From a virus, in the IMG/VR virus record IMGVR_UViG_3300032236_000552, positions 35,865 through 99,864 of that record: a stretch of DNA of 64,000 nucleotides; one strand, given 5' to 3'. The notes under the pieces are model-generated. The model ran no database searches. It had not been told where the DNA came from and saw nothing but the letters and a program-made list of their open reading frames with translations. Below, one piece after another: positions 1 to 64,000 of this stretch; within the stretch, counting starts at the first letter, position 1, and every line of letters begins with the position of its first letter. The position numbers and the translations under genes were made by a program.

Positions 1-410
1 TCGACAACGTATTTGGCGTTGACCACATTCTCAATCAGGCATCGGACACCGTCATCACTGACGACCCTGTCGGTGAGTTACTTCGACAGTTGAACACAGG
101 CGACGCCATTGGCATCGTATGGAATGACGAGATTGAAGAACACCACGTTGTCCATTCGGTAGAAGACCTAGCGTTGGACACATGGGACATTACTGAAGGA
201 CTCGATAAGATTCAGATTGACGATGACTTCAATGACTTAGGTAGCGATGAGTTGCACGACGCTCTTATGAAGCACCTCGGCATGTTCGTCGATTTGCTGG
301 CAGCGTTCGTGGCTTCTACTGTGATGGAGTCGCTCTCGCAGGCAGTAGCCGAGCACCTTGCTAACGAAATAGGCAAAAAGGACATTTTCCCCAAGCGAGA
401 TGATGAGTAG
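1..410 (+). CDS. Unknown acidic protein, 5' end outside window
   Basis: The reading frame is open from the first bases of the window, so this is the C-terminal part (about 136 residues) of a longer gene. An internal TTG at 90 could also start a 106-residue protein, but the open frame upstream argues against that. The visible part is acidic with a hydrophobic helix near residues 68-88 of the TTG-started form. No family recognised. It lies 9 bp upstream of the wHTH gene in the same operon. Confidence 0.6.
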   Translation, partial: DNVFGVDHILNQASDTVITDDPVGELLRQLNTGDAIGIVWNDEIEEHHVVHSVEDLALDTWDITEGLDKIQIDDDFNDLGSDELHDALMKHLGMFVDLLAAFVASTVMESLSQAVAEHLANEIGKKDIFPKRDDE

Positions 411-419
411 ACTGCTCCC

Positions 420-1382
420 GTGAAAATACCTGTAGAAGCCTATTCCGCCAACCTTACGGATTACCAGTTCCGACTACTGGCTGTTTTATGCCATTTAGCG
501 GGCGCCAGAGGCCCTGTAAAGGCTTCAGCAGCCGAGTTGGGTATACAGACTGGCAATGTGCATGAGAAGACGGTTCGTAGAGGCCTCAAAGCCCTTGAGG
601 AGGCTGGCTTCATTAAGCGCACTCCTACCAAGAAGGCTGGCGGTATGCGAGGCGTTGACCGTGTGGACATTTGTGTCCAGGCGGTAGGGGACGCTAATGT
701 CCGCACAACAGGTGATAAGGTGACTAATAGTTACAGTAGCCAAATAGTAGATAAGCCATTAGTACCTAATAGCCAAGATAGTTATAAATTAAAAGAATCT
801 GAAACCGAAGGTTTCACAAAGGAGATTAAGGTTCCTATGAGAAAATGGGAAGATGATGGAGACGATTTGGCGGGCTTTGGACTTGTCGAGGAGCGAGACG
901 CACCACAGCCAAAGATTCGTAAGTCAGACCCCAAGACTCGTGGAAAGCGACCAGAGCACGAGTGGACAGCGATGGACGTTGCTGCTGAGTTTAGTTACCA
1001 AGTTGGCAGGAAGTACCCGCTACTTCCAGGAACTGTCAATGTCAAGGAACTATCAGGAGCGCTCCGCAAGTTCCGAACACAGTACGGAACAACCCCGCTC
1101 GTAGAGTTAGAACTGCTCCGCCTGTTCATGCAGGACGAGCGTAACTTCCGTGACATCGGGGATGAAGCCCCTCACCTTTACAAGAAGTACCTTGCCTCCT
1201 TTGGCAAGAAGATGAACCAAGCACGGGAGAACCTTGGACTGAACAAGGTCACTGCGAAAGTTGAAACTGCCCAGACATCTGATAGGCTCGTTGCTAGCGA
1301 TGGTCGTTCATTCCAGAACTCGCTGTCTGGACGTGCACAACTAAAGCGGCACGAAGAACGATTAAAGGGCGTTAACAAATGA
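420..1382 (+). CDS. Winged-helix DNA-binding protein, replication initiator-like
   Basis: A 320-residue protein with a GTG start. Residues about 10-75 look like a winged helix-turn-helix (LTDYQFRLLAVLCHLAG, then TVRRGLKALEEAGFIKR, the usual recognition helix plus wing). The middle (about 100-190) is polar and probably a linker. The C-terminal part is helical. Phage proteins with an N-terminal wHTH placed just before a DnaC-like loader and a DnaB-like helicase are often origin-binding or DnaD/DnaA-like initiators, and that is the inference here. A plain transcription regulator is the alternative. The gene overlaps the next one (ATGA). Confidence 0.6.
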   Translation: MKIPVEAYSANLTDYQFRLLAVLCHLAGARGPVKASAAELGIQTGNVHEKTVRRGLKALEEAGFIKRTPTKKAGGMRGVDRVDICVQAVGDANVRTTGDKVTNSYSSQIVDKPLVPNSQDSYKLKESETEGFTKEIKVPMRKWEDDGDDLAGFGLVEERDAPQPKIRKSDPKTRGKRPEHEWTAMDVAAEFSYQVGRKYPLLPGTVNVKELSGALRKFRTQYGTTPLVELELLRLFMQDERNFRDIGDEAPHLYKKYLASFGKKMNQARENLGLNKVTAKVETAQTSDRLVASDGRSFQNSLSGRAQLKRHEERLKGVNK

Positions 1383-1519
1383 CAGAAGATGAACTCAACG
1401 AAGCACTGACGACTTTGTTAGACCTTGGTCTTATCAGTGTAGAGTACGACGAGAATCTTGAAGCACACTTCTCTCTAACTGAAGAGGGAATTCAAGAAGC
1501 AAAAAGAAGGGGAATGTAA
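1379..1519 (+). CDS. Small acidic protein, unknown (46 aa)
   Basis: ATG overlaps the stop of the upstream gene (ATGA), and its own stop overlaps the next start (TAATG), which supports translation by coupling. The product is acidic with a basic last turn (AKRRGM). No recognised domain; the LTTLLDLGLISVEY stretch resembles part of a small winged helix, but this is weak. Confidence 0.55.
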   Translation: MTEDELNEALTTLLDLGLISVEYDENLEAHFSLTEEGIQEAKRRGM

Positions 1520-1614
1520 TGAGATTAATTCTCGGCATAGTAATCGTGGTAATCAGTACTGCGACTAGTGCAAACATCATCCTAGGAGGATATAAAAAAT
1601 GGCAAAGAAAGTAA
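1519..1614 (+). CDS. Possible tiny membrane peptide (31 aa)
   Basis: Starts inside the stop of the previous gene (TAATG). Residues 2-22 form one hydrophobic helix (LILGIVIVVISTATSANIIL) followed by a basic tail, as in a single-pass membrane peptide. It overlaps the start of the next gene by 16 bp, and its 3' half also contains that gene's ribosome site (CTAGGAGG), so the frame could be accidental. Confidence 0.35.
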   Translation: MRLILGIVIVVISTATSANIILGGYKKWQRK

Positions 1615-1877
1615 CTTACTCTGTCGATGCCCAAGCCCGTAAGAACACCGAAAAGGGTGGAGCATGGCTTGCGACATTTACACTTCGTAACGAAGACGAA
1701 CAAGAAGTAGTCTTCGAAACAACTACTGCGTGGACAAATGCTAATGCTTGCAAGCGTTGGTTGAAGTCGGTAGTTGTAGAACGCACCACACGCAAGAGCA
1801 TCAAGATGTCTGTAACCGCTACAGACGCAAACGACAAGGCAACAGTTGTTGTAGGAACATTGGTATTCAAATCATGA
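1599..1877 (+). CDS. Unknown small beta-rich protein (92 aa)
   Basis: Preceded by a strong Shine-Dalgarno sequence (TAGGAGG, 12 bp upstream). The protein alternates hydrophobic and polar residues, as expected for a small beta sandwich or barrel, and carries many Lys and Thr residues. No family recognised. The next gene starts within its stop codon (ATGA), so it belongs to the replication operon. Confidence 0.7.
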   Translation: MAKKVTYSVDAQARKNTEKGGAWLATFTLRNEDEQEVVFETTTAWTNANACKRWLKSVVVERTTRKSIKMSVTATDANDKATVVVGTLVFKS

Positions 1878-2011
1878 GACTCGTATATCCAACAGACAAT
1901 AAGTTTCTCCGTTTCCTCGGAGACGTACTCCTTACCTTCGGTTCTTGGTTAGTAACCAAGGGCGAGAAGTGGGGCGGACTCTACGAACTAGAACTCGGTG
2001 ACGACGAATAA
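1874..2011 (+). CDS. Small unknown protein (45 aa)
   Basis: ATG at 1874 overlaps the preceding stop. A longer frame starting at 1748 runs through the upstream gene and is not the likely start. The peptide has an amphipathic or weakly hydrophobic centre (FLRFLGDVLLTFGSWLV) and an acidic end, so it may associate with the membrane. The helicase-loader gene starts directly after its stop. Confidence 0.5.
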   Translation: MRLVYPTDNKFLRFLGDVLLTFGSWLVTKGEKWGGLYELELGDDE

Positions 2012-2734
2012 ATGTACGACATCAATGAGTTGTCTCCTCTCAAGAAGTCATGGTTACTCCGTACTTCTAACATCCCACGTCGATTCCTCGGACTAGAACC
2101 ACAGGACATTATTGACCGTGCTGGTTCTTTCCCTAGAGAGGTCAGTGACTGGATTGAGGACGTTGCCAACAAGCAAGTTATCAAGCAGATTGGTCACATC
2201 GGTACAAACGGTGTTGGCTTGTTGTTTGATGGCGGCCCTGGCATTGGAAAGACAACTCATGCTGTTGTGGCAGCGATGGAGATAATCCGTCACCTGCCAG
2301 AGGACGAGGCCCTAGCCAGCAATGTGCTGGGGCTAAATCCCAAAGACTTTGGACTCAAGATGCGTCCTGTGTATTACATGACCTATCCAGAGTTCCTCTC
2401 CAAAAAGAAGTCCACCTTCGATATGGAAGGCGAGGACAAGCGAGAGATGATGTACGAATTGGACGGTCTTCACGGTCGCTCTAAGTTTGACTGGCTTAAT
2501 GTGCGTGTCTTGGTTATTGATGACCTGGGCAAGGAATATGGTTCTAAATACGACGATACTTCTTTTGACGAGATTTTGCGCCTTCGCTATGACAAAGGCC
2601 TTCCGACTATCGTTACCACCAACGTGCGCCTAGAAAATTGGGAAGCACAATACGGAGAAGCCATGGGCAGTTTCGCCAATGAAGCCTTCGTTAGAGTTCC
2701 TATAATTGGTTCAGACCTACGTGGTGCACAGTGA
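2012..2734 (+). CDS. DnaC/IstB-like helicase loader ATPase
   Basis: A 240-residue AAA+ protein. Walker A is GGPGIGKTTH (about 74-83), Walker B is VLVIDDLGKE (about 165-174), and a sensor-1-like stretch PTIVTTNVRLENW follows. This order and size match the DnaC/IstB family that loads the replicative helicase onto ssDNA. The gene lies upstream of a DnaB-like helicase and primase, which fits that job. The N-terminal 60 residues would bind the helicase, by analogy with DnaC. Confidence 0.85.
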   Translation: MYDINELSPLKKSWLLRTSNIPRRFLGLEPQDIIDRAGSFPREVSDWIEDVANKQVIKQIGHIGTNGVGLLFDGGPGIGKTTHAVVAAMEIIRHLPEDEALASNVLGLNPKDFGLKMRPVYYMTYPEFLSKKKSTFDMEGEDKREMMYELDGLHGRSKFDWLNVRVLVIDDLGKEYGSKYDDTSFDEILRLRYDKGLPTIVTTNVRLENWEAQYGEAMGSFANEAFVRVPIIGSDLRGAQ

Positions 2735-2745
2735 AAGGACAACCC

Positions 2746-3039
2746 ATGACAACACCGTGGCGAACGGTGCAGCAGTTTATCTCTGCACAGGGCGTGGGAG
2801 TCTTTGACGTAGAAGTCGATACTGAAACAAAAGACACCCGATGCAACTGCCCCGTGTACGACAAGCAGGGTTCATGTAAGCACGTGCGGTATGTCAATAT
2901 GAAGATTAAGCATAATGAAGGTCATTACTCCATCATGGTTCCTAATGAGGTGCCAGAGGAGATGGCTGCAGATGCTCACGATGACCCTGAGAAGTTCCGT
3001 GAGTTCGTTGTTAAATATGCAAAGATAGAAGTCCTATGA
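2746..3039 (+). CDS. SWIM-type zinc finger protein
   Basis: About 97 residues. The central motif CNCPVYDKQGSCKHV has the CxC...CxH layout of SWIM zinc fingers, which bind DNA or protein partners and occur in SNF2-associated and recombination proteins. The ATG at 2746 has AAAGGA at good spacing. A GTG at 2731 overlapping the previous stop is possible but lacks such a site. The SNF2 helicase gene about 3 kb downstream is a plausible partner, by inference only. Confidence 0.7.
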   Translation: MTTPWRTVQQFISAQGVGVFDVEVDTETKDTRCNCPVYDKQGSCKHVRYVNMKIKHNEGHYSIMVPNEVPEEMAADAHDDPEKFREFVVKYAKIEVL

Positions 3040-3452
3040 AAGGCGGGGACATCTCGAATGTCTCCTCACCACAGGCCATCGTTGTTACAGACGTCATCGT
3101 TGGATTAAAGACGATTGAAGAGCGGGTCATTCTCAAAAAGAAGATTACTCATACCATTGGTGAACTAGACAAACTATCTGCAAACAAGTTGTGGGTTCTT
3201 TCCAACAACTACGGACTTTCTTTAGAACTTGCTGGCTTTGAAGAAGAAGGCTGGACAGAAGAGTTACTAGACAAAGCGTTCAGTAAGTTAGAGCGTCAAG
3301 TTGTCAACCCGTTCAACTACTACCAGTTGTACGAGAACGTGGACGAGTTGGTAGGAGCACTGCCATATCGTGCTAATCTTAAGGCAGTAATAGATGTCCC
3401 AGGCCGAGTTGCCAGGTATGGGTCAGCGGGTGTAGAACTAGGCAATATCTAG
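3036..3452 (+). CDS. Unknown protein (138 aa)
   Basis: ATG overlaps the previous stop (ATGA). The protein is mixed helix, acidic in the middle (GFEEEGWTEELLDKAF), with no motif I recognise. Its place between the SWIM protein and the helicase suggests a replication accessory, but nothing in the sequence shows it. Confidence 0.65.
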   Translation: MKGGDISNVSSPQAIVVTDVIVGLKTIEERVILKKKITHTIGELDKLSANKLWVLSNNYGLSLELAGFEEEGWTEELLDKAFSKLERQVVNPFNYYQLYENVDELVGALPYRANLKAVIDVPGRVARYGSAGVELGNI

Positions 3453-3469
3453 TCCTTGAGGGAGGGCGT

Positions 3470-3586
3470 ATGTTTTCAGTAGCAAATACCAATTGTCCGA
3501 TGTGCCATGCTCACACGGTTGAAAGAATTTATGTAAATGGCAATTCGTATTTACAATGTCAGGCATGTGGAGAGCGGTGGAAATAA
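3470..3586 (+). CDS. Zinc-ribbon mini-protein (38 aa)
   Basis: Two CxxC pairs (CPMC near residue 9 and CQAC near residue 31) make a complete small zinc ribbon. GGAGGGCG precedes the ATG at 3470, and the stop is followed directly by the helicase start. One of many very short two-knuckle zinc proteins in this genome. Confidence 0.6.
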   Translation: MFSVANTNCPMCHAHTVERIYVNGNSYLQCQACGERWK

Positions 3587-4834
3587 ATGGCAGCAGATAA
3601 CGAGCATCGTTTACTTAGCAAGATAATCAAGGACAGAGAATTAACTCCTGCCCTACAACGTGGTATCACCGATGCTTGGTTTCTGGATGATGACAATAAG
3701 CGTGTATGGAACTTTGTTCGCAATCATTACAGCGAGTACAGCGAAGTACCTACTGCCGTAACTGTTCTTGACCACTATCCCAATTACAAAGTCCTTAATG
3801 TAGAAGACAACATCGATTACTTGCTCGACACGATGGTGGACTTCCGCCGTCGCTTGCTTACTCGTCAGGGTTTAGAGGCTGCGGTTGAGCAACTACAACT
3901 CAACGAACATGAGTCAGCGCTTCTTGCTATGGAAGCGACCATCACCAAAGTTAACTCGCAAGGAGTTCTTGGTACTCATGAGATTGACCTCACAAAGAAC
4001 ACCGAGGAGCGCTACAAGGATTACCAATCAGTTCAGAACGAAGAGTTCTTAGGTATTCCTACAGGATTCAAAGACATTGACGAAGCAACTGCAGGACTGC
4101 AAGGCGGGCAGTTAGTTACCATCATTGCACCACCTAAGACTGGTAAGTCACAGGTAGCGTTGCAGGTAGCAATCAACACGCACCTGTTGGGCAAGACGCC
4201 TATGTTCCAATCATTCGAAATGAACAACCACGAACAGCAGCAGCGTCACGACGCTATGCGTGCACACATTGACCACGGACGTTTGCGTCGTGGAAAGTTA
4301 TTACCAGAAGAAGAAAACCGTTACATAGATATGCTGAACAAGATGGAGACAGAACACCCATTCCACCTTGTTGATGCCGTTAACGGAATCACGGTCTCTG
4401 CACTAGCAGCCAAGATTGAGCAGTTAAAGCCAGACATTGTTTTTGTAGACGGTGTGTACCTGATGATGGATGAACTATCTGGCGAGATGAATACACCAGC
4501 AGCGATTACCAACATCACTCGTGCACTCAAGCGGTTAGCCCAGCGCATTGACTTGCCTATCGTCATTACCACTCAGACGCTTTTGTGGAAGATGCGAGCA
4601 GGTAAGGTCACAGCAGACTCCATCGGTTACTCATCTTCGTTCTTCCAAGACTCGGACGTTATCTTGGGTCTAGAGCCTGTAGAAGAAGACGACACGGTTC
4701 GTTTGCTCAAGGTTGTTGCCTCCCGTAACTGCCCACCTAAAGAGACTTCTCTGACATGGCGTTGGGAGACAGGTTGCTTCCACGATGAAGCAGAGATGAT
4801 GAAGTGCCCTTACTGCTCTAACTGGGGACACTAA
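3587..4834 (+). CDS. DnaB-like replicative helicase
   Basis: 415 residues. The N-terminal helical domain (about 1-150) is followed by a RecA-fold domain: GLQGGQLVTIIAPPKTGKS carries Walker A (about 181-188), DIVFVDGVYLM is the Walker B strand (about 285), and ITTQTL...GYSSSFFQDSDVILGL matches the later SF4 helicase motifs. This is the ring helicase that unwinds the fork. Its end, CPYCSNWGH, is an unusual CxxC tail not normal for DnaB and may bind zinc. The primase gene starts in its stop codon. Confidence 0.88.
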   Translation: MAADNEHRLLSKIIKDRELTPALQRGITDAWFLDDDNKRVWNFVRNHYSEYSEVPTAVTVLDHYPNYKVLNVEDNIDYLLDTMVDFRRRLLTRQGLEAAVEQLQLNEHESALLAMEATITKVNSQGVLGTHEIDLTKNTEERYKDYQSVQNEEFLGIPTGFKDIDEATAGLQGGQLVTIIAPPKTGKSQVALQVAINTHLLGKTPMFQSFEMNNHEQQQRHDAMRAHIDHGRLRRGKLLPEEENRYIDMLNKMETEHPFHLVDAVNGITVSALAAKIEQLKPDIVFVDGVYLMMDELSGEMNTPAAITNITRALKRLAQRIDLPIVITTQTLLWKMRAGKVTADSIGYSSSFFQDSDVILGLEPVEEDDTVRLLKVVASRNCPPKETSLTWRWETGCFHDEAEMMKCPYCSNWGH

Positions 4835-5775
4835 TGGTTGATGTAGAGAAGGTTCTTCTTAACCTTGACATACCTCTCGTTGCCCAGCGAGGCGAAGAGG
4901 TTCAGGGTCTATGCCCTATGCACAAAAAGCGCACGGGTAAAGAAGACCACAATCCATCTTGGTGGATTAACTCTGTAACTGGAGCACACATTTGTTTCTC
5001 GTGTGGATACAAGGGAAACATATTTACGTTAGTCGCTGACCTGAAGGGCATTGATTACTTTGACGCTAAAGATTACGTCAATTCCAGTGCCGAACTAGAT
5101 GTAGACGTACTGTTAAGGCGTATCAGAGAGTTGCCACAGTACGTCTCTACTACCGAAGAACCGCTCGCAATGTCAGAAGCACGGTTAGCCGTGTTCACAG
5201 ACCCACCAGAAATCGAACTAAAGAAAAGGTTCATCAATGTCGAATCAGCAAAGCACCACGGAATTCTCTGGGACAATAACAATAGTGCATGGATACTCCC
5301 TATCCGTGACCCGAACGATTACTCTCTATGGGGATGGCAAGAAAAAGGAGCACGTGGTCGTTTCTTCAGAAACCAACCACAAGGTGTCAAAAAATCCAGA
5401 ACCGTCTTTGGTGTAGAAGTTATGAGTACGGAGACGCTGGTTGTTGTTGAGTCTCCACTTGATGTACCACGACTTGCTTCTGCTGGAGTAGAGGGTGCTA
5501 TCTCCACATACGGCGCACTGGTTAGTGAAGAGCAAGCAAAGATTATGCGCCGTGCAAAGAAGGTTATTGCAGCATTCGATAAAGATGATGCGGGGCGCCA
5601 TGCCAACGAACTTATGCGTGGGTTTGCCAGGAAGTACGGCATTGAGTTGTCCTTCTTTAACTACACGGACATAGATGTTAAAGACCCAGGTGATATGACT
5701 GCTGCAGAGATTGCTCGTGGCATAGAGACTGCTCGTGACATGATTTACGGTAAAGCCGCATACACATGGTCTTAG
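4834..5775 (+). CDS. DNA primase (CHC2 zinc finger + TOPRIM)
   Basis: 313 residues, shorter than bacterial DnaG. The CHC2 zinc-binding domain has C27, H30, C54 and C57. A TOPRIM domain carries VVVESPLDV (about 205-213) and AFDKDDAGRHAN (about 246), which hold the acidic residues for metal binding. It makes RNA primers and would act with the helicase encoded directly upstream. There is no C-terminal helicase domain, so primase and helicase are separate genes here. Confidence 0.88.
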   Translation: MVDVEKVLLNLDIPLVAQRGEEVQGLCPMHKKRTGKEDHNPSWWINSVTGAHICFSCGYKGNIFTLVADLKGIDYFDAKDYVNSSAELDVDVLLRRIRELPQYVSTTEEPLAMSEARLAVFTDPPEIELKKRFINVESAKHHGILWDNNNSAWILPIRDPNDYSLWGWQEKGARGRFFRNQPQGVKKSRTVFGVEVMSTETLVVVESPLDVPRLASAGVEGAISTYGALVSEEQAKIMRRAKKVIAAFDKDDAGRHANELMRGFARKYGIELSFFNYTDIDVKDPGDMTAAEIARGIETARDMIYGKAAYTWS

Positions 5776-5954
5776 ATGCTCGTGGTGTTCCCACCCATGC
5801 CTGCCCTAACTGTGGTCATTTAATATTCAAGATAAAAGCCATGTTCTCTAACTACGATATCGCCATGTGGTTTACTGACGCAGAATGCGATGACTGTGGG
5901 ACTTTGCTGACTGCACCCACACCAGTAGATGGGCCAGAGTTCAATGGCATTTAA
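5766..5954 (+). CDS. Small zinc-ribbon protein (62 aa)
   Basis: Two knuckles, CPNC (about 13-16) and CDDC (about 39-42), about 22 residues apart, form a zinc ribbon. The start overlaps the end of the primase gene by 10 bp. No further function visible. Confidence 0.55.
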   Translation: MVLDARGVPTHACPNCGHLIFKIKAMFSNYDIAMWFTDAECDDCGTLLTAPTPVDGPEFNGI

Positions 5955-7557
5955 GGGAACACTCAAGCCTTATCAGCCAGAGGCAGTAGACCGTATGGTT
6001 GAACGCAAAGCCATGCTTGTTGCTTATGAGATGGGCTTAGGCAAAACCTGTATGACCATCGCAGCCTTAGAGACTCTACGAGAGAACAAAGAGTTAGATG
6101 GACCAGTATTAGTCATTGCACTTTCTAGCCTGAAGTACCAGTGGGAAGCAGAGATAAAGAAGTTCAGTGACTCCACCACAACGGTTGTAGATGGTTCTCG
6201 TTCCAAGAGACTTGAGCAGTGGCAGATAGAAACTGATTACACAATCTGTAATTACGAGTCTGTTGTAAACGACTGGGAGTTCTTTGTTAACTCCCGCAAC
6301 TGGGGCGCCATCGTATGCGACGAGGCTACTGCCATTAAGAGTTTTCGTTCTAAGCGTTCTAAGAAAGTAAAGGAACTTGCTAGGAGTATCCCGATTAGAT
6401 TTGCACTGACAGGAACACCGATTGAAAATGGTCGTCCTGAAGAGGTGTACAGCATTATGCAGTTTGTCGATTCAAAGGTCCTTGGACGCTTTGATTTATT
6501 TGACCAAACCTTTATTGTACGTAACCACTTTGGTGGAGTTCAGCGTTACAGAAACTTGCCGATGTTCCACACAAAGATGAAAGAGTCGTCGGTACGCAAG
6601 ACTCAAAAAGACCCAGACGTGGCACCCTACTTGCCAGAGACTATCCACCTAGAACCTTTGAAGATTAAGTTTGACCGCAAGGCTAGTGACCTTTACTGGA
6701 AGATTGCCTCAGACTTACAGCAAGAACTATTAGAGGCGCAAGAACTATTGGGTTCTTCCTTTTCTCTTGAAGCGCACTATGGACAAGCACACCAAGCAGG
6801 AAGTCCTGCAGACATGATGCGTGGGTCAATTATGTCCAAGATAACTTCTTTAAGGATGTTGTGTGATTCCCCGATGTTATTAGTTGAAAGTTCAAATAAG
6901 TTTCATAATGGCTGGCAAGACGTAGACGGAGAGCAAGTCAACTTTGAAGGCTCTCGTGGTGGCAGTGCTTATGTGGCTGGCTTACGTGATGCGGGTCACC
7001 TTGATGGGATTACCAAGTCGCCAAAGTTGGAAGCCGTTATCGACTTTGTGGTTCAACACCTAGAGGTTGAGGAGACCCACAAGGTGGTTATCTTTACTTG
7101 CTACCTGGGTATGTTGCCATTAATCCAGGAAGCACTTAGTCAAAAGAAGATTGAGTCACGAACATATTCGGGCCTTATGGACGCAAAGTCTAAAGAAGAA
7201 GCCAAGGTTGAGTTCCAAACGTCTTTAGATGTACGGGTACTTATCTCCACTGATGCAGGCGGCTATGGCGTCGATTTGCCCCAAGCCAATCTTTTGGTAA
7301 ACTATGACTTGCCGTGGTCATCAGGCACAGCAGTTCAAAGAAACTCTCGAATTCGTCGGGCTTCCAGTACATGGAAAAGCGTTGTAATTCAAGACTTCTT
7401 GGTAGAGAAATCTATCGAAGAACGTCAGTACGAGATGCTACAACAGAAGAACGCTGTGGCTGATGCCGTGATGGACGGCACTGGCATTAACACCAAGGGC
7501 GGTGTTGACCTAACAGTAGGTAGTTTGCTAGGCTTTATACAGAACACAAGGGGGTAG
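5944..7557 (+). CDS. SNF2-family DNA helicase/translocase
   Basis: About 537 residues. Ordered SF2 motifs are visible: MGLGKT (motif I, about 30-35), CDEATAIKS (motif II, DEAT instead of DEAH), LTGTP (motif III), then GGYGVDLPQANLLVNYDLPWSSG and QRNSRIRR (motifs V and VI). The family moves along dsDNA; in phages it is linked to replication restart and recombination (UvsW-like). The start at 5944 (MAFKG) is preferred to 5929 because it overlaps less with the upstream gene. Confidence 0.88.
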   Translation: MAFKGTLKPYQPEAVDRMVERKAMLVAYEMGLGKTCMTIAALETLRENKELDGPVLVIALSSLKYQWEAEIKKFSDSTTTVVDGSRSKRLEQWQIETDYTICNYESVVNDWEFFVNSRNWGAIVCDEATAIKSFRSKRSKKVKELARSIPIRFALTGTPIENGRPEEVYSIMQFVDSKVLGRFDLFDQTFIVRNHFGGVQRYRNLPMFHTKMKESSVRKTQKDPDVAPYLPETIHLEPLKIKFDRKASDLYWKIASDLQQELLEAQELLGSSFSLEAHYGQAHQAGSPADMMRGSIMSKITSLRMLCDSPMLLVESSNKFHNGWQDVDGEQVNFEGSRGGSAYVAGLRDAGHLDGITKSPKLEAVIDFVVQHLEVEETHKVVIFTCYLGMLPLIQEALSQKKIESRTYSGLMDAKSKEEAKVEFQTSLDVRVLISTDAGGYGVDLPQANLLVNYDLPWSSGTAVQRNSRIRRASSTWKSVVIQDFLVEKSIEERQYEMLQQKNAVADAVMDGTGINTKGGVDLTVGSLLGFIQNTRG

Positions 7558-7560
7558 GGA

Positions 7561-8001
7561 ATGGCACGAGTAGCCAATACAGAAATCCGCAATGGTGATG
7601 AGAATGACCTCATCAATCAAGCAAAGCAATATTCATTTATCAAATCGCAATTAGATTATCTAGAGAAGCAACAGAAAGAACTTCGTGCAAAGTTGTTTGA
7701 AGTTCTTGATGAAAGCGGAGAACTAGATGACAAGGGCAATGTCATTGTAGAACTGCCACAAGAAGTTGATGGTTATGTTTCTATTGTTAAGCAACGTCGT
7801 GTATCTCGTAAGATTGATGAGACTGTTGCTGCAGATGTTATTGCTGAACATGGACTTGAAGATTCTCTTTACAAAACAATCAAGGTCATTGATGAAGATG
7901 CGTTGATGGCTGCTTTGTACGAAGATGTTTTGACTGAAGAAGAAATCGATAAGATGTACCCACAAACAATTACGTGGGCACTAATTTTGAGTAAGAAGTA
8001 A
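7561..8001 (+). CDS. Unknown coiled-coil protein (146 aa)
   Basis: The N-terminal third is a coiled coil (QLDYLEKQQKELRAKLFEVL), and the rest is acidic mixed alpha/beta. This layout recalls Gam-like or other DNA-end or replication accessory proteins, but I see no diagnostic motif. Follows the SNF2 gene by 3 bp and precedes the MerR-like gene by 1 bp. Confidence 0.6.
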   Translation: MARVANTEIRNGDENDLINQAKQYSFIKSQLDYLEKQQKELRAKLFEVLDESGELDDKGNVIVELPQEVDGYVSIVKQRRVSRKIDETVAADVIAEHGLEDSLYKTIKVIDEDALMAALYEDVLTEEEIDKMYPQTITWALILSKK

Positions 8002-8002
8002 T

Positions 8003-8479
8003 ATGGCTGGTCTACGTAGCGACGATGAAATCGAGAAATCATTTGCTGACCTCGAATACATCCCTGGCTCTAAGAAGAAGCGTCGTGAGGCAGACCCAAA
8101 GGTTTCCCGTCGTAAGGCGGGAGAAAGCAATGGTTGGGATGAAAAGCCAATCATTAAAACATTAGGTGGAAAAGAAACAGAAGTCTTTACAATCGGTGCA
8201 TTAGCACACGCATTGGAAAAGTCGATTGTCTCTGTTCGCCTATGGGAGCGCAAGGGGTACATACCTCGTGCACCTTATCGACTTCGGGCTAAGACCGTAA
8301 AAGGTCAGAAGACTGGAGGAAATCGGGTGTACACCAGAGCGCTCATTGAGTCCGCTGTTGATGAATTCAACAGACGTGGCTTACTCGGTTCTGCTCGTGT
8401 AGAGTGGAACCAACACGAAGACCTTACAGAGGCTTTAGTAAAGCGCTGGAAGGACATCACATCCACCGAGAGCCAATAG
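8003..8479 (+). CDS. MerR-type HTH DNA-binding protein
   Basis: 158 residues. Residues about 52-110 read as a MerR-type winged helix: FTIGALAHALEKSIVSVRLWERKG is the HTH plus the arginine-containing turn, followed by a long basic loop and RVYTRALIESAV in place of the usual R-x-Y/D segment. The N-terminus is highly basic. It probably binds DNA; whether it regulates transcription or aids replication is not shown. Confidence 0.65.
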   Translation: MAGLRSDDEIEKSFADLEYIPGSKKKRREADPKVSRRKAGESNGWDEKPIIKTLGGKETEVFTIGALAHALEKSIVSVRLWERKGYIPRAPYRLRAKTVKGQKTGGNRVYTRALIESAVDEFNRRGLLGSARVEWNQHEDLTEALVKRWKDITSTESQ

Positions 8480-8501
8480 GCCTCATTACCGAAAGAAACA
8501 C

Positions 8502-9152
8502 ATGCCAATTACAAAACCGTCAGTTGATGCTGACACATATCTCACTGAAGACAGTGAGAACATCCAGCCAAAGGTTGGAACAACAGTGCAAGAAGGCTGG
8601 GATGCAGCCGAGTCACTTCTCAAGGTAGAAACATCAGAGTTCCCAACGGATTTCCGTTTCTCTGATGAACCACAACTTGTGAAGTTTTTGCAGGACCGTC
8701 CATTCGCAACATACGAGCAACATTGGATTGAACGCCCAAAGGGTAAGAAGTCCTTCGTTTGCATTGGCGATACCTGCCCACTTTGCGATGTCCTTGGCGA
8801 TAAGCCTCGTGGCAAGTTCGCATTCAACGTACTCGTACTTTCTGGTGACAACCAGGGTGTACAGGTACTCACAGCCCCTCCTTCACTCGCACGTCAAATC
8901 AAGAAGGCTCACGATGATGAGCGCAAGGGACCTCTTGATAAAGAGTTCTGGGAGATTTCTCGACTAGGCACAGGCCCAACAACGCAGTACACCCTCAACT
9001 TCGTTCGTGGTCGTGACCTTGCCGAGGAGTGGAAGTTGTCGCAAGACGACGTCAACGAACTCGTAGCGAATGCTGTTCCCTTCACAGCAGATGAAGTAGT
9101 ACGTGAGACCCCTCGCTCCGAACTATTAGAAATCGCTCGTTCGATAGCGTAA
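8502..9152 (+). CDS. Single-stranded DNA-binding protein, T4 gp32-like
   Basis: 216 residues. Zinc-knuckle-like CIGDTCPLCD (about 87-96) lies inside an OB-fold-like region, as in gp32-type SSB proteins. KGKKSF and NVLVLSGDNQG are the neighbouring strands. It would coat ssDNA at the fork. Placed just before the polymerase gene, and separated from it by a perfect 10-bp hairpin, so its mRNA level may be set apart from the polymerase. It lacks the usual acidic last residues of bacterial SSB. Confidence 0.7.
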   Translation: MPITKPSVDADTYLTEDSENIQPKVGTTVQEGWDAAESLLKVETSEFPTDFRFSDEPQLVKFLQDRPFATYEQHWIERPKGKKSFVCIGDTCPLCDVLGDKPRGKFAFNVLVLSGDNQGVQVLTAPPSLARQIKKAHDDERKGPLDKEFWEISRLGTGPTTQYTLNFVRGRDLAEEWKLSQDDVNELVANAVPFTADEVVRETPRSELLEIARSIA

Positions 9153-9167
9153 GTACTTCCACAGTAG

Positions 9168-9198
9168 GAGAGGCCTGTTTTCCGTTTCCAGGCCTCTC
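9168..9198 (+). terminator. Hairpin between SSB and polymerase genes
   Basis: GAGAGGCCTG and CAGGCCTCTC pair perfectly (10 bp) around an 11-base loop. No long T tract follows, so it may be a partial terminator or an mRNA 3'-end stabiliser. Confidence 0.6.
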
Positions 9199-9221
9199 TT
9201 ACACAACCAGAGGGGTTATAC

Positions 9222-11219
9222 ATGAACATCATTACAACTAAGAAACAGTTAGACGACCTTGTTGAGTTTTACTCCAAGGTAGATGGATTCGCATTCGACG
9301 TCGAAACAGTTGGTGAGAACCGCATCCAACCTGTAGTCAACGACGTACTATGGATATCACTAGCGACAGATGGTCGCACCGATGTTATTCCCATGGGTCA
9401 TCCCAACGGTGACTTCCTGCATTGGGATAAAGAACTTCTCCTTAGTGGTCAACGTAAGGCCGCAGCAGGTAAGCCACTAACAGATGCTGACTACTCCAAG
9501 AACCAAGCCAAGTGGAAACCAGTCTTTGATACACCACCAGCACAGTTACTTCCTGGAGATGTATTCAAAGCATTAAAGCCATTGTTCTTTAGCGACAAGT
9601 TAAAGGTTGGTCACAACGTTAAGTTCGACCTCAAGTCAATTGCCAAGTATTACCGTGGCGTTGTTCCTAACAAGCCTTACTTTGACACCATGATGGCTGC
9701 GTTCGTTATTGACAACCGCAGTCGTGGCAAACTTGGACTCAAGGATTGTGCAGAACGATTCCTTCAGATAAAGGTTGAAAAGGGTATTGGAGCAATGGTT
9801 GAGGTTCACTCCTTCAGCGATGTTGCACACTACTCAGGCTTCGACTCAGAAGTAACGTGGAAGTTGTACAAAGCATTAGAGCCTAAGTTGCAGGGAAGCC
9901 TAAAGCAGGTGTGGGCATTGGAGATGGATGTCATTGCTGCACTCTGTGACATGGAGTTAGCAGGAGCAAACATCGATGTTGAGGAACTAAAGAAGTTAAA
10001 GAAGCGCCTTGAGATAGACATTGATGAGACTAAGGCTCGTGCATGGAAGTTGGCTGGTAAAGCCTTCCCCATGAACTCAGTGCCAGAAAAGCAAAAGATT
10101 TTGTTCTCACCAAAAGAAGAAGGCGGTCGTGGCATTAAGCCAAACCTCAAGATTAAGATTGCCCTTACTGGAAAAGGACAAGACACCGCTGCAGCAAACC
10201 AGCCGTTAAGCATAAGCCATTACTCTGTATCATCAGATGCGTTGGAGTTCTACCGTTCTAAAGACGAGTTGGTAGATGCCATCCTTGATTACCAAGACTT
10301 AAACAAGTTGATGACTACCTATGTAATGCCTTATTTGGGTGGCGAGATTACTCGTACCACTATGGGCAAAGAGCGCATTGTAGAGAAGAAGAGCCTAATG
10401 ATTAACGGGCGTGTACATACAAACTTCAAATCACACGGCGCCGAAACAGGACGTTTCTCCAGTAGTGACCCAAACCTACAGAACATTCCTAGTAGTGGAC
10501 AGTACGGTAAGTTGATTCGTAACCTGTTCGTTGCACCTCCAGGATACAAACTGGTAGTTGCTGACTACTCACAGATTGAGCCACGAGTTATCGCAGCCCT
10601 ATCAGGTGACCCCATCATGGTGGATAACTACCTAACTGGTGGCGATATCTACACCACCATCGGTAACACGATGGGCGTAGACCGTAAGGCAGGTAAGGTT
10701 TTAGTTCTGTCGATTGCCTACGGTGTTGGTCCAGATAAGATTGCTCAACAAGTGGGCTGTACTCCTACAGAGGCCCGTAAGTTGTTGGACGACTTCACTA
10801 AGAAGTTCCATGACATCTCTAAGTACAAGGCTAAGGTTGTCCGTATGGCAAAGGCTGGCTCACCTCCTTATGTGGAGACCATCTTTGGTCGTAGACGGTA
10901 CATCCCAGACCTTAAGAGCACCGACAAGGGGTTATTCGCTAGGGCTGAACGTCAAGCGTTTAACACCGTTATCCAAGGTTCTGCAGCCGATATTATGAAA
11001 CTCGCCATTGTTAGAGCACACTCCTGCTTTATCGACGAGCCAGATGTTAATGTGGTATTGACTGTGCACGATGAACTCGTTACTGTTGCTCGTGAAGATT
11101 TAGCAGAAGAAACAGCCGAAGCCATTCGGGATTCTATGGAAGGTATCAAACTTCCACAGATTACTGTTCCACTAATAGCCGATGTAAAAATCGTAGACAA
11201 ATGGGGAGAAGCCAAGTGA
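9222..11219 (+). CDS. DNA polymerase, family A, with 3'-5' exonuclease domain
   Basis: 665 residues. The exonuclease domain shows FDVET (D26, E28), HNVKFDL and a late YSGFDSEVTWKLY. The polymerase domain shows DPNLQNIP, motif A ADYSQIEPR (about 446-454), motif B KVLVLSIAYGVGP, and motif C VHDEL (about 614). No 5'-3' exonuclease domain is present. This is the replicative polymerase of the phage. Motif A has Pro where most family members have Leu (SQIELR). GGGG in AGAGGGGTTATAC gives the ribosome site. Confidence 0.93.
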   Translation: MNIITTKKQLDDLVEFYSKVDGFAFDVETVGENRIQPVVNDVLWISLATDGRTDVIPMGHPNGDFLHWDKELLLSGQRKAAAGKPLTDADYSKNQAKWKPVFDTPPAQLLPGDVFKALKPLFFSDKLKVGHNVKFDLKSIAKYYRGVVPNKPYFDTMMAAFVIDNRSRGKLGLKDCAERFLQIKVEKGIGAMVEVHSFSDVAHYSGFDSEVTWKLYKALEPKLQGSLKQVWALEMDVIAALCDMELAGANIDVEELKKLKKRLEIDIDETKARAWKLAGKAFPMNSVPEKQKILFSPKEEGGRGIKPNLKIKIALTGKGQDTAAANQPLSISHYSVSSDALEFYRSKDELVDAILDYQDLNKLMTTYVMPYLGGEITRTTMGKERIVEKKSLMINGRVHTNFKSHGAETGRFSSSDPNLQNIPSSGQYGKLIRNLFVAPPGYKLVVADYSQIEPRVIAALSGDPIMVDNYLTGGDIYTTIGNTMGVDRKAGKVLVLSIAYGVGPDKIAQQVGCTPTEARKLLDDFTKKFHDISKYKAKVVRMAKAGSPPYVETIFGRRRYIPDLKSTDKGLFARAERQAFNTVIQGSAADIMKLAIVRAHSCFIDEPDVNVVLTVHDELVTVAREDLAEETAEAIRDSMEGIKLPQITVPLIADVKIVDKWGEAK

Positions 11220-11347
11220 GTAGTTTTCTTTGTAAAGTATTTGGTCACAAGATGTACAGCATTTCGTGGACACAACAAGACTTCACTATTTTGTGCACTC
11301 GTTGTGAGAAGCGTTGGGAAAGCAAGGGTGTGATTACACATGAGTAG
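11216..11347 (+). CDS. Small zinc-ribbon protein (43 aa)
   Basis: GTG start overlapping the polymerase stop (GTGA), and a stop that overlaps the next ATG. The pairing of CKVFGHK with CTRCEKRWES resembles the small Cys/His ribbon proteins common in phages. Function unknown. Confidence 0.55.
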   Translation: MSSFLCKVFGHKMYSISWTQQDFTILCTRCEKRWESKGVITHE

Positions 11348-11756
11348 TGCAGACTGGTGGGCTAAACAACTAGGTGCAAAGCCCCAACAACAAGCACCAG
11401 CACCTCGTCCAGCAGCAATGCCAATGCCACCATCGCAGCAACCTATGACTCCGTATCAAGCGCCACAACAACAGGCGCCAACTACAAAAGCGCAAAGCGT
11501 TTCTCAGACTCAACCATGCCCTGAGTGTTACGGTAACAACTACATGTCTATTGGAAAGATACAGGGACCAAGCGGTCTAGTAGAGACATGGCGTTGTTAT
11601 GACTGTGGCTACCCCAACATGCAATCAGGTAGTTCTCATGGAGCATTGACTGGGGCAAAGATTGAAGGCTCTGCAAAGCCAGCCATCGGAAATGATGTGC
11701 AAAGTGGATGGAGTCCAATGCCAGCAGGTTACAACCCTGATGGAACCAAGCAATGA
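11340..11756 (+). CDS. Gln/Pro-rich protein with zinc ribbon
   Basis: 138 residues. The first 60 are low-complexity Gln, Pro and Ala. A ribbon follows with CPEC (about 59-62) and CYDC (about 84-87). The last third is Gly/Ser-rich. It probably uses the ribbon to bind nucleic acid or a partner, with disordered arms. No family recognised. Confidence 0.6.
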   Translation: MSSADWWAKQLGAKPQQQAPAPRPAAMPMPPSQQPMTPYQAPQQQAPTTKAQSVSQTQPCPECYGNNYMSIGKIQGPSGLVETWRCYDCGYPNMQSGSSHGALTGAKIEGSAKPAIGNDVQSGWSPMPAGYNPDGTKQ

Positions 11757-12178
11757 TTAAACCTTTTGACCAAACCCTTTATCAAGAAAACGATGATGCA
11801 AAGCATCAAGTGATTGAGTGGTTGTCTAAAGAAGGCTTTGATGCTTTTGTAAACCCCGACCAATACGGCATAGATATCTTGGCTGACAAAGATGGCGACC
11901 GTTATGAGGTAGAGGTTGAAGTCAAACATAACTGGGTAGGAGAACGGTTCCCATTTGGTGAGGTTCACTTTCCAGCCCGTAAAAAGAAGTTTGCTAGGAA
12001 GAGTGAGTTTGTTTGGTTCTTTATGTTAAACCACGAAAGAACCCACGGACTGATAGTAGACGGATTCGATTTTGTAAATGGCACCACAGTACGGAAGAAT
12101 ACGTCAGAGATGGACGGGGATTTCTTTGTGGAGATTCCGACATTTAATTGCAAGTTTGTAAAGATGGAGAGTGAGTAA
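11753..12178 (+). CDS. PD-(D/E)XK nuclease-like protein
   Basis: 141 residues. GIDILADKDG followed by YEVEVEVKHNW gives the D...ExK pattern of the restriction-endonuclease fold, with an N-terminal helix bearing acidic residues. It could be a Holliday-junction or repair nuclease, or a fold relative without activity. It overlaps both neighbours by 4 bp or less and sits directly before recA. Confidence 0.6.
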   Translation: MIKPFDQTLYQENDDAKHQVIEWLSKEGFDAFVNPDQYGIDILADKDGDRYEVEVEVKHNWVGERFPFGEVHFPARKKKFARKSEFVWFFMLNHERTHGLIVDGFDFVNGTTVRKNTSEMDGDFFVEIPTFNCKFVKMESE

Positions 12179-13221
12179 TGAATGATGAAGCCCGCAAGGT
12201 TATGGCGCAACTTAACAAGCGCTTTGGAGAGAATGTGGTGGTTATCGCTTCTGATATCCGTGGTGACCTTATTCCTCGCATTACTTCAGGGTCGACTACT
12301 TTGGATTATGTGCTGGGTGGTGGGTTTCCTGGTAATCAATGGAACGAACTAATCGGAGAACCTTCACACGGTAAGACCGCTCTCGCTCTAAAGACCATCG
12401 CAGCAAACCAAGCAAAGAACCCAGAGCACACAACCGTATGGGTTGCAGCAGAGCAGTGGGTTCCAGAGTATGCAGAGATGTGTGGAGTAGATACTTCACG
12501 AGTTATTGTTATTGAAACTTCCATCATGGAAGAGGCGTACCAAGCAGTCATTCAGTTTGCAGAGTCTAAGTCTGTAGATGCGATTGTTATTGACTCACTA
12601 CCAGCGTTGTCCCCTGCTCCTGAGATGGAGAAGGACATGAGCGAAATGACTGTTGGTAAGGGAGCGTTGCTCACCAATAAGTTCTTCCGTGTAGTCGGTA
12701 CCGCAATGAAGCGTTCTCTTGTAGAAGATGAGCGCCCTGTACTAGGTTTAATCATCAACCAATACCGCATGAAGATTGGCGTCATGCACGGAGACCCACG
12801 CACTACTCCTGGCGGTGAAGGTAAGAACTATGCGTTCTTTACCCGCTGTGAAGTACGTCGTGATGAATGGATTGAAGTTGGCTCAGGAACTAACAAAGTT
12901 CGAGTTGGTCAACGAATTAAAGTCCGAACACTGAAGAACAAGACTGCACCACCACAACGTGTTGCATACTTTGACTTCTACTTTGCTGAAGGCGGAGCCT
13001 GTGCTCCTGGTGAGTTTGACTTCGCTAAAGAGGTTGCCTCACTCGCTGTAGTAATGGGAATTGTCGACCGTAAGGGTGGATGGTTCTATTACGGTGAGCG
13101 CAAGTGGCAAGGTATTGATTCAGTCATCGCTAGTATCCGTGAAGAAGTTGACCTCAAAGAAGCAATTGAAAAGGCTGTATTTGAGTCAAACGAATTACCG
13201 ATTAGCGCTGAAGAAGAATAA
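12178..13221 (+). CDS. recA: RecA-like recombinase
   Basis: 347 residues. LDYVLGGGFPGNQWNELIGEPSHGKTALA holds Walker A (GEPSHGKT, 60-67), AIVIDSLPAL is Walker B, and the loop after VGKGALLTNKFFR matches the L1 area. This is the strand-exchange ATPase for recombination and repair. It is longer than the core domain only at the C-terminus, which is acidic (ISAEEE), as in bacterial RecA. Confidence 0.88.
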   Translation: MNDEARKVMAQLNKRFGENVVVIASDIRGDLIPRITSGSTTLDYVLGGGFPGNQWNELIGEPSHGKTALALKTIAANQAKNPEHTTVWVAAEQWVPEYAEMCGVDTSRVIVIETSIMEEAYQAVIQFAESKSVDAIVIDSLPALSPAPEMEKDMSEMTVGKGALLTNKFFRVVGTAMKRSLVEDERPVLGLIINQYRMKIGVMHGDPRTTPGGEGKNYAFFTRCEVRRDEWIEVGSGTNKVRVGQRIKVRTLKNKTAPPQRVAYFDFYFAEGGACAPGEFDFAKEVASLAVVMGIVDRKGGWFYYGERKWQGIDSVIASIREEVDLKEAIEKAVFESNELPISAEEE

Positions 13222-13237
13222 CCGATAGAGTATTGCA

Positions 13238-13555
13238 ATGAGAACCGAAGGCCAGAAGCAATCCAGAAAGCATGAGGACCGCCTCGCTAAGAAAGTAGGC
13301 GGGTCACGTACTGCGGCCTCTGGAGCATTTTGGTCAAGAAAAGGCGATGTGCGGTCAGACGACCTTCTGATTGAGCACAAGTTTACTGGTAAGAAACAGA
13401 CAACTGTAAAGTCTGATGTTCTCAAAAAAATTACGAGAGAGGCAATCCTTGATGGACGTATGCCCGTACTGGGCGTCCATTTGGACGGGGAGAATTACGT
13501 GATTCTCCTTGAAGACGATTTCTTAGAGATGAGGGACCGACTAAAGGATGCCTAA
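13238..13555 (+). CDS. Holliday-junction resolvase-like nuclease (PD-(D/E)XK)
   Basis: 105 residues. An early Glu in a basic helix (KHEDRLAKKVGG), then GDVRSDDLLIEHKFTGKK, with D...ExK catalytic spacing. This matches small Hjc/penton-like resolvases found in phages. It lies between recA and whiB in a recombination cluster. Confidence 0.65.
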   Translation: MRTEGQKQSRKHEDRLAKKVGGSRTAASGAFWSRKGDVRSDDLLIEHKFTGKKQTTVKSDVLKKITREAILDGRMPVLGVHLDGENYVILLEDDFLEMRDRLKDA

Positions 13556-13558
13556 CAC

Positions 13559-13873
13559 ATGGAAGAACCAGAGCACACTTGGCGATATGAGGCCCGTTGC
13601 CAAGGCGAAGACACGGATACTTTCTATCCGCCAAGAGATAAAGAGCAGTACAAAATCATTGCTACTCAAGCAAAGTCATTTTGCTTTGGTGACAATCGCA
13701 AGAATCCTTGCCCAGTTCAAAAGCAATGCTTATGGGATGCGGTAAGTAGAGAAGAGCCACACGGTATATGGGGTGGCTTGAGTCACAGAGAAAGAAATGC
13801 TTTAATACGTAAGTGGCAAAAAACCTACAAAAAGAAGATGACCTTGAAGGAGTTCATTTTCAGTAAGGACTAA
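13559..13873 (+). CDS. WhiB-like Fe-S transcription regulator
   Basis: 104 residues. Four cysteines (C14, C42, C51, C57) and the hallmark GIWGGLSHRER turn define the WhiB family, which binds a 4Fe-4S cluster and contacts the primary sigma factor. Cys2-Cys3 spacing is 8 residues rather than the usual 2, because of an extra GDNRKN-type loop, so cluster geometry may differ. The C-terminus is basic (KWQKTYKKKM), as expected for DNA contact. This gene is the best evidence for an actinobacterial host. Confidence 0.88.
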   Translation: MEEPEHTWRYEARCQGEDTDTFYPPRDKEQYKIIATQAKSFCFGDNRKNPCPVQKQCLWDAVSREEPHGIWGGLSHRERNALIRKWQKTYKKKMTLKEFIFSKD

Positions 13874-13876
13874 GAA

Positions 13877-14719
13877 ATGGAAAACGACCTAAAGCGCTTT
13901 TTAGATGCTAAGAAGCGAGAGCCACGTTTGATTGGTGATGTAGAGCGACACTTAATGCGTCGTCCTCTAGGAGACCGTTCAACGACAGTTCTACACCCAT
14001 CGGAAATCATTAAGAACGATTTCTGCTACAAGTACTCGTACTACTTGATGACTGGCGGAGTATCGAAGAAAGAGAAGCCAAACCTTCGTTTGCAATCTAT
14101 CTTTGATGAAGGCCATGCAATCCATCATAAGTGGCAGAACTGGTTCCATGAGATGGGCGTCCTTTACGGTCGTTTCCAGTGCAATCATTGCGGTGAGTCT
14201 GTAACAGGCATTTCTCCAACTGTCTGCGAAAAGTGTGGGGACACCCGCATGGAGTACAAGGAAGTTACCCTTGTGGATAACGACCTAAAGATTGCGGGTC
14301 ACACCGATGGTTGGATTAAGGGAATTGGAAACGATTGCCTTATTGAAATCAAATCCATTGGTTCAGGTACATTCCGTTTTGAAGCACCTGACCTTCTTTT
14401 GGATGCAGATGGAGACATCTTTAAGGCGTTCAATAGCATCAAGCGCCCATTCCGTAGCCACTTACTCCAGGGACAGATGTACCTAGAGTTATCACGCCGC
14501 ATGTTCGGTGATGAAGCCCCTACTGAAATCGTGTTCCTATATGAACTAAAGGCTGACCAGTCATACAAAGAGTTCACTGTTAAAGCAGATTACGAAACTG
14601 TAGACCGTATCTTCTTTAAGGCTAAGAAAGTAAACGATGCAATTAAGGCTGGTGTAATGCCAGAGTGTAATATTGACCCAGACAACGGTTGCAAGCAATG
14701 TAACCTGATTGGGGAGTAA
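13877..14719 (+). CDS. Cas4/RecB-like PD-(D/E)XK exonuclease
   Basis: 280 residues. IAGHTDGWIKGIGNDCLIEIKSIGSGT is the D...ExK core, preceded by a His-containing helix (GHAIHHKWQNWF). A zinc ribbon (CNHCGE...CEKCGD, about 97-118) is inserted, and C-terminal cysteines (CNIDPDNGCKQC) recall the Fe-S cluster of Cas4/AddB nucleases. It probably resects DNA ends for the RecA encoded nearby. Confidence 0.8.
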   Translation: MENDLKRFLDAKKREPRLIGDVERHLMRRPLGDRSTTVLHPSEIIKNDFCYKYSYYLMTGGVSKKEKPNLRLQSIFDEGHAIHHKWQNWFHEMGVLYGRFQCNHCGESVTGISPTVCEKCGDTRMEYKEVTLVDNDLKIAGHTDGWIKGIGNDCLIEIKSIGSGTFRFEAPDLLLDADGDIFKAFNSIKRPFRSHLLQGQMYLELSRRMFGDEAPTEIVFLYELKADQSYKEFTVKADYETVDRIFFKAKKVNDAIKAGVMPECNIDPDNGCKQCNLIGE

Positions 14720-15207
14720 TGTTAATCCTTGGAGACGCATCAAAGGTAGCCGTAGACTTAATGAGCCAACAGAACATCAACATGTGGCCTGAGCAAAGCA
14801 AGCAACCTGTTATGCCCAAAGACATCTCGGTTCTAGATAGTGAAGAACTTAGTGAGTTGTTTACCCGCTTAACTGCATGGTCAAACTATGTAGCAGGTCA
14901 GTTGGCAGCAGCACAGGTTGATGAGAAGTTTCTGGAAAAGAAACTCTCTAACTCAGAGGCACAGTTGTTCTTGGCTAAAGACACCAGCAAGGTTAAGGGA
15001 GAGCGTGTAACGCTTATCAAAGCCCAAGTTGCTGCTGACCCAATGATTATTGAACTAGAAGAAAAGTTAATGAGCGCATACGCATACCGTAAGATGGTTG
15101 AAGTTGTAGCCAGTAACTTTGAGCGAGATGTAGCGTTAGTATCTCGTGAGATAACACGACGCACTAACGACTTCCGCTCTAACCGTAAGGACAAATACTC
15201 ACTGTGA
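14719..15207 (+). CDS. Unknown coiled-coil protein (162 aa)
   Basis: Mostly helical, with Lys/Glu/Ala-rich segments in the middle (FLEKKLSNSEAQLFLAKD) and a basic end with many Arg. Overlaps the exonuclease stop and the dNMP kinase start. No family recognised. Confidence 0.6.
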   Translation: MLILGDASKVAVDLMSQQNINMWPEQSKQPVMPKDISVLDSEELSELFTRLTAWSNYVAGQLAAAQVDEKFLEKKLSNSEAQLFLAKDTSKVKGERVTLIKAQVAADPMIIELEEKLMSAYAYRKMVEVVASNFERDVALVSREITRRTNDFRSNRKDKYSL

Positions 15208-15746
15208 TTATTGGACTATCAGGCTACGCTCAATCTGGAAAAGATGAAGTAGCCAAGATTCTCGTATCGGAATACGGATTCACACGAGTAGCGTTTGCTG
15301 ACAAAATTCGTGAACTTCTGTATGAGATGAACCCAGACTTTAGAGACACGCTGTTGCAACAAGCGGTAGACCGTCTTGGTTGGGATGAAGTTAAGAAAGA
15401 CCAAGCAGTTCGTCGCATGATGCAGAACCTGGGCGTTGGTGCACGAAAGATGTTTGGCGACGGATTTTGGGTAGCACAGGTATTCAACGGTTATGACTGG
15501 GATATTCCAACGGTCGTTACTGATGTGCGGTTTCAGAACGAAGCAGAATTGTTAAAGAAGTGGACTCCTGATGACACACAGATTTGGCGTGTAAAGAGGC
15601 CAGGAGTTGAAGCAGTCAACGGACATATATCAGAGCATGATTTGGACGATTACAAATTTGACCAGATACTAAAGAACGAGGGAACTTTAGAGGACCTAAC
15701 AAACATGGTCCGTAGACGTATGGAGTTTACCCTCAATGCCAACTAA
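15204..15746 (+). CDS. Deoxynucleoside monophosphate kinase
   Basis: 180 residues with a GTG start overlapping the upstream stop. The P-loop GYAQSGKDEVAK (about 6-17) and the VAFADKIRELLY strand-helix match the phage dNMP kinase family (T4 gene 1 type), which phosphorylates dNMPs for DNA synthesis. VVTDVRFQNEAELL is the typical later motif. It works with the ribonucleotide reductase encoded at 26 kb. Confidence 0.85.
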   Translation: MIIGLSGYAQSGKDEVAKILVSEYGFTRVAFADKIRELLYEMNPDFRDTLLQQAVDRLGWDEVKKDQAVRRMMQNLGVGARKMFGDGFWVAQVFNGYDWDIPTVVTDVRFQNEAELLKKWTPDDTQIWRVKRPGVEAVNGHISEHDLDDYKFDQILKNEGTLEDLTNMVRRRMEFTLNAN

Positions 15747-16326
15747 GTTAATTGACGGCGGTTTAGATAAACGTGGTGAGATTACTATTGGTATTGACCA
15801 ATCACTCACGGGATTTGCACTAACGGCGCTCCTTGTAAACGAACCAAAGAAGCATCTTACGTGGGTGTATAAGTCTCCTTATTTCGGTATTGAGAGACTG
15901 GCAGATATACGCCAATGGTTGCAAGATACATTCTCATACCTAGAAGATGAACAAGAGTTCACTATCAAGGATGTAGCCATGGAAGGAACAGTGTTAGCCA
16001 GTAATGCAGCACTCGTCCTTGGAGAGTTATCAGCCACAGTCCGTCTTACTATTTTTGACTTCTTTGATGAAGGCGATGCCCGTAAATATCCACTTAAAGT
16101 TCCGCCAATGACTCTAAAGAAGTATGCAGCAGGAAAAGGCAATGCCAAGAAACAAGAGATGCTGTTACAGATATACAAGCGTTGGGGTGTGGAGTTTAAC
16201 GATGACAACGCTGCTGATTCCTATGCACTAGCCAGACTAGCCTCTGGCAATGCTGACGGCGCTATTGAAGCAGCGATTATTGCTCAGATGTCAGACCCTA
16301 AATACAGAGACCAACCAAGGATTTAG
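15736..16326 (+). CDS. RuvC-like Holliday-junction endonuclease
   Basis: 196 residues. GIDQSLTGFALT is the first RNase-H-fold strand with the catalytic Asp, VAMEGTVLASNAA gives the Glu, and DDNAADSYALARLA supplies the C-terminal acidic residues, in the order of RuvC. It probably cuts branched DNA before packaging. Confidence 0.78.
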   Translation: MPTKLIDGGLDKRGEITIGIDQSLTGFALTALLVNEPKKHLTWVYKSPYFGIERLADIRQWLQDTFSYLEDEQEFTIKDVAMEGTVLASNAALVLGELSATVRLTIFDFFDEGDARKYPLKVPPMTLKKYAAGKGNAKKQEMLLQIYKRWGVEFNDDNAADSYALARLASGNADGAIEAAIIAQMSDPKYRDQPRI

Positions 16327-16379
16327 CCTTATCCTTTAGTTCGGGAGTGGCGCACCAACTCGAACCAAAGGACCAACAA

Positions 16380-16670
16380 TTGACTAACACACCAGAAGTA
16401 TCTGCTGAAGAACCGTTTTTACGAGTCAGCGCATCCTCCAATCCCCAGAGCGTTGCATCAGCAATCGCCCATGCCTGCTACGACAAGCGTGAGGTTAAAC
16501 TCCGTGCCGTAGGTGCTGGAGCAGTAAACCAAGCAGTTAAAGCCATCGCTATTGCCCGTGGATACGTGGCACCTCGTGGTATGGATTTGACCGATAAGCC
16601 AGGGTTTACAACCATCGAAAGCCGTGACGGAGAGATTTCCGCCATCGTATTTCACATTACAGCGTCCTAA
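16380..16670 (+). CDS. SpoVS-domain protein
   Basis: 96 residues from a TTG start with AAAGGA upstream; a GTG at 16347 would add 11. The match to stage V sporulation protein S is clear by eye: LRVSASSNPQSVASAIAH, then VGAGAVNQAVKAIAIARGYV, then a strand ending in IVFHI. SpoVS proteins are small nucleic-acid-binding ALBA-like folds in spore formers and other bacteria. A phage copy may bind DNA or RNA to control host development or gene expression; this is inference. Confidence 0.8.
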   Translation: MTNTPEVSAEEPFLRVSASSNPQSVASAIAHACYDKREVKLRAVGAGAVNQAVKAIAIARGYVAPRGMDLTDKPGFTTIESRDGEISAIVFHITAS

Positions 16671-16707
16671 TAAAGACGTATCCTTGTACCTAGAGTAAGG
16701 AGTCACA

Positions 16708-17157
16708 ATGGCATCTTGGACATCATTAGGTCATGCCATGCGTCGTCGCATGGGTGCACCATCAAACCATCTAGAGTCAGCAGGTAAATCTATGGCACGT
16801 AACATTTCAACCCCAGAGGAAGTTATTGCTTCTGCAGAGCACGCTAACAGCCCACGTAAGTATGTTGGTCAATCAACAGGCTTCGAGGCAGTAAAGCCAG
16901 AGCGTGGAACGCTTGTTGCTAAGAAGAACACACAAGCATCTAACCCAACCGCTGGCGGAAAAACAAACAAGAAGAATGTTCTTGCAGGAAATGCAGCAGC
17001 ATCAGAGCGCATGGGTGCACGCTATTCAACAAGCGTCAAGTTCCCAGCAGGAACTGAGCCAGCAGCAGCGCCAACAATGCGTAATGCAAAGACGGTTCCT
17101 TCAGTTGCTGGACGTCAAGCACCTAACTTTGATAGCGGGATGAATAGCGTTCTCTAA
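16708..17157 (+). CDS. Unknown disordered basic protein (149 aa)
   Basis: Rich in Ala, Ser, Asn and Lys with few hydrophobics, so mostly disordered. TAAGGAGTCACA gives a good ribosome site. First of a run of about twelve small, low-complexity genes (to 21.4 kb) joined by stop/start overlaps. No family recognised; a virion or DNA-binding role is only a guess. Confidence 0.65.
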   Translation: MASWTSLGHAMRRRMGAPSNHLESAGKSMARNISTPEEVIASAEHANSPRKYVGQSTGFEAVKPERGTLVAKKNTQASNPTAGGKTNKKNVLAGNAAASERMGARYSTSVKFPAGTEPAAAPTMRNAKTVPSVAGRQAPNFDSGMNSVL

Positions 17158-17414
17158 TGTCTATTCTCTCTGACAACCAGTTTCATGAGAGTGTAACGCC
17201 TGAACAGTCACATGTTGAGGCGCCACTCTCATTGAGTTCATCCACAAACAATTCCGCTGCACAGGCAACTGCGTGGCGTAACTCTTCTTTGGGTGGAGGA
17301 CGTCCTCTCTCGTTCTCATCAAAGACACGTGGTACAACGTTTAACTGGGATGACGCACCAAAGGCATCACTGCCATCATCAGACACGGGCGCATCGTTCG
17401 GAGGCAAAGAATGA
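17157..17414 (+). CDS. Unknown Ser/Thr-rich small protein (85 aa)
   Basis: Start overlaps the preceding stop (TAATG). Low complexity, Ser-rich, with no motif. Belongs to the small-gene run that starts at 16.7 kb. Confidence 0.6.
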   Translation: MSILSDNQFHESVTPEQSHVEAPLSLSSSTNNSAAQATAWRNSSLGGGRPLSFSSKTRGTTFNWDDAPKASLPSSDTGASFGGKE

Positions 17415-18025
17415 GTCAAGAACACCTCAGCCACTCAGAGTTTGCTGATGTAGTAAACAAAGAAGGTGGCGCAAGCCGTAACTTCCAAACCAGTGCACCT
17501 GCAAAAGGTCCTGGTGTTATGGTGTCTATCCCTGGTGCAGAGAAGATTACAAACGCTCCTCTTACTGCAGACCAAGCAAAGTCATTCCGTAGAGACCACG
17601 ATGCCATGGCAACGGGAAGTGACTACCACGGTGCTTGGAAATCTGGCGACAAAGTTTTCCAAGATGTTAGTCGTAAGCACACCGATTTAGACAGCGCACG
17701 TAAGGCTGGAGAGCGTGACAAGCAAATTGCTGGTTACGATTTAGGCGGAACTGATGAGCGTCGTCCAGAAGGTGGCGAAGTATTCTTTGGTCGCCATGTT
17801 CCAGGAATTGAAAGCAACGAAGAGTTCAAGGGCGGAAAGAACAAGACAAGCCAACAAGAGCGCATGTCTCCAAAGCCAAGTAGCCGTTCACAAGAGTTTG
17901 CAGAGCAATCACATATTAGCCGTGGTGCAACTGTAGGCAAGCGTGGTGGCAAAGGTACAAAGAAGATTTCTATTAACGAAGTTTACGCAACAATCGCAAA
18001 GAACCGCCGAAACAGAGGCGTCTAA
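17411..18025 (+). CDS. Unknown hydrophilic protein (204 aa)
   Basis: ATGA overlap with the previous gene. Strongly charged and Gly/Ser-rich, with a basic end (RGGKGTKKISINEVYATIAKN). The last 30 residues look like a folded helix; the rest is probably extended. No family recognised. Confidence 0.65.
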   Translation: MSQEHLSHSEFADVVNKEGGASRNFQTSAPAKGPGVMVSIPGAEKITNAPLTADQAKSFRRDHDAMATGSDYHGAWKSGDKVFQDVSRKHTDLDSARKAGERDKQIAGYDLGGTDERRPEGGEVFFGRHVPGIESNEEFKGGKNKTSQQERMSPKPSSRSQEFAEQSHISRGATVGKRGGKGTKKISINEVYATIAKNRRNRGV

Positions 18026-18558
18026 TGGCAGGGGCCACTAATAACTTTTCGCCACAACAAAACTGGCAATCGCTAGGTGGTAATGGTTTTTATGGCTACA
18101 ACAACCAGGGCGGTGCTGGTACACCTGTAGCACGTGACCCACTTGACGCTACCCGTATTGGTGTAGGCCGTGTTCCTTCTGCAGAATATCCTGACGGTTA
18201 TCTCGGAACGATTCGTTCACGTCGTGATGACCGCCTACTTGATTCCATCAAAAGCCGTGTCAACCAGAAAGCCTATCAACGTGGTGTACACAAGGGTGAG
18301 CGCATTGAGCCATCCATGTACTTTTGGCCTGACAGCATCAACCCTATGATGGGTATTCAACGCCAGATGGCAGCGACCGTAGACAAGTCCAACGGAGTTA
18401 CCGTTTATCGCACACTTCGTAACGCCCCACAAGTTGCCCTTACTCCTGCCCCTCACCTTGTTAATGATGGCAAGGCAAACACTGTTGCAGAGGAGCCAGG
18501 TCAAATTAACGAACGTCGTCAGGCGATGCTCGCTTACTTGAAACCAGCGTGGCGCTAA
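18025..18558 (+). CDS. Unknown protein (177 aa)
   Basis: Asn/Gly-rich N-terminus (to about residue 40), then a more ordered part with Arg-rich segments (TIRSRRDDRLLDSIKSRVNQ). Ends LKPAWR. Stop overlaps the next ATG. Confidence 0.65.
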   Translation: MAGATNNFSPQQNWQSLGGNGFYGYNNQGGAGTPVARDPLDATRIGVGRVPSAEYPDGYLGTIRSRRDDRLLDSIKSRVNQKAYQRGVHKGERIEPSMYFWPDSINPMMGIQRQMAATVDKSNGVTVYRTLRNAPQVALTPAPHLVNDGKANTVAEEPGQINERRQAMLAYLKPAWR

Positions 18559-18920
18559 TGACGCAAACGTTTGACGGCAATTACGATTACACCAAGCCTT
18601 GGCGTGCACCGTTACAGCCTGACCAGATTGCTAAGAAGTGGCAGTACAACGGCCCATGGGCAACCAACATGGAGCGCCTAACTTCTCAAGCGTTGATGGT
18701 TATGTCTATCCCAGGTGCAGAACTGCAGGCAATGGTACGCCCACCTATGCCACAGATTCGTTTGTTTCCAGACCGATATGGCTATGGAGACCGTTCACAA
18801 CCTGGCATCGAAGATGTCGTGAGTGTAGACCGTAATTATCACGAACCTCGTGTATCTTGGTTCTCTGGTGGAGTTGCTGGTTACGAGGCAGCCTCCCGTA
18901 ATGATTTGGGGAATAACTAA
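18558..18920 (+). CDS. Unknown protein (120 aa)
   Basis: The ATG at 18558 overlaps the upstream stop (TAATG); a GTG at 18549 is also possible. Aromatic- and Pro-rich, probably a small ordered domain with a YGYGDRSQPGIEDV turn. Not recognised. Confidence 0.6.
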   Translation: MTQTFDGNYDYTKPWRAPLQPDQIAKKWQYNGPWATNMERLTSQALMVMSIPGAELQAMVRPPMPQIRLFPDRYGYGDRSQPGIEDVVSVDRNYHEPRVSWFSGGVAGYEAASRNDLGNN

Positions 18921-19120
18921 TGTACAGCCCTCTTAGTTCACTTCAGCATTCGATGTTTAGAAAGCAACATCGCACGTTTGTAAAGAACCAGAAGCATCCT
19001 GTTGTGCCTAACCGTGCATCTGCCTATACAGCATACCCAACAGGCGCTGGCTCTAACCACACTAGCAAAGAACTGAACGTAAGTAACATGCGTTCATGGC
19101 ACGCTGGAGGTGCAAACTAA
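18920..19120 (+). CDS. Unknown small basic protein (66 aa)
   Basis: Starts in the previous stop, and its own stop overlaps the next ATG. Basic N-terminal half (FRKQHRTFVKNQK), Gly/Asn-rich end. No family recognised. Confidence 0.55.
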   Translation: MYSPLSSLQHSMFRKQHRTFVKNQKHPVVPNRASAYTAYPTGAGSNHTSKELNVSNMRSWHAGGAN

Positions 19121-19329
19121 TGTCAGGTAACTATGGTGATGGCGCAGAGCCAATGGAATGGCAAGCCAAGACAATTGCCGAAAACGCAATGCGTTATAAC
19201 GGTTCAGCCCCATGCCCAACATGCGGCGTTATTATGAACCCAGTTGAATTTCTCAGCAACCGTGGACACTGTCTAGCCTGCACCACACAGATGAAGGCTA
19301 AGCGAGCACAGAACAAGATGGTGCGATAA
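19120..19329 (+). CDS. Zinc-ribbon protein (69 aa)
   Basis: CPTC (about 31-34) and CLAC (about 52-55) form a zinc ribbon, followed by a basic helix (MKAKRAQNKMVR) that could contact nucleic acid. Start chosen at 19120 because it overlaps the upstream stop; the longer frame from 19096 runs into the upstream gene. Confidence 0.6.
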   Translation: MSGNYGDGAEPMEWQAKTIAENAMRYNGSAPCPTCGVIMNPVEFLSNRGHCLACTTQMKAKRAQNKMVR

Positions 19330-20243
19330 TGGCAAAGAAAAAAGCCAGCGATAAGGTTGGTATGACGCCTGAACGTCGTTCAGAGATTGATGCAGAGACA
19401 GCAAAGGCACTGGAAAGCGCTAGAGCGTCAGAAGAAGCACGTCGTGCCCGTAAGACCTCTACTTCGGTAAAAGGTCCTGACAGAATTTCTTTAGAAGAAT
19501 CAAAGGCAGCGGTTAAGAAGCGTAGTGCAAGCCGACCAACCGTTAAGCGAGACGAATCAACTGGCAAGATTGTTTCAGCAAAGCCGCCAAAAGCGCCAAT
19601 GACAGGCACTCCTGTTACTGTAGACGCCAAGACTCGTATCCTTCACTCAAAGACTGGCACAGTCGTTGCTAAGCCACGTAAGAAAACTCGTACTGGCAAG
19701 AAGTTAGACAAAGCCACAGGAAAGATTGCAATACCTACAGTAAAACGTGGTGAAGACGGCAAGGCTGTAGCAATCCCTAAAGAAGAACGTGTATCCCCTG
19801 TCACTCAGTTACCTACAGCAGGTCCTGATGTAATGGCGCCAAAGGGTCCAGCAGCACCGCTTGCTGGTCCACGTGGCGGAGTAAAGCCAAACAAGAAGAA
19901 CCTCAACAACCGAGGTAACCTCAAGGGGTTTGCTGTCTCCCACAAGATTGTGGCTGCAGCAGCAAATGCGGCAATGGGTCACCTACGTGCCATGCACCAA
20001 ACCCACGGCACCTCAGCCTTCCACGAACATCATGAGGTTTTTAACCTTATCCACGCCAATATCGCCAAGATGTCTCCAGATATCCACGCCATGTTAGGTC
20101 AGGGTCGCCACGAAGTGATGAACCCAGGTCCTGAAACTGGTAAGCGATTAAACGATGTAGAAAAGGCTGTAAACGATAGAATTACTATAGGCAAACAAGC
20201 GCAAGAGGCTCGTGCTCGGCGCCAAGACGAATCAAGAGGTTAA
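19329..20243 (+). CDS. Lys/Ala-rich protein with C-terminal helical domain (304 aa)
   Basis: The first 180 residues are Lys-, Ala-, Thr- and Pro-rich, like a histone-tail or nucleoid-type arm. Residues about 190-304 are helical with many His residues (MGHLRAMHQTHGTSAFHEHHEVFNL). Could bind DNA through the basic arm. Its His-rich part is unusual. Not recognised. Confidence 0.65.
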   Translation: MAKKKASDKVGMTPERRSEIDAETAKALESARASEEARRARKTSTSVKGPDRISLEESKAAVKKRSASRPTVKRDESTGKIVSAKPPKAPMTGTPVTVDAKTRILHSKTGTVVAKPRKKTRTGKKLDKATGKIAIPTVKRGEDGKAVAIPKEERVSPVTQLPTAGPDVMAPKGPAAPLAGPRGGVKPNKKNLNNRGNLKGFAVSHKIVAAAANAAMGHLRAMHQTHGTSAFHEHHEVFNLIHANIAKMSPDIHAMLGQGRHEVMNPGPETGKRLNDVEKAVNDRITIGKQAQEARARRQDESRG

Positions 20244-20247
20244 TATC

Positions 20248-20454
20248 ATGGCAGTTAATTCATCCCGTTCGATGAACAACTCTCTTAACGAGGGCGCAAC
20301 AGACGGTAAGTACCGCAAGGTTCGTCCAAACACTGAAGTCATGCCAGGACTTGGTGACTCAGCAACTGCTGACAACCGCCAATCACTCAACCCATTCTGG
20401 GGTTACGGTTTCCTTACATCTGATTATCCAAACAAAGTGAATCCAGGTAAGTAA
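20248..20454 (+). CDS. Unknown small protein (68 aa)
   Basis: The ATG at 20248 (MAVNSSRSMNNS) is preferred to 20212, which lies inside the upstream gene. Ser/Asn-rich N-terminus with a tight C-terminal FWGYGFLTSDYP stretch. Not recognised. Confidence 0.55.
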   Translation: MAVNSSRSMNNSLNEGATDGKYRKVRPNTEVMPGLGDSATADNRQSLNPFWGYGFLTSDYPNKVNPGK

Positions 20455-20456
20455 TC

Positions 20457-20825
20457 ATGGCAATTATCCGCAAAGGCGATGCACAAGCAACTCGTGAATT
20501 AGCAAAACGAGCAATCAAGCAACAATCTGCTCGTAGTCGTGCCTCTAAGAAGTCATTAAACGAGGCTGGGTTAGTAGACAACTACTTAAATGAGCGTAGT
20601 GTCATGGTTAACCCAGACGGAACTGCAACAGCAAAGAACCCTCGTACTGGACGTCGTGAAGCATTTGAAGGTCCTATCAGCGGTAGCAACACTATGCTAA
20701 ACAAGAAGATGGTAAAAAGAAATCGTCAAACATTAGGTTCTGGGGTTATTAAAGCAGGAAAAGTTGTAAAGGGAAGCGCTTCACTGTTAAAAAAACCACA
20801 ACCTAAAAAAACAACAGGTAAGTAA
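20457..20825 (+). CDS. Unknown basic protein (122 aa)
   Basis: Very basic (Lys/Arg-rich at both ends). Helical in the N-terminal half, with a C-terminal Lys-rich tail (KKPQPKKTTGK). Likely binds nucleic acid. GTAAGTAATC precedes the ATG. Confidence 0.6.
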   Translation: MAIIRKGDAQATRELAKRAIKQQSARSRASKKSLNEAGLVDNYLNERSVMVNPDGTATAKNPRTGRREAFEGPISGSNTMLNKKMVKRNRQTLGSGVIKAGKVVKGSASLLKKPQPKKTTGK

Positions 20826-20827
20826 TC

Positions 20828-21022
20828 ATGGCAACAATGGTTCCAGACCGTGGAGATAGCCCAAAGCGTAAAGTTCGTTTTTATGACGAAAAAAGCGGTA
20901 AGTCACACACTGCTGATGTTCGCTGGGTAGGGAAGAAAACCCAAAAGCCACATGCAGGTGACATCAAAAAGAACATGAAGCATTATGGACAGACTAACTC
21001 AGGATGGGAAGTACAAGACTAA
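20828..21022 (+). CDS. Unknown small basic protein (64 aa)
   Basis: Basic, beta-rich by alternation (RKVRFYDEKSGKSHTADVRWV). The stop overlaps the next ATG (TAATG). No family recognised. Confidence 0.55.
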   Translation: MATMVPDRGDSPKRKVRFYDEKSGKSHTADVRWVGKKTQKPHAGDIKKNMKHYGQTNSGWEVQD

Positions 21023-21354
21023 TGGCTAAAGCACGCAGAGTTACACACAAGACAGTCGGTGAAGCCGTTGTTAACCGTGAGCGTTTTGAAGGCCCATCTA
21101 GCCGTGGTGGAGCACCAGAAGAAGTAGGTACCTCACGAGGTCGACTATCTTCTGAAGAATCAGCAGTCATGGATGCTCACAAGCCCAACTACGTGGTTAA
21201 GTCCTACGACACCCCAGTCGCATGGCACTCAGACGAGCATGGCTGGCACGTACCTGCTGATAAGCACAGCCCCACAACCTCACGTTTACAGAATAACATT
21301 CGTCGTTCACTGAACGGTCACTTCACTGCAGGTCATCAAGGAGCACGCTCTTAA
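21022..21354 (+). CDS. Unknown His-containing protein (110 aa)
   Basis: The ATG at 21022 overlaps the upstream stop, so it is chosen over 21004. Contains YDTPVAWHSDEHGWHVPADKHS with many His and Asp, and a basic end. No family recognised. Confidence 0.6.
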   Translation: MAKARRVTHKTVGEAVVNRERFEGPSSRGGAPEEVGTSRGRLSSEESAVMDAHKPNYVVKSYDTPVAWHSDEHGWHVPADKHSPTTSRLQNNIRRSLNGHFTAGHQGARS

Positions 21355-21389
21355 TCTGCTAAGATACTCGGACTACTACAAGGAGCATA

Positions 21390-21941
21390 ATGAGTAACGT
21401 ACCTTTACTGGGACAAAAAGATGTACCACAGAACGAGCCTATGTTTCGTTTGTTGTACTGTCTTGTATGCCAAACCCTAGATGAGTTGCCACCCTATGAT
21501 GGCGTTCCTGAGCAAGACCACCTACTCGCTATTGCGGTAGAGACTCACGTATTTCCATCAGGAGAGCCACACAAGGGTAAGTTGTTCGTCCTTCCCTTAC
21601 GAGCATGGGCAAAGCCAGAATCTAAGAAAGAAATCATTCGCCAGATTAAAGGCGGAGGTTCTGCTGGTCTTGCAGAGATTGACGATAGTTTTTACGACTC
21701 ACGTTCGACCTTCATGGAAGGTGCGATGGAGTGCTACGGACGTCACAACAAACCTAAAGAAGGTTGTTCTGACTGGCATAGCAAAGAGAAGTTGCTCATA
21801 CCTAAGACTGTTAAAGAACGTAAAGCAGAGGGTATGGCACGTTACCAAGATGAAGCAGGACCAAAGACATACCTATGCGATTTCTGCCCTGTGGCAATCG
21901 GCGTAGCCCAACGTAAACAAAAACTGTTAGGAATGAACTAA
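21390..21941 (+). CDS. Unknown protein with Cys pairs (183 aa)
   Basis: CLVC (about 25) near the N-terminus and CDFC near the C-terminus suggest zinc sites. The core is well ordered (HLLAIAVETHVFPSGEP). AAGGAGCATA is the ribosome site after a short gap with no gene. Confidence 0.65.
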   Translation: MSNVPLLGQKDVPQNEPMFRLLYCLVCQTLDELPPYDGVPEQDHLLAIAVETHVFPSGEPHKGKLFVLPLRAWAKPESKKEIIRQIKGGGSAGLAEIDDSFYDSRSTFMEGAMECYGRHNKPKEGCSDWHSKEKLLIPKTVKERKAEGMARYQDEAGPKTYLCDFCPVAIGVAQRKQKLLGMN

Positions 21942-22216
21942 TGACGCTCTTTTCTTATTTAGTAACCGCTCAAGAAGACGGAACTATCACAACCACACCT
22001 ACTGAGGCATCAGAGGACGTAACCCGCAAGGCTACGACATTTGATATCTACCAGACCAGCAAGGAATTGGTAAACGATATTGAGTCTCAGATGCTTGCTG
22101 ACCGTGTTGCCCGCTATGTAGTAGCACGTATGCAGCCAAAAGACAACTCAGAAGAGATTAAGGCAAAGATTATTAACGCCTTAACTGATAGGGGCATAGA
22201 CACCCCACAGGAGTAA
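21941..22216 (+). CDS. Unknown acidic protein (91 aa)
   Basis: Start in the upstream stop (TAATG). Helical, acidic, with repeated D/E turns. No recognised domain. Confidence 0.6.
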   Translation: MTLFSYLVTAQEDGTITTTPTEASEDVTRKATTFDIYQTSKELVNDIESQMLADRVARYVVARMQPKDNSEEIKAKIINALTDRGIDTPQE

Positions 22217-22235
22217 TTCCTAATAGACTATATCC

Positions 22236-23168
22236 ATGATTAGTCCATTTGGGAGTAACGCTCAACCCGTCCATATTCAGGGTTCCGCTACCTCCTACTT
22301 CTCTGCCCCTGAGCAAGAGTTAGACCCAACTCTGTTCGATGGCGAGAAGATAAAGGGCTGGGTACGTAACGGAATCCTGCAACTTCTTTTTGGGTTTCTC
22401 AACGAGACATACCGCAACCCTGACCTATGGGCACACGTATGGATTGCTGGTTCAGGAGTCTCCTACCAGTGGTCTGCTGCTCGTCAGCCAGGAGACTTAG
22501 ACGTCTTAATCGGCGTTAACTACATTCAGTTCCGTCGAGTACAGCCAGAGTACGCTGGTCTATCTGATGTTGAAATCAGCAAGATGTTGAACGAAGATTT
22601 CCGTGAGCACCTACAACCAGACACAGAAAACTGGAATGGTTATGAGGTCACGTTCTACGTGAATCCAGGCGCCACAGACATAAAGACGATTAACCCTTAC
22701 GCTGCCTACGACCTTACACACGATGACTGGACAGTCCGACCTTCTAAAGAAGGTGCACCACACAATGCAGTGTGGGACATGATGGCCCAACGGGACTTGT
22801 CTATGACCACAGATATCGTGAGCCGTTACACACAAGCCATTACCGAGATGCAAGCGGCTCAGAACGACGCCGCACGACGTAACGCCGAATTCCGTATGCA
22901 CTCTGCACTCATGCAGGCATCAGCACTTTACGACGATATCCACCACGCACGTAGATATGCGTTCAGCCCAACAGGTAAGGGCTATGCAGACTTCTACAAC
23001 TACAGGTGGCAAGCAGGCAAGAAGTACGGAAGCGTACCTGCCTTACGTAAGATGTCTGAGTACTGGTCAGCCTACAAAACACAACAAGCAGACGATACCT
23101 ACGGTGTTGAACTGCCAGATACTCAGACCCTCATTCGACGGGCGGCAACATATAGGGCGCATGGATAA
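22236..23168 (+). CDS. Nucleotidyltransferase-fold protein
   Basis: 310 residues. GSGVSYQW (residues 72-79) followed by PGDLDVLIGV (85-94, D87 and D89) is the GS...DxD signature of polymerase-beta-like nucleotidyltransferases. A third acidic residue may be in the strand near YEVTFYVNP. The family transfers nucleotides to RNA, proteins or small molecules (tRNA nucleotidyltransferases, MNT toxins, antibiotic adenylyltransferases). The C-terminal third is helical. The next gene, an ADP-ribosyltransferase-like protein, starts in its stop, so the two may act together. Confidence 0.6.
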   Translation: MISPFGSNAQPVHIQGSATSYFSAPEQELDPTLFDGEKIKGWVRNGILQLLFGFLNETYRNPDLWAHVWIAGSGVSYQWSAARQPGDLDVLIGVNYIQFRRVQPEYAGLSDVEISKMLNEDFREHLQPDTENWNGYEVTFYVNPGATDIKTINPYAAYDLTHDDWTVRPSKEGAPHNAVWDMMAQRDLSMTTDIVSRYTQAITEMQAAQNDAARRNAEFRMHSALMQASALYDDIHHARRYAFSPTGKGYADFYNYRWQAGKKYGSVPALRKMSEYWSAYKTQQADDTYGVELPDTQTLIRRAATYRAHG

Positions 23169-24073
23169 TGGCGTCACTAAACGGAAGCCAATTTAGCGGG
23201 CTACACGCCCCATCCATGTCTACAGGGGTCAGTCAAACTGCCTCAATGTCCAATCCTCCAACGACCATGACTGGTCAAGTATCTACACCAGGTAGTGCAA
23301 GTGCGATAACAAACGCAGTTAAACAAACCACTGGCGTTAGTGATTTTCAGGCTGCTAGTCGTTCGTTTGCTAAAGGCGGATTTGGCAACACAATGGCTGG
23401 TATTGGTCACTCTATCATGGGTGGAATTAACGCTGCCTCTACAGCGTCGATGGCAATTCCTGGAGTTGGTGAAGGAATTAAGGGTGCAGACATTGGATTG
23501 AATCTTGCAATCAAAGGCGGAGACGTCTTTAAGGCTGCAGATGCAACGATGGCTGCTGAAAAAACAGGAACAGCCGCAAAGGTTGTTTCTAAAGCAGCGG
23601 ACACACACCTAAGCCCATCACAGTTTACGCACGAAACCCCTACTCTTTATCACGGTACTGGTGCAAGCATAAAGCCTGGAGCCGTAGTTGCACCTAAGCC
23701 AACAGGTGTAGCAGGAACAGACGCTGCATGGGCTACCCCAGTGGGCAGTCTTGCAGAAAGGCACGCAGCGGCTCATGCGATGGGACTAGGAGCCGATAAG
23801 CAAATGGCATTTTGGTCTCCTGTTTATAAGGTTTCCCCAGTAGATGCCGCTGAGATGTCAAAGACCACAAGCGCATTTGCTAAGAACCCAGCGATACCTC
23901 ACGGTGATATAAAAATGGGAGTTACAGAGTTTGCGTCTAAAAAAGGGTTTACAGTCGATAAGGTAAGCCATCTAGTTGAGAATCCTGAACTAACAAAACC
24001 TGCAGTACCACAAGTTTCACCTCCTAAGCCTACTGCACCAAGACTCTCCTCTAACACAAGGGTGCTCGATTAA
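23168..24073 (+). CDS. ADP-ribosyltransferase-like protein (Arr-like fold)
   Basis: 301 residues. The N-terminal 145 residues are Ser/Thr/Gly/Ala-rich with a hydrophobic stretch (TASMAIPGVGEGIKGADIGL). From about residue 159, TLYHGTGASIKPGAVVAP, then AAWATPVGSLAERHAAAHA, then FWSPVYKVSP match the layout of rifamycin ADP-ribosyltransferases and related toxin folds: the YHGT NAD-binding turn, an ATP(x)-plus-Ala-rich helix, and a late strand. No clear catalytic Glu is assigned. It may modify host RNA polymerase, as T4 ADP-ribosyltransferases do; that target is inference. Confidence 0.6.
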   Translation: MASLNGSQFSGLHAPSMSTGVSQTASMSNPPTTMTGQVSTPGSASAITNAVKQTTGVSDFQAASRSFAKGGFGNTMAGIGHSIMGGINAASTASMAIPGVGEGIKGADIGLNLAIKGGDVFKAADATMAAEKTGTAAKVVSKAADTHLSPSQFTHETPTLYHGTGASIKPGAVVAPKPTGVAGTDAAWATPVGSLAERHAAAHAMGLGADKQMAFWSPVYKVSPVDAAEMSKTTSAFAKNPAIPHGDIKMGVTEFASKKGFTVDKVSHLVENPELTKPAVPQVSPPKPTAPRLSSNTRVLD

Positions 24074-24085
24074 CTAAAGGACTAC

Positions 24086-24574
24086 ATGAACATACTTCTA
24101 TCACTAGACGGCGTACTAAGTTCGGAATCAGGGGAACCAATCCGAGCAGGAGTCGCTCTTTACTACGCCCTAAACATTAACAACCGAGTCGCACTTATGA
24201 CTGCCCGTGGCGAAGAAGACGCCAAACATTGGTTACAGTCGCACGGAATCATTAACTACGATGACTTGATTGACTCTTCTTTTGCCCTAGAAGGCGAAGA
24301 CCTAAAGAAGAGACAGTTCACTGTTAGTCGTAGCCGTGCCCCGATTGAGATGTACGTAGACTCAGACCCAACCATGTGTGCATGGGTATTTGAGACTCAG
24401 AACGTCCCTTCTGTCCTGTTCGCTCACCCAGCCTACCTACGAGTAGAGAACCGCCCAGATGCCCCTCGTAAGGTTCGTAAGTGGTCAGACATTGAGGACT
24501 CGATTACTCGTGTAAACATTGCTAGGTCAATAGATGCCCAGAAGCCTAGAGACCTAGAGTTCTGGGAAGACTAA
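24086..24574 (+). CDS. HAD-like protein with altered nucleophile
   Basis: 162 residues. ILLSLDGVLSSESG aligns with the HAD motif I strand, but the usual first Asp (FDLDGT) is Ser. ALMTARGEEDAKHWL is motif II, and MYVDSDP is motif IV-like. It may have lost phosphatase activity and act as a binding protein. It ends in LEFWED, one of several C-termini here with an LW/FW-acidic tail. The stop overlaps the next ATG. Confidence 0.55.
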   Translation: MNILLSLDGVLSSESGEPIRAGVALYYALNINNRVALMTARGEEDAKHWLQSHGIINYDDLIDSSFALEGEDLKKRQFTVSRSRAPIEMYVDSDPTMCAWVFETQNVPSVLFAHPAYLRVENRPDAPRKVRKWSDIEDSITRVNIARSIDAQKPRDLEFWED

Positions 24575-26079
24575 TGAGAATCGTCTTTAGCGGAGCCGAG
24601 GTAGGCTCTAACCGTACCCTTTTGGAAGGTCAGAAAGTTGAGTTGATGGGACTCAACTTTTGGGGCTTACGCAAAAGAGGTTTGCCCAAGAATAAGATTT
24701 GGCTGATATCAGAGCACTTCCATGAGGACACCAAAGTCATCATTGAGTCTGGAGCGGCCCAGGCAGATAAGGCAGGACTCTCTAAAGAAGAGTTACTTTC
24801 TTTAGCAGCCGAATACCAGGAGTTCCTGGTCAATAACGCAGACAGGGCCACAGCGTTTACTGAGTTTGACTCCCTAGTTTTGGGAAAGGACTGGGTAGAA
24901 GCCCAGCGCCCCTTCTTTGAGAACGACCCAAAGTACTGGGTGGTCTGGCATGAGGAGTACGGTCTGCCAGCCCTCAAAGCGCTCTCTGAGGACTACGAGA
25001 ACGTCGTTATACCCAACGCCGAGATTGAGTCTGTAACCAGCCTCTCAGCCCTCACAAGGGCGTATGAACGTCAATTCGGAACACGGTTCCACGCCCTTGC
25101 CTGTGCCAAGCCAGACAACCTACGACAGATACCATTTGTGACCGCCAGCACATTGTCATGGCTATCTCCCATGCGGAGAGGCGAAACAATCGTCTGGGAT
25201 GGAACCAAGTTGAACCGCTATCCCAAGCGGATGAAAGACCAAGCCAGACCTCGATACAAGGCTATTGTGGAGAAGGCTGGACTGGACTATTTAGAGTTTA
25301 GTAAAGATAGTACCCTCGAAGCGACTAGAGTTGCAGTCTGGTCATACCTACAGATGGAGTCCTCCATGGATAAGAAAACCCCCAACTTCCACATCATCGA
25401 AGGCGGCAAAACCCCCAACTTATCTGATAACAGCGAGGATACCCTATATAGCAGTTTGATGGATTTAGGGGGGGTACCATCTGATAACAGTGGTGTTGAG
25501 ATGCGGAAAAATTCGCCAACTGAACTGGTAGAACGTGACGCTTCTGAGAAGGTAAACCTCCCTGTTTTCGGCTACAAGATGAAGACTGTGGTGGAAACCA
25601 ACGAGGACGGTAAAGACGTTCTCATGGACGTCCCTGTTGTTCAGACTCAGCAATCTTCTTTACGCCAGTGCGATACCTGCTTTGTGGCATCGAACTGCCC
25701 AGCCTTCAAGCCGCAAAATACCTGTGCCTTTAACCTGCCGATTGAGGTCAAGACCAAAGACCAACTCAAGGCTCTCATGGTCTCAATGATTGAAATGCAG
25801 GGTCAAAGAGTCGCTTTTATGCGTTTTGCTGAAGAAATGAACGGTGGATACGCTGACCCTAACGTCTCTCAGGAGGTTGACCGCCTCATTAAAATGGTCA
25901 AGGAAATCAACGACATGAACTCTGATAAAGAGTTTGTTCAGATAACCGCCAGCCGTCAATCCTCTGGTGGAGTCCTGTCTGCTATCTTTGGTGACAGGGC
26001 ACAAGCCCTAAAGGAACTCCCAGAGTCCCTGAAGGAAGACACTGTTACAAAGATTATCAAGTCTTCTATAGAAGATTAG
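24574..26079 (+). CDS. Unknown large protein with Cys cluster (501 aa)
   Basis: Residues 1-245 are mixed alpha/beta and contain repeated KTPN segments. The middle (about 260-320) is acidic and low-complexity and carries two DNA copies of the motif ATCTGATAACAG. Then CDTCFVASNCPAFKPQNTC (about 364-382) resembles a zinc or Fe-S site. The C-terminal 120 residues are helical. Not recognised. Two copies of a possible operator inside the gene, and a third just after it, are unusual. Confidence 0.65.
   Translation: MRIVFSGAEVGSNRTLLEGQKVELMGLNFWGLRKRGLPKNKIWLISEHFHEDTKVIIESGAAQADKAGLSKEELLSLAAEYQEFLVNNADRATAFTEFDSLVLGKDWVEAQRPFFENDPKYWVVWHEEYGLPALKALSEDYENVVIPNAEIESVTSLSALTRAYERQFGTRFHALACAKPDNLRQIPFVTASTLSWLSPMRRGETIVWDGTKLNRYPKRMKDQARPRYKAIVEKAGLDYLEFSKDSTLEATRVAVWSYLQMESSMDKKTPNFHIIEGGKTPNLSDNSEDTLYSSLMDLGGVPSDNSGVEMRKNSPTELVERDASEKVNLPVFGYKMKTVVETNEDGKDVLMDVPVVQTQQSSLRQCDTCFVASNCPAFKPQNTCAFNLPIEVKTKDQLKALMVSMIEMQGQRVAFMRFAEEMNGGYADPNVSQEVDRLIKMVKEINDMNSDKEFVQITASRQSSGGVLSAIFGDRAQALKELPESLKEDTVTKIIKSSIED
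25420..25433. repeat. TTATCTGATAACAG copy 1
   Basis: First of three near-identical copies within 700 bp; contains the inverted repeat TTATC-T-GATAA. Lies inside the coding region of the upstream gene. Confidence 0.7.
25479..25490. repeat. TTATCTGATAACAG copy 2 (12-bp core)
   Basis: Core ATCTGATAACAG, inside the same gene. It is shifted to a different upstream context (CC before the core), so the match is to the core only. Confidence 0.6.
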
Positions 26080-26252
26080 TTATCTGATAACAGCAGGGGG
26101 AGCAGTGTGGAGCAAGGTGGATAGTAGTTTAACCTTTCCTCCCACCCCTTCCCAGTAAACAAAGTTAGCAAGTGCATGATAGGTTTCGACCCGTCACAAT
26201 AGTCCTCCCCACATAGGGGTATTTAGATAAAAGTAGAAATGGTGATTAGGAA
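26080..26252 (+). promoter_or_regulatory. Leader of ribonucleotide reductase gene
   Basis: A gap of 173 bp without a gene. It begins with the third TTATCTGATAACAG copy (26080-26093), followed by purine/pyrimidine-rich stretches. No AdoCbl riboswitch was seen, although the enzyme is B12-dependent. The palindromic motif is a candidate operator; its place between the two genes fits control of the reductase. Confidence 0.4.
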
Positions 26253-28268
26253 ATGGGATTGTTCTCGTTTGAACTAGCAGGGGAATTCGTTGAGTCATAC
26301 AAGGGTAAGAAGGCTCCCTTTGGGTATAGGGATGCCGCTGGAAACTCTGTGGGGGAAATCACATTCCTCCGTACCTATTCTCGCCTAAAGGCAGATGGTA
26401 CTAAGGAGACATGGGTGGACGTTTGCCAGAGAGTTATCAACGGCATGTACTCCCTCCAGAAAGACCACGCCAAACTCAACCGTCTTCCATGGTCGGACGC
26501 CAAGGCAGCAGCCTCGGCTAAAGAAGCCTTCGACCGTCTTTTTAACTTGAAGTGGACTCCACCAGGACGAGGCTTGTGGGTCATGGGAACCCCACTCGTA
26601 AATGAGCAACGCAACTCAGCCGCTCTACAGAATTGTGCCTTTGTATCAACAGGCTCGATGACCAAGACAGACCCAGCCAAACCGTTTGCCTTTCTCATGG
26701 AAGCCTCAATGCTCGGAGTGGGCGTTGGGTTCGATGATAAGGGTGCAGATAAGGACTTTACAATCTATGAGCCAGTACAAGGTGATACCTATGTTGTCCC
26801 AGACACAAGAGAAGGATGGGTTGACTCAACAGCGACCCTCCTCAATGCTTACCTACGACCAGATTCGAAGGTACCAGTATTTGACTACCAAGAGATTCGC
26901 CCAGCAGGAGCACCAATCAAAACCTTCGGTGGCACCGCAGCAGGACACGAACCTCTAAAGAAGTTACATGACTTCATTAACGACATGTTCAAGGGCCGTT
27001 CTGGTCAGAAGTTAACTCGTCGTGACATTGCAGACATTGGTAACGTCATTGGCGTTTGCGTTGTCTCAGGCAACGTCCGTCGTTCAGCCGAACTTCTTAT
27101 GGGACGCTTGGACGACCAAGACTTCTTAAACCTAAAGAACTATGAGAAGTACCCTGAGCGTATGTCTCATGGATGGATGTCCAATAACTCTGTTGAGGTA
27201 TCCGTAGGACAAGACCTATCTCCAATCATTGACGGTATCGCCCGCAACGGTGAGCCTGGAGTTATCTGGATGGACGTGTCTCGTCAGTATGGTCGACTTG
27301 CTGACCCAATCAACAATAAGGACTGGCGCATCGCTGGTTACAACCCTTGTGCTGAGCAGTCACTAGAGTCTTATGAGTGCTGTACATTGGTTGAGACTTA
27401 TCTCAATCGCCATGATTCTTTAGAAGACTTCAAAAGAACTTTGAAGTTTGCTTACCTCTATGCCAAGACTGTGACTTTGATTCCTACCCACTGGCAAGAG
27501 ACCAACGCCATCATGCAACGTAACCGCCGTATTGGAACCTCAATCTCAGGTGTGGCTAACTTTGCAGACAACAACGGCTGGTCTGTTTTGCGTACATGGA
27601 TGGACGAAGGCTATCGAGTCATCAAGGGTTACGACGTGAACTACTCAGAGTGGCTCGGTATTCGTGAGTCCATAAAGACGACTACCGTTAAGCCTAGTGG
27701 CACAGTTTCAATCCTTGCAGGTGAGTCCCCAGGCGTTCACTGGGCTTCAGGTGGCAAGCACTTCCTTCGTGCGATTCGATTCAGCAACAACGACCCTATG
27801 CTTCCGCTATTTAAGATGGCGCAATATAAGGTTGAACCTGCAAATGAGTCGCCAGAGACTACGAGTGTTGTCTTTTTCCCTGTAGAGACTAATGCTAAGA
27901 GAGCCGAAAAAGAAGTTTCAATCTACGAGAAGGTTGCTTTGGCAGCGGCAGCACAACGCTACTGGTCAGACAACTCTGTATCTGTGACTGTTACCTTTGA
28001 CGCTGACAAGGAAGCAGAGAACATTGAGTCTGTACTGCACATGTACGACGGTCAGTTAAAGACGATTAGTTTCCTTCCTATGGGCAACATGGTCTACCCA
28101 CAGATGCCATACACCCAAATCACTGCCGAAGAATACGAGGAAGCAACCATGAGTCTCTTCCCCATCGACTTCGCTGGTGTCTATGCAGGTATGGCGGCAG
28201 ACGCCGTAGGTGAGGCTTATTGCACCACAGATGCTTGTGAAGTAAAACTGATTAAAGACAACCAGTAA
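26253..28268 (+). CDS. nrdJ: Class II (B12-dependent) ribonucleotide reductase
   Basis: 671 residues, in the size range of monomeric class II reductases. LQNCAFVSTGSM holds the first active-site Cys, NPCAEQSLESYECCTLVETY the thiyl-radical Cys region, and GTSISGVANF the core turn. The end YCTTDACEVK supplies the C-terminal Cys pair. It makes deoxynucleotides using adenosylcobalamin and works without oxygen. TTAGGAAATGG gives the ribosome site. It is not next to the other nucleotide gene (dNMP kinase, 15 kb). Confidence 0.9.
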   Translation: MGLFSFELAGEFVESYKGKKAPFGYRDAAGNSVGEITFLRTYSRLKADGTKETWVDVCQRVINGMYSLQKDHAKLNRLPWSDAKAAASAKEAFDRLFNLKWTPPGRGLWVMGTPLVNEQRNSAALQNCAFVSTGSMTKTDPAKPFAFLMEASMLGVGVGFDDKGADKDFTIYEPVQGDTYVVPDTREGWVDSTATLLNAYLRPDSKVPVFDYQEIRPAGAPIKTFGGTAAGHEPLKKLHDFINDMFKGRSGQKLTRRDIADIGNVIGVCVVSGNVRRSAELLMGRLDDQDFLNLKNYEKYPERMSHGWMSNNSVEVSVGQDLSPIIDGIARNGEPGVIWMDVSRQYGRLADPINNKDWRIAGYNPCAEQSLESYECCTLVETYLNRHDSLEDFKRTLKFAYLYAKTVTLIPTHWQETNAIMQRNRRIGTSISGVANFADNNGWSVLRTWMDEGYRVIKGYDVNYSEWLGIRESIKTTTVKPSGTVSILAGESPGVHWASGGKHFLRAIRFSNNDPMLPLFKMAQYKVEPANESPETTSVVFFPVETNAKRAEKEVSIYEKVALAAAAQRYWSDNSVSVTVTFDADKEAENIESVLHMYDGQLKTISFLPMGNMVYPQMPYTQITAEEYEEATMSLFPIDFAGVYAGMAADAVGEAYCTTDACEVKLIKDNQ

Positions 28269-28282
28269 CTTCTAAAGAAGAC

Positions 28283-28317
28283 AGCCCCGTTAGGTCACAC
28301 TAGCGGGGCTTCTTTTA
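28283..28317 (+). terminator. Intrinsic terminator after reductase gene
   Basis: AGCCCCGTTAG and CTAGCGGGGCT pair around a short loop, extended by AAGAAG/CTTCTT and followed by TTCTTTTAT. Good intrinsic terminator shape. Confidence 0.8.
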
Positions 28318-28329
28318 TACCATTAGCAC

Positions 28330-28671
28330 ATGGCTACAGAGACAGCACCCACTAAAGACGAAATCAACCACGTCATCTTGACTGGTGCAAACACCCCACT
28401 TGGTAATGGATTGGTACGACACACAGGTCGTCACCCACAGAGTCCAGACCACCGCATTACTGTTGTAACTTCACGTCCTGCTGGTGGAGGTCGCCCAGTC
28501 ATCAAGAGTGCTAAGCGTGAGTACATGCCTTCTAGTGAGGTTATCTCCCAAGCACAACAACGCCAAGCAGCAGTGAAGGCTCGTACTGACCGTAGCACTG
28601 CTAACAAGAAGGCTCAATTAAAGAAGAAGCAAGAGCGTTCTGCATTGGCTAACAACAAGCAAAAGAAATAG
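28330..28671 (+). CDS. Unknown basic protein (113 aa)
   Basis: Strongly basic C-terminus (KKAQLKKKQERSALANNKQKK), Pro/Gly-rich middle with RHTGRHPQSPDHR. No recognised domain. It stands alone between two terminators, so it has its own promoter or reads in from upstream. Confidence 0.6.
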   Translation: MATETAPTKDEINHVILTGANTPLGNGLVRHTGRHPQSPDHRITVVTSRPAGGGRPVIKSAKREYMPSSEVISQAQQRQAAVKARTDRSTANKKAQLKKKQERSALANNKQKK

Positions 28672-28684
28672 TCTTATAAAGAAG

Positions 28685-28719
28685 AAAGCCCCCAGTCTTT
28701 TGACTAGGGGCTTTTTCTT
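28685..28719. terminator. Bidirectional terminator
   Basis: AAAGCCCC-CAGTC and GACT-AGGGGCTTT pair and are followed by TTTTTCTTTT. It lies between the + gene ending at 28671 and the - gene ending at 28726, so it can stop both. Confidence 0.8.
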
Positions 28720-28725
28720 TTGGTC

Positions 28726-28869
28726 TTACTTAATGCTTGCAATCTTTGCGTAGCCAGTCTTTTTTTTATTCATGCTACCTGGCTTCTTGTAACCTGAGCC
28801 TTTAGGCATATTTGCTATGCGGATTTCTAAGGCTGCTTTAATTTTGGCTTGATTCTTCTTTGCACCCAT
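28726..28869 (-). CDS. Small basic protein (47 aa)
   Basis: Minus-strand frame with a strong ribosome site (AAAGGGGGAAGC) directly before ATG. The product is Lys-rich with MPKGSGYKKPGSMNKKK in the middle, so it probably binds nucleic acid or another acidic partner. Too short for most ORF lists. Confidence 0.55.
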   Translation of the reverse strand: MGAKKNQAKIKAALEIRIANMPKGSGYKKPGSMNKKKTGYAKIASIK

Positions 28870-28904
28870 GCTTCCCCCTTTCGTATCTCCATAGACTAGC
28901 GGAT

Positions 28905-28932
28905 AAAGCCCCCGTCGTCAAACGAGGGCTTT
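28905..28932 (-). terminator. Terminator after transglycosylase gene
   Basis: AAAGCCC...GGGCTTT stem with inner CGT/ACG pairs, 9 bp after the minus-strand stop. It ends the integrase-transglycosylase transcript. Confidence 0.7.
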
Positions 28933-28937
28933 ACCTT

Positions 28938-29023
28938 TTGCTAGTGCTTTGCCTTTGTCTTTGCTTTTGCTACGGCTTTTGCTTTGGCTTTCACCTTTGC
29001 TTTGGCTTTTGCTACGGCTTTGG
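28938..29023 (-). repeat. Hexamer-based repeat in transglycosylase gene
   Basis: Runs of AAAGCC, AAAGCA and GTAGCA units on the minus strand encode a Lys-Ala/Val-rich tail. The core TAGCAAAAGCCAAAGC also occurs in the integrase gene at 29805-29875, in another reading frame. Confidence 0.8.
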
Positions 29024-29540
29024 TCTGATATGGGTACTTCTCCAACCACATCTTAACGACGCTATTGCGAGTACCTTTCCATGCTGACCAGTCTTTGCCA
29101 TGGTCACTCATTTGATAAGCGACATTGGCATTGACTACAGGGTTTAGCAGTTGAGCGTTATATTCTAAACCGTAAGTTGCTCTACGGCTCGGTCCCATTG
29201 AACCAAGCATGTTAATTTGGAATAGACCGAACGAGTTATCGCCAGTCCGTAGGTTTCCATTGTAGTGTAATGGCTGTCCGTTTGATTCTTTCTTAGCAAT
29301 CGCCCACGCATACTTCAGGGCTTGACCCTGAAATCCTACTGCCTGAAGGATAGAGACCAACTGAGTATCCGAGAGGGTACTCGCATTGGAATACTGAACC
29401 GTTACGGCTTGTAGTGCGTCTGCTCTGCTAGGGGCTACGGCTGGGCTTGCCAGTCCTATAGCCACTGCTATCGCCATACTGGACATTGAGATAGTTCCCA
29501 CTGCCAGTCTTACTTTTGTTACTCTCCTAGTTATTTTCAT
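28941..29540 (-). CDS. Secreted lytic-transglycosylase-like protein with Lys-Ala tail
   Basis: 199 residues. An N-terminal signal peptide (basic start, then a hydrophobic MAIAVAIGLASPAVA segment) directs export. The SLT/lysozyme-like core has AIAKKESNGQP with the catalytic Glu and SFGLFQINML, as in transglycosylases. The last 25 residues are (KA)n/(VA) repeats made by the hexamer repeat. Start taken at 29540 (MKITRR) with GGAG upstream. It may cut peptidoglycan at infection or alter the lysogen's surface; location next to integrase fits a lysogenic-conversion gene. Confidence 0.8.
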   Translation of the reverse strand: MKITRRVTKVRLAVGTISMSSMAIAVAIGLASPAVAPSRADALQAVTVQYSNASTLSDTQLVSILQAVGFQGQALKYAWAIAKKESNGQPLHYNGNLRTGDNSFGLFQINMLGSMGPSRRATYGLEYNAQLLNPVVNANVAYQMSDHGKDWSAWKGTRNSVVKMWLEKYPYQTKAVAKAKAKVKAKAKAVAKAKTKAKH

Positions 29541-29544
29541 AGCA

Positions 29545-30870
29545 TCACTCCAAATAGTCATTAACAACCTCGGCTGCCTTTGACTGCTGGTGACGGATAC
29601 GGTGCAGATAACGCTCCGTCGTTGTTATCGACTGGTGACCTAGACGCTCTTTTACCTCATGGACATCAACGCCTTTTGTTAGAAGGAGAGTGGCGTTGGC
29701 GTGCCGTAAGTCGTGCGTTGTTGGATACCAGCCAATACTTGACTGGGTTATGGCTTCGTTCCAAATGGCTCGCCATTTATCACGAGGTAGATAGTCTTCG
29801 CTTTTGCTAAGGCTTTGGCTTCTGCTATTGCTTCTGCTACGGCTTTGGCTTTTGCTAAGGCTTTCTACTTTGCCTTTCGCTTTGTCCTTTCTATAGTGAC
29901 TGCGGTAATCCTTTACCGCTTGCTTGCATTGGTCACACCTACAACCTCCTACGTTGTACGAGTAGGGTGTTGCGTGTTGGAATGTTCTGCTTCCAACGGT
30001 GTAACTTCCTTTGCTTTTGCTAGGACTTACTATTTTACTTGGCTTCTCTACAACTTGCTTCGAGAAGACCAAATCTTCTTTTGATAGGGCTTTTGCTGAG
30101 ACAAACGCCTGGATTTCGGCTATCAACGAAGAACTTAGTGTAACAGTCCTCTTATGACCGTTCTTTGTGCGTGGCTCTACCGCAAATCTTCGCAGGTCGG
30201 AACTATATTTTTTGCCTACATCTGAGACTGTTCTTCTTATATACACTTCTTTTGAGGTAAAGTTAAAGTCTTTAACACGCAACTCTGTTGCTTCTCCAAA
30301 CCGACAACCAGAACCCATCAGAAATCTGGCAAATAACTTTGCGCCGTCTGTGGGTAACTTCTTTACGATAGCCTGAAAGTCTTTAGCGTCTAGCGTGTAG
30401 GTTGGGTCGGGTCTTACTATCTGAACTTTGATACGGTGGGTTGGGTTGGTTGGGATTACCTCATCATCAACGGCTAACCTGAATAGGTATCCTAGAGCCG
30501 TTTTGAGGTGGGAGATTGTGCTAGGGCTTATGCCCTGCTTCTGTAAGTCCTCTAGCAACTTACGTATATCTTGCTTCTTGATTGCGGTCATCTTCTTGCC
30601 TTCTAAAGTGGGCTGGGCATACTTCTTTAGAAGGGTGGTGTAAGTCTTTTTAGTGATAGCCCGTAGGTCTCGTCTCTCCAGCAATTTGTCCATATAAGTA
30701 TCGAACGTCTCTTGGTATTCGGGCAGGGTCTCAAACTCTCCTGCTTCGGCTAGGAGTCCTGCATTTAGGGCTTTGGCTTTGGTGGGGTAAGTTCCCACGC
30801 TTTTTGTCTTGCCCTCTGAATTGCGGTAATAGCCTGTATAACGCTTGTTACGTTCGACTACATACGCCAT
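29545..30870 (-). CDS. int: Tyrosine integrase with inserted CRC domain
   Basis: 441 residues. The N-terminal 40 residues are arm-type DNA-binding (AYVVERNKRYTGYYRN), and the core-binding SAM-like domain runs about 50-150. Catalytic residues are R190 (GSGCRFGEATEL), H386 and R389 (HDLRH), H412 (GHQS) and Y421. Between about 270 and 360 sits an insertion: a HxTPYSYNVGGCRCDQC motif (C310, C312, C315) and a Ser-Lys/Arg/Gln repeat. GGGGG at 8 bp supports the MAYVV start at 30870 rather than 30900. It would integrate the phage in the host chromosome; no attP core could be identified. Confidence 0.9.
   Translation of the reverse strand: MAYVVERNKRYTGYYRNSEGKTKSVGTYPTKAKALNAGLLAEAGEFETLPEYQETFDTYMDKLLERRDLRAITKKTYTTLLKKYAQPTLEGKKMTAIKKQDIRKLLEDLQKQGISPSTISHLKTALGYLFRLAVDDEVIPTNPTHRIKVQIVRPDPTYTLDAKDFQAIVKKLPTDGAKLFARFLMGSGCRFGEATELRVKDFNFTSKEVYIRRTVSDVGKKYSSDLRRFAVEPRTKNGHKRTVTLSSSLIAEIQAFVSAKALSKEDLVFSKQVVEKPSKIVSPSKSKGSYTVGSRTFQHATPYSYNVGGCRCDQCKQAVKDYRSHYRKDKAKGKVESLSKSQSRSRSNSRSQSLSKSEDYLPRDKWRAIWNEAITQSSIGWYPTTHDLRHANATLLLTKGVDVHEVKERLGHQSITTTERYLHRIRHQQSKAAEVVNDYLE
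29805..29875 (-). repeat. Hexamer-based repeat in integrase gene
   Basis: Minus-strand units AGCAAA, AGCCAA, AGCCGT and AGCAGA encode Ser-Lys/Gln/Arg repeats. Shares a 16-base core with the transglycosylase repeat, read in a different frame; a shorter patch is at 30009-30024. Confidence 0.8.
30189..30201 (-). repeat. 13-bp repeat TTCGCAGGTCGGA, copy 1
   Basis: Inside the integrase gene, encoding SDLR. Same orientation as all other copies. Confidence 0.75.
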
Positions 30871-30894
30871 GACTTGCCCCCTTTGTGTGGCGTG

Positions 30895-30917
30895 GGTCAC
30901 GTGTGACCTACATCACA
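30895..30917. promoter_or_regulatory. GlxR/CRP-type operator and palindrome at integrase promoter
   Basis: TGTGACCTACATCACA (30902-30917) fits TGTGA-N6-TCACA and the GlxR form TGTGANNTANNTCACA exactly. It overlaps the palindrome GGTCACGTGTGACC (30895-30908). It lies between the proposed -10 and the integrase start, so binding would probably block transcription. Confidence 0.55.
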
Positions 30918-30918
30918 G

Positions 30919-30946
30919 AGCCTATCAAATTAGCGGTGGATTGCAA
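30919..30946 (-). promoter_or_regulatory. Candidate integrase promoter
   Basis: On the minus strand TTGCAA (-35-like) is followed by 16 bp and TAGGCT (TANNNT, -10-like). It is the only space between the upstream terminator (30955-30992) and the integrase gene. Confidence 0.4.
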
Positions 30947-30954
30947 AATAGAAC

Positions 30955-30992
30955 AAAAAAGGGGGCAGACTGCCGATTGGCAATCTACCCCC
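30955..30992 (-). terminator. Intrinsic terminator ending the minus-strand block
   Basis: On the minus strand GGGGGTAGATTGCC pairs with GGCAGTCTGCCCCC (one wobble) around a 4-base loop and is followed by TTTTTTG. It separates the integrase from the genes to the right. Confidence 0.8.
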
Positions 30993-31021
30993 CTGAGTGC
31001 TAACTACTCGTCTAAAGACGT

Positions 31022-31216
31022 TTAGCGAACTTCTTTTACCTGTGGCTTAGTTCTTTGCGCCTGACTTGTTAAGTGCCACTTGTTACATATCGGACACTTG
31101 TAGGAAGCGCAAGGAAGTTTCCTTCCGTCTAACCAATGAGACTTCCAAATAATCGAAAGGACTCGTTCGGCTTTTGCTCTAGTAGGAAATGCTTTCTTAT
31201 CAACACACTTAGCCAT
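31022..31216 (-). CDS. Zinc-finger protein (64 aa)
   Basis: An N-terminal basic helix (FPTRAKAERVLSIIW) precedes CASYKCPICNKWH, a compact CxxxxCxxC-H zinc site. Probably binds nucleic acid. Its start overlaps the end of the upstream minus gene. Confidence 0.6.
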   Translation of the reverse strand: MAKCVDKKAFPTRAKAERVLSIIWKSHWLDGRKLPCASYKCPICNKWHLTSQAQRTKPQVKEVR

Positions 31217-31349
31217 GCAAGCACCGTTCCTTGCAGTCAGCGCAGAACCACATCACATAAAGACCTTTAGTGGTCGTTACGGCGTGACCGTCCTCAAACG
31301 CCTTCTCTTGCCCGCAGGTGTCGCATAGTTCTAAAGTTACATATCCCAT
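31209..31349 (-). CDS. Zinc-ribbon protein (46 aa)
   Basis: CDTC (about 9-12) and CADC (about 37-40) make a zinc ribbon. Start overlaps the upstream gene by 13 bp and its own end overlaps the downstream gene by 8 bp. Confidence 0.6.
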   Translation of the reverse strand: MGYVTLELCDTCGQEKAFEDGHAVTTTKGLYVMWFCADCKERCLHG

Positions 31350-31516
31350 AGTGCCTCATCTTGTTGTGCTTCTAGTTCGGTATCTACTGCCTTATCTAAG
31401 GCTTCGGTGCAGATACAACACTCTGAGCAGGTTAAGCAAAACTCGCAGACTTCATTATTATCCCACGAGTCACACTCATCACAATACTTCTTATCGGTAT
31501 CGCCCTCAGACTCCAT
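31337..31516 (-). CDS. Cys-rich acidic protein ending in LWDM (59 aa)
   Basis: Seven Cys (CDEC, CEFCLTCSECCIC) make at least one zinc or metal cluster. The protein ends DEALWDM, one of the LW-acidic tails. Start overlaps the upstream stop (TAATG). Confidence 0.6.
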   Translation of the reverse strand: MESEGDTDKKYCDECDSWDNNEVCEFCLTCSECCICTEALDKAVDTELEAQQDEALWDM

Positions 31517-31776
31517 TACTCCTCCTCGCCATTTGCTCCGAGAGGCTTACGATATTCGATACCCCTATGCAGGATAATCGTCTTAAAGGTGGCACTTACA
31601 TAGTTACCGTTATCATCAACATCTCTTGGGTTGTTAATCTGTTCCGCAATAGTGTCCAAAAGAATATCCATATTTCTTTTGCTCAATACTCGGTCAGTAT
31701 TAAACTCAAACTCAATCTTGTAATTACGGCGTGCCTTAAACTTAGACTTCTCAATACGAATAACTGCTTTTTCCAT
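31516..31776 (-). CDS. Unknown protein (86 aa)
   Basis: Basic N-terminus (MEKAVIRIEKSKFKARRNYK), then beta-rich, acidic end (GANGEEE). No family recognised. One base separates it from the upstream gene stop. Confidence 0.6.
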   Translation of the reverse strand: MEKAVIRIEKSKFKARRNYKIEFEFNTDRVLSKRNMDILLDTIAEQINNPRDVDDNGNYVSATFKTIILHRGIEYRKPLGANGEEE

Positions 31777-31965
31777 TTAGTCCTCCTTAGTCTCTGAGAC
31801 TACCTTTAGTTGGTAATCACTCTTGTTCATATCCATATTCCCAATGACTTGATTAGTCTTATCGAACACGACCTCGTAGAAACTTCGCAGGTCGGATACG
31901 TCTTTAGTGTCGAAAGTAATCGGCACTTGTGTTGTTAGTTCTACCATATAAGTATTTATTGCCAT
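31777..31965 (-). CDS. Unknown small protein (62 aa)
   Basis: Beta-rich by alternation, acidic end. It contains the 13-bp repeat in frame as SDLR. No family recognised. Confidence 0.55.
   Translation of the reverse strand: MAINTYMVELTTQVPITFDTKDVSDLRSFYEVVFDKTNQVIGNMDMNKSDYQLKVVSETKED
31884..31896 (-). repeat. 13-bp repeat TTCGCAGGTCGGA, copy 2
   Basis: Inside a small gene, encoding SDLR. Confidence 0.75.
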
Positions 31966-31969
31966 TTGT

Positions 31970-32281
31970 TTATGCCTCCCATAGTTCTTGGTCTTTTTCT
32001 ATATCTACTACTACTTCTGACTCCTCTAAGTATTCATTTAGACACTCTAAGATTTGGTCTCCAACATCAGGACTGTCGTACACTCCGTTAGTTGTGGACT
32101 CCCATGCTTCATCAAAGAGGTTATTTAGTTTCTCATCAGTCAGGGAGTAGTTCTCCTGCATATCTCCTAACGTGTCCTCTACCCAACTCATAGCGAGTTT
32201 TCTATCCCACCAAAGAACCAAAATACTTTCTTTAGGGTCGTACTTAGAAAGTTCTTTTATGATTTGTTCTACTGTTGCCAT
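31970..32281 (-). CDS. Acidic protein, paralog pair member 1 (103 aa)
   Basis: Begins with VEQIIKELSKYDPKESI, matching the next gene's VKEVIEQLQKLDPNEPI, so the two are duplicates that diverged. Acidic helical body, ends QELWEA. The TGGGAGG that encodes the tail also serves as a ribosome site for the downstream gene. Confidence 0.65.
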   Translation of the reverse strand: MATVEQIIKELSKYDPKESILVLWWDRKLAMSWVEDTLGDMQENYSLTDEKLNNLFDEAWESTTNGVYDSPDVGDQILECLNEYLEESEVVVDIEKDQELWEA

Positions 32282-32284
32282 TTG

Positions 32285-32596
32285 TTATCCCTCCCATAGT
32301 TCTTGGTCACTTGCCGCTTTTTCTCTTTCTACAACATGACGAGTGCATACATCTTGGATAATGTCTGAAACACTTTCGTTAAACTTCTCCCAAACATACT
32401 CGTCGTTCCATACCAGCCTAAAGATAGTGTTAAAGATTTCATCTGAGAAGTCTTTATCAACATCAAAGCCGTTTACGTCTTGCTCTAAGATTTCTGTTGC
32501 TAAGTCTGCCTTCACGTACCACATATCAAAGATAGGTTCGTTAGGGTCTAACTTCTGTAACTGTTCTATAACTTCTTTTACTGTTGATACTGCCAT
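32285..32596 (-). CDS. Acidic protein, paralog pair member 2 (103 aa)
   Basis: Same length and N-terminal pattern as its neighbour (31970-32281). Ends SDQELWEG. Function unknown; the pattern x-E-x-LxxLDP is shared by many small phage proteins. Confidence 0.65.
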   Translation of the reverse strand: MAVSTVKEVIEQLQKLDPNEPIFDMWYVKADLATEILEQDVNGFDVDKDFSDEIFNTIFRLVWNDEYVWEKFNESVSDIIQDVCTRHVVEREKAASDQELWEG

Positions 32597-32599
32597 TTG

Positions 32600-32842
32600 T
32601 TATCCCTCCCATAATGCTAGGTCTTGTTCTTCTTCTTCTAACAACGCAATAATCGTGCGTTCACAATCAGAGCGAGTTCTGTAATCGTTGCTATCTGTCC
32701 TTTCGTATTTATCTTTAGTAGAGGTCTGCACTAGCCACCACCAATCGCTATCGGGATTTCGTGAGATAACGAACCGATTATCTAAAGTTGCATACGAGCC
32801 TGTGTGTAACTTCTTTAACTTTAACTTATACATCTTAGACAC
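32600..32842 (-). CDS. Unknown small protein ending in LWEG (80 aa)
   Basis: Basic N-terminus (MSKMYKLKLKKLHTG), then polar with Tyr/Trp/Asp; ends DLALWEG. Overlaps its upstream gene by 8 bp. Confidence 0.6.
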   Translation of the reverse strand: MSKMYKLKLKKLHTGSYATLDNRFVISRNPDSDWWWLVQTSTKDKYERTDSNDYRTRSDCERTIIALLEEEEQDLALWEG

Positions 32843-33440
32843 TTGTTTCCTCCGTATCCCATAGCCCTGCTTCTTGTTCGTCTTGTTCTAACTGGCACTC
32901 ACTACATATAGAAGGAGTATTTTCTTTATAGCAAGGCAACCACTCACTACAACTCATGCAACTGTGGTGTTCTGACTCCTCGCCCCAATACTTGTCGTAG
33001 ATTTCACACGTCCACTCGTCACCTTCCTCCTCTAAGAAGTCCTGACCATTTGCATACGTGTAAGTTCCGTAGAACGCACCACCTTCGTCATAGTATTTGT
33101 AAGTCATTTTGACTTTTGGATTGTCTTTAGACAACTGCAAAAGAACATAGTGAACTGGTGACCATGCAGTCCAAAAGTTAATATGCACCGAACCCTGTTC
33201 CCAATCATCAGTTATATATGGGTCGCACATATCCCACTTAGTACCCCAGTTGTTTATTGACCAGTTGTACCAATTTCTTTCCTCATCAACTGGCATAGGA
33301 ATAATCTTGTGAAAAGAAAATGGACTAGCAGGGTGAGCCTCTGTTGCTTCACTCTCTGTAATCTGAACCTGCTTCATCAGTTTATTTAACTGCTTAGGCT
33401 TTCCAGTTATATAGAGAGTGCTTACACAATGATTTGGCAT
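32835..33440 (-). CDS. Api92/YubB-like (DUF1281) protein with C-terminal zinc site
   Basis: 201 residues. MPNHCVSTLYITG at the start and WYNWSINNWGTKWD in the middle are the hallmark of the Api92/YubB family (ferredoxin-like fold), whose role is unknown. The C-terminus adds CMSCSEWLPCYKENTPSICSEC, a likely zinc ribbon, and ends AGLWDTEETSV. Confidence 0.75.
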   Translation of the reverse strand: MPNHCVSTLYITGKPKQLNKLMKQVQITESEATEAHPASPFSFHKIIPMPVDEERNWYNWSINNWGTKWDMCDPYITDDWEQGSVHINFWTAWSPVHYVLLQLSKDNPKVKMTYKYYDEGGAFYGTYTYANGQDFLEEEGDEWTCEIYDKYWGEESEHHSCMSCSEWLPCYKENTPSICSECQLEQDEQEAGLWDTEETSV

Positions 33441-33443
33441 TTG

Positions 33444-34052
33444 TTATTCCTCCTTTAGTTTTCTGTTAGTTAATTGACGGTACGCACCCGATTTGCCGTC
33501 AGTCTGACGGTATCCATATCGGACTAGGCGTGAGTTAATTGCGGCTGGTGTAATGCCTAAAGAACTTGCAACACGATAAGTAGTGACTCCACTATCTACG
33601 AGTTGCTTAACGAGTGCCATAAACTCCTCGGCTTCCTCACGATACTTAGGACTACTGCTACGGACTTGTCGTGCCTTGTCGTGTAGTTCTTGTAGTCGTG
33701 TAAGGACATCAGGGTCAATGGCAACTCTCTTTATCTGTTGCTTATAGACTTCTACATGAGGAATTGGTGGGATAGGTAAGTGCTTTATCACCAACTGCAC
33801 CCCAGTCTCGTTGTTGCTATCAAACTTGGCATAAAGACGAATAGCCTCTCGTGTTAGTCCTAGTTCATTAGCGATAGATTGCAAAGTCCAACCAGCCTCA
33901 GACAACTTAGTTGCATAGGCTCTACGTTCTTTTAATGGCAGACTTCTTAAGATTTCCCCAACTTCTTTAGGGAGAACATGGTGCTTGTGTACGGTCTTGT
34001 TACCAACAAACACACTTTCTTTTTCTTTTGTATGTCTAAATGGATAAGTCAT
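33444..34052 (-). CDS. DNA-binding protein with two helix-turn-helix motifs
   Basis: 202 residues. Two HTHs are visible: WTLQSIANELGLTREAIRLY (about 56-75) and VTTYRVASSLGITPAAINSRL (about 153-174). The N-terminus is basic. It is the best regulator candidate for the 13-bp repeats in this block, and its own leader carries a copy (34073-34085) about 20 bp upstream. A recombination-directionality or plasmid-type regulator is another possibility. Confidence 0.7.
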   Translation of the reverse strand: MTYPFRHTKEKESVFVGNKTVHKHHVLPKEVGEILRSLPLKERRAYATKLSEAGWTLQSIANELGLTREAIRLYAKFDSNNETGVQLVIKHLPIPPIPHVEVYKQQIKRVAIDPDVLTRLQELHDKARQVRSSSPKYREEAEEFMALVKQLVDSGVTTYRVASSLGITPAAINSRLVRYGYRQTDGKSGAYRQLTNRKLKEE

Positions 34053-34068
34053 GGGTTTATGCTCCTTG

Positions 34069-34518
34069 TTATTTCGCAGGTCGGATTAGCGATACACCGT
34101 TGTTGGTGATAGCCGTTAGTTCTTGTTGCAACTTAACTACTTGCTCTGCAAACGATTTGCGTGCGTAGTCATGGTATGAGTCAGGGATTTGCGCTAAGAC
34201 TTCTTTATCTATTTGGTGAAACCACTCATCACGAAAACGCAAGCCACCGTCTTTACGATAGCCTCGCACCTTTAAGTTGTTAAGTACGAAGGACTCTTTA
34301 TCCTCGTAATTGAGTTGGTAATCTAATCGTTCTAGTCTTACCTTCTTTTTAGTACCAGTCTTTTGCCAACCATTAGTTGCAGAGTTCCAGTTGTAATCCC
34401 ACTCATCTATCTCAATGATTATCTGCTCTGTCTCTGATAGTTCTACATAACAACTCATGCTGATACCGCTACTACTCTCAACACTTGTGTCTGTGCTTGG
34501 TGCAGTTATTACTTTCAT
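34069..34518 (-). CDS. Unknown protein (149 aa)
   Basis: Start at 34518 (MKVITAPS) with AAGGAGG at 7 bp spacing, which is better than the ORF start at 34569. Beta-rich, acidic. Its last codons are IRPAK, encoded by the 13-bp repeat. Confidence 0.6.
   Translation of the reverse strand: MKVITAPSTDTSVESSSGISMSCYVELSETEQIIIEIDEWDYNWNSATNGWQKTGTKKKVRLERLDYQLNYEDKESFVLNNLKVRGYRKDGGLRFRDEWFHQIDKEVLAQIPDSYHDYARKSFAEQVVKLQQELTAITNNGVSLIRPAK
34073..34085 (-). repeat. 13-bp repeat TTCGCAGGTCGGA, copy 3
   Basis: Overlaps the end of the upstream gene and lies in the leader of the two-HTH gene. Confidence 0.8.
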
Positions 34519-34556
34519 ATCATGTCCTCCTTGTTTCGGTACTACGTATAGGGTCA

Positions 34557-34991
34557 TTAGTTCTCCCATAGTTCTTGTTCTTGTTCTAGTTCTATTGCGT
34601 AGTCTCTATCCATAATCTCTAGTAAGTGGTCGTAGGCTTCTATGGGGTTGTGGTGGACACAATCCTCAAACTCCTCCTCATAAATACTTCGACACTCATA
34701 CCAGTTGTTCATGTCTATAACTAACTTGTCTTGTTCTACGAGTTCATACAACTTTTGGTCGGTGTTAATTCCTGTTCTTTCTAAGTCCTCAATAGTTACT
34801 AACTTATCGTCCAAAAGAAGTCTGACTTCTCCATAGACTCCAACATAACCGCACTCATTAGTTGGAGTCTTTACTGTGATTACTGGGTTGTGACCGCCAT
34901 GCCAAAGACTGTCTGCTTTATCAGGGTCAGTTAGGTCGTGAATAACATCAGCAGACCAGCCTTCGGGTGCTTCATATACAACTGGCTTCAT
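34557..34991 (-). CDS. Acidic protein ending in LWEN (144 aa)
   Basis: Start at 34991 (MKPVVYEAPEGW), overlapping the upstream stop (TGATG). Acidic with Trp/Tyr; repeated QEQE before the end. Not recognised. Confidence 0.6.
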   Translation of the reverse strand: MKPVVYEAPEGWSADVIHDLTDPDKADSLWHGGHNPVITVKTPTNECGYVGVYGEVRLLLDDKLVTIEDLERTGINTDQKLYELVEQDKLVIDMNNWYECRSIYEEEFEDCVHHNPIEAYDHLLEIMDRDYAIELEQEQELWEN

Positions 34992-35704
34992 CAGTAACCG
35001 TATTTCTTGGCGCATATCGCACCCATACCACCAGCGATTGACTTGGCTTTTGTAAGTGTGCGACCACAATGGCAACAACGACCAGTCTGTGCTGAGTATT
35101 TAATTGCGTCTCTTAGTGTGAGTCGGTGTGCAGGAGTAATAAGTGGCAAGATATTTTTCTTGCTATCGTCTCTAACATACTTCTTTTGCTCATCAGAGTA
35201 CGACCACACCTGCCACTTCTTGCTCTCTACTCCTAACCTAATCGAGTAGATAACTCCTTCATATAGATACGCCCCCACTTCTGTAATCTGCATAGTGGGT
35301 TCTTTAGTTGCTTTAGTACGCAACGTGTTTATGAGTTCTGATACTTCTTTACGAGTGAAGTATTTTAATTCACGCACCTTGTTCTTTTGCAAGACATAAA
35401 GGTAAGCCTCTAACCCACCTTCTTTTGTATCCACGAGACTCTGTGCATACGCAACTTGCTTATCAGTTGCGTACTCAACGTAGTCAGGCTTAGTAGGACA
35501 CGACAATAGTGAAGTGATTAAGTCACCAGCACCTTGCACATTTAACTTCGTTAGTTCCTCGTCAGTTAATTTGCAAGCGTGTTGCTTTTCATTTAGTAAC
35601 TTCTTTATGAAGTTTATTTGCTTCTCACTTGCATAACGCACTTGGTACTCACCGTACTGATTGCCACCTCGTGAGCCACCTGCCTTGTGAAGTGTTGTGG
35701 TCAT
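34991..35704 (-). CDS. DUF6011-type zinc protein (237 aa)
   Basis: C-terminal CCHCGRTLTKAKSIAGGMGAICA is the DUF6011 ribbon, a family found in many phage proteins. The first half has repeated YASEKQINFIKKLL and YATDKQVAYAQSLV segments, each probably one helix-loop unit. Role unknown. Confidence 0.75.
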   Translation of the reverse strand: MTTTLHKAGGSRGGNQYGEYQVRYASEKQINFIKKLLNEKQHACKLTDEELTKLNVQGAGDLITSLLSCPTKPDYVEYATDKQVAYAQSLVDTKEGGLEAYLYVLQKNKVRELKYFTRKEVSELINTLRTKATKEPTMQITEVGAYLYEGVIYSIRLGVESKKWQVWSYSDEQKKYVRDDSKKNILPLITPAHRLTLRDAIKYSAQTGRCCHCGRTLTKAKSIAGGMGAICAKKYGY

Positions 35705-35871
35705 AGTGTTTTCCCTTCCAGTTGTTGATTGGCAGAGTTCTTTATATGCGCCTGTACGTCACTCACACCATGAGCGACTGCATAGAACCCTCCAGCATTT
35801 AGTCGTGCCTTCTCCTGCCCCAGCACTCTGAGCAGGAGAGATACTTGCTCCTCTGATAGTTCGATATTCAT
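35701..35871 (-). CDS. Small protein (56 aa)
   Basis: ATGA overlap with the downstream gene and TAATG with the upstream one. Helical start (LSEEQVSLLLRVLGQEKARL), polar end. Probably a small regulator or adaptor, not recognised. Confidence 0.55.
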   Translation of the reverse strand: MNIELSEEQVSLLLRVLGQEKARLNAGGFYAVAHGVSDVQAHIKNSANQQLEGKTL

Positions 35872-36452
35872 TACAACACCGCCTTTCCTTCATAAGCGAG
35901 TTCCAGCAAACGCTCAAACTCTTTAATGCCGACTGTTACAACGCCCTTGTAAGACTCCTCGTAACCTGTTGTATCAACACTCACCTCTGCATTACCCACG
36001 AGTTCCGAGAGACTTGTAAGGATAGAAGTCTTAGAACGTGCGACTTCCTCCTGCACTCGTGCTTGTAGTTCACGTACCTTTCTACGCTTCTCCTCCTCAA
36101 TGCGCCTTGCTTCTTGCTCCGCTTGATTACGGTTAGCCCATAGTGGCTCTAGTGTTGCCCACTCAATGAGAATATCTGCTAGTCGTGCAGTCCAGTAGAA
36201 GTCATTACCGTTCTTATCTTTAGCAGTTACAAGAACGCCAACTGAACGGTGACCTTCTGGTGCTTTCTTAAACTGTGTACGGTCTTGTGTGCGACTGTTA
36301 GGGTCATACTCAAACTTAGTTAGTTCCAACACCGTTGCTTTTAGAACGTCAGACTCTCGTACTGTATTAACGTCACGACTGTTCTTACTGTTGTATTCCC
36401 ATGCAGGAAAGATTGCGTACTCTGTACCAACTTGTAGTTCGGATAGTTTCAT
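35871..36452 (-). CDS. Unknown protein with coiled coil (193 aa)
   Basis: Beta-rich N-terminal 90 residues, then a charged coiled coil (RNQAEQEARRIEEEKRRKVRELQ), then a helical end. TAAGGAGCATATCTAA gives its ribosome site. Its leader contains a 13-bp repeat. Confidence 0.65.
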   Translation of the reverse strand: MKLSELQVGTEYAIFPAWEYNSKNSRDVNTVRESDVLKATVLELTKFEYDPNSRTQDRTQFKKAPEGHRSVGVLVTAKDKNGNDFYWTARLADILIEWATLEPLWANRNQAEQEARRIEEEKRRKVRELQARVQEEVARSKTSILTSLSELVGNAEVSVDTTGYEESYKGVVTVGIKEFERLLELAYEGKAVL

Positions 36453-36474
36453 TTAGATATGCTCCTTATAGATT

Positions 36475-36487
36475 TTCGCAGGTCGGA
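36475..36487 (-). repeat. 13-bp repeat TTCGCAGGTCGGA, copy 4
   Basis: In the leader of the preceding gene, followed 11 bp away by the 10-bp hairpin at 36499. Confidence 0.8.
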
Positions 36488-36498
36488 TTTTTTGTAAT

Positions 36499-36525
36499 GA
36501 GTGGCGAGCAGATAACTCGCCACTC
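36499..36525 (-). terminator. GAGTGGCGAG/CTCGCCACTC hairpin A
   Basis: 10-bp perfect stem with 7-base loop, 14 bp after the VWA gene. Same stem sequence as hairpin B. Downstream lies A/T-rich DNA (ATTACAAAAAATCC on the minus strand). Confidence 0.75.
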
Positions 36526-36538
36526 TCTTGTAACTTCT

Positions 36539-38539
36539 TTAAGCATTAACCAAACGGCGTGAGATAGCAATACGCACTAGGTCTTTACCGAGTGTGAGAA
36601 TATCTCGTGCAGTTTTGATATTAGTCATTAACTCAAACTCGTGGCGATAACGATTAAGAACATCATCATTTAAGTCTGAGTCATAGAGAAGTGCTTGGCA
36701 GGTAAGGACACCAGCGTTACGCATTTCTGTAACTGCTTGCTCTCCTTCTTTTGTATCCCATGCACCGTCAGTAATCATAAAGAGGATTTTGATTGGCTTC
36801 TTGCTCTCAGCCAAAACTCTCTTAGCAAACAAAAGAGACTCACATGGATTTGTTCCACCGCTTGCTCCTCCGTCACGAATAGTTGTACCTGCTCGTTCAT
36901 CAGCACCATAAAGAAGTGTTGTGCCGTAATCGAATAGTGCAACTGTTGTACGTGCTTGCACACGCTCTAGTGCAGACTTAATAGCCCACATGGATTGGTA
37001 AGCATGATTGGCTGAGTCACCACTCATACTGCCCGACTTATCAAGGAGGATAACTGCCTCAATATCGCAAACATCATCTATGCCCTCAGTCCATGAGTCA
37101 AAGATTGTGTCGAAGTCTGCTCCTTGTATATAACGCTGAACGTTCACCTTTCCAGTATCGGTAGCACGCAACCATGCTGGGTCATAATCAGAACGCAAAC
37201 GCTCTAGTTCACGACCAAACGATTTAGCAACACCGATTAACTCAGGAGGAGTTGCAACGTCTTTGTAGTTAGCACGTTCAGGAGTCTTAGCGTTACCGCC
37301 GTCAAGGTCGCTAGAGATACCTAACTGTTTTGCAATTCGATTAACTTCTTTAGAAAGTTCTTTTGCAACATCATTAAATATATCTTGCAACGTATCTGTG
37401 ACTTGTTGATTGTCTCCTGTTGTTCCAATGCTTGTACCAATGCCCTTGCCACCTTCTTGTGGTGAAGGACTGTCGTACTCGCTATCGCTTTCAGTATCAG
37501 AGTCACCGTCACCGTCAGAGTCACCGTCACCGCTACCGTCAAAAGGCTTACCGCCATTACCGTTAGCAGTATTGGTATCGTCTTTAGCAGTATCGCTATC
37601 GCCGTTACCTTCATCATCAGACTCATCAGCAGGAGTATCAAGAACAACATCAAGAACAACATCACCCTTCTTAGGAGAACGTTGCTTGTCTTTTTCTTGT
37701 TCTGATTTTTTCGCAGGTCGGACGTTGCTTGACTCGTATCCGTCTGTTGGTCGGTGGTCGTGTCCATGAGGATTATGCACTCGCACCCAAACGTCACGTC
37801 CACCTTCTCCTTCACCTTCACCGTTGCCAGTATTAACTGGTGGAAGGTTCTTTAGAAGTTCTGCATACTCTGTAATGAGTTGGTATGCAGTCTCGGTCAC
37901 TTCATCATTACCAGTAAGAATTAAATCGTTGTATTGGTCAATGATTTCAGCGAACGCATGAATATCTTGTGGGTTCTTAAACTTATCTACCGACAACTGG
38001 CGCAACTCAACTGGTAGATAAGTGCGACCATAGATAAGTGGGAAAGAAGTTGCTACTGCTTCCTCGTTCTGAATTAGATAGTCAGCGATTGTTGCAGTAA
38101 GCCAACCTTCCAATGGTGGGAGATAGCCAACGAGTAAGTTCTCGATACGCATATCCTCTAAAGAATTAAAGGCTTGCCATAACTCACGAGAGTTATCAGA
38201 CTCTTTAATCTTGATAACAAGATTGCTTCCGTTTCTTGGCGTATAACGCAAATGAGCGTACTCATGGAAGCAGAGACCTTGCAACGACAAAATTGACTTA
38301 GCAGTGAAGTCATATTTAATTTCTGCAAGATTAAAACTTACTGACGAAGTGCTTGACCATGCAGGGGCAGGATACTCAGGACGATTAACGATATTGACTT
38401 TAATCTTGCGACCAGTCAAAACGCTAAGTGTCTTAGTGAATATCTCACCAAAAGACTGTAAGTGATTTTGCTTTTTGATTTGTAATTCTTTTTCTTTATC
38501 TGTCTGTTCTACTGCAAACTTCGGCATTACGGTAGTCAT
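36539..38539 (-). CDS. VWA-domain protein with HEXXH motif, CobT-like
   Basis: 666 residues. Domain order: N-terminal region with CFHEYAHLRYT (H92-H96, zinc metallopeptidase-type HExxH), a middle linker very rich in Asp, Ser, Gly and Glu (about 280-370), and a C-terminal VWA domain with the MIDAS turn DKSGSMS (about 500) and TDGAW. This order resembles CobT and DUF2201-type proteins, which partner with a MoxR/CobS AAA+ ATPase; such an ATPase is encoded directly upstream. Role unclear: chelatase subunit or chaperone. Confidence 0.8.
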   Translation of the reverse strand: MTTVMPKFAVEQTDKEKELQIKKQNHLQSFGEIFTKTLSVLTGRKIKVNIVNRPEYPAPAWSSTSSVSFNLAEIKYDFTAKSILSLQGLCFHEYAHLRYTPRNGSNLVIKIKESDNSRELWQAFNSLEDMRIENLLVGYLPPLEGWLTATIADYLIQNEEAVATSFPLIYGRTYLPVELRQLSVDKFKNPQDIHAFAEIIDQYNDLILTGNDEVTETAYQLITEYAELLKNLPPVNTGNGEGEGEGGRDVWVRVHNPHGHDHRPTDGYESSNVRPAKKSEQEKDKQRSPKKGDVVLDVVLDTPADESDDEGNGDSDTAKDDTNTANGNGGKPFDGSGDGDSDGDGDSDTESDSEYDSPSPQEGGKGIGTSIGTTGDNQQVTDTLQDIFNDVAKELSKEVNRIAKQLGISSDLDGGNAKTPERANYKDVATPPELIGVAKSFGRELERLRSDYDPAWLRATDTGKVNVQRYIQGADFDTIFDSWTEGIDDVCDIEAVILLDKSGSMSGDSANHAYQSMWAIKSALERVQARTTVALFDYGTTLLYGADERAGTTIRDGGASGGTNPCESLLFAKRVLAESKKPIKILFMITDGAWDTKEGEQAVTEMRNAGVLTCQALLYDSDLNDDVLNRYRHEFELMTNIKTARDILTLGKDLVRIAISRRLVNA
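37710..37722 (-). repeat. 13-bp repeat TTCGCAGGTCGGA, copy 5
   Basis: Inside the VWA gene, encoding VRPAK. Confidence 0.75.
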
Positions 38540-38562
38540 TTATTTGTTGCCTCTCTATTTAT

Positions 38563-38575
38563 TTCGCAGGTTGGA
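38563..38575 (-). repeat. 13-bp repeat, copy 6 (one mismatch)
   Basis: TTCGCAGGTTGGA, one base different from the others. Lies in the leader of the VWA gene and is followed 4 bp away by hairpin B. Confidence 0.7.
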
Positions 38576-38579
38576 TAAT

Positions 38580-38605
38580 GAGTGGCGAGCATTTACTCGC
38601 CACTC
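38580..38605 (-). terminator. GAGTGGCGAG/CTCGCCACTC hairpin B
   Basis: Same 10-bp stem as hairpin A with a 6-base loop, between the AAA+ gene and the VWA gene. The pair of identical stems, each next to a 13-bp repeat, suggests a duplicated control unit. Confidence 0.75.
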
Positions 38606-38619
38606 TACTTGCAACGGTA

Positions 38620-39963
38620 TTACGCAACAACTTCGCTTTCGAGATGAGAACGGTGTGCTTCCAAAAGAAGTTTCACACTTGCCTTCTCATCATCTCGGAA
38701 GTTGTTAAGGAAGTTATCAACTGCATAGTTGTAACTAATATCTCTAGCAAACTTCTCAAAGTTCTTTAGAAGTCTTGTAGAGATTGGTGTCTCATAAACA
38801 CCAGCGATTGCTTCCTCACGCATTTGTTGTGCGAGGCGTAGCAAGGTCGGTGACTTAATAAACTGCTTCTCAATTTCGATGTCGTACTCGAAAGTCCACT
38901 TGTGTTGGAAGCGGTCAGCGAACGCTTGATTAAACTCTTGCGTTCCACGATAACCTCGTGAAGCAGGATTGTAAGAACCGATAAGCAAGACATTTTCTCC
39001 TGCTTCGATTACTTCGCCCTTGTGGTCTAGCAATATCAACTGACGGCGTGAGTCCAACGTTGGGTGAATTGCAGAGGAAAACTTAGAGGGCATACAAGAC
39101 AACTCATCTAAGTTAATAACTGCATTTCCATTACGCCAGCACTCTGTAAAACCACCGTCTTGCCAAACAAGATTGCCTTGCTCGCTAGGAATAACCTTGC
39201 CGAACAACTGTCCTGTATCTATGCCAACGTTAAAGTTCACCGAGTAATAACGCAAACCTCTTTTGCTTGCATAGACCATGCCACTTGTTGTCTTACCAGT
39301 ACCAGCGTCTCCTGCAATAAGGATATTGTGACCGTTCTTCATGGCGTAGTCGTACAACTCTGTTTCAGTTTCACCACTTGCAAACGTGCGTTCGACATAA
39401 CCTGAGATTTCAGGATTGCTTGCAGAAGGTACGAACGACAATGAGTTTTCATCAAAGTTGTGTTCGATTGCTTGCAACGGTTCACGAACAACCTTAATGA
39501 CTGGTGCTGGTGCAACTGTTGTCTGTGCTTTCGTTGCAGACTTATCTGAACGTCCGTCAGAACGATAAGCAGACAATAGGTTGGGGTCTTGTTGTATCAA
39601 AGTATCAACCTCTTTCAGTAAGTCTCCAACTGTTTTGTTAGAGACTGATTGGTGACGTAAGCGATATTGCTTCGTCAATTTCTGAATTAGAACAACTGGG
39701 TATGAATTGTTAGCGAGTGCAGACTGGTCTGCTTCTGTAAGTGGTGTTGATAGAACCTCACCGACAATAAGGTCGGTGTAAGTATCAGCGTTAGAAATAA
39801 TTGTTTCGTAATCAAGCGCATTAGTCCAAGCGTTGCTTTCGCCTCGCCCTCCATTTGTAATGCGAGTAAGTGCGTACTGCTTACCGTTATGGCTTGCGAG
39901 TAATAGTTGTTGCAAAGTATCTGCTTGTGAAGTCTTACCTGTAATGAGAATTGCATACGACAT
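38620..39963 (-). CDS. MoxR/CobS-like AAA+ ATPase
   Basis: 447 residues. Walker A GDAGTGKT (218-225), Walker B AVINLDELSCM (about 280-290), sensor-1 GSYNPAS and RGT-type turn are those of MoxR/CobS proteins. The first 200 residues are a variable N-terminal arm with an acidic, low-complexity section. Its usual partner is the VWA protein encoded just downstream, with the two genes joined by the hairpin/repeat unit. Confidence 0.85.
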   Translation of the reverse strand: MSYAILITGKTSQADTLQQLLLASHNGKQYALTRITNGGRGESNAWTNALDYETIISNADTYTDLIVGEVLSTPLTEADQSALANNSYPVVLIQKLTKQYRLRHQSVSNKTVGDLLKEVDTLIQQDPNLLSAYRSDGRSDKSATKAQTTVAPAPVIKVVREPLQAIEHNFDENSLSFVPSASNPEISGYVERTFASGETETELYDYAMKNGHNILIAGDAGTGKTTSGMVYASKRGLRYYSVNFNVGIDTGQLFGKVIPSEQGNLVWQDGGFTECWRNGNAVINLDELSCMPSKFSSAIHPTLDSRRQLILLDHKGEVIEAGENVLLIGSYNPASRGYRGTQEFNQAFADRFQHKWTFEYDIEIEKQFIKSPTLLRLAQQMREEAIAGVYETPISTRLLKNFEKFARDISYNYAVDNFLNNFRDDEKASVKLLLEAHRSHLESEVVA

Positions 39964-39989
39964 TTATTGCTCCGTTTTCTTGTTAGTTG

Positions 39990-40232
39990 TTAGAGTGAGA
40001 ATTGGTGATAGAGACTTGCAACTTCTTTTAACTTTTTTTCTGCTTGCTTGTTCACGTCACGTAACGCTTTACGCAACTGTTTTTCTGTAACCATTTGCAG
40101 TAATGCAAGGTGCATGGTGTAGAACAACTGCTCATCATCTAAAGAAGGATTAAGAAAGTTGATTGCTTCTTTTAGTTGTTGTTCCAGTTGTAGTTTTTCT
40201 ATGAGTACGTTTTTCGCAGGTCGGATTTTTTT
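39990..40232 (-). other. In-frame extension after a UGA stop (80 codons)
   Basis: Follows the stop of 40233-40547 in the same frame and has no good start codon of its own. Encodes a charged helical sequence (KQLRKALRDVNKQAEKKLKE). Could be stop readthrough, a gene with an unusual start, or a degraded remnant; an internal ATG gives only 41 residues. Confidence 0.4.
40213..40225 (-). repeat. 13-bp repeat TTCGCAGGTCGGA, copy 7
   Basis: Just after the UGA stop at 40233, read in frame as IRPAK. Preceded by an A8 run. Confidence 0.8.
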
Positions 40233-40547
40233 TCACACCCATAACCCTTCTCGTAGTTGGTGTGCAAACGTTACGAACGTGTAATCGTCTTTTGTATTTA
40301 GTAATCCTTTTACTATCGGTGTCTTACATGACTGACGTTCTTTTAAGTTGGCGTGTAACTTCTTTACAAACAAACGCAACAACTTAATTTCGTTTTGATA
40401 TGAGTCAATATCAAACACGTCAATAACAAAGAACAACCCTGCTACTTCTGAAAAGTCAATGCCACGAATACACGCAGTATTTTTTGGCACGACAATTTTA
40501 TTTCGTAATAGTTCTTGCGCTTCTGCTGGTGTGATTTCACAAGACAC
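40233..40547 (-). CDS. Unknown protein (104 aa)
   Basis: Mixed alpha/beta; ends REGLWV, a weak member of the LW-tail group. UGA stop is followed in frame by 80 open codons. Not recognised. Confidence 0.6.
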   Translation of the reverse strand: MSCEITPAEAQELLRNKIVVPKNTACIRGIDFSEVAGLFFVIDVFDIDSYQNEIKLLRLFVKKLHANLKERQSCKTPIVKGLLNTKDDYTFVTFAHQLREGLWV

Positions 40548-40740
40548 TTAGTAGTTCCTCCCTAACTTCTTTAGTCCAGTTGTTCTTTTGAGTTGTGCGA
40601 CCATGACTGTCGTTCCTATGCCACTTACTAAAGTGACGTGTGCCTTCTGAATAGAACCAGTAATCAAAACGTGCGCCACGTTCAGGTAAGTCTGACGGCT
40701 TCACGTAATCAAACGGCTTGTGTGCAAACGTGTGCGACAT
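40537..40740 (-). CDS. Unknown basic protein (67 aa)
   Basis: Basic, His-rich, aromatic (RFDYWFYSEGTRHFSKWHRND); no clear motif. Probably binds nucleic acid. Overlaps both neighbours. Confidence 0.55.
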   Translation of the reverse strand: MSHTFAHKPFDYVKPSDLPERGARFDYWFYSEGTRHFSKWHRNDSHGRTTQKNNWTKEVREELLSVL

Positions 40741-40844
40741 TAGTTAGTTACCTTTCGTAGAAGTGATACCAACGACATGAAGGACTCTCCTTCATCATCT
40801 ATAAGAAGTGTTACGCCTTGCTCATCAACTGTTGCGATAGTCAT
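40740..40844 (-). CDS. Small peptide (34 aa)
   Basis: Overlaps the next gene's ATG by 1 bp (TAATG). AGGAGAAATAAATAAATG gives a ribosome site. Acidic, helical; no function visible. Confidence 0.45.
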   Translation of the reverse strand: MTIATVDEQGVTLLIDDEGESFMSLVSLLRKVTN

Positions 40845-40877
40845 TTATTTATTTCTCCTTTTTCTTGTATCGGTTTA

Positions 40878-41087
40878 TTAGTGAGGATAAAGAAGGTCAA
40901 TGCAGTATTGCGATAGTTGTTCGATTGGCTTGTGCTTGCATACTTCGGGAGTTGTTATATCAAACAACTTATATATAACGTAGATTGCAACACCAGCGAT
41001 TAGTAATGCACGCAAACGCTTTCCACGTTTTGTTAATCGCCACGTTGTAGTTGTAGAAGTTCGCAGGTCGGATTTTTTGTTAGGCAT
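40878..41087 (-). CDS. Small membrane protein (69 aa)
   Basis: Basic N-terminus (13-bp repeat encodes SDLR at residues 6-9), then one hydrophobic helix (LLIAGVAIYVIYKLF), then a short outside-like Cys-containing end. Single-pass membrane protein, function unknown. Confidence 0.6.
   Translation of the reverse strand: MPNKKSDLRTSTTTTWRLTKRGKRLRALLIAGVAIYVIYKLFDITTPEVCKHKPIEQLSQYCIDLLYPH
41060..41072 (-). repeat. 13-bp repeat TTCGCAGGTCGGA, copy 8
   Basis: Inside the start of the membrane-protein gene, encoding SDLR. Confidence 0.75.
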
Positions 41088-41307
41088 TATTTTCTACTCC
41101 TGTCTTAACACTAAACGGTGCTAACTGAATTGTTTTGTTAGTTAAATAAGTATCAAACAATTCAGTTGCAAGCATTTCTACGTAGTGTGTATTTAACTTG
41201 TCGGAGATTGCAGACCAGTCTGTCTTTTCATTATGAAGTGCAAAGTAGATAGCAACAATGTCTTTTGTTTCGAGAACGAGTGAACCAGTTGTTGAGTCAA
41301 TTACCAT
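41080..41307 (-). CDS. Unknown small protein (75 aa)
   Basis: Ordered alpha/beta sequence (VIDSTTGSLVLETKDIVAIYFAL). Overlaps the downstream gene by 8 bp. Not recognised. Confidence 0.55.
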   Translation of the reverse strand: MVIDSTTGSLVLETKDIVAIYFALHNEKTDWSAISDKLNTHYVEMLATELFDTYLTNKTIQLAPFSVKTGVENNA

Positions 41308-41365
41308 TTGTATTTTTCTCCTTAGTGATTAGTTGATTGGTAGTTGTTATTACGTTGTTGTGCAA

Positions 41366-41725
41366 CTAGAAGTTAATCTGTCCGTAGATTGCTTGTTGTA
41401 AAACAAGATATGCAAAGCAACCGTCATAATCCTCATGGTCGAGTCGGTGACCGTAACAATGAGTCTGATTGTTCTTTAGCAAAGTTGCGTAAGCGTTTAG
41501 TAGTTGTTCGATATTAAGAACGCAAGGTAACTCCTTGTAATAACCGTTCTCATCTAAGTTATCAACGTCTAAGTATTGCAACGTAATAATTTGTGTGTCC
41601 TCGTTGTAATCCAAAGTACGTGGTACAACAAAGTCGGTGCAACCATAGAAGTCAGAACCAGTAATTGCGTCAAAGAACTCGGTGTTGTTGATTTCTTTTG
41701 TGATTGTGATTGTTGTTGTAGCCAT
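41366..41725 (-). CDS. Unknown acidic protein (119 aa)
   Basis: Beta-rich with many Asp/Glu and aromatic residues; FFDAITGSDFYGCTDFVVP is the first strand-turn. Not recognised. GGAGCAACAAATAAATG is the ribosome site. Confidence 0.6.
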   Translation of the reverse strand: MATTTITITKEINNTEFFDAITGSDFYGCTDFVVPRTLDYNEDTQIITLQYLDVDNLDENGYYKELPCVLNIEQLLNAYATLLKNNQTHCYGHRLDHEDYDGCFAYLVLQQAIYGQINF

Positions 41726-41789
41726 TTATTTGTTGCTCCTTTTTTATTAGTTGTTGTTGGTATTTGTTAGTAAGTTTTTTTGCAACTGA

Positions 41790-42260
41790 TTAAAGAGAAG
41801 CAAGTTGTGATTGCAACTCGTTGATTTGGCGAGTGATTACTTCCTTCTCAAAGTTAGAGAAAAGAAGTTCGACATATTTGTTAATGATTGTAAGCACGTA
41901 ACTTTCACCAGCGATAACTGCAATATCGTGCGCCTCCTGCAAACGTGAAGCGGTGTGACGTTCTACGTTGATGTTGTTGATGTTGATATGAGATGAGCGA
42001 GTACCTAAAGACGTTTTGTATTCGTTGTACCACTCACTAAATCCGTCAGGAGTTCCAACGTGATTGCGATAACCAACACGAATAACACTTTCGTAAAGTT
42101 CCCAACCACGTTGTTTTGTTGTTTCGATAGAAACAATTAAACCGAGAACCGAATACGTATTCGCCAAACCACTCTTAGATGAATAAGCGATTGACGAATT
42201 GTTTTTGATTGTTGCAGTTGTTTCGTTAATCAAGTGAGTTGTTAGTGTGCGTGTATCCAT
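41790..42260 (-). CDS. Unknown helical protein (156 aa)
   Basis: Mostly helical with a coiled-coil-like end (NFEKEVITRQINELQSQLASL). The last gene of the minus-strand block (first to be transcribed). AAAGGAGCAACAACTAA precedes its ATG. Confidence 0.6.
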   Translation of the reverse strand: MDTRTLTTHLINETTATIKNNSSIAYSSKSGLANTYSVLGLIVSIETTKQRGWELYESVIRVGYRNHVGTPDGFSEWYNEYKTSLGTRSSHININNINVERHTASRLQEAHDIAVIAGESYVLTIINKYVELLFSNFEKEVITRQINELQSQLASL

Positions 42261-42332
42261 TTAGTTGTTGCTCCTTTTTTATTAGTAGTTGTTATTTTGA
42301 TTACGTGCAAGTGATTAACAAGTAATCACCAC

Positions 42333-42381
42333 CACTCACTCGTGTTGTTGTAAGTAACCGTTACAACGCAACGAGTGAGTG
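42333..42381 (-). promoter_or_regulatory. Long hairpin in minus-strand leader
   Basis: CACTCACTCGT and ACGAGTGAGTG pair with an inner TTGTAA/TTACAA stem; about 21 pairs with 2-3 mismatches and a 7-base loop. It lies 73 bp upstream of the first minus-strand gene, so it may attenuate transcription. Confidence 0.55.
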
Positions 42382-42739
42382 ATAGAAACTAATTGTTATT
42401 TTTATTTCCAAACGTATTTAGTAGAAGCAAGCGCAACATATTTGATTTCGCATTAGACCAACATAAGTTTTTCTGCACGAGGCAAAGTCATTTAGCGTGT
42501 TGATTGCTTGTAAGAATTATTCTTACCGATATTCAGCAACTCTCAGAAGTTTTATTGTGAGGTTCGATAACTATTAAGTGCGAATTGTTTTTCGTAACGT
42601 GCAACACGATTGCACTCATAACAATTAACAAGTAATTAAGTTAGCGATTAGTTTTGCGAGTGATTTATTTTGCGTTGCGATTTCGATTACAAACCAAACA
42701 ACGAAAACAAAAAAAGTTTTTAGAAAACAAAAACGTTTT

Positions 42740-42960
42740 TGTTTTTAACTACTCGCCCTCAGTCCGATTTCTCGGAGGAGTTGCTGACCCCCCAAGTATA
42801 GGCGAAACGATTTGGGAAACGCAACTCGGATAAAAGTGGCGTGTTATGCCTATTTCAGAGCAGGTATTAACACGAAAATTGCGAAGGAGGAGTATTACGG
42901 GCGGAGATGCTGAAGTCCGATGGTGATTACATATAAAGAAGTTTCGCAAAGTTATTTTGT
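42740..42960. ncRNA. Candidate structured RNA or cis element
   Basis: A GC-rich island in AT-rich DNA. Nested pairings: TCCGA/TCGGA (42763/42772); GAGTTGC/GCAACTC (42778/42821) enclosing CCCAA/TTGGG (42791/42812); a 12-bp hairpin with one bulge (42840-42874); TTGCGAA/TTCGCAA (42879/42943). The strand cannot be fixed. An open frame on the minus strand (42749-42949) has poor coding character. Confidence 0.45.
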
Positions 42961-43171
42961 GTTATTTATTTTCAGTAAAGATAAATAAACAAACAAAAGA
43001 AAAGTAATTAAGTAATAACAACACAACGTTGCTGTCGTGACTGATGACCACAGCAAAGTAATAACCAAAAAGATAATTAAACAAACGTATTTAGTAATGA
43101 TTAGTTGCAAAAGATAATGCGTTGTAATACATAACCAAAGTAATTGGCGCATGATTATTAGTTGGGGGTTA

Positions 43172-43190
43172 TAGGGGGCGAAGCCCCCTA
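43172..43190. terminator. TAGGGGGC/GCCCCCTA hairpin
   Basis: 8-bp perfect stem, 3-base loop. AT-rich on both sides, so it could end transcription in either direction or mark an origin. Confidence 0.5.
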
Positions 43191-43684
43191 AAGTAAAAAC
43201 AATATGGGTAATAACTAATAGAGAGAGAGAGATATATATAGATAGATACTTACTTTAGTTGTGATGAATAGTGATGAATATATTTATATAACAACTGATA
43301 CACAATGCAAGTTAGTAACGTTGTTAAATAGTAAGTGATTAACAATGCGTTTAGTAACGTTGTAATGAGTTGATAAGAGCAAGGGAAGTGTGCCGTCAGT
43401 CTGGTATTGCACGCAGTAAGTATTAACAGATAGATAGCAGTAGCCAAATTGTTAAAGTAATTCACTATCATTTTCGCTATCAAACAAAGTGATTACGTTG
43501 TTATTACGCAGAGATAGAACAATAAATACTTCTTTAACAAACAAGTTGTTGGTGTAATCATTTAATTTTTTTGCAAAAGAGATATAGAACCACCCCATAG
43601 TTAAGTGATATTTCGCTAGTTAACAGCCAGGTTGGAGCCACGGTTGAGGGTGTGGAGGCTAGGCAGTAGCCGTAAAATAGCCCT

Positions 43685-43951
43685 ATGTCAGCCTCAGACC
43701 ACCTCAGTGGGCAATTCAAGCCCAAGCGCAAGGTGACCCTTTCCTATCAGTACAACGACAAGGGTGTCACTATGTGCCCTAAGTGTCACAAGAATGAGAT
43801 AGAGAGAGAAAAGCAAGGCAAAGGACATTTGAAACCCTCTACCGCTGATATCACTGTGAAGTACAACACTGACTTTGGTCCAGGAGACTTAGAGACCTGT
43901 TCTGGCGGATGCGGTAGAACCATCTACGGTCGCAAGGGTACTTACGAATAA
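43685..43951 (+). CDS. Zinc-binding protein (88 aa)
   Basis: CPKC (about 31) and CSGGCGR (about 75) form a zinc ribbon with a long basic connector. First gene of the rightward block. Role unknown. Confidence 0.55.
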   Translation: MSASDHLSGQFKPKRKVTLSYQYNDKGVTMCPKCHKNEIEREKQGKGHLKPSTADITVKYNTDFGPGDLETCSGGCGRTIYGRKGTYE

Positions 43952-44253
43952 AGTTCTGCTACACTAACGGCTCAACCATAGAGTGGAGTCCCACGGGTAC
44001 GAACCTCTACGACCTGGGATACGTCGTTAAAAACTCCTGCAAAGCCCCTAGCCTGCTTCAACTCAGGTACTAGGGGTTTTGTGCTAGAGTGACGCTACTA
44101 ACCACGGCTCTGAACAAGTCATCGTTAGTTCGTTACCGCTGAACCCAACCTGTGAGCGCATCATACGAAGGTGTTCAGACCGATGAAGATTGCTCTGCGA
44201 ATATCTCACTAGGCGGTAACAGGCAGCAGGTGTTTCCCATGGCTGCCAATCTA
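43952..44253 (+). other. Non-coding stretch upstream of tRNA, partly structured
   Basis: No gene seen. It holds a terminator (44041-44080) and, closer to the tRNA, pairings GTTACCGC/GCGGTAAC (44132/44213), CTGAAC/GTTCAG (44139/44173) and GGCAGC/GCTGCC (44222/44242). May be a processed leader or small RNA. Confidence 0.4.
44041..44080 (+). terminator. Intrinsic terminator after zinc protein gene
   Basis: CCCCTAGCCTG pairs with CAGGTACTAGGGG (TA bulge) around an 8-base loop and is followed by TTTT. Confidence 0.75.
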
Positions 44254-44324
44254 TCCCAGGTCGTCTAACGGTAGGACATCGCCCTTTGGAGGCGAGTATC
44301 TTGGTTCGAATCCAGGCCAGGGAG
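44254..44324 (+). tRNA. tRNA-Gln (UUG)
   Basis: A cloverleaf can be drawn: acceptor TCCCAGG/CCAGGGA (one A-A mismatch at pair 5), D arm GTCT/AGGAC, anticodon arm TCGCC-CTTTGGA-GGCGA with UUG at 34-36, and T arm CTTGG-TTCGAAT-CCAGG. The discriminator base is G, as usual for tRNA-Gln. CCA is not encoded. The only tRNA seen in the window. Confidence 0.75.
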
Positions 44325-44383
44325 CGTACCTCCCCTAGGAAACTAGATTTCTCTTTTTCCAGTAAAGGCAGTAGCCTAAATCC

Positions 44384-44539
44384 ATGAAACTAGAAACCCT
44401 TGATATCGGATTAGACCTACCAGTAGTCGTGATGGATGATGACTTCGTGGAGTATTTGGAAGAACACTCAGTAGAGACAGTAGAGGTCGATGAACTGGCT
44501 ATCTACTTCTTTGATTGGATGAAAGAGCACTGCGAGTGA
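44384..44539 (+). CDS. Small acidic protein (51 aa)
   Basis: Acidic (VMDDDFVEYLEEHSVETVEVDEL), aromatic at the C-terminus. The stop overlaps the next GTG (GTGA). Not recognised. Confidence 0.5.
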   Translation: MKLETLDIGLDLPVVVMDDDFVEYLEEHSVETVEVDELAIYFFDWMKEHCE

Positions 44540-45027
44540 GCCACATCGTCAATCTCTCTAAAGAGGAAGTTCGGATGTGTGCTGATATGGCACTCAACCG
44601 TTGGATGATGAAGTTCGGCTCAGAAGACCGTCCTAACTATCAGGACAAGAGCAAGTTAGAGCCAGAGATTGCCGCTAACACTCGGACCATCGTGGCTGAG
44701 TATGCGGTGGCTAAGTTATACAAAAAAGCAATGTGCCTACCTTTTTATCCCAATGAGGAACATTCTTTCAGAAAAGACTTTCCTGATGTATTTCCCAATA
44801 TAGAAGTGAAATCAATTCGCACTAAGGATGAGATACCTGTCTTCCCCAAAGATATCCACGAAGGCTGGGTACTAGTCGGGGCACGTGTCTTAGATAGAGA
44901 CTACTACTCTCAAGTTGAGGTCTACGGATGGCTCTCCATGGATGACGTTCAACGTGATGAATGGAAGTATGCTCCAGAAGGTAGTTGGAGAATCCCGCTC
45001 GACCAATTTAATCAGGAGATGCTATGA
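44536..45027 (+). CDS. PD-(D/E)XK nuclease-like protein (163 aa)
   Basis: GTG at 44536 overlaps the upstream stop, so it is preferred to 44515. RTIVAEYAVAKLY with Glu, then FPNIEVKSIRTKDEIPVF (D..ExK) match a small restriction-endonuclease-type fold common in phages. Ends acidic. Role unknown (repair or DNA degradation). Confidence 0.6.
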   Translation: MSHIVNLSKEEVRMCADMALNRWMMKFGSEDRPNYQDKSKLEPEIAANTRTIVAEYAVAKLYKKAMCLPFYPNEEHSFRKDFPDVFPNIEVKSIRTKDEIPVFPKDIHEGWVLVGARVLDRDYYSQVEVYGWLSMDDVQRDEWKYAPEGSWRIPLDQFNQEML

Positions 45028-45188
45028 CCCACGATGAACTAGTAGAGAAGGTAGAGCAAGCCATCCGCATGCTCCACGGACTCTGCCCGCACATGCGCCA
45101 TGAGGAAGTACCTCCCCGTACTAAAAGCAATTGCATACTCTGTATTGCACAGACCGCCGTCACTATCGTAGAAAAGGAAATGAAATGA
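45024..45188 (+). CDS. Small Cys/His protein (54 aa)
   Basis: HGLCPHMRHEE and NCILCI suggest a metal site. Start overlaps the upstream stop (ATGA). Confidence 0.5.
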   Translation: MTHDELVEKVEQAIRMLHGLCPHMRHEEVPPRTKSNCILCIAQTAVTIVEKEMK

Positions 45189-45325
45189 CCATACCAACAC
45201 CGTCGTACCCATATCAACCCAATACAGGTACTTACTATTACACCAATGTACCGAAAACTACTGACCCCAAACTCTTAGAAGTATTAGAGCGAATTGCAGA
45301 TGCGTTAGAGGAATTAGCGTATTAA
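45185..45325 (+). CDS. Small Tyr/Pro-rich protein (46 aa)
   Basis: Tyr/Pro/Thr-rich N-terminus (PSYPYQPNTGTYYYTN), helical acidic end. Overlaps both neighbours (ATGA, TAATG). Not recognised. Confidence 0.5.
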   Translation: MTIPTPSYPYQPNTGTYYYTNVPKTTDPKLLEVLERIADALEELAY

Positions 45326-45615
45326 TGACTCACGATGAATTGCTCAACGAGATAGATGCAATTATTTCCATTGGTTATGCAGAGAGCGGATTTTCTGAAT
45401 ATGCGGCTAATGGAACTAGAGCGGAGAAAGCCCTTCGTGCAGTAGTGGAATTGCATAAGCCAGTTGAGTATGCAACGGGAGCAAGTACGGCAATTGGAAC
45501 TCCTGCTTACCTACCAACCGCCACCGCTTGTTCTTGCAGTAGGGCATTTAACGACTATGACCGAGTTCCTTACCCTTGCCCAACTATTCAAGCCATAGAG
45601 AAGGAGTTAGGATGA
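45325..45615 (+). CDS. Unknown acidic protein (96 aa)
   Basis: MTHDELLNEIDAIISIG start similar in style to the 45024 protein (MTHDELVEKVEQAI), so the two may be related. CSCS and PCPT near the end. Not recognised. Confidence 0.55.
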   Translation: MTHDELLNEIDAIISIGYAESGFSEYAANGTRAEKALRAVVELHKPVEYATGASTAIGTPAYLPTATACSCSRAFNDYDRVPYPCPTIQAIEKELG

Positions 45616-45698
45616 GTATTATGATTAACGACTGGTGGCAGCAGATTATCGTAGGGGCTGTAGTAGCAACAGCAGTGAAATGGTGGTTAAGCAAATGA
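45612..45698 (+). CDS. Tiny membrane peptide (28 aa)
   Basis: Hydrophobic helix (IIVGAVVATAVKWWL) with short polar ends. ATGA overlaps on both sides support translation. Confidence 0.45.
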   Translation: MSIMINDWWQQIIVGAVVATAVKWWLSK

Positions 45699-45835
45699 CC
45701 TACGACTTCATGGCTGGGGAGTGGTATGGAGAATGTGGCGCCTGTAAGACGCCTCTCTACGCTCCATCAAAAGGTGCCTATCTACTCCAATACTCCATAC
45801 ACACCCACTCAGATGATTGTCTCGGAGGCTACTAG
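45695..45835 (+). CDS. Small zinc-type protein (46 aa)
   Basis: CGACKTPLYAPSKGAY with a distant Cys/His (HTHSDDC) may bind zinc. Start chosen from the overlap with the upstream stop. Confidence 0.5.
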   Translation: MTYDFMAGEWYGECGACKTPLYAPSKGAYLLQYSIHTHSDDCLGGY

Positions 45836-45990
45836 TGCGGATAGTCAGAAGTACCAACGCCTACTCATTTGACCTAGGTGTCTATCTGATTAACTGGGGG
45901 TATCCGATTGCCCACGAATGGGAAATTGGTATCCACCTCTTCAAATGGAATATAGGATTAGAACTACATCGTAAGAAGGAGGAGCAATGA
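45835..45990 (+). CDS. Unknown small protein (51 aa)
   Basis: GTG start just after the upstream stop. Aromatic, amphipathic, basic end (LHRKKEEQ). Its stop overlaps the next ATG. Confidence 0.45.
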   Translation: MRIVRSTNAYSFDLGVYLINWGYPIAHEWEIGIHLFKWNIGLELHRKKEEQ

Positions 45991-46142
45991 GCGCATGGCT
46001 TACATGTCTGGATTGTGGAGCAGAAGCGACGGGGGTAGCAGGGTTATCTCTGGCAGAGGAGTACTGTGTATTCTGTCACATGGACAAGGGGACACTAGGC
46101 ACGATTGAGGGCTTTCGTACCGTTACTGAGGAAAAGAAATGA
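45987..46142 (+). CDS. Zinc-ribbon protein (51 aa)
   Basis: CLDC and CVFC knuckles about 20 residues apart, then an acidic end. ATGA overlap upstream and downstream. Confidence 0.55.
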   Translation: MSAWLTCLDCGAEATGVAGLSLAEEYCVFCHMDKGTLGTIEGFRTVTEEKK

Positions 46143-46273
46143 AGAAGATATATAGCAATGAAGTCACGGTGATGTATGGCTTCTCGTGGAAAAGAATTGG
46201 CTTCGGGTTTTCCATCGACCAGACCGCCTTCACTTTTGACTTTTTGATATTTTGGCTGGCGGTGGAATGGTGA
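46139..46273 (+). CDS. Aromatic small protein (44 aa)
   Basis: Very rich in Phe/Trp/Tyr, with a hydrophobic end that may insert in the membrane (DFLIFWLAVEW). Overlaps both neighbours by 3-7 bp. Confidence 0.4.
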   Translation: MKKIYSNEVTVMYGFSWKRIGFGFSIDQTAFTFDFLIFWLAVEW

Positions 46274-46728
46274 AGATGAAAGAAGACCAATTCGGGAGAA
46301 AAGACGCCTATCGGGGCGCAAAGCACGAAATCTCGTTACCACTTACCAACACACATCGAGACCCATATACCAAGCGTGAGTACACGAAGCGAGTTGAGGA
46401 ACAACTAAAGGAGAGGAAGGAACGTATGCACGCAGGGGGAATGGCGCCACCCAAGTACGACCTACCTAAGACCGAAACTGAGTTTGGAAAACAACTGACC
46501 GTTTCCGTCACGATGATGGACACACCTGAGACCGAAGCGCTCGTTTTTAATCAGGTGATACAAGATTACCAACAATACAAAGCCGAGAACTTCCCTGACT
46601 TCAAGGGTTTCCCAGAGATTAAGAGCCAGTTGGACCCTATCCAATCGGTCCTCAAGGTCGGATGGTATGTGGTCGTTCCCAACAGGTTCCTTATCGACTC
46701 CAATGAAGAAGAACTCTGGAATAGTTAA
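46267..46728 (+). CDS. Unknown charged protein ending in LWNS (153 aa)
   Basis: Start at 46267 (MVKMKED) rather than the TTG at 46252. Basic, Lys/Glu-rich N-terminal half; beta-rich C-terminal half; ends EEELWNS, like the minus-strand tails. Not recognised. Confidence 0.55.
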   Translation: MVKMKEDQFGRKDAYRGAKHEISLPLTNTHRDPYTKREYTKRVEEQLKERKERMHAGGMAPPKYDLPKTETEFGKQLTVSVTMMDTPETEALVFNQVIQDYQQYKAENFPDFKGFPEIKSQLDPIQSVLKVGWYVVVPNRFLIDSNEEELWNS

Positions 46729-46764
46729 CTCCCCTATATCTGTCATTACTGGAATAATGGACCC

Positions 46765-46893
46765 ATGGATTCTTGGAAGAAGTGCATCAAATGCGACCAC
46801 AGCGTTATCGCTGGGGTGTGTGAGATTGACACGTGCAAGTGCATTTGCGAGACCATAACCCGTGACGAATACTCATCAGATGAGGTCTGGTAA
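46765..46893 (+). CDS. Small Cys-rich protein (42 aa)
   Basis: CIKC, then CEIDTCKCIC, a tight metal cluster. Ends DEVW. Stop overlaps the next ATG. Confidence 0.5.
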   Translation: MDSWKKCIKCDHSVIAGVCEIDTCKCICETITRDEYSSDEVW

Positions 46894-47180
46894 TGACACT
46901 AAAGAGCAAAGCCAAGAAGGTTTACGGTCCTTATCCAGATAAGGCTGAGGGCGGTCGTATGAAGATGACCATTTACGACCCAAAGACTGGTAAGAACACT
47001 GGCAGCACTTATGCCGCCCGTTACAAGAAAGAAAAAGAATTAGGTCGCACTCTTCCTAAGACAGAGCAAGTTGACCACAAGAACAACAACAAGAAAGACG
47101 ATAGCGCCAAGAACCTTCAGGTGATGAGTCGTTCTAAGAATATTGCAAAAGGCAACCAACACAGAAAGAAGAAAAAGTAA
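46893..47180 (+). CDS. HNH endonuclease-like protein (95 aa)
   Basis: QVDHKNNNKKDDSAKNLQVMSRSKN matches the HNH signature (D-H, N-N) of phage homing endonucleases, here in a small basic protein (Lys-rich end). It may cut DNA lacking it, or help packaging, as some HNH proteins do near terminases. Its neighbours are the tiny genes and the endolysin. Confidence 0.7.
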   Translation: MTLKSKAKKVYGPYPDKAEGGRMKMTIYDPKTGKNTGSTYAARYKKEKELGRTLPKTEQVDHKNNNKKDDSAKNLQVMSRSKNIAKGNQHRKKKK

Positions 47181-47992
47181 TGGCACTAGGAAATGTAGGA
47201 AACCCAGTTCCACCAGTTACCACTGCACAACCAGGAACAGTAGAGCGTATGCTTGAGGTTGCTAAGTCACAGGTTGGTGTTATCGAGGGTCCAAAGGATA
47301 ACGAAACACTTTACGGCGCTTTTACAGGCGCTAACTTCCAGCCATGGTGCGGCTCACTCATGATGTGGTGTGCAAAGCAGGCTGGCGTAACAATCCCTAA
47401 CACTGTTTACACACCTAACGGTGCAGCAGCATTCAAGAAGGCTGGTAAGTGGGCAGATGCAGCAAATGCTCATCCACAACCAGGCGACTTGATTTACTTC
47501 TCATTTATCCCACACGCACTTCCATCTAGCCCAATTCAACATGTGGGGATTGTCGTAAAGGACAATGGAGACGGCACTGTTACAACCATCGAAGGAAATA
47601 CAACCCCTGACTCAAAGCCAAAGGGTTCTCCTAACAATGGTGGCGAGTGCGCCATGAACGTCCGTGCATACAAGGTCGATAACAAGCGCCACCTCTGGTG
47701 CTCTATCGTCGGTTTTGGACGCCCAGACTACGCAGGTGCCGCAACAGACTCACACCCAGCCACTCCACCTGCCCCTAAAGCGGTCCCACCGTTCCCAGGA
47801 CAGGTTAAGCCAGGCGACAAGGGTGATGCGGTCAAGTTGATTCAACAAGCCCTTGATTTGGACGCTGATGGCGATTACGGCCCTGCTACCAAGAAGGCTA
47901 TCATCGCTATCCAAGACAGCCACGACGCTATCGATTCTAACGGAATCGTCGGTCCTAAGACTTGGGCCGAAATTATGAAGCATTTGGACTAA
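47180..47992 (+). CDS. Endolysin: CHAP peptidase + peptidoglycan-binding domain
   Basis: 270 residues. CHAP domain with C57 (QPWCGSL), H121 (HVGIVV) and N140 (IEGN). After a Pro-rich linker (about 185-200), a PG_binding_1 domain carries DLDADGDYGPATKKAI and GIVGPKTW. It cuts peptide bonds in the wall at lysis. No signal peptide, so it needs the holin. Its stop is followed by a good terminator. Confidence 0.9.
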   Translation: MALGNVGNPVPPVTTAQPGTVERMLEVAKSQVGVIEGPKDNETLYGAFTGANFQPWCGSLMMWCAKQAGVTIPNTVYTPNGAAAFKKAGKWADAANAHPQPGDLIYFSFIPHALPSSPIQHVGIVVKDNGDGTVTTIEGNTTPDSKPKGSPNNGGECAMNVRAYKVDNKRHLWCSIVGFGRPDYAGAATDSHPATPPAPKAVPPFPGQVKPGDKGDAVKLIQQALDLDADGDYGPATKKAIIAIQDSHDAIDSNGIVGPKTWAEIMKHLD

Positions 47993-48008
47993 TCGGACAT
48001 TGAACACA

Positions 48009-48040
48009 ACCCCTCTAGCCTCTGGTAGGCTAGGGGGGTT
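48009..48040 (+). terminator. Terminator after endolysin gene
   Basis: AACCCCTCTAGCC and GGCTAGGGGGGTT pair with one mismatch around TCTGGTA, followed by TCTCAC. Moderate U-tract. Confidence 0.7.
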
Positions 48041-48061
48041 CTCACATTACTAGGAGGCAAG

Positions 48062-48634
48062 ATGACGACGATTGCAGCGATTCAGGGTAACGGTTGGGTT
48101 GTTATGGGTGCAGATACCCAAAGCACCGTTTCTGAATATAAGAGACTGAAGATGTCGAATGACAAAGTAATCGACAACAACGGAATCCTTATTGCTGGTT
48201 GCGGCATGGGTCGTGGCATGGATTTGCTACAGAAGGCGTGGAAAGCGCCTCGCCCACGCAAGGCACGTATGACTGTAGATGAACTAGACGCATGGATGGC
48301 AAAGACCTTCATCCCTCAAATGCGTAAGTTGTTTATCGACGGTGGATACGACATGAAGGATGATGGCGAGTACGCACAGCACGAAGGTGCGTTCATTGTC
48401 GCTGTACAGGGCGTTGTGTTCTACATTGACGACGACTACTCATTTGACCGTGAGGCTCGTGGTGTTACTTCGTCAGGTAGCGGTGGAGATTTTGCCGCAG
48501 GTTCTCTGTATAAGAAAGACCTCAGCACACTTGAGAAGGCAAAAAAGGAAATGGCTACTGCCATTGACGCTGCTAGAGAATACGATGTGTACTCTGGTGG
48601 AGAGACTAGGATTTATACACAAGTCGCAAAATAA
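48062..48634 (+). CDS. Proteasome/HslV-like Ntn-hydrolase
   Basis: 190 residues. The start MTTIAAIQGNGWVVMGAD matches the HslV/beta-type start in which Met is removed to leave Thr (T2) as nucleophile. D18 and K35 fit the catalytic Asp and Lys, and GSGGDFAAGS is the conserved GSGG turn. No HslU/ClpX unfoldase is encoded nearby. It may degrade host or phage proteins, perhaps with a host ring ATPase, or be a self-processing protein without proteolysis. Confidence 0.75.
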   Translation: MTTIAAIQGNGWVVMGADTQSTVSEYKRLKMSNDKVIDNNGILIAGCGMGRGMDLLQKAWKAPRPRKARMTVDELDAWMAKTFIPQMRKLFIDGGYDMKDDGEYAQHEGAFIVAVQGVVFYIDDDYSFDREARGVTSSGSGGDFAAGSLYKKDLSTLEKAKKEMATAIDAAREYDVYSGGETRIYTQVAK

Positions 48635-48648
48635 GATAGGGTTAATAC

Positions 48649-48954
48649 ATGGAACAACTTTCAAATCGACAAAAGAAAATCGAATTAGGCAAGGCTCGTC
48701 AGTTAGAGACCTTGTTCGCTAAGCGACGCCAAGAAGCAGAAGAGCGCTGGACAAATGCTCAAATCAAGGCTGCAGGGTTTCAATCCGTGCTGGACTATGC
48801 GGTTGACCAATACACGCAGCACAAAGACGAGTTAGAAGAAGAAGTGATTACTAAAACAGAAGAAATGATTAAAGAACGTCAAGAAGAAATAAAGCAGTTT
48901 CTTATGACAGAGAAAGATATCTATTTAGAAAAGATGGGAATACAGGCGGACTAA
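48649..48954 (+). CDS. Coiled-coil protein (101 aa)
   Basis: Almost fully helical and charged (KIELGKARQLETLFAKRRQEAEERW); a coiled coil. Directly follows the HslV-like gene, so it could be a partner. No family recognised. Confidence 0.6.
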   Translation: MEQLSNRQKKIELGKARQLETLFAKRRQEAEERWTNAQIKAAGFQSVLDYAVDQYTQHKDELEEEVITKTEEMIKERQEEIKQFLMTEKDIYLEKMGIQAD

Positions 48955-48955
48955 T

Positions 48956-49279
48956 ATGAACCCAAGTGATTTTGGATTAGAAGTAACAGTAGAGATTATC
49001 AATCCTGCAGAAGCAGAAGCATACCTAAAGAACAATGCTATGCACCGTAAGATTAAGCAGAAGAAGGTTGATGAATACAAGAACCAGATGGTGGACGGTA
49101 AGTGGCAACTCAATGGTAAGGCTCTTATCTTTGACTCCAACGGTCGTCTACTCAATGGTCAACATCGCCTTAGTGCCGTTGTGCAATCTCAAGTCCCACT
49201 CACCACAGTTGTGATTCGTGGAGTTGACCCATCGGTTCTAGAGACTAATCCTGAAAATGGCGTCATAATTGAGGAATGA
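48956..49279 (+). CDS. ParB/sulfiredoxin-like protein
   Basis: 107 residues. FDSNGRLLNGQHRLSAVVQSQ is the GQHRL-type ParB/Srx motif. Phage members bind DNA or act as nucleases; this one lacks other ParB parts. ATGA overlap with the next gene. Confidence 0.65.
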   Translation: MNPSDFGLEVTVEIINPAEAEAYLKNNAMHRKIKQKKVDEYKNQMVDGKWQLNGKALIFDSNGRLLNGQHRLSAVVQSQVPLTTVVIRGVDPSVLETNPENGVIIEE

Positions 49280-49737
49280 GTAAAAACCACGAATTCGAAA
49301 CTGGCTCTAACAAGCGCAGTAAGAAGGCTGTGATTTTTGACCTAGATGGAACACTGGCGGATATAGAGGATTATGAAGCGCTCCACAAAATTGATAGCGA
49401 CGAGTTTCGTGTTGCTGCTCGTCATGCCGAGGCTTATCCACACATTGTGGCTTTGGCAAAAGAGGCGAGAGCCAAAGGACGAGATGTAATCATCCTGACC
49501 GCCAGGTCAGCCCACTATAGGGACGACACCAAAAAGTGGCTTCATGCCCATGACGTCCCTTATGACCAACTCTTTATGCGCCCTATCGATAACCACGAGA
49601 AGGACAAGAAGGTCAAGAAAGAGATTCTGAAAGAAAACGTCTTGCCTAATTTTGAGGTCAAGAAAGCCTACGATGACAAGAAAAAGAATGTTAAAATGTT
49701 CCGTAGTGAAGGCATAGACGCAAAGAGGGTAAATTGA
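49276..49737 (+). CDS. HAD-family polynucleotide 3'-phosphatase-like protein
   Basis: 153 residues. FDLDGTLAD is motif I with both Asp intact, IILTARSAHYRDDTKKWL is motif II, and AYDDKKKNVKMFRSEGI is the end typical of T4 PNK phosphatase-type domains. Removes 3' phosphates from nucleic acids. No kinase domain is present. It is the intact counterpart of the altered HAD protein at 24086. Confidence 0.7.
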   Translation: MSKNHEFETGSNKRSKKAVIFDLDGTLADIEDYEALHKIDSDEFRVAARHAEAYPHIVALAKEARAKGRDVIILTARSAHYRDDTKKWLHAHDVPYDQLFMRPIDNHEKDKKVKKEILKENVLPNFEVKKAYDDKKKNVKMFRSEGIDAKRVN

Positions 49738-49889
49738 AGAAGCAAAAGCCACAGTTGGTTCAACCTACTTCGGGGGACTTTCGTCTAAACCAAACTGCAC
49801 CCATATTCAATGACAGGCGCACAAAACGTAATCGTGACCGTTCGACACAATCTCGGCAAGCAATCGAACGGAGTAAAGATGAAAGATAA
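49734..49889 (+). CDS. Small basic peptide (51 aa), TTG start
   Basis: TTG overlaps the upstream stop; AGAGGG precedes it. Strongly basic (RRTKRNRDRSTQSRQ). It overlaps the holin start by 11 bp. Could be a lysis regulator or nucleic-acid binder; unproven. Confidence 0.4.
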   Translation: MKKQKPQLVQPTSGDFRLNQTAPIFNDRRTKRNRDRSTQSRQAIERSKDER

Positions 49890-50325
49890 CTTGAAACTTT
49901 TTTATAACATTATTTTCCGCATTATTGCGGCATTCACTGCAAGCGCCCTTGGCGTTATCGGTGCTGGTGCTGTAGCGGGTATCTCAACTATTAAGGCTAT
50001 GAGCGTTGCAGGTATTACTGCCGTTGCTGCTGTTGTTGAGAAGTTGGCTCGTGGATTCATGGATGATGGCAAGTTGACTCTCGATGAGATTAACGCTGCC
50101 TTCTCTGCGATTGACACTCAGGCTAAGACTGCTGCTGACCTTCAGGTTGAAGCACGTCAGGCAGGAACAGACATCACTGTAGGTGCAGACGGAACTATCA
50201 AGGCCGCTGCTCCAGCAGCACCAGCAGATGCTCCAGCAGCAGATGCTCCTGCTCCAGTTGTTGCTGACGGTCCTGCTCCAGTTGCAGTTCCAGCAGAAGC
50301 CGCTACAAACCCAAACTACAACTAA
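49879..50325 (+). CDS. Holin candidate (148 aa)
   Basis: Start at 49879 (MKDNLKLF) with GGAG upstream. Two hydrophobic segments (about 10-25 and 28-55, IIFRIIAAFTASALGVIGAG and ISTIKAMSVAGITAVAAVV) are followed by an acidic, Ala/Pro-rich C-terminus of 70 residues. This fits a two-helix holin in a lysis module with the endolysin. A virion membrane protein is possible. Confidence 0.6.
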   Translation: MKDNLKLFYNIIFRIIAAFTASALGVIGAGAVAGISTIKAMSVAGITAVAAVVEKLARGFMDDGKLTLDEINAAFSAIDTQAKTAADLQVEARQAGTDITVGADGTIKAAAPAAPADAPAADAPAPVVADGPAPVAVPAEAATNPNYN

Positions 50326-50498
50326 TTACCAGTTGAATAAAACCCTGAGCCTTTGAACTGAAGGCCAAAGGGAGTATAGACTCGCTGAAGAGCGTAGCCA
50401 CACGTATCGCAGACATACTTAGGTTCTGCATCGTGGATGCTACGCTCTTTTTCGTAGTTAATGTCGCACTCAATGCAGGCGTACTCATAAATCGGCAT
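50322..50498 (-). CDS. FmdB-family zinc-ribbon protein
   Basis: 58 residues. MPIYEYACIECDINYE with CDTC further on and an FxxxGFY end match FmdB putative regulatory proteins. Start at 50498 (MPIYEY). On the opposite strand to its neighbours, with its stop overlapping the holin stop tail to tail. Confidence 0.7.
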   Translation of the reverse strand: MPIYEYACIECDINYEKERSIHDAEPKYVCDTCGYALQRVYTPFGLQFKGSGFYSTGN

Positions 50499-50958
50499 TG
50501 TCGTCTTCCGTTTCATCTAGTGGAATACCGTTAACGTATTTCCATCTCCAACTATTACTGTTCTCTGCGGTAATTCTTCTGTGGCAGTTAGCGCATCTAA
50601 CTTCGCCCTTTTTTAACTCTTCTATAATCCTATCAATAGCAATGGTGTCACGTATGGCATGGTTAATGCCAAATTCTTTACCTGTTACGTGGTCAAACTC
50701 TAAAACCAGCAGGTCTGTCTCACCACAGTCTACGCAGGGGTTTTGTGCGTAGAAATCAGCCAGTAATTTACGTATGGCAACTTTTCGGGTCTGCCTAGTG
50801 GTGTATATTTTGTCTTTACGTGGCAATAAGTTCTTTTCGTAATCATCACGTTGATAGATGCTTTGGCAAGGTCTGCAGTAAGGCTGCACCCCACTTGCTC
50901 GCTTTTTGTTGTATTCCGTTAGTGGCTTTGTTTCACCACACATATTGCACGTCTTCAT
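50485..50958 (-). CDS. HNH endonuclease with zinc ribbon
   Basis: 157 residues from the MKTCNMCGETKPL start (50958). A CxxC ribbon (CNMC, CRPC) is followed by CVDCGETDLLVLEFDHVTGK and CANCHRRITA, the HNH core with zinc ligands. Common in phages; it often behaves as a mobile homing endonuclease. Lies on the opposite strand within a + module, which supports insertion. Confidence 0.75.
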   Translation of the reverse strand: MKTCNMCGETKPLTEYNKKRASGVQPYCRPCQSIYQRDDYEKNLLPRKDKIYTTRQTRKVAIRKLLADFYAQNPCVDCGETDLLVLEFDHVTGKEFGINHAIRDTIAIDRIIEELKKGEVRCANCHRRITAENSNSWRWKYVNGIPLDETEDDNADL

Positions 50959-51128
50959 AGACAGCCTTTCACTCCGTATAGGTATCCCTATGCTTCTGCT
51001 CACAATACCGTGCTAAGGATGCAACCACAAATCGAGTGCCGCAAACCTCGCAGATGTATCTTTTGTCGTAGGCGTCTATGGTCTTATTATGCGCTTACAG
51101 TTACTGAAAAAGGGGGCAAAATTAGAGC

Positions 51129-51296
51129 ATGATTTCTCAACCACAATTTGGCTCACAAGCGATGTCTGCTAGTAAGCAGGCAACTCCTGAGTCTGACAAG
51201 TTTGATGGTCCAGGTGGAATCAACACTCCTGGTGGAGAGAACAAGTTTGCTGCTAATTCAAACGCTCCACTTCCAAAGCCAGGGTTCAGTTCATGA
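51129..51296 (+). CDS. Small Gly/Ser/Pro-rich protein (55 aa)
   Basis: Low complexity (FDGPGGINTPGGENKF); stop overlaps the next ATG. Similar in style to the 16.7-21 kb proteins. Confidence 0.55.
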   Translation: MISQPQFGSQAMSASKQATPESDKFDGPGGINTPGGENKFAANSNAPLPKPGFSS

Positions 51297-51496
51297 CAAC
51301 CGCAGTTAGCCAAAAAGAGTTAACTGCAGAAGACCGTTGTGACCGTTGCTCCGCTAGAGCGCTTGTTCGTGCAACTTTGACAAATGGTGAACTTTATTTT
51401 TGTGGTCATCACGCAAAAGAAACTGGGTACACACTTTTGATGAAGTCTGTGTCTGTGTATGACCCAGAAGGACTTCTTGATTATGCCGACCGATAG
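51293..51496 (+). CDS. Small zinc-type protein (67 aa)
   Basis: CDRC and CGHH give a metal site (FmdB/RPB-like ribbon). Acidic end. ATGA overlap upstream. Confidence 0.55.
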   Translation: MTTAVSQKELTAEDRCDRCSARALVRATLTNGELYFCGHHAKETGYTLLMKSVSVYDPEGLLDYADR

Positions 51497-51710
51497 AATG
51501 TCAACGCCTCCTACGGCGTTCTCATATCCGTTAACGTCAACGGCGTACTACTACCAAGGACGTCCCACACCTTTTGCTCCCGATTCTTTCTACCAAATAG
51601 GTCATGGCATGTTTGGTGGACCAAATGGAACTTATGGCAGTTATTCTTACGGACCTAATGTCCAACCAGTAGACATGAAAAACGACAGACAGAGGCAAAC
51701 AGGTGAGTAA
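51483..51710 (+). CDS. Tyr/Gly/Pro-rich small protein (75 aa)
   Basis: Start uncertain: 51483 (MPTDRM) or 51498 (MSTPPT). Rich in Tyr, Gly, Pro, Ser (YYYQGRPTPFAP...YGSYSYGP). Could be a surface or scaffold-like peptide; not recognised. Confidence 0.5.
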   Translation: MPTDRMSTPPTAFSYPLTSTAYYYQGRPTPFAPDSFYQIGHGMFGGPNGTYGSYSYGPNVQPVDMKNDRQRQTGE

Positions 51711-52041
51711 TCTTAATTCAGCACAGTTCGACCGAGCATTCGACATTGAAGCACAGCAGACTCGTAAGAAGATGCGTCGTGGTCTTGAGGGCGCTTATGC
51801 AGGAATCGGAAGTAACTACGCTAATTACCCATACATGATTGGCGCTATGGGAACTGGTGGAGATATGACTGCTCACCATGAACAGGGAGAACTTTCTGAG
51901 AACATGGGAGAGACTGCAGAAGACCATGTCAATGAATCAATGGGTGCTGCAACTAATGGTGTTGTAGATACACAAGCAGCGGCTCCAACATCTGATGGTG
52001 GCGGCATTGGTGGAACTATGACTTCAGCGGTGGCAATGTGA
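51703..52041 (+). CDS. Unknown protein (112 aa)
   Basis: GTG start. The first half is charged and helical (FDRAFDIEAQQTRKKMRRGLEG), the second Gly/Thr/Ala-rich. Its stop overlaps the next start. Confidence 0.55.
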   Translation: MSNLNSAQFDRAFDIEAQQTRKKMRRGLEGAYAGIGSNYANYPYMIGAMGTGGDMTAHHEQGELSENMGETAEDHVNESMGAATNGVVDTQAAAPTSDGGGIGGTMTSAVAM

Positions 52042-52259
52042 TGGGAAAGCAACTAAACCGTAAAGTTCTAAAGGTAAACAATCGCAGAAGTGTTAAACAA
52101 GAGTTTACTTTTAATAACAACCTTGGTTACAAATCAAAAGCAGACCCAAGCATCGTTACCTGGGCAAGTCCTGGTAAAGGTATGAATGGTGAGTCTGTGA
52201 ACTCTTCTGGAGACGTTGGTTCACGACAAATTGCGAATAGGAACTGGCGCCCAATCTAA
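52041..52259 (+). CDS. Small basic protein (72 aa)
   Basis: Basic N-terminus, polar end RQIANRNWRPI. ATG at 52041 or GTG at 52038. Not recognised. Confidence 0.5.
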   Translation: MGKQLNRKVLKVNNRRSVKQEFTFNNNLGYKSKADPSIVTWASPGKGMNGESVNSSGDVGSRQIANRNWRPI

Positions 52260-52310
52260 ATTGGTACACTGCACTCGTTGAGGGGGCAATAAGCATTCCG
52301 AGGGGAATAC

Positions 52311-54755
52311 TTGACCAGACTACGTTTATACGTAGCACAATTCGTATTACTAGTTAGCGCTCTATATCCGCTATTACTTGCATCACCAGCACACGCTGAT
52401 ACCTACACATTAGACCAGTACAACGCACAGGTTGCTGCTGCTACTGATGCGGTTCAGGCTGCTCAAACAGCGCTTGACTCTGCCAATGCAACTCTTTCTG
52501 CAGACATCACCGCAAAGGCTATTGCTGACCAAGCAGTGGTAGATGGCGCTACCGTAGTAGCACAAGCGCAGGCTGCTTATGACAACAGTTCTATCCCAGT
52601 AGTCTCACAAAATGGTTCTGGTATTCACGTAGATATTTACAACAATACTTACCATACTTTTTCCCCTAACCCATCAACCCTGTGTCGTTCAGACACGTTT
52701 TCTCAGATTGCTGCTAACTGGGGCAATGGTTCCGTTGCTGGGTGTAATAGTGACCGTGTGACCATCCATTACACAGGAACACTTACTGTTCCAACAACAG
52801 GCTCTTATAGGTTCATGAACATAGCCGATGATGGTTTTTATATGACTTTTAATGGTCAGTTGCTTATTAACGATTGGCGTGACAAAGGCTGTGGAGGTTC
52901 TTGGAGCCAGTACGTCACCCTAACTGCAGGAACCCCGTACCCATTTGATGCTTGGTATTACGAAAATGGTGGAGGCGCTTGTTCTACGCTCTACTATGCA
53001 ACACAAGGCACTAACCAGAACGTAGTTCCAGCATCGTGGTTTGGAACAGCAACAACCGCTTACGCTAAAGATGATTCGCTTCTTCCCGCAATTCAAGCAG
53101 CCCAAACCGATGAGACGAACCGTCAAACAGTAGCCGCTCAACTTGCAAACCAGGTGACTGCAGACCAAGCAGCGGTCGATGCTGCTCAAACATCCCTAGA
53201 TGCAGCAAAAGCAGCCCTTGCTGCTATTCCTCCTATGGAGATAGACCCACCCACAAACCTTGTTGCAACGGTAGATAGTGGAAGCGTAACGTTGAGTTGG
53301 AATGCACCTGCTGCAAATCTTATTCCAGAACGGTATGCAGTAATGTGGACTGTTCCTGGTGCTAATGGTTGGGGAGTAGCCTCTACCACAACTTCAATTA
53401 CTTTAGATAAACAACTATTTTCTTCGACAGGTGGTTGGAATCAGGATTACACATTTACGATTCGTTCTGACCACGATACTGCTCGTCTGTATTCTCAATA
53501 CTCAAATCCTGTGACTGTTCATCTGAATGACCCAAATCCACCAGTTGTCGTAGTGATTCCTCCATCGCCATCCGAGACTCCAACATCCACGGTTGAGAGT
53601 CATACCGTTGTTGACGTTCCCACTCCTTCACCTTCCGAGTCTCCGTCTCAAGAAACCACAACACCGCCAGTCCAAGACACAACAACGGTGCAAACACCAA
53701 TACCGTCACCAAGTCCATCACCTACACCAACACCTTCACCAGAGCCGTCAACAGAACCACAACCACAATCGCCGCCTCAAACAGACACATCAACAGCGAC
53801 AACGCCTTCAGAACCACTTAATCCTCCGTCTGATTCTCAAACAGTGACGGTTGATACCACGACTGCTGTTGTTGTGGATACATCGACTGTAACTGTCCAG
53901 CCTCCATCACCTCAACCTTTGCCTCAGCCTGAGCCAGTGACTCCTGTTGTGGCACCCGTAGTTCGTCCAGAGCCTTCTCCAAAGCCCGCTCCAGCGGAAA
54001 CACCCAGTCCTCAACCCGACCCTTCTCCGACACCTGAACCCTCTGCAAGTGCTTCACCTGCGCCAACACCGACGCCAACTGATACCGCATCTCCTAAACC
54101 CGACCCTTCTGCATCGCCCACAGCAAAGCCAACACCAGAACCAAGCCCGACACCACAACCGACCCCATCACCCACGCCAAGCGCTTCAGCCCAACCCGAA
54201 GTGACTCCTTCACCACAGCCCACCCAACCATCGCCAACCCCAGCGCCAACAGCACCAGCACCTGCTCCCGCATCTGCAAACCTCATTCCTGATAATCCTA
54301 ATTCCTTGTCTGACACTACACCAAAAGTTGCCCCTGCAGAAGTTCTAGTCGCTCACGTTCAGGTAGATAAGCCTGGAGTAGAAAACGGCGGAATTGAGTT
54401 CTTTGGAACAAAGAGCGCCCCACAAGTTGTAGGAGAAGATGGAAAGTTAACTCCTCCTGCTCCACCTCCAGGTTCTGGACTACCCATTCCTCCAGAGGCA
54501 ATCACAGTTGCGTCTACCTTTATCGGACAACCAGGTGGAACTACCTTCAACGCACCAGACGTAGCCGTGCCTGTTATCGAAACCCCAGTTACAGGCGCTA
54601 TTGCAGCAGTACCTGGAGTGCAAGCACTAAACCACGCATTCGTCGCTATGGCGAATATCGGAAACGACATGTCTCCTGTTACAAGAAAGAAAGCAAAGAA
54701 AATCTTGGTAGTGACAACCGTCATTGCCGCCGTTCGTAGAAAGTTTGGTAACTAA
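52311..54755 (+). CDS. Secreted PA14/FN3 protein with Pro-rich region
   Basis: 814 residues, TTG start with AGGGG upstream. Signal peptide (FVLLVSALYPLLLASPAHA) then a coiled coil, a PA14-type domain (about 100-240, FMNIADDGFYMTFNGQLLI), a second coiled coil, an FN3 domain (about 315-400, NLVATVDSGSVTLSWNAP), a long Pro/Ser/Thr/Glu region (PSPSPTP, about 410-650), and a C-terminal region ending in basic residues that may anchor in the membrane. PA14 binds carbohydrate. It is probably a surface or virion protein for host contact; exported by the host. Confidence 0.75.
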   Translation: MTRLRLYVAQFVLLVSALYPLLLASPAHADTYTLDQYNAQVAAATDAVQAAQTALDSANATLSADITAKAIADQAVVDGATVVAQAQAAYDNSSIPVVSQNGSGIHVDIYNNTYHTFSPNPSTLCRSDTFSQIAANWGNGSVAGCNSDRVTIHYTGTLTVPTTGSYRFMNIADDGFYMTFNGQLLINDWRDKGCGGSWSQYVTLTAGTPYPFDAWYYENGGGACSTLYYATQGTNQNVVPASWFGTATTAYAKDDSLLPAIQAAQTDETNRQTVAAQLANQVTADQAAVDAAQTSLDAAKAALAAIPPMEIDPPTNLVATVDSGSVTLSWNAPAANLIPERYAVMWTVPGANGWGVASTTTSITLDKQLFSSTGGWNQDYTFTIRSDHDTARLYSQYSNPVTVHLNDPNPPVVVVIPPSPSETPTSTVESHTVVDVPTPSPSESPSQETTTPPVQDTTTVQTPIPSPSPSPTPTPSPEPSTEPQPQSPPQTDTSTATTPSEPLNPPSDSQTVTVDTTTAVVVDTSTVTVQPPSPQPLPQPEPVTPVVAPVVRPEPSPKPAPAETPSPQPDPSPTPEPSASASPAPTPTPTDTASPKPDPSASPTAKPTPEPSPTPQPTPSPTPSASAQPEVTPSPQPTQPSPTPAPTAPAPAPASANLIPDNPNSLSDTTPKVAPAEVLVAHVQVDKPGVENGGIEFFGTKSAPQVVGEDGKLTPPAPPPGSGLPIPPEAITVASTFIGQPGGTTFNAPDVAVPVIETPVTGAIAAVPGVQALNHAFVAMANIGNDMSPVTRKKAKKILVVTTVIAAVRRKFGN

Positions 54756-54934
54756 TGAAGCAATTCTTCAAGGATGTCTCTAAAGACTTCTTCAGCGAAA
54801 TCTGGACCTTTGTAGGTCTATTCTCAGCATGGCTCGTCCTTACGGGAAGCGCCAAGACAGTCATTGGTAAAGTAACTCTTGCGTCATTTATCGTGTGGAT
54901 TCTTACGCTTAGACTGCGTAATCCAAAAGAATAA
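54755..54934 (+). CDS. Small membrane protein (59 aa), holin-like
   Basis: Two hydrophobic segments (WTFVGLFSAWLVLTG and VTLASFIVWILTL) with a basic end. Starts in the stop of the PA14 gene. May be a second holin or membrane anchor. Confidence 0.5.
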   Translation: MKQFFKDVSKDFFSEIWTFVGLFSAWLVLTGSAKTVIGKVTLASFIVWILTLRLRNPKE

Positions 54935-54969
54935 AGAACAATTAGTTACTCACTTTAGGAGACGAATCT

Positions 54970-55326
54970 GTGACAACCTTCTTTACCACGCTGGGTATTG
55001 TTACTGGCGCCCTCATCAGCCTTGGCATCATTCTTCGACCAGTTCTAAAGAAGATAAAGCGTTGGGGCACATGGATGGAACGCTTCATGCGGGATTGGGA
55101 AGGCGAAGAAGCCGAACCTGGTCGTGACCGTGTCCCAGGGGTCATGGAACGCCTTAACAAGTTAGATGGAGAACTGACAAATAACGGCGGTTCTACCGTC
55201 AAGGACAAGGTCGATAAACTATATAAGAACCAGTCAGTTCTTATGGAGGCCTTTGTAGAAATGGGTGAACGCCTAATTTCTATTGAAAATTGTTTAACGA
55301 ATACCCCTTCAGAAGAAGAAAACTAG
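54970..55326 (+). CDS. Membrane protein with coiled coil (118 aa)
   Basis: GTG start with TAGGAGA upstream. One N-terminal membrane helix (TTFFTTLGIVTGALISLGII), a basic stretch, then a coil with LNKLDGELTNNGGSTVKDKVDKL. Similar proteins in actinophages sit near lysis genes (DUF2746-type); a holin partner is possible. Confidence 0.6.
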   Translation: MTTFFTTLGIVTGALISLGIILRPVLKKIKRWGTWMERFMRDWEGEEAEPGRDRVPGVMERLNKLDGELTNNGGSTVKDKVDKLYKNQSVLMEAFVEMGERLISIENCLTNTPSEEEN

Positions 55327-55340
55327 GAGACGATTAGCAC

Positions 55341-56075
55341 ATGAGTATGATGAATTCGTCTCCAGCCAACCATGGAAGTTCTACATGGAACCCTGTTGAG
55401 GCCCTTACTCGTAAGTTAAGCGAGAAGGTGCAAAAGAAGGCAGCAGAAAATCAAGGCGGTATGCAAAAAGCACAGTCTCTTGACCACGCTACACAGATGC
55501 AAGCAAACCAACATGACCATGACCTAAAGATGCTCGTAGCAGGTCACGTCCTTGGTAAGGACGCTGCAGAACAAGCGCATGGTCATACTATGAAATTAGA
55601 AACATTACGTGGCAAGAATGCAGTTAGCCTTTCTCAAACAGAAGCAGAAGGCCGACTTAAAGAACAAGTTGCTGGACAACGTCACGAAAAGCGTATGGCT
55701 GTTCTTAACCATAACAACACCATGGAACAGGCTGCACAAAGCCATCACCTTGCAACAGGTTGGTTGGGAAGCACACTTCGTCATGCAGAAGGTGGCTCTC
55801 CTATCTCTGTAAGCCACAACGGTATCTCAGCAAGTTTTGTTAAGAAGACCCCGAAGCAAAAAGCAGAGGCTCCAGCACAAGAAGCACCTGCTCAAGAAGC
55901 GCCAGCAGAAGAACAAAAGCCAGCACCAAAGTTTGTTGGTCAAGATAAGAGCGGTCGCTTTGTAAGTTCTAGCGTCCCTACTAAGGGACCTAATGCTGGA
56001 AAAGCACCTAGCCTTCCTAAGTCATCTGCTGGAACAGGAACGACCCCTAAGAAACCACGCACACCAAAGGCATAA
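55341..56075 (+). CDS. Coiled-coil protein with disordered tail (244 aa)
   Basis: Residues 20-140 are helical and His/Gln-rich (LDHATQMQANQHDHDLKMLVAGHVLG). The last 80 are Ala/Pro/Lys-rich with QEAPAQEAPAEEQ. Likely a virion or assembly protein; not recognised. Confidence 0.55.
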   Translation: MSMMNSSPANHGSSTWNPVEALTRKLSEKVQKKAAENQGGMQKAQSLDHATQMQANQHDHDLKMLVAGHVLGKDAAEQAHGHTMKLETLRGKNAVSLSQTEAEGRLKEQVAGQRHEKRMAVLNHNNTMEQAAQSHHLATGWLGSTLRHAEGGSPISVSHNGISASFVKKTPKQKAEAPAQEAPAQEAPAEEQKPAPKFVGQDKSGRFVSSSVPTKGPNAGKAPSLPKSSAGTGTTPKKPRTPKA

Positions 56076-56078
56076 TAC

Positions 56079-56381
56079 ATGGAAACAAAATGCGCTAACT
56101 GCACAGAAGACGCTCACTACGTCTACCAGATTGCTGAAAACACAAAGATTCTTTATTGCACAAAGCACCTTCCAAAATTCTTACAGAATGCTAAGAAGGC
56201 TGGACTTCTACAAACAACCGACTCCTTCGTTCAAGCAGTAAACGACGTTAAAGAGAAAATCAATGCGCCTGTTACTCCTGAACCAACTGTTGCACCTACT
56301 TCGGAACCAGACCCAACACCTGAACCTGAAGCAGAGACTGCACCAGTGAAGAAAGCGGCTGTTAAAAAGACGGCAAAATAA
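56079..56381 (+). CDS. Unknown protein with basic tail (100 aa)
   Basis: CANC near the start and CTKH suggest zinc; then a helical part; then Thr/Pro/Glu and KKAAVKKTAK. Its stop overlaps the next ATG. Confidence 0.55.
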   Translation: METKCANCTEDAHYVYQIAENTKILYCTKHLPKFLQNAKKAGLLQTTDSFVQAVNDVKEKINAPVTPEPTVAPTSEPDPTPEPEAETAPVKKAAVKKTAK

Positions 56382-56623
56382 TGCCTATCGTTCGTAAGTT
56401 CGCAATCCAAGGTCATGCTGTACCATCTACAGTGCACAGCCCAAGAGGTCCGTTTCCCCCTGAAGTTCTAGCCCAACCTCAGATGGAAATAGAGGAACAC
56501 CATTCCGACTCCTTACACGTAGGACTAGACGATATACGCTTCTTCAAGTGCAGGGCTTGCGAAGAAGTACTTCTTGAGACTGAACTAGACAATCATGATT
56601 GTGAGGAAATAAATGGCTACTAA
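56381..56623 (+). CDS. Unknown protein with zinc site (80 aa)
   Basis: His-rich (EIEEHHSDSLH) with CRACEEV and a late His-Asp-Cys (NHDCEE), a likely zinc finger. Overlaps the next gene by 11 bp. Confidence 0.5.
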   Translation: MPIVRKFAIQGHAVPSTVHSPRGPFPPEVLAQPQMEIEEHHSDSLHVGLDDIRFFKCRACEEVLLETELDNHDCEEINGY

Positions 56624-57257
56624 CCAAGATGGTCACCTTCTCGATTCAAAGGGAAACGTGGCAGTAGATTTTGTGTGGGGTAACTTCCCACTACAACCAA
56701 ACGACGTTCGTCGTGACAATGGTGGAACCAACCTTGACTACACCCTTGACTCACACAACATCGCAGAAAGCGCATACAACGGCTACCCACAGTACACACC
56801 AAATGACGACGGTGCCTTTACTGCTGGCGTTGCTTACGTTGTAGTTCCAAATGTTTTGGGTCAACTTACAGCAGACGCTGTAGACACACTCACCGACTCA
56901 GAATTCACCATTACAACTGCAGGTGCTGCTACAAACTCACCTAAGACAGTTACCGCTGTATCACGTGCTTCAGGCGGCGTAGCAGTTCTTACCGCTTCAG
57001 GCGCTGGCGCAGCATACGCAATTGGAACTAAGGTTACAATCGCTTCTGTTGATGCAACTGTAAACGGTACTTGGACAGTTGTTGACAACGCAACAAACTC
57101 AATTTCTGTTGCTACAACAACCACCACTGCACTCTCACTAACAGGCCTTTCAGGAACTGTTGTTGGTGTAACTGGAACAATCAAGTCCCAGTCAATTTCA
57201 GCAGGTGCTGGAAACATTGCAGTAGGTGCAGCAATCACAATTACTCCTTGGGCATAA
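56613..57257 (+). CDS. Structural-type protein with PASTA-like and Ig-like segments
   Basis: 214 residues. VVPNVLGQLTADAVDTLTDSEF resembles a PASTA repeat (VPNVxGxxxxxAxxxL), and the rest is Thr/Ala/Gly-rich beta, like Ig-type decoration domains. GAGGAAATAA gives the ribosome site. Probably on the virion surface. Confidence 0.55.
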   Translation: MATNQDGHLLDSKGNVAVDFVWGNFPLQPNDVRRDNGGTNLDYTLDSHNIAESAYNGYPQYTPNDDGAFTAGVAYVVVPNVLGQLTADAVDTLTDSEFTITTAGAATNSPKTVTAVSRASGGVAVLTASGAGAAYAIGTKVTIASVDATVNGTWTVVDNATNSISVATTTTTALSLTGLSGTVVGVTGTIKSQSISAGAGNIAVGAAITITPWA

Positions 57258-57272
57258 CCCAAAGGTAACTGA

Positions 57273-58073
57273 ATGACTCGTGCGGGCGGTGGTGCTTCCT
57301 TCGGTAAGAAGGTTGCGCTGCCGTCTTCACAAGAACTACAGCAGTCTCTAGGTGCTGGCAAAGTTTATGGCTTTACACAAGCCCAAACTAGAGGAATGTA
57401 TCAAGCCACAGGGTTCTCTAACCCATTTGAGTCTCTCCCTACCGCTTCTTCTAAGGGCGCTTTCTTTGAGACTATTTCACTTTTAGGTTCGCAAGATACG
57501 ATGGATTATTACAATCCACAATCGTATAACCAAGTTGCAAAGCGTAACCAAGCAGGACAAGCCCTCGGTCCAGGTATCGACCAAGATGTTTATTACATTG
57601 ACAGAGACGGTAACTTTGTAGACCGCTCTTCATACCGTCAGTCATACGATGTAGATGATGACACTGGCGAACTTGTTGTTCCAGGTATTGCAGGACCTCA
57701 AGGTGAAGAAGGCGACGCTCCAGCGCCAATCACTATGGTTCCAACCTCTACTACTAATCCAGGGCGTCCACGTACCGTTGCTGCTGGTTACGACGGTACT
57801 CGACAGGTAATCACCGTCGTATTCCGTGATGGTACTTTTTACAACTATTACGAAGTCTCGGCATCTGAGTGGCAAGCATTTAAGTCCCGTGTATCTAAGG
57901 GTAAGTACATTTACCAAGAACTTGACTATCACCCACGTGGACCTGCGAATACTAGTAGCATTCCCGCTGGCGTTCGTGAGTCCTTGTACAGGCTCTCACG
58001 TGCAGTACAGGTTCAACGCCAAGGTAAGCAAAAAGCGACTAAGAAGAGTTCCACTAAACCTAAAAAGAGGTAG
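57273..58073 (+). CDS. KTSC-domain protein with collagen-like stretch
   Basis: 266 residues. Residues about 175-235 (GYDGTRQVITVVFRDGTFYNYYEVSASEWQ) match the KTSC domain pattern. Before it lies a short GxY run (GIAGPQGEEG). The C-terminus is very basic (KKSSTKPKKR). Probably a virion component; not further recognised. Confidence 0.55.
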   Translation: MTRAGGGASFGKKVALPSSQELQQSLGAGKVYGFTQAQTRGMYQATGFSNPFESLPTASSKGAFFETISLLGSQDTMDYYNPQSYNQVAKRNQAGQALGPGIDQDVYYIDRDGNFVDRSSYRQSYDVDDDTGELVVPGIAGPQGEEGDAPAPITMVPTSTTNPGRPRTVAAGYDGTRQVITVVFRDGTFYNYYEVSASEWQAFKSRVSKGKYIYQELDYHPRGPANTSSIPAGVRESLYRLSRAVQVQRQGKQKATKKSSTKPKKR

Positions 58074-58075
58074 AC

Positions 58076-58474
58076 GTGCCAAAGGTACACAACATCGGCC
58101 CAGCATTCGTACAAGTAACCAAGTTCCCTTATGAGTGGAATAAGAAGGTTGTTGTCCGTGGTTGGACTCAAGAAATCGAAGAACCTTTTAGAACCTCCAA
58201 GCCTTTTATAGTACGCTTACCTAAGTACAAGGCACTAGTCTTAGGTTTTTGGACAGGTAATAAAACTGAAGAAGAAGCATTAAATGGCGCACTAGAAACA
58301 CGGGAAGTGACATACGATGATTTTACGGAAGAAGCAGGATGGACAGCCCCAGACGAAAGTGGAGAAGAGAGTCTCGAAAATCTCTACTCCAGACTTGATA
58401 ATGTGGATGGAGCAGTCGATGTACACGATTGGCAAACATATTACCGCTTGGCAAAGGAATCAGAGCGAAACTGA
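58076..58474 (+). CDS. Unknown protein (132 aa)
   Basis: GTG start two bases after the upstream stop. Beta-rich N-terminal half (VQVTKFPYEWNKKVVVRGW), acidic C-terminal half. Not recognised. Overlapped in another frame by 58401-58544. Confidence 0.55.
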   Translation: MPKVHNIGPAFVQVTKFPYEWNKKVVVRGWTQEIEEPFRTSKPFIVRLPKYKALVLGFWTGNKTEEEALNGALETREVTYDDFTEEAGWTAPDESGEESLENLYSRLDNVDGAVDVHDWQTYYRLAKESERN

Positions 58475-58544
58475 CTTGGACGAAGTTTTACTTGGTTCTG
58501 AGGTTTTTTACGCAATTGCTAAAGAACTCAAGCGACGTGCCTAA
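58401..58544 (+). CDS. Overlapping small protein (47 aa)
   Basis: Starts inside the previous gene in another frame (MWMEQSMYTIG) and continues 70 bp beyond it. Helical, basic end (KELKRRA). The 74-bp overlap is long for this genome, but the downstream part is otherwise non-coding. Confidence 0.4.
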   Translation: MWMEQSMYTIGKHITAWQRNQSETDLDEVLLGSEVFYAIAKELKRRA

Positions 58545-58589
58545 GTTGTGGTACGCTTCTCTTGCTTTACCTCTCTCTAGGTCTGGCGA

Positions 58590-58611
58590 AGACCCACTGC
58601 AAAGTGGGTCT
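58590..58611 (+). terminator. Hairpin before terminase
   Basis: AGACCCACT and AGTGGGTCT pair (9 bp) around a GCAA tetraloop. Short A/T-rich DNA follows. May separate terminase expression from upstream genes. Confidence 0.6.
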
Positions 58612-58630
58612 AGTCATTTAACGAGGACTC

Positions 58631-60214
58631 ATGGATAATTACGACGAAGAAAAATTTGAAGAGATTAACCCAGAGTTTTATCTCAACGATGAAGAGCCTA
58701 TTCAGGAAGAAGAAGTCGAAGAACTCGATGAACTCTCCCAACAGTTTGTAGATAAACTTGTCGACAAGATTATGGACTTCCTTAAAGTCTTGGTTGGTCA
58801 TGACCTACACCCTTATCAAAAGCCTTTAGCACGCCGCATCATTGAGTCTGTCATCATTAACGATGGCGAAGAAATCACAGCACTTGCTGCACGTCAGTCA
58901 GGTAAATCAGAAACAGTTGCTGACGTAGTAGCCACACTGATGGTTCTTCTTCCACGTCTTGCAAAGTTGTACCCAGACCTTCTCGGTAAGTTCAAAGACG
59001 GGTTATGGGTTGGACTCTTTGCTCCTACAGAAGGACAGGCTGAAACACTCTTTGGTCGTACTGTGACCCGCCTCACATCTGAGCGTGCGCTAGAGATTAT
59101 GGGCGACCCTGAAATCGATGATTCCGCTGCTCGTGTGGGCGGCGTCACACGCCAGATTAAGTTAAAGAAGTCTGGCTCTACCATCACGATGATGACTGCT
59201 AACCCACGTGCAAAGATTGAGTCTAAGTCATTCCATCTCATCGTTATCGACGAGTGCCAAGAAGCAGACGACTTCACCGTATCTAAATCAATTTCGCCAA
59301 TGCTTGCGTACTACGCAGGAACAATGGTTAAGACTGGAACTCCTACAACCAGTAAGAATAACTTCTATCGTGCAATTCAAATGAACCGCAGACGTCAGAC
59401 TGGTCGTGGTGCACGACAAAACCATTTCCAATGGGACTGGAAAGAAGTTGCAAAGATTAACCCCAACTATGCGACTCACATTAAGAAAGAGATGCTTCGC
59501 ATCGGAGAAGACTCAGATGAATTTCAAATGTCTTACAACTGTAAGTGGCTTCTTGAAAGAGGAATGTTTGTTACAGCGAGCATTATGGAAAAGTTGGGCG
59601 ACACATCTCAAGAACTGGTTAAGTCATGGCACAAGACCCCCGTCGTTGTGGGAATCGACCCTGCTCGCAAAACTGACTCGACAGTCGTTACTGTGGTATG
59701 GGTTGACTGGGATAGGCCTGATGAGTTTGGTTACTTTGACCATCGTGTATTGAACTGGCTGGAGATGCAGGGCGACGATTGGGAAGAGCAGTACTACCAA
59801 ATCGTTAACTTCTTGGAGAACTACGATGTACTCGCTGTCGGTGTAGACGCCAACGGTGTTGGTGACGCAGTTGCTCAACGTTTGAAGTTGCTTTTGCCTA
59901 GAGCCGAAGTTATGCCAGTAACCTCTAGCCCTTCTGAGCAGTCAAAGCGTTGGAAGCATCTACAGGCTCTTATTCAAAGAGAAATGATTAGTTGGCCTGC
60001 CCATGCAAAAACACGGCGCCTACGTACTTGGAAAAGATTCCATCAACAGATGGTGGATGCCGAAGTTACCTTCAAGGGTCCTAATTTCCTTGTAGCAGCC
60101 CCAGACGAGTCCTATGCCCACGATGACTTTGTGGATTCTTTATCGATTGCTTGTTCTTTAACGCAGAACCTAGTTATGCCAGAGGTCGTTGCCTCTAGCA
60201 ATCCTTTTTTCTAG
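58631..60214 (+). CDS. terL: Terminase large subunit
   Basis: 527 residues. ARQSGKS (87-93) is the Walker A, HLIVIDECQEADDF (about 201-214) the Walker B with catalytic Glu, and GIDPARKTDSTVVTV (about 340) starts the RNase-H-fold nuclease. It packages DNA into heads. No small subunit was recognised next to it; the 58076 protein is one candidate by position only. Confidence 0.92.
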   Translation: MDNYDEEKFEEINPEFYLNDEEPIQEEEVEELDELSQQFVDKLVDKIMDFLKVLVGHDLHPYQKPLARRIIESVIINDGEEITALAARQSGKSETVADVVATLMVLLPRLAKLYPDLLGKFKDGLWVGLFAPTEGQAETLFGRTVTRLTSERALEIMGDPEIDDSAARVGGVTRQIKLKKSGSTITMMTANPRAKIESKSFHLIVIDECQEADDFTVSKSISPMLAYYAGTMVKTGTPTTSKNNFYRAIQMNRRRQTGRGARQNHFQWDWKEVAKINPNYATHIKKEMLRIGEDSDEFQMSYNCKWLLERGMFVTASIMEKLGDTSQELVKSWHKTPVVVGIDPARKTDSTVVTVVWVDWDRPDEFGYFDHRVLNWLEMQGDDWEEQYYQIVNFLENYDVLAVGVDANGVGDAVAQRLKLLLPRAEVMPVTSSPSEQSKRWKHLQALIQREMISWPAHAKTRRLRTWKRFHQQMVDAEVTFKGPNFLVAAPDESYAHDDFVDSLSIACSLTQNLVMPEVVASSNPFF

Positions 60215-60295
60215 TTAAACAACAAAAGTTACCCAAAAGGGTGGAAACTATTGCCTAGGAAAAGGCCTTTCCGTATCCATCCTTAAGGAGTAAGT

Positions 60296-60691
60296 ATGAC
60301 AATCTCACCAGCACCTAAGTTCCCAGAGCGTGCACCACAAGTTTACGAAATGAAGGCTGCAGGCAATGCAACCCGTCGTGGTCCACTTCGCTTTGAAGAG
60401 GGAATTGCAACAGACACAGACGTCCCAACAGATTTCCAAAAGGGAATGCAACAGGGCATGGTCTCTGCTGCAGGACGCCCAAACCACAACGCAAACGTCT
60501 TCGAGAAGCCTGCTGCAGAGACTCTCTCTGAGCGTGCTCACGTAGGTTCAGCCGCATGGGTAGAAGCACCAACATTCCTTGGTGAGTTCGCACATGGCAC
60601 CTATGGCGACAACTCAGCAGCAAAGATTGAGACCAAGGTTGTCTCAGGCGGACGCTCACAGCGTCAATCCGCAACAGTCGTAAACGACTAA
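60296..60691 (+). CDS. Unknown protein (131 aa)
   Basis: TTAAGGAGTAAGT gives a strong ribosome site. Ala/Pro/Gly-rich with polar loops; likely disordered and virion-related. Not recognised. Confidence 0.6.
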   Translation: MTISPAPKFPERAPQVYEMKAAGNATRRGPLRFEEGIATDTDVPTDFQKGMQQGMVSAAGRPNHNANVFEKPAAETLSERAHVGSAAWVEAPTFLGEFAHGTYGDNSAAKIETKVVSGGRSQRQSATVVND

Positions 60692-60704
60692 GTTAGTACA
60701 GACA

Positions 60705-60739
60705 CCGATACGCCCCCGCACTAGTGTGGGGGCTATCGG
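60705..60739 (+). terminator. Terminator-like hairpin
   Basis: CCGATA-GCCCCC-CAC pairs with GTG-GGGGGC-TATCGG with small bulges, and TTATATTT follows. Strong candidate. Confidence 0.65.
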
Positions 60740-60762
60740 GTTATATTTCGGAGGAGATAGAC

Positions 60763-61029
60763 ATGGCTAGTAAGCCAGCGAATATTAAGTTGTACAACAT
60801 GATTGTTGCACAAGCGAAAGCAAAGTATTCCACTTACCCAAACCCAGGTGCTAGTCACTGGGTTCATAAGCGTTATGTCGAGAGTGGCGGAAAGTTTATC
60901 GAAACAACAGAAGATGACCGTAAGAAGACAATGCAGAAGCGCAAAGCAGAAAACGAAAAGCGCAAAAAGTTTTCAGAAAAAAAGGTAGACGATAAAAAGT
61001 CTGACAAGAAGGATAAAGGCAAGAAGTAA
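60763..61029 (+). CDS. Basic protein, DUF5872-like (88 aa)
   Basis: ATG at 60763 with CGGAGGAG upstream. NPGASHWVHKRYVESGGKF resembles a small domain seen in other phage and viral proteins. The end is Lys-rich (KSDKKDKGKK). Probably binds DNA; placed just before the portal gene. Confidence 0.6.
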   Translation: MASKPANIKLYNMIVAQAKAKYSTYPNPGASHWVHKRYVESGGKFIETTEDDRKKTMQKRKAENEKRKKFSEKKVDDKKSDKKDKGKK

Positions 61030-62756
61030 TGTCATTTCTTGATTTTAGTCCACCGTCCTACAGAGCAGCGTCCTCTGACCTTACTATTTCCATTTCCCCA
61101 TTGGGACTTGTTGAACTTGCTGACGAAGAATTTGAAGTACACGGTCCTCGACTAAACCGTTACTCACTTAACTGGGCGATGTACCTTGGACACCATTGGG
61201 GGTATCGCCGTGAAACTGGCGAAATGCAAATCGCTGTTAACTACTATCGTGCGTTCAACGATTATCTATCCCGTTTCGTTTTTGGTCGTGGCGTTCATTT
61301 TCGTTCTCCTAAAGCGACAGAAGCCATCGTCCCTGACCGCCTTGAAAGAATCTGGGAAGTAGACAATGACAAGATGCGTGTGCTTCTTGAGATTGGTCAA
61401 CAAGGCGGAATTACTGGCGACGTATTTGTAAAGGTTGCATACGAAGAGCCTTGGGAAGACACCGCAGGATTAGCACACCCAGGTCGTGTTCGCATCTTGC
61501 CTATGAACTCATCATTCTGTTTCCCTGAGTTCCACCCACATGACCGCACACGTTTGCTACGTTTCAAGCAGAAGTATCGTTTCTGGGGAACATCCCTTGA
61601 AGGTACACGCCAAGTATTTACATACACAGAAATCCTTACTGACGACGTCATTGAGGAATACATCAACGATGAACTAATTGATTCACGCCCTAATCCACTG
61701 GGTATCATCCCTGTAGTTCACATTCCTAACGTTCCCGTTTCGGGTTCACCGTGGGGTCTCGCAGACGCACACGACATCATCACTATCAACCGTGCATATA
61801 ACGAAATTAGCACTGATGTCGCAGACATCATTAACTACCACGCATCACCTGTAACGGTAATCGTGGGTGCTAAAGCCTCTAACCTAGAAAAGGGTGCTAA
61901 GAAGGTTTGGGGCGGTCTTCCAAAAGATGCTCAAGTCTTCAACCTAGAAGGTGGCGCTTCAGGCATTGACGGAGCCTTGAAGTACCTCGAACTTCTAAAG
62001 CGCTCAATGCACGAAATCATGAACATCCCAGAAACCGCACTGGGACAAGTTCAACCTATCTCCAACACCTCTGGTGTAGCGCTTTCTATTCAGTATCAAC
62101 CACTGATGAACCGTTACTCACAGAAGATTGCTCAGTACGGCAAGGGCATTGAGAAGATTAACGAAATCGCTCTTCGCACCCTAGCCATCAAAGAGCCACA
62201 AACCTTTATCTATGACCCAAATACAGATGGTCCAATCAAGGAAGGTCAACTAGACCGCCTTGACCCTAATGACCCAATTACCTACATGAACTACGTTCAG
62301 TTCCCTCCTCCACTTCCACTAGACAAGTTGATTGTTCTCAACGAAATCCAGACGAAGTTGGGAATGGGCCTTGAGTCCAAGGAAGGCGCTTTGCGTACCC
62401 TTGGAGAAGAGTTCCCAGAAGAGAAGTTGCAAGAGATTCGTGAAGAACTCAAGGCCGATGCTGAAGCAGATGGCGCTCTACAACTTATCAAGATTCAGAT
62501 TCAGAAGCAGATTATGGACATTACTGGCATGATGCCAGGACCTGACGGTAACTCTGCTATTCCTATGGAACCACAGCAACTAGGCGATGGTGACGTTTTG
62601 GGCGATGGAGTTACTGGTTCTGCTGACCAAACTCCAACCACTCCAGAAGACCAAGCCATCAACCTAGAGGCTGAGGCTGACATCCGAAACAAACTTGTTA
62701 CCGATGCGTATGGAACCAAGATTCCTCAACGCAGAAACGTTGACAAGGACCAATAA
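61029..62756 (+). CDS. Portal protein
   Basis: 575 residues. Long alpha/beta protein with NYYRAFNDYLSRFVFGRG and a central HEIMNIPETALGQVQPISNTSG turn typical of portal proteins (SPP1-type family). It forms the dodecameric ring at the head vertex. Position between terminase and scaffold supports this. Confidence 0.85.
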   Translation: MSFLDFSPPSYRAASSDLTISISPLGLVELADEEFEVHGPRLNRYSLNWAMYLGHHWGYRRETGEMQIAVNYYRAFNDYLSRFVFGRGVHFRSPKATEAIVPDRLERIWEVDNDKMRVLLEIGQQGGITGDVFVKVAYEEPWEDTAGLAHPGRVRILPMNSSFCFPEFHPHDRTRLLRFKQKYRFWGTSLEGTRQVFTYTEILTDDVIEEYINDELIDSRPNPLGIIPVVHIPNVPVSGSPWGLADAHDIITINRAYNEISTDVADIINYHASPVTVIVGAKASNLEKGAKKVWGGLPKDAQVFNLEGGASGIDGALKYLELLKRSMHEIMNIPETALGQVQPISNTSGVALSIQYQPLMNRYSQKIAQYGKGIEKINEIALRTLAIKEPQTFIYDPNTDGPIKEGQLDRLDPNDPITYMNYVQFPPPLPLDKLIVLNEIQTKLGMGLESKEGALRTLGEEFPEEKLQEIREELKADAEADGALQLIKIQIQKQIMDITGMMPGPDGNSAIPMEPQQLGDGDVLGDGVTGSADQTPTTPEDQAINLEAEADIRNKLVTDAYGTKIPQRRNVDKDQ

Positions 62757-62879
62757 GTTTCTGATAAAAAATATCAGGATATAGCGAGACAAATCATTAC
62801 AAATGTAATGCAATTGTCTCATAACAACCCAGGGATACGCCGCAAGGCATTCGGACAACTAACCAAGAAAGATAAGTGA
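62757..62879 (+). other. In-frame extension after portal stop
   Basis: After the portal TAA the same frame stays open for 40 codons and encodes a basic helical sequence (IRRKAFGQLTKKDK) up to TGA. An ATG at 62808 would give only 23 residues. Readthrough, a small separate gene, or chance are all possible. Confidence 0.35.
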
Positions 62880-62884
62880 CCTAA

Positions 62885-63631
62885 ATGGCAGATAACGAAG
62901 TAATGGACACGCCAGAAGTGGCAGTCCCAGAAGTTAGTGAGGCACCTATGGCTTCTTATAGCGCTGACGATATTGCGAAAGCACGTGAGCAAGAGAAGGC
63001 TAAGTTGTATCCTCAGATGGAAAAAATGAAAGAAGAACTTGCTGCATTGAAGAAGGCCAAAGAAGAAGAGGCTGCAATTCGTGCAGAAAAGGAAGCAAAG
63101 CGTGCTGCTAAAGAAGCAGAACGTGCTGCTAAAGAAAAAGAAAAGCAAGAAAAGGAACTCTCATTCAAGGAACTCCTCAGTAAGAAGGAGCAAGAATTTC
63201 AGACTCAACTTGAGGCTGAACGTCTTGAAAGAGAAAAGGCTTTTGCCCTCCTTGAAAAGGAACGTGAATACCAAGAACTAACGAACTACCGTCAATCACG
63301 ACTAGAGCAAGAACGAGATGTAATCGTTCCTGAACTTATCGATTTGATTCAAGGTAATTCAAAAGATGAAATTGAGCAGAGCATTTCAGTGCTTAAGGAG
63401 AAGTCCACAAGCATCTTGCAATCTGCACAAGCGGCGATGCAAAACGCAAAGCAGCAAATGGCAGGCACACGTATCACTGCGCCTGCATCAGGACCCCTCG
63501 ATAATGATTCGGACCAACAAATCGCTACTCCTGATTCGGTCAGGGACATGTCATTGGCGGACTATGCGAAGAATAGAGCCAAGTTACTTGGCAGCGCAGC
63601 CAGCAATCGTGGTCAGGGACTGTTCGGTTAA
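62885..63631 (+). CDS. Capsid scaffolding protein
   Basis: 248 residues. Acidic start, long charged coiled coil (KEELAALKKAKEEEAAIRAEK), and a C-terminal helical part with Gln/Ala. This is the usual form of phage scaffolds, encoded directly before the capsid gene. Confidence 0.75.
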   Translation: MADNEVMDTPEVAVPEVSEAPMASYSADDIAKAREQEKAKLYPQMEKMKEELAALKKAKEEEAAIRAEKEAKRAAKEAERAAKEKEKQEKELSFKELLSKKEQEFQTQLEAERLEREKAFALLEKEREYQELTNYRQSRLEQERDVIVPELIDLIQGNSKDEIEQSISVLKEKSTSILQSAQAAMQNAKQQMAGTRITAPASGPLDNDSDQQIATPDSVRDMSLADYAKNRAKLLGSAASNRGQGLFG

Positions 63632-63668
63632 TCCCCCCATCAACAACTAATGAAAGGACTTGACCTCA

Positions 63669-64000
63669 ATGGCAAGTGCAATTACAGGAACAGGGCAACT
63701 CGCAGGCGCCCCAACCGCTTACTCAGGTGCTAATAGCAGCCTGAACCAAGCAATCCAGACAATCTGGTCCAAGGAAATCTTGTTCCAGGCAATGCCAATT
63801 CTTCGTTTCGAGCAGTTTGCAGTTAAGAAGACTGAACTTGGTGTAGCACCAGGTCTTCGTGTGAACTTCCTCCGTTACAAGAACTTTGCTGTCGATGCAA
63901 CACCACTTACAGAAGGTGTTCGTATGACAACAAATGCTCTTACAGCAGAGCAAATTGCAATCACAGTTGCAGAACACGGCTACGCAGTAGCAGTTTCTGA
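63669..64000 (+). CDS. Major capsid protein, N4-gp56-like (partial)
   Basis: Starts at 63669 with AAAGGACTTGACCTCA upstream and runs off the window. The visible 110 residues (SLNQAIQTIWSKEILFQAMP, PLTEGVRMTTNALTAEQI, VAEHGYAVAVS) match the N4-gp56 capsid family. Only the N-terminal part can be judged. Confidence 0.75.
   Translation, partial: MASAITGTGQLAGAPTAYSGANSSLNQAIQTIWSKEILFQAMPILRFEQFAVKKTELGVAPGLRVNFLRYKNFAVDATPLTEGVRMTTNALTAEQIAITVAEHGYAVAVS

Follow-up and report, generated by a model that had tools for sequence, protein, structure and literature searches.

Dispersed one-way sites that stop transcription have been described for cluster A mycobacteriophages, and the cited accounts, in the portions available, present the stoperators of these phages (L5, D29 and TipsytheTRex) as 13-bp asymmetric sequences found in many copies and in one orientation relative to transcription, some at gene ends and some intragenic, with a consensus that varies by subcluster (PMC9283540, PMC6550527). 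The start-associated sequences (SAS/ESAS) of cluster K phages are also 13-bp asymmetric repeats, restricted to part of the genome and mostly in one orientation; in the available part of that report, approximately half of the SAS are preceded by inverted repeats and the elements lie within a few nucleotides of start codons (PMC3203893). When the procedure used below was applied to phage D29 as a positive control, the stoperator emerged as the top oriented 13-mer, with 18 copies and none reversed. Within two mismatches, 19 of 21 D29 matches were in one orientation, and these 19 main-orientation sites include 11 intergenic sites, 4 overlapping gene ends, 1 near an end, and 3 deep inside genes. 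In phage SPbeta, dispersed repeated elements are read by a recombinase-like phage repressor. Our literature search found no paper linking stoperators with freshwater actinobacteria phages.

A 13-bp oriented repeat in a leftward gene block

The window, meaning the whole 64-kb stretch analysed here, runs to the end of a 99,864-base IMG/VR record. It contains a block transcribed leftward (approximately 42.26 to 28.94 kb) that encodes, in order, small proteins of unknown function, a CobS/MoxR-like AAA ATPase, a CobT-like VWA protein, a DUF6011 protein, a two-HTH protein, an Api92-like protein, small proteins, and a tyrosine integrase. The rightward genes scanned to the left of the block encode a DnaB-like helicase, primase, DNA polymerase A, RecA, and ribonucleotide reductase, and those to the right encode lysis and packaging functions. 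A small protein beyond the integrase has a lysozyme-like look when its sequence is read by eye, without a family match. The block genes discussed below are:

38620..39963, minus strand: AAA (CobS/MoxR-like) ATPase, whose linker is a site slot in relatives
36539..38539, minus strand: VWA (CobT-like) protein
33444..34052, minus strand: two-HTH protein with a sigma-region-4-like N-terminal HTH; proposed reader of the sites, contradicted below
32835..33440, minus strand: Api92-like/DUF1281_C protein, which tracks the motif in one four-locus group and fails elsewhere
29545..30900, minus strand: tyrosine integrase, close to where the site-bearing block ends

Along this block lie eight asymmetric 13-bp sites, seven exact and one with a single mismatch (38563), all on the plus strand as originally written and reading TCCGACCTGCGAA in coding-strand form. 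The original prediction had placed eight copies in a single orientation, and all eight coordinates and the orientation proved correct. The sites, spaced approximately 0.8–2.4 kb apart, and two associated hairpins are:

41060..41072, minus strand: site 1, TCCGACCTGCGAA, codons 6–10 of ORF 40878-41087
40213..40225, minus strand: site 2, directly past the stop of ORF 40233-40547, 3′ of an A run
38563..38575, minus strand: site 3, TCCAACCTGCGAA (one mismatch), intergenic at the AAA/VWA junction, 3′ of a hairpin and approximately 23 nt upstream of the VWA start
38580..38605, minus strand: hairpin directly upstream of site 3, with the same 10-bp arms as the hairpin at site 5
37710..37722, minus strand: site 4, within a low-complexity stretch of the VWA gene
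36475..36487, minus strand: site 5, intergenic at the VWA/35871 junction, 3′ of a perfect 10-bp hairpin and an A run, approximately 22 nt before the start
36499..36525, minus strand: hairpin with a perfect 10-bp stem directly upstream of site 5; the junction hairpin also occurs in relatives without a site
34073..34085, minus strand: site 6, final codons of ORF 34069-34569 and leader of the two-HTH gene
31884..31896, minus strand: site 7, within ORF 31777-31965
30189..30201, minus strand: site 8, within the tyrosine integrase gene; many relatives also have integrase sites

The best 13-mer of the block, ATCCGACCTGCGA, was found eight times within one mismatch compared with approximately 0.003 expected, and never reversed. 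Matches with up to three mismatches (14 in the window) did not exceed the shuffle mean of 12.9, so the signal is carried by close matches only. The window has no further copy within one mismatch, as had been noted by eye, and the full record adds just one, at position 9415, which is on the minus strand and runs sense to the rightward ORF that contains it. No comparable oriented 13-mer was found in window positions 1–28.9 kb and 43.6–64 kb, and the region upstream of the block (42.26–43.69 kb) has no match within three mismatches. With close copies absent upstream of the block and only one present in the rightward genes, classical immunity repression is not supported. Random orientation, or equal frequency in the plus-strand block, had been named as grounds for abandoning the idea; the sites are instead oriented and concentrated in the minus-strand block.

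The site is read as SDLR in three genes (31777, the integrase, and 40878), as predicted. It encodes RPAK within the VWA gene and in the final part of 34069, and inspection by eye shows RPAK also in an open frame past the stop of 40233. RPAK had been assigned to three frames, but two are used overall. Because two reading frames are used and non-coding copies exist, a protein motif is ruled out; the earlier view that nucleic acid is conserved here holds, and the unit is a conserved, oriented nucleic-acid site of approximately 13 bp.

Site versions at shared slots in related viruses

Relatives were found in viral contigs by searches with the AAA protein, with HTH and AAA alignments, and with an integrase alignment, which yielded many loci that share this block, and their site versions were identified by de novo 13-mer counting together with reading of shared slots. 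A single-protein integrase scan returned one short match, and an HTH-profile search of genome contigs confirmed no relatives among 34 candidate stretches. The family consists mostly of uncultured bacterial viruses that carry several copies of a short one-way signal along one gene block. Relatives (loci with L numbers) carry other versions, often at the same slots, including TCCGAGGTGCAAA, TCCGAAGGGACAAA, TCCGAAGGAAAAA, TTCGGGATAGAAA, NCCGCAACAAAAA, and NCCGMCTACAAAA. By locus, the versions are:

TCCGACCTGCGAA: the window
TCCGAGGGGAGAA: L011
NCCGAGGTGCAAA: L012, L015
YCCGCTGTGCAAA: L019
NCCGMRGGGACAAA: L013, L016, L028, L032, L035, L036
NCCRAAGGAAAAA: L017
TTCGGGATAGAAA: L086-L088
TTCGGGATAAAAA: L147
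NCCGCMACAAAAA: L085, L091, L100, L124, L093, L096, L097
NCCGCMACGAAAA: L146
NCCGMCTACAAAA: L163

Aligned sites are strongly conserved over approximately 13 bp and little beyond. Slots shared between lineages are the AAA linker, the AAA/VWA junction, the VWA linker, the VWA/35871 junction, the starts of the DUF6011 and HTH genes, ORF 31777, the end of 31022, and the integrase. At these slots the copies have changed in place between lineages: the ORF 31777 slot holds TCCGACCTGCGAA in the window and TCCGCAACAAAAA in L091 and L100, and in the loci shown four versions (window, TTCGGG type, CCGCMACA type, and L163 type) come after a hairpin at the VWA/35871 junction. This junction has the hairpin and no site in L011-L013, L015-L017, L019, L098, L101, and L102, which rules out the hairpin as part of the unit, and in L088 a site is present and no hairpin was found. 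The site versions have thus been substituted for one another at the same position, and the hairpin is an element of its own. An explanation of the sites as Shine-Dalgarno sequences was rejected, as some relatives' versions are Shine-Dalgarno-like and the window's is not.

Orientation was counted in 25 block loci, selected because a motif had already been recognised in each, where matches within one mismatch number 136 sense and 0 antisense (3 for a reversed-motif control on both strands) and copies number 3–8 per block. Because the consensuses were drawn from each of these loci themselves, the sense count is favoured by construction and the antisense zero is not. Outside this count, with few sites or an unclear motif, are L014, L018, L020, L021, L029, L030, L034, L037, L089, L090, L092, L094, L104, L127, L160, L167, L170, L178, and others; L099 was omitted as a near copy of L098. 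Across 34 whole loci, matches within two mismatches number 150 on the plus and 12 on the minus strand, with 5 reversed-motif matches, and 10 of the 12 minus matches belong to A-rich versions. One match in L016 (5518; that at 849 in L014 is similar) lies antisense to an L016 ORF and was regarded as a chance occurrence. In several loci, including L012 and L019, the site is not the top-scoring 13-mer, with RBS-like and AAAGAAG-type words ranked above it, and the L017 site was found by reading shared slots.

As in the window's record, the sites are concentrated in the block in two whole records searched within two mismatches, with 8 of 11 matches in L087 and 7 of 10 in L088 located in the block on the block strand and three outside in each. 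Confinement to the block is not clean everywhere. For the A-rich version, 24 of 39 matches in four records are in the block and 15 outside, and a loose pattern in the L011 record gives approximately 5 of 14 in the block and 9 of 14 outside, while the same pattern matches the window record five times. The matches outside the block may be chance.

The loci of the AAA/VWA family without such sites form a more divergent group, whose AAA protein or integrase is mostly 30–48% identical to the window's. Eight class consensuses had no sense match in eight metagenomic loci that lack the HTH gene or in four loci from isolates, and one antisense match, in L112. In the four isolates (Gordonia phages Gray, GMA6, and DalanDe, and Brevibacterium phage Cantare) the top 13-mers are mostly RBS-like or acidic-codon repeats rather than a site of this kind. 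Because the site-less loci are more divergent, a link between the sites and gene content could reflect shared ancestry.

Possible modes of action

The block sites resemble cluster A stoperators in being approximately 13 bp long, asymmetric, present in multiple copies, set in one orientation relative to transcription, and different in consensus between related phages, and to this extent, as well as in its reference to a different sequence, the original comparison with stoperators is borne out. Copies number 3–8 per block here, compared with 20–30 per genome for cluster A stoperators, and unlike genome-wide stoperators accompanied by an early-promoter operator, the sites are concentrated in one block with none upstream. 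The cluster A system is read by a Rep-type monomeric repressor with an HTH and a stoperator domain, whereas the two-HTH protein 33444, the only candidate tested here, has its best profile matches to sigma region 4. That the sites belong to the cluster A stoperator system does not follow, given their concentration in a single block and the results against 33444 as reader. The sites also resemble cluster K SAS in being 13-bp, asymmetric, regionally restricted, and oriented, but differ in that many lie deep inside genes (window sites 4, 7, and 8, and likewise in relatives) and in that the consensus switches between lineages.

By analogy, the best-supported reading is a stoperator-like mechanism, and we judge the chances about even that the 13-bp units regulate a single leftward transcription unit in an orientation-dependent way, as a block or attenuator. 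A trans-acting factor, probably phage-encoded, would recognise these units, and its specificity would have changed between lineages. Once bound, this factor would most likely impede RNA polymerase on the operon in a strand-specific manner, by blocking or attenuating it in the way that stoperators do. DNA binding, an effect on transcription, and a phage-encoded reader are thus what we infer from this likeness.

The strict sense orientation fits action at the RNA level equally well. The sites could be sense sequences in the mRNA to which a phage RNA-binding protein or small RNA attaches, with control over translation, stability, or termination. Besides the sense orientation of all 136 counted sites, many are found in leaders ahead of the Shine-Dalgarno region or 3′ of hairpins, with the cluster K start-associated sequences as a 13-bp precedent in the part of the report available (PMC3203893). 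We nevertheless consider an RNA element unlikely, as many copies are deep inside the AAA, VWA, and integrase genes. In the distant L046, moreover, two CCGAGGTAAAAA copies, whose homology to the window sites is uncertain, lie after a terminator-like hairpin and before promoter-like TTGGAT/TTGACA boxes (read by eye), so little transcript is expected there.

Sense orientation, the window spacing, and the position of several copies approximately 12–40 nt upstream of start codons, some after terminator-like hairpins, would also suit promoters, each site being an initiation element for an altered or phage-specific RNA polymerase. The flanks, however, have no -10 element at a fixed distance, the VWA/35871 junction lacks a site in L098, L101, and L102, and one L097 site (11130) abuts a Shine-Dalgarno sequence. 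A promoter scan of the block region was unhelpful, with 10 sites compared with 27.8 in shuffles. A sigma factor was set aside, as no Sigma70_r2 domain was found in four records in which the positive control was detected; a search for single-subunit RNA polymerase (PF00940) gave no match, though its positive control was also silent, and such a polymerase may be encoded. Ten large ORFs of the window were scanned, of which seven match families other than these and three match none. Overall, promoters seem improbable to us.

Candidate readers of the sites

The original prediction had named the two-HTH protein 33444 as the regulator. Of the 25 counted loci, 24 have the gene; a site lies at or in it in 13 of 20 loci, and its predicted structure (mean pLDDT 86, pTM 0.55) has two HTH regions. 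The whole records of site-less L098, L099, L101, L102, L103, L105, and L181 have no two-HTH match, that of site-less L185 has just a 37-residue match, and L183 was searched within the locus only. Against this, the helices do not track the motif: L085 and L086 share the first recognition helix HRQTVLDY and a nearly identical second HTH although their motifs differ, and L086 and L087 carry one and the same motif with first helices that differ. L163 carries six sites with no two-HTH match in its 89,243-base and possibly incomplete record, and Microbacterium phage Pumpernickel, with a distant homologue, shows no such 13-mer in the stretches examined. Divergence of 33444 shows no special correlation with the motif (partial correlations of -0.075 and -0.035, in tests on 20, 17, and 16 non-independent lineages). 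These results contradict 33444 as the reader, and stoperator-like sites read by this protein itself are very improbable.

A fold search of the 33444 model against the PDB gave no match at E ≤ 0.001, and the best matches of its profile to PDB sequences are to sigma region 4 (E 0.0016); among the matches listed, none in sequence or fold to a solved phage repressor was significant. Seven Microbacterium phage records contain homologues of 33444.

Distance correlation with the motif did not point to any one block protein. The Api92-like protein (g32835) tracks it only in L085-L088, where distances are 0.51–0.53 across motifs and 0.11–0.23 within them, and was rejected as the reader: L091/L100 and L013/L016 share motifs at distances of 0.53 and 0.44, and the protein was not found in L093, L096, and L097. 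The reader of the proposed stoperator-like sites may be encoded outside the block or be a host factor.

More specifically, we tentatively suggest, at somewhat short of an even chance, an independently evolved orientation-locked system whose reader would be neither Rep-type nor the two-HTH protein, with at least eight versions rewritten in place in a heteroimmunity-like switch series of environmental phages. If so, this would be a second set of one-way sites, of different sequence and with many natural specificity versions at shared positions, that shows joint change of sites and reader. A sharp comparison is L085 against L086-L088, whose sites are wholly unlike: within one mismatch, TTCGGGATAGAAA is present and CCGCMACAAAAA absent in L086-L088, and the reverse holds for L085. 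Six of the ten block proteins compared differ by 0.20–0.43 (approximately 57–80% identical), while distances are 0.30–0.48 for the HTH protein and 0.50–0.82 for g32835, g34069, and g32285.

C-terminal tails of block proteins

Six proteins encoded in the leftward (minus-strand) gene block that carries the oriented 13-bp sites have in common a C-terminal tail of the LW[DE] type, in which acidic residues or Gln precede LW[DE], as in DQELWEG, QDLALWEG, and QEQELWEN.

Block proteins with an LW[DE] tail (window coordinates)
31337-31516, minus strand, LW[DE]-tail protein
31970-32281, minus strand, LW[DE]-tail protein
32285-32596, minus strand, LW[DE]-tail protein
32600-32842, minus strand, LW[DE]-tail protein
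32835-33440, minus strand, LW[DE]-tail protein
34557-35078, minus strand, LW[DE]-tail protein

A repeated word in the related viral locus L011, AAGAACTATGGGA, is consistent with this tail, which is possibly a common docking or degradation tag.

Other coding features of the block

In the tyrosine integrase (window 29545-30900) there is a repeat rich in Ser, Lys, and Arg, as well as a Cys-rich stretch, VGGCRCDQCKQ, conserved in relatives. Elsewhere on the minus strand (window 39990-40547), an open frame runs on past the stop of ORF 40233-40547, has the 13-bp site at 40213 and an A run at its beginning, and by eye resembles a separate gene (9715-9975) of the related locus L016. Its first ordinary start codon lies only at 40127. 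The arrangement could reflect slippage or a start of an unusual kind, or it could be an error in the assembly.

Homologues of the two-HTH protein and repeats in phages that encode them

In the related locus L087 (16560-17453), the homologue of the two-HTH protein is longer by an additional C-terminal HTH-like stretch, and there is a second partial profile match. Among phages encoding distant homologues, L041, L045, L048, L070, L082, L083, and others contain several copies of CCTGATATAATTA, many directly ahead of genes; this repeat looks like an extended -10 promoter. In another set with distant homologues (L039, L040, and L056), there are repeats that look intergenic, reach ~19 bp, and occur in both orientations; several of the copies lie 3′ of terminator-like hairpins or ahead of TTGACA-like boxes.

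Follow-up and report, generated by a model that had tools for sequence, protein, structure and literature searches.

A proteasome-superfamily protease gene of freshwater actinophages: two fixed genomic slots and replacement of the whole reading frame

What does a proteasome-like protease do in a phage genome, directly beside an endolysin gene, and with what partner might it act? Proteasome homologues have been known in phages since 2021, when Fuchs, Alva and Lupas described the phage-borne group I homologues AAH, PPH and CPH; these were catalogued without an AAA+ partner and without informative genomic context, so that neither context nor partner hinted at function (PMC8665760). Here, we focus on a gene of this kind at positions 48062-48634 of a 64 kb stretch of DNA (the window), taken from a virus record of 99,864 bases. 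What is new is the pair of fixed contexts in which the gene is found, a small neighbouring gene (c21) found exclusively together with the protease, and the exact replacement of the whole reading frame between close relatives. Planktophila phages E7 and F5 are in culture along with their hosts, so that the function of the protease can be tested directly.

A proteasome-superfamily protein in freshwater actinophages

The gene and its neighbours in the window are as follows.

47180-47992 (+): CHAP/NlpC-P60 endolysin with PG_binding_1 (CHAP 3.8e-11); upstream border of the slot
48008-48040 (+): stem-loop of 14 bp, terminator-like with a weak T tail, in the endolysin-protease gap
48052-48057 (+): AGGAGG, Shine-Dalgarno sequence of the protease gene
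48062-48634 (+): protease gene, 190 aa; group I, HslV/BPH-type, predicted N-terminal-threonine protease with Met1, Thr2, Asp18, Lys35, oxyanion-type Gly48 and SGSGG at 138-142
48649-48954 (+): c21, 101 aa, all-helical; predicted hairpin of helices 6-61 and 64-96, with a conserved C-terminal GIQxD
48956-49279 (+): gene of PHROG 5931 with weak ParB-like similarity, after c21; not detected in the sampled relatives
49276-49737 (+): PNKP-type HAD phosphatase, in the downstream neighbourhood
49810-50325 (+): conserved cassette gene, PHROG 26427, with sub-threshold holin similarity (PHROG 443, E 0.06)

A holin role for the last product is a guess from this sequence similarity. The host of the window phage is probably actinobacterial, because the window carries a WhiB gene (13559-13873; PF02467, 7e-18). 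Elsewhere, the window encodes a queuine tRNA-ribosyltransferase family protein (PHROG 887; 24574-26079, +), a ribonucleotide reductase (26253-28268, +), an integrase (29545-30900, -) and a secreted-looking protein of 814 aa (52311-54755, +) that combines a PA14 domain (7e-12) with a long stretch rich in Pro, Ser and Thr.

The product of 48062-48634 belongs to the proteasome superfamily; profile cut-off, catalytic signature and predicted fold agree. It matches PF00227 (Proteasome) at E 6.1e-7 and 29.7 bits, above the Pfam cut-off of 22.4, as 13 of 16 relatives match it at E values up to 1, and falls into PHROG 1040, 'peptidase HslV family' (E 1.3e-23); a 16-sequence profile of the protease finds HslV in the PDB at 1.6e-13. 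The AlphaFold model (pLDDT 87.9, pTM 0.86) has the predicted alpha-beta-beta-alpha fold of the Ntn enzymes, with helices at 52-58, 72-93, 142-149 and 157-174, and its closest PDB structures in Foldseek are HslV, BPH and 20S beta (E ~1e-10, TM up to 0.72-0.74). The initial annotation, which had named a proteasome/HslV-like protease next to lysis genes and proposed structure prediction as a check, is borne out in its adjacency to a lysis gene, its fold and its residues Thr2, Asp18, Lys35 and GSGG (139-142). The protein is not HslV proper: it scores 21 bits against an equivalog cut-off of 157.75 (TIGR03692), and this assignment was rejected. The equivalog cut-off for the 20S proteasome beta subunit (TIGR03634) is likewise missed, at 27.1 bits against 224.

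The signature is strongly conserved: Thr2, Lys35, Gly139 and Gly141 are invariant in all 188 distinct homologues, and Asp18 is kept in 184, the other four having Glu. The exchange of Asp18 for Glu is seen in a few otherwise intact copies, for example at loci L035, L069 and L072. No interrupted copy was found among 100 full-length ones, and dN/dS is low (pairwise median 0.13), which indicates purifying selection and is ordinary within each protease type.

For scanning, a 36-row viral alignment was used in place of the wider 16-sequence one, which was too divergent as a seed. A scan of IMG/VR with the protease alignment gave at least 583 confirmed stretches, and the abundance of the family in freshwater actinophages is new here. 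A gene of this kind is also present in the cultured Planktophila phages LanE43AprE7 (E7) and F5 (OX376640/1). The paper on them names no protease or peptidase in its main text, and ranks their hosts, the Nanopelagicales, as some of the most abundant bacteria in fresh water (PMC10202952). A literature search for Nanopelagicales together with the proteasome found no papers. Among cellular genomes, a first contig scan seeded with the phage alignment gave no cellular relative; cellular relatives were reached via a homologue on a Streptomyces plasmid, and the phage profile finds one homologue each in 36 of 395 sampled Actinomycetes genomes (1e-17 to 1e-22).

Two slots and exchange of the whole reading frame

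The protease is an accessory gene that occupies two fixed slots, one after the portal gene and one after the CHAP endolysin gene. When the neighbours in the 94 first-found loci were clustered, the protease followed the portal gene in over half of them, and the common order was TerL - portal - protease - P149 - giant protein. Portal, and then endolysin, served as bait to avoid selecting on the protease itself. The following counts are occupancies and not independent events, because the loci of each set share ancestry and only the best 80 matches of each bait were taken; the metagenomic contigs are, in addition, fragments. Of the freshwater-type loci, 56 extend far enough past the portal gene, and in 38 of these the protease lies 0-16 nt after it; downstream of the endolysin gene, the protease lies at a distance of 13-184 nt in 38 of 72 loci. 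The portal slot is without protease in the other 18 freshwater-type loci and in all 14 Streptomyces-like loci among the same 80 matches; these empty slots hold small genes only, none with protease features, and contain no replacement protease.

The portal-slot order in freshwater loci continues from the giant protein through a scaffold-like gene to the major capsid protein (MCP), which matches PF13252; a search for an HK97-type MCP (PF05065) gave no match. The giant gene between P149 and the scaffold encodes 1550-1780 aa in L059, L085 and L127 and is PHROG 10618 in L015, and Streptomyces podophages have a gene of similar size in the corresponding position. In the window group, the protease is with the endolysin, ~10 kb before TerL. 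The portal slot has a different small gene, c5, which was found only with the protease (nine of nine) and overlaps it by 4 nt in several loci; in the lysin slot, a third protease type, type C (L287-L307), has a separate follower of 57-68 aa, acidic-rich and with conserved Cys/His. Cpn10 (GroES-like) or Hsp20-like genes occur near the protease at L035:8914-9267, L289:6110-6577 and in L031.

Between close relatives, the whole protease reading frame has been exchanged for a divergent homologue while the flanking genes were kept. The DNA of the window is 78-81% identical to that of loci L224, L226 and L228 through the endolysin gene; homology ends at 48042-48074, and the match (76-79%) resumes at 48635, the first base past the protease stop codon. 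At the protein level the endolysins are 86-92% and the c21 products 79-82% identical, against 35-36% for the proteases. The portal slot gives the same picture, L059 and Planktophila phage E7 sharing 76% identity in the portal protein and 34% in the protease. Two deep types of the protease, A with the window protein and B with that of E7, are each found in both slots, and the protease tree needs at least five changes of slot. The replacement could also reflect neutral recombination at conserved flanks.

Partners, proposed role and competing explanations

The initial annotation had suggested a coiled-coil neighbour at 48649 as partner, and co-occurrence supports this: among the best 80 matches, c21 is present in 26 of 38 endolysin loci with an adjacent protease and in none of 33 without, and in a scan seeded with c21 the protease stands immediately upstream in six of six cases. 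In one cluster, the two are separated by ~1.2 kb that includes another gene. In the sampled loci, c21 was found neither in the portal slot nor with type C. Its product is predicted to form a helical hairpin (pLDDT 90.5) with the last five residues flexible, and the C-terminus, YLE..GIQxD, ranks among its most conserved parts; Foldseek against solved structures returned no significant match. From these sequence patterns, c21 may be a partner of the protease in the lysin slot.

The same annotation had also noted the lack of an ATPase gene and called it unusual. No ClpX/HslU-type ATPase (PF07724, AAA_2) scores over its cut-off in the window phage and ten related, possibly incomplete, records, which upholds the first point for that type; absence of a partner ATPase is, however, normal for these homologues (PMC8665760). 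An ATPase of another type is present: a MoxR/CobS-type AAA_5 gene (38620-39963, -; 3.7e-12) lies beside a VWA/CobT-like gene (36539-38539, -) whose match is weak and below cut-off, the two ~8-11 kb upstream of the protease on the other strand. A similar AAA_5 gene occurs in several large relatives and in phage DSL-LC01. Since the portal-slot phages E7 and F5 have no MoxR-type ATPase over cut-off, it is not a general partner of the protease.

The reading we favour, tentatively and at a little under an even chance, is that of an active, ring-forming threonine protease serving as an accessory in conflict or host takeover, with c21 as its activator or adaptor in the lysin slot. Activity, ring, docking of c21 and class of target are inferred along the following lines. 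Ordinary removal of the initiator methionine exposes a threonine at residue 2 as nucleophile; as Thr2 directly follows the start codon's Met1, this step would free it, with no propeptide. Identical subunits would most likely build a ring chamber like that of HslV or BPH. The protease probably works without a dedicated unfoldase, because neither the phage nor the ten related records have a ClpX/HslU-type ATPase over cut-off, and the free C-terminal tail of c21 may dock on it, which would make c21 an ATP-independent activator or adaptor. A slot that is kept while its version is changed points to a changing target, and hence to host takeover, counter-defence or competition; the protease would then degrade changing or resistant proteins of the host or of rival phages. 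In another phage group (L012:4180-5623 and the L043 group), the protease heads a run of DSP phosphatase (PF00782, 4.7e-11), histone-deacetylase-fold protein (PF00850, 3.6e-56) and TerL, which fits host takeover.

Position within the genome bears on two other explanations. A head-maturation or virion protease, expressed together with portal, would trim scaffold, portal or giant internal proteins during capsid assembly. The portal slot, which lies between portal and capsid genes, is the classical place for such an enzyme; the gene follows portal in over half of the first-found loci and does so closely in the 38 occupied freshwater-type loci, and the place after portal would suit a virion role equally well. 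Against this, the same head module exists without the protease in the 18 freshwater and 14 Streptomyces-like loci described above, the window group has its protease with the endolysin, ~10 kb before TerL, and in Arthrobacter phage Pitbull and Microbacterium phage LeeroyJenkins a further, separate gene is annotated as capsid maturation protease. We consider head maturation distinctly unlikely; as the sole role it is disfavoured, and as the general role it was rejected because of the empty slots without replacement and the separate maturases of these two cultured phages. The lysin slot suggests instead a late lysis accessory that would act alongside endolysin, c21 and the putative holin, helping to break the envelope or removing a lysis-blocking protein. 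Adjacency to the endolysin in about half of the endolysin-seeded loci speaks for it, but types A and B are also found in the portal slot, at a distance from lysis genes. Furthermore, a strong stem-loop of varying sequence is present in nearly all type A/B lysin-slot gaps (window, L224-L275), and the type C gaps contain a promoter-like TTGACA...TATACT; the protease is therefore unlikely to be transcribed simply together with the endolysin, and a lysis role seems very improbable.

The remaining explanations concern the biochemistry. The protein could be the peptidase half of a two-part ATP-dependent protease that leaves unfolding to an AAA+ ring of the host (ClpX, ClpC or Mpa/ARC), as the initial annotation had proposed, possibly recycling host protein to amino acids; the HslV-like predicted fold, the lack of a ClpX/HslU-type ATPase in the phage and the streamlined Actinobacteria infected by its cultured relatives are all in keeping with this. 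However, HslV is not listed for Actinobacteria, so that an HslU partner is presumably missing too, and no AAA+ protein co-occurs with any of these homologues (PMC8665760). The phage moreover has its own MoxR-type ATPase, albeit one without a counterpart over cut-off in E7 and F5, and a conserved docking surface would be hard to keep through repeated swaps of versions that are 35% identical; borrowing of a host ring is unlikely. A specific Ntn enzyme, such as a connectase-like ligase or an amidase with a single substrate, would suit the diversity of versions through narrow specificity, connectase being a monomeric ligase within the proteasome superfamily (PMC8665760). The predicted model argues otherwise, lacking the helical S3/S4 insertion of connectase and having the first helix pair that connectase lacks, and we give this explanation a very small chance. 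A narrower form of the favoured conflict or takeover role is itself somewhat unlikely: a two-gene phage system, not described before, in which c21 would be a dedicated, ATP-independent helical activator docking through its GIQxD tail on a self-compartmentalising threonine protease, with the protease alleles exchanged among freshwater actinophages in an arms race over targets in hosts or rival phages.

Comparison with known proteasome homologues and activators

A precedent for a protease with an activating partner is HslV (ClpQ), which in one published account is bound and activated by the C-terminal ends of HslU (PMC6429459). The phage protease resembles HslV in fold, N-terminal Thr, Asp, Lys and GSGG, and HslV is among its best PDB matches in both sequence and fold; the two differ in that HslV has HslU as partner and other neighbours, and no HslU gene accompanies the phage protease. 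The docking motif of the bacterial proteasome activator Bpa/PafE is a GQYL-type C-terminus. The C-terminus of c21 is GIQxD and not GQYL-type, and its fold gave no significant match to Bpa/PafE; the likeness is an analogy between helical hairpins with a conserved free tail, and because no structure matches significantly, c21 is called an activator by analogy only.

By TM-score (0.72-0.74), the closest fold is that of BPH, the beta-proteobacterial proteasome homologue, which nevertheless has other hosts and shares 14-19% identity in the fold alignment. PPH, found in phages and their hosts, is likewise a phage-borne proteasome homologue without an ATPase partner, but it has ~140 aa and lacks helix H2, whereas the phage protease has 190 aa and, in the model, both helix pairs.

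AAH resembles the phage protease in belonging to group I, having neither propeptide nor AAA+ partner and occurring in phages and Actinobacteria, although Fuchs et al. found none in actinobacteria-specific phages (PMC8665760). In the trees, the types of the window and of the freshwater phages branch separately from the AAH-like clade of bacteria and other phages. The window protein falls within the freshwater phage clade and outside the AAH-like one (Rhizobium, Streptomyces, Actinomadura and several other phages; support 100/99), in which the AAH label of the bacterial sequences rests on taxonomy. Proteasome homologues are also encoded by cultured actinophages in SEA-PHAGES, namely Arthrobacter phage Pitbull and Microbacterium phages LeeroyJenkins and Pumpernickel: they are ~25-29% identical to the window protein, yet lie at other genome positions and are annotated only as 'protease'.
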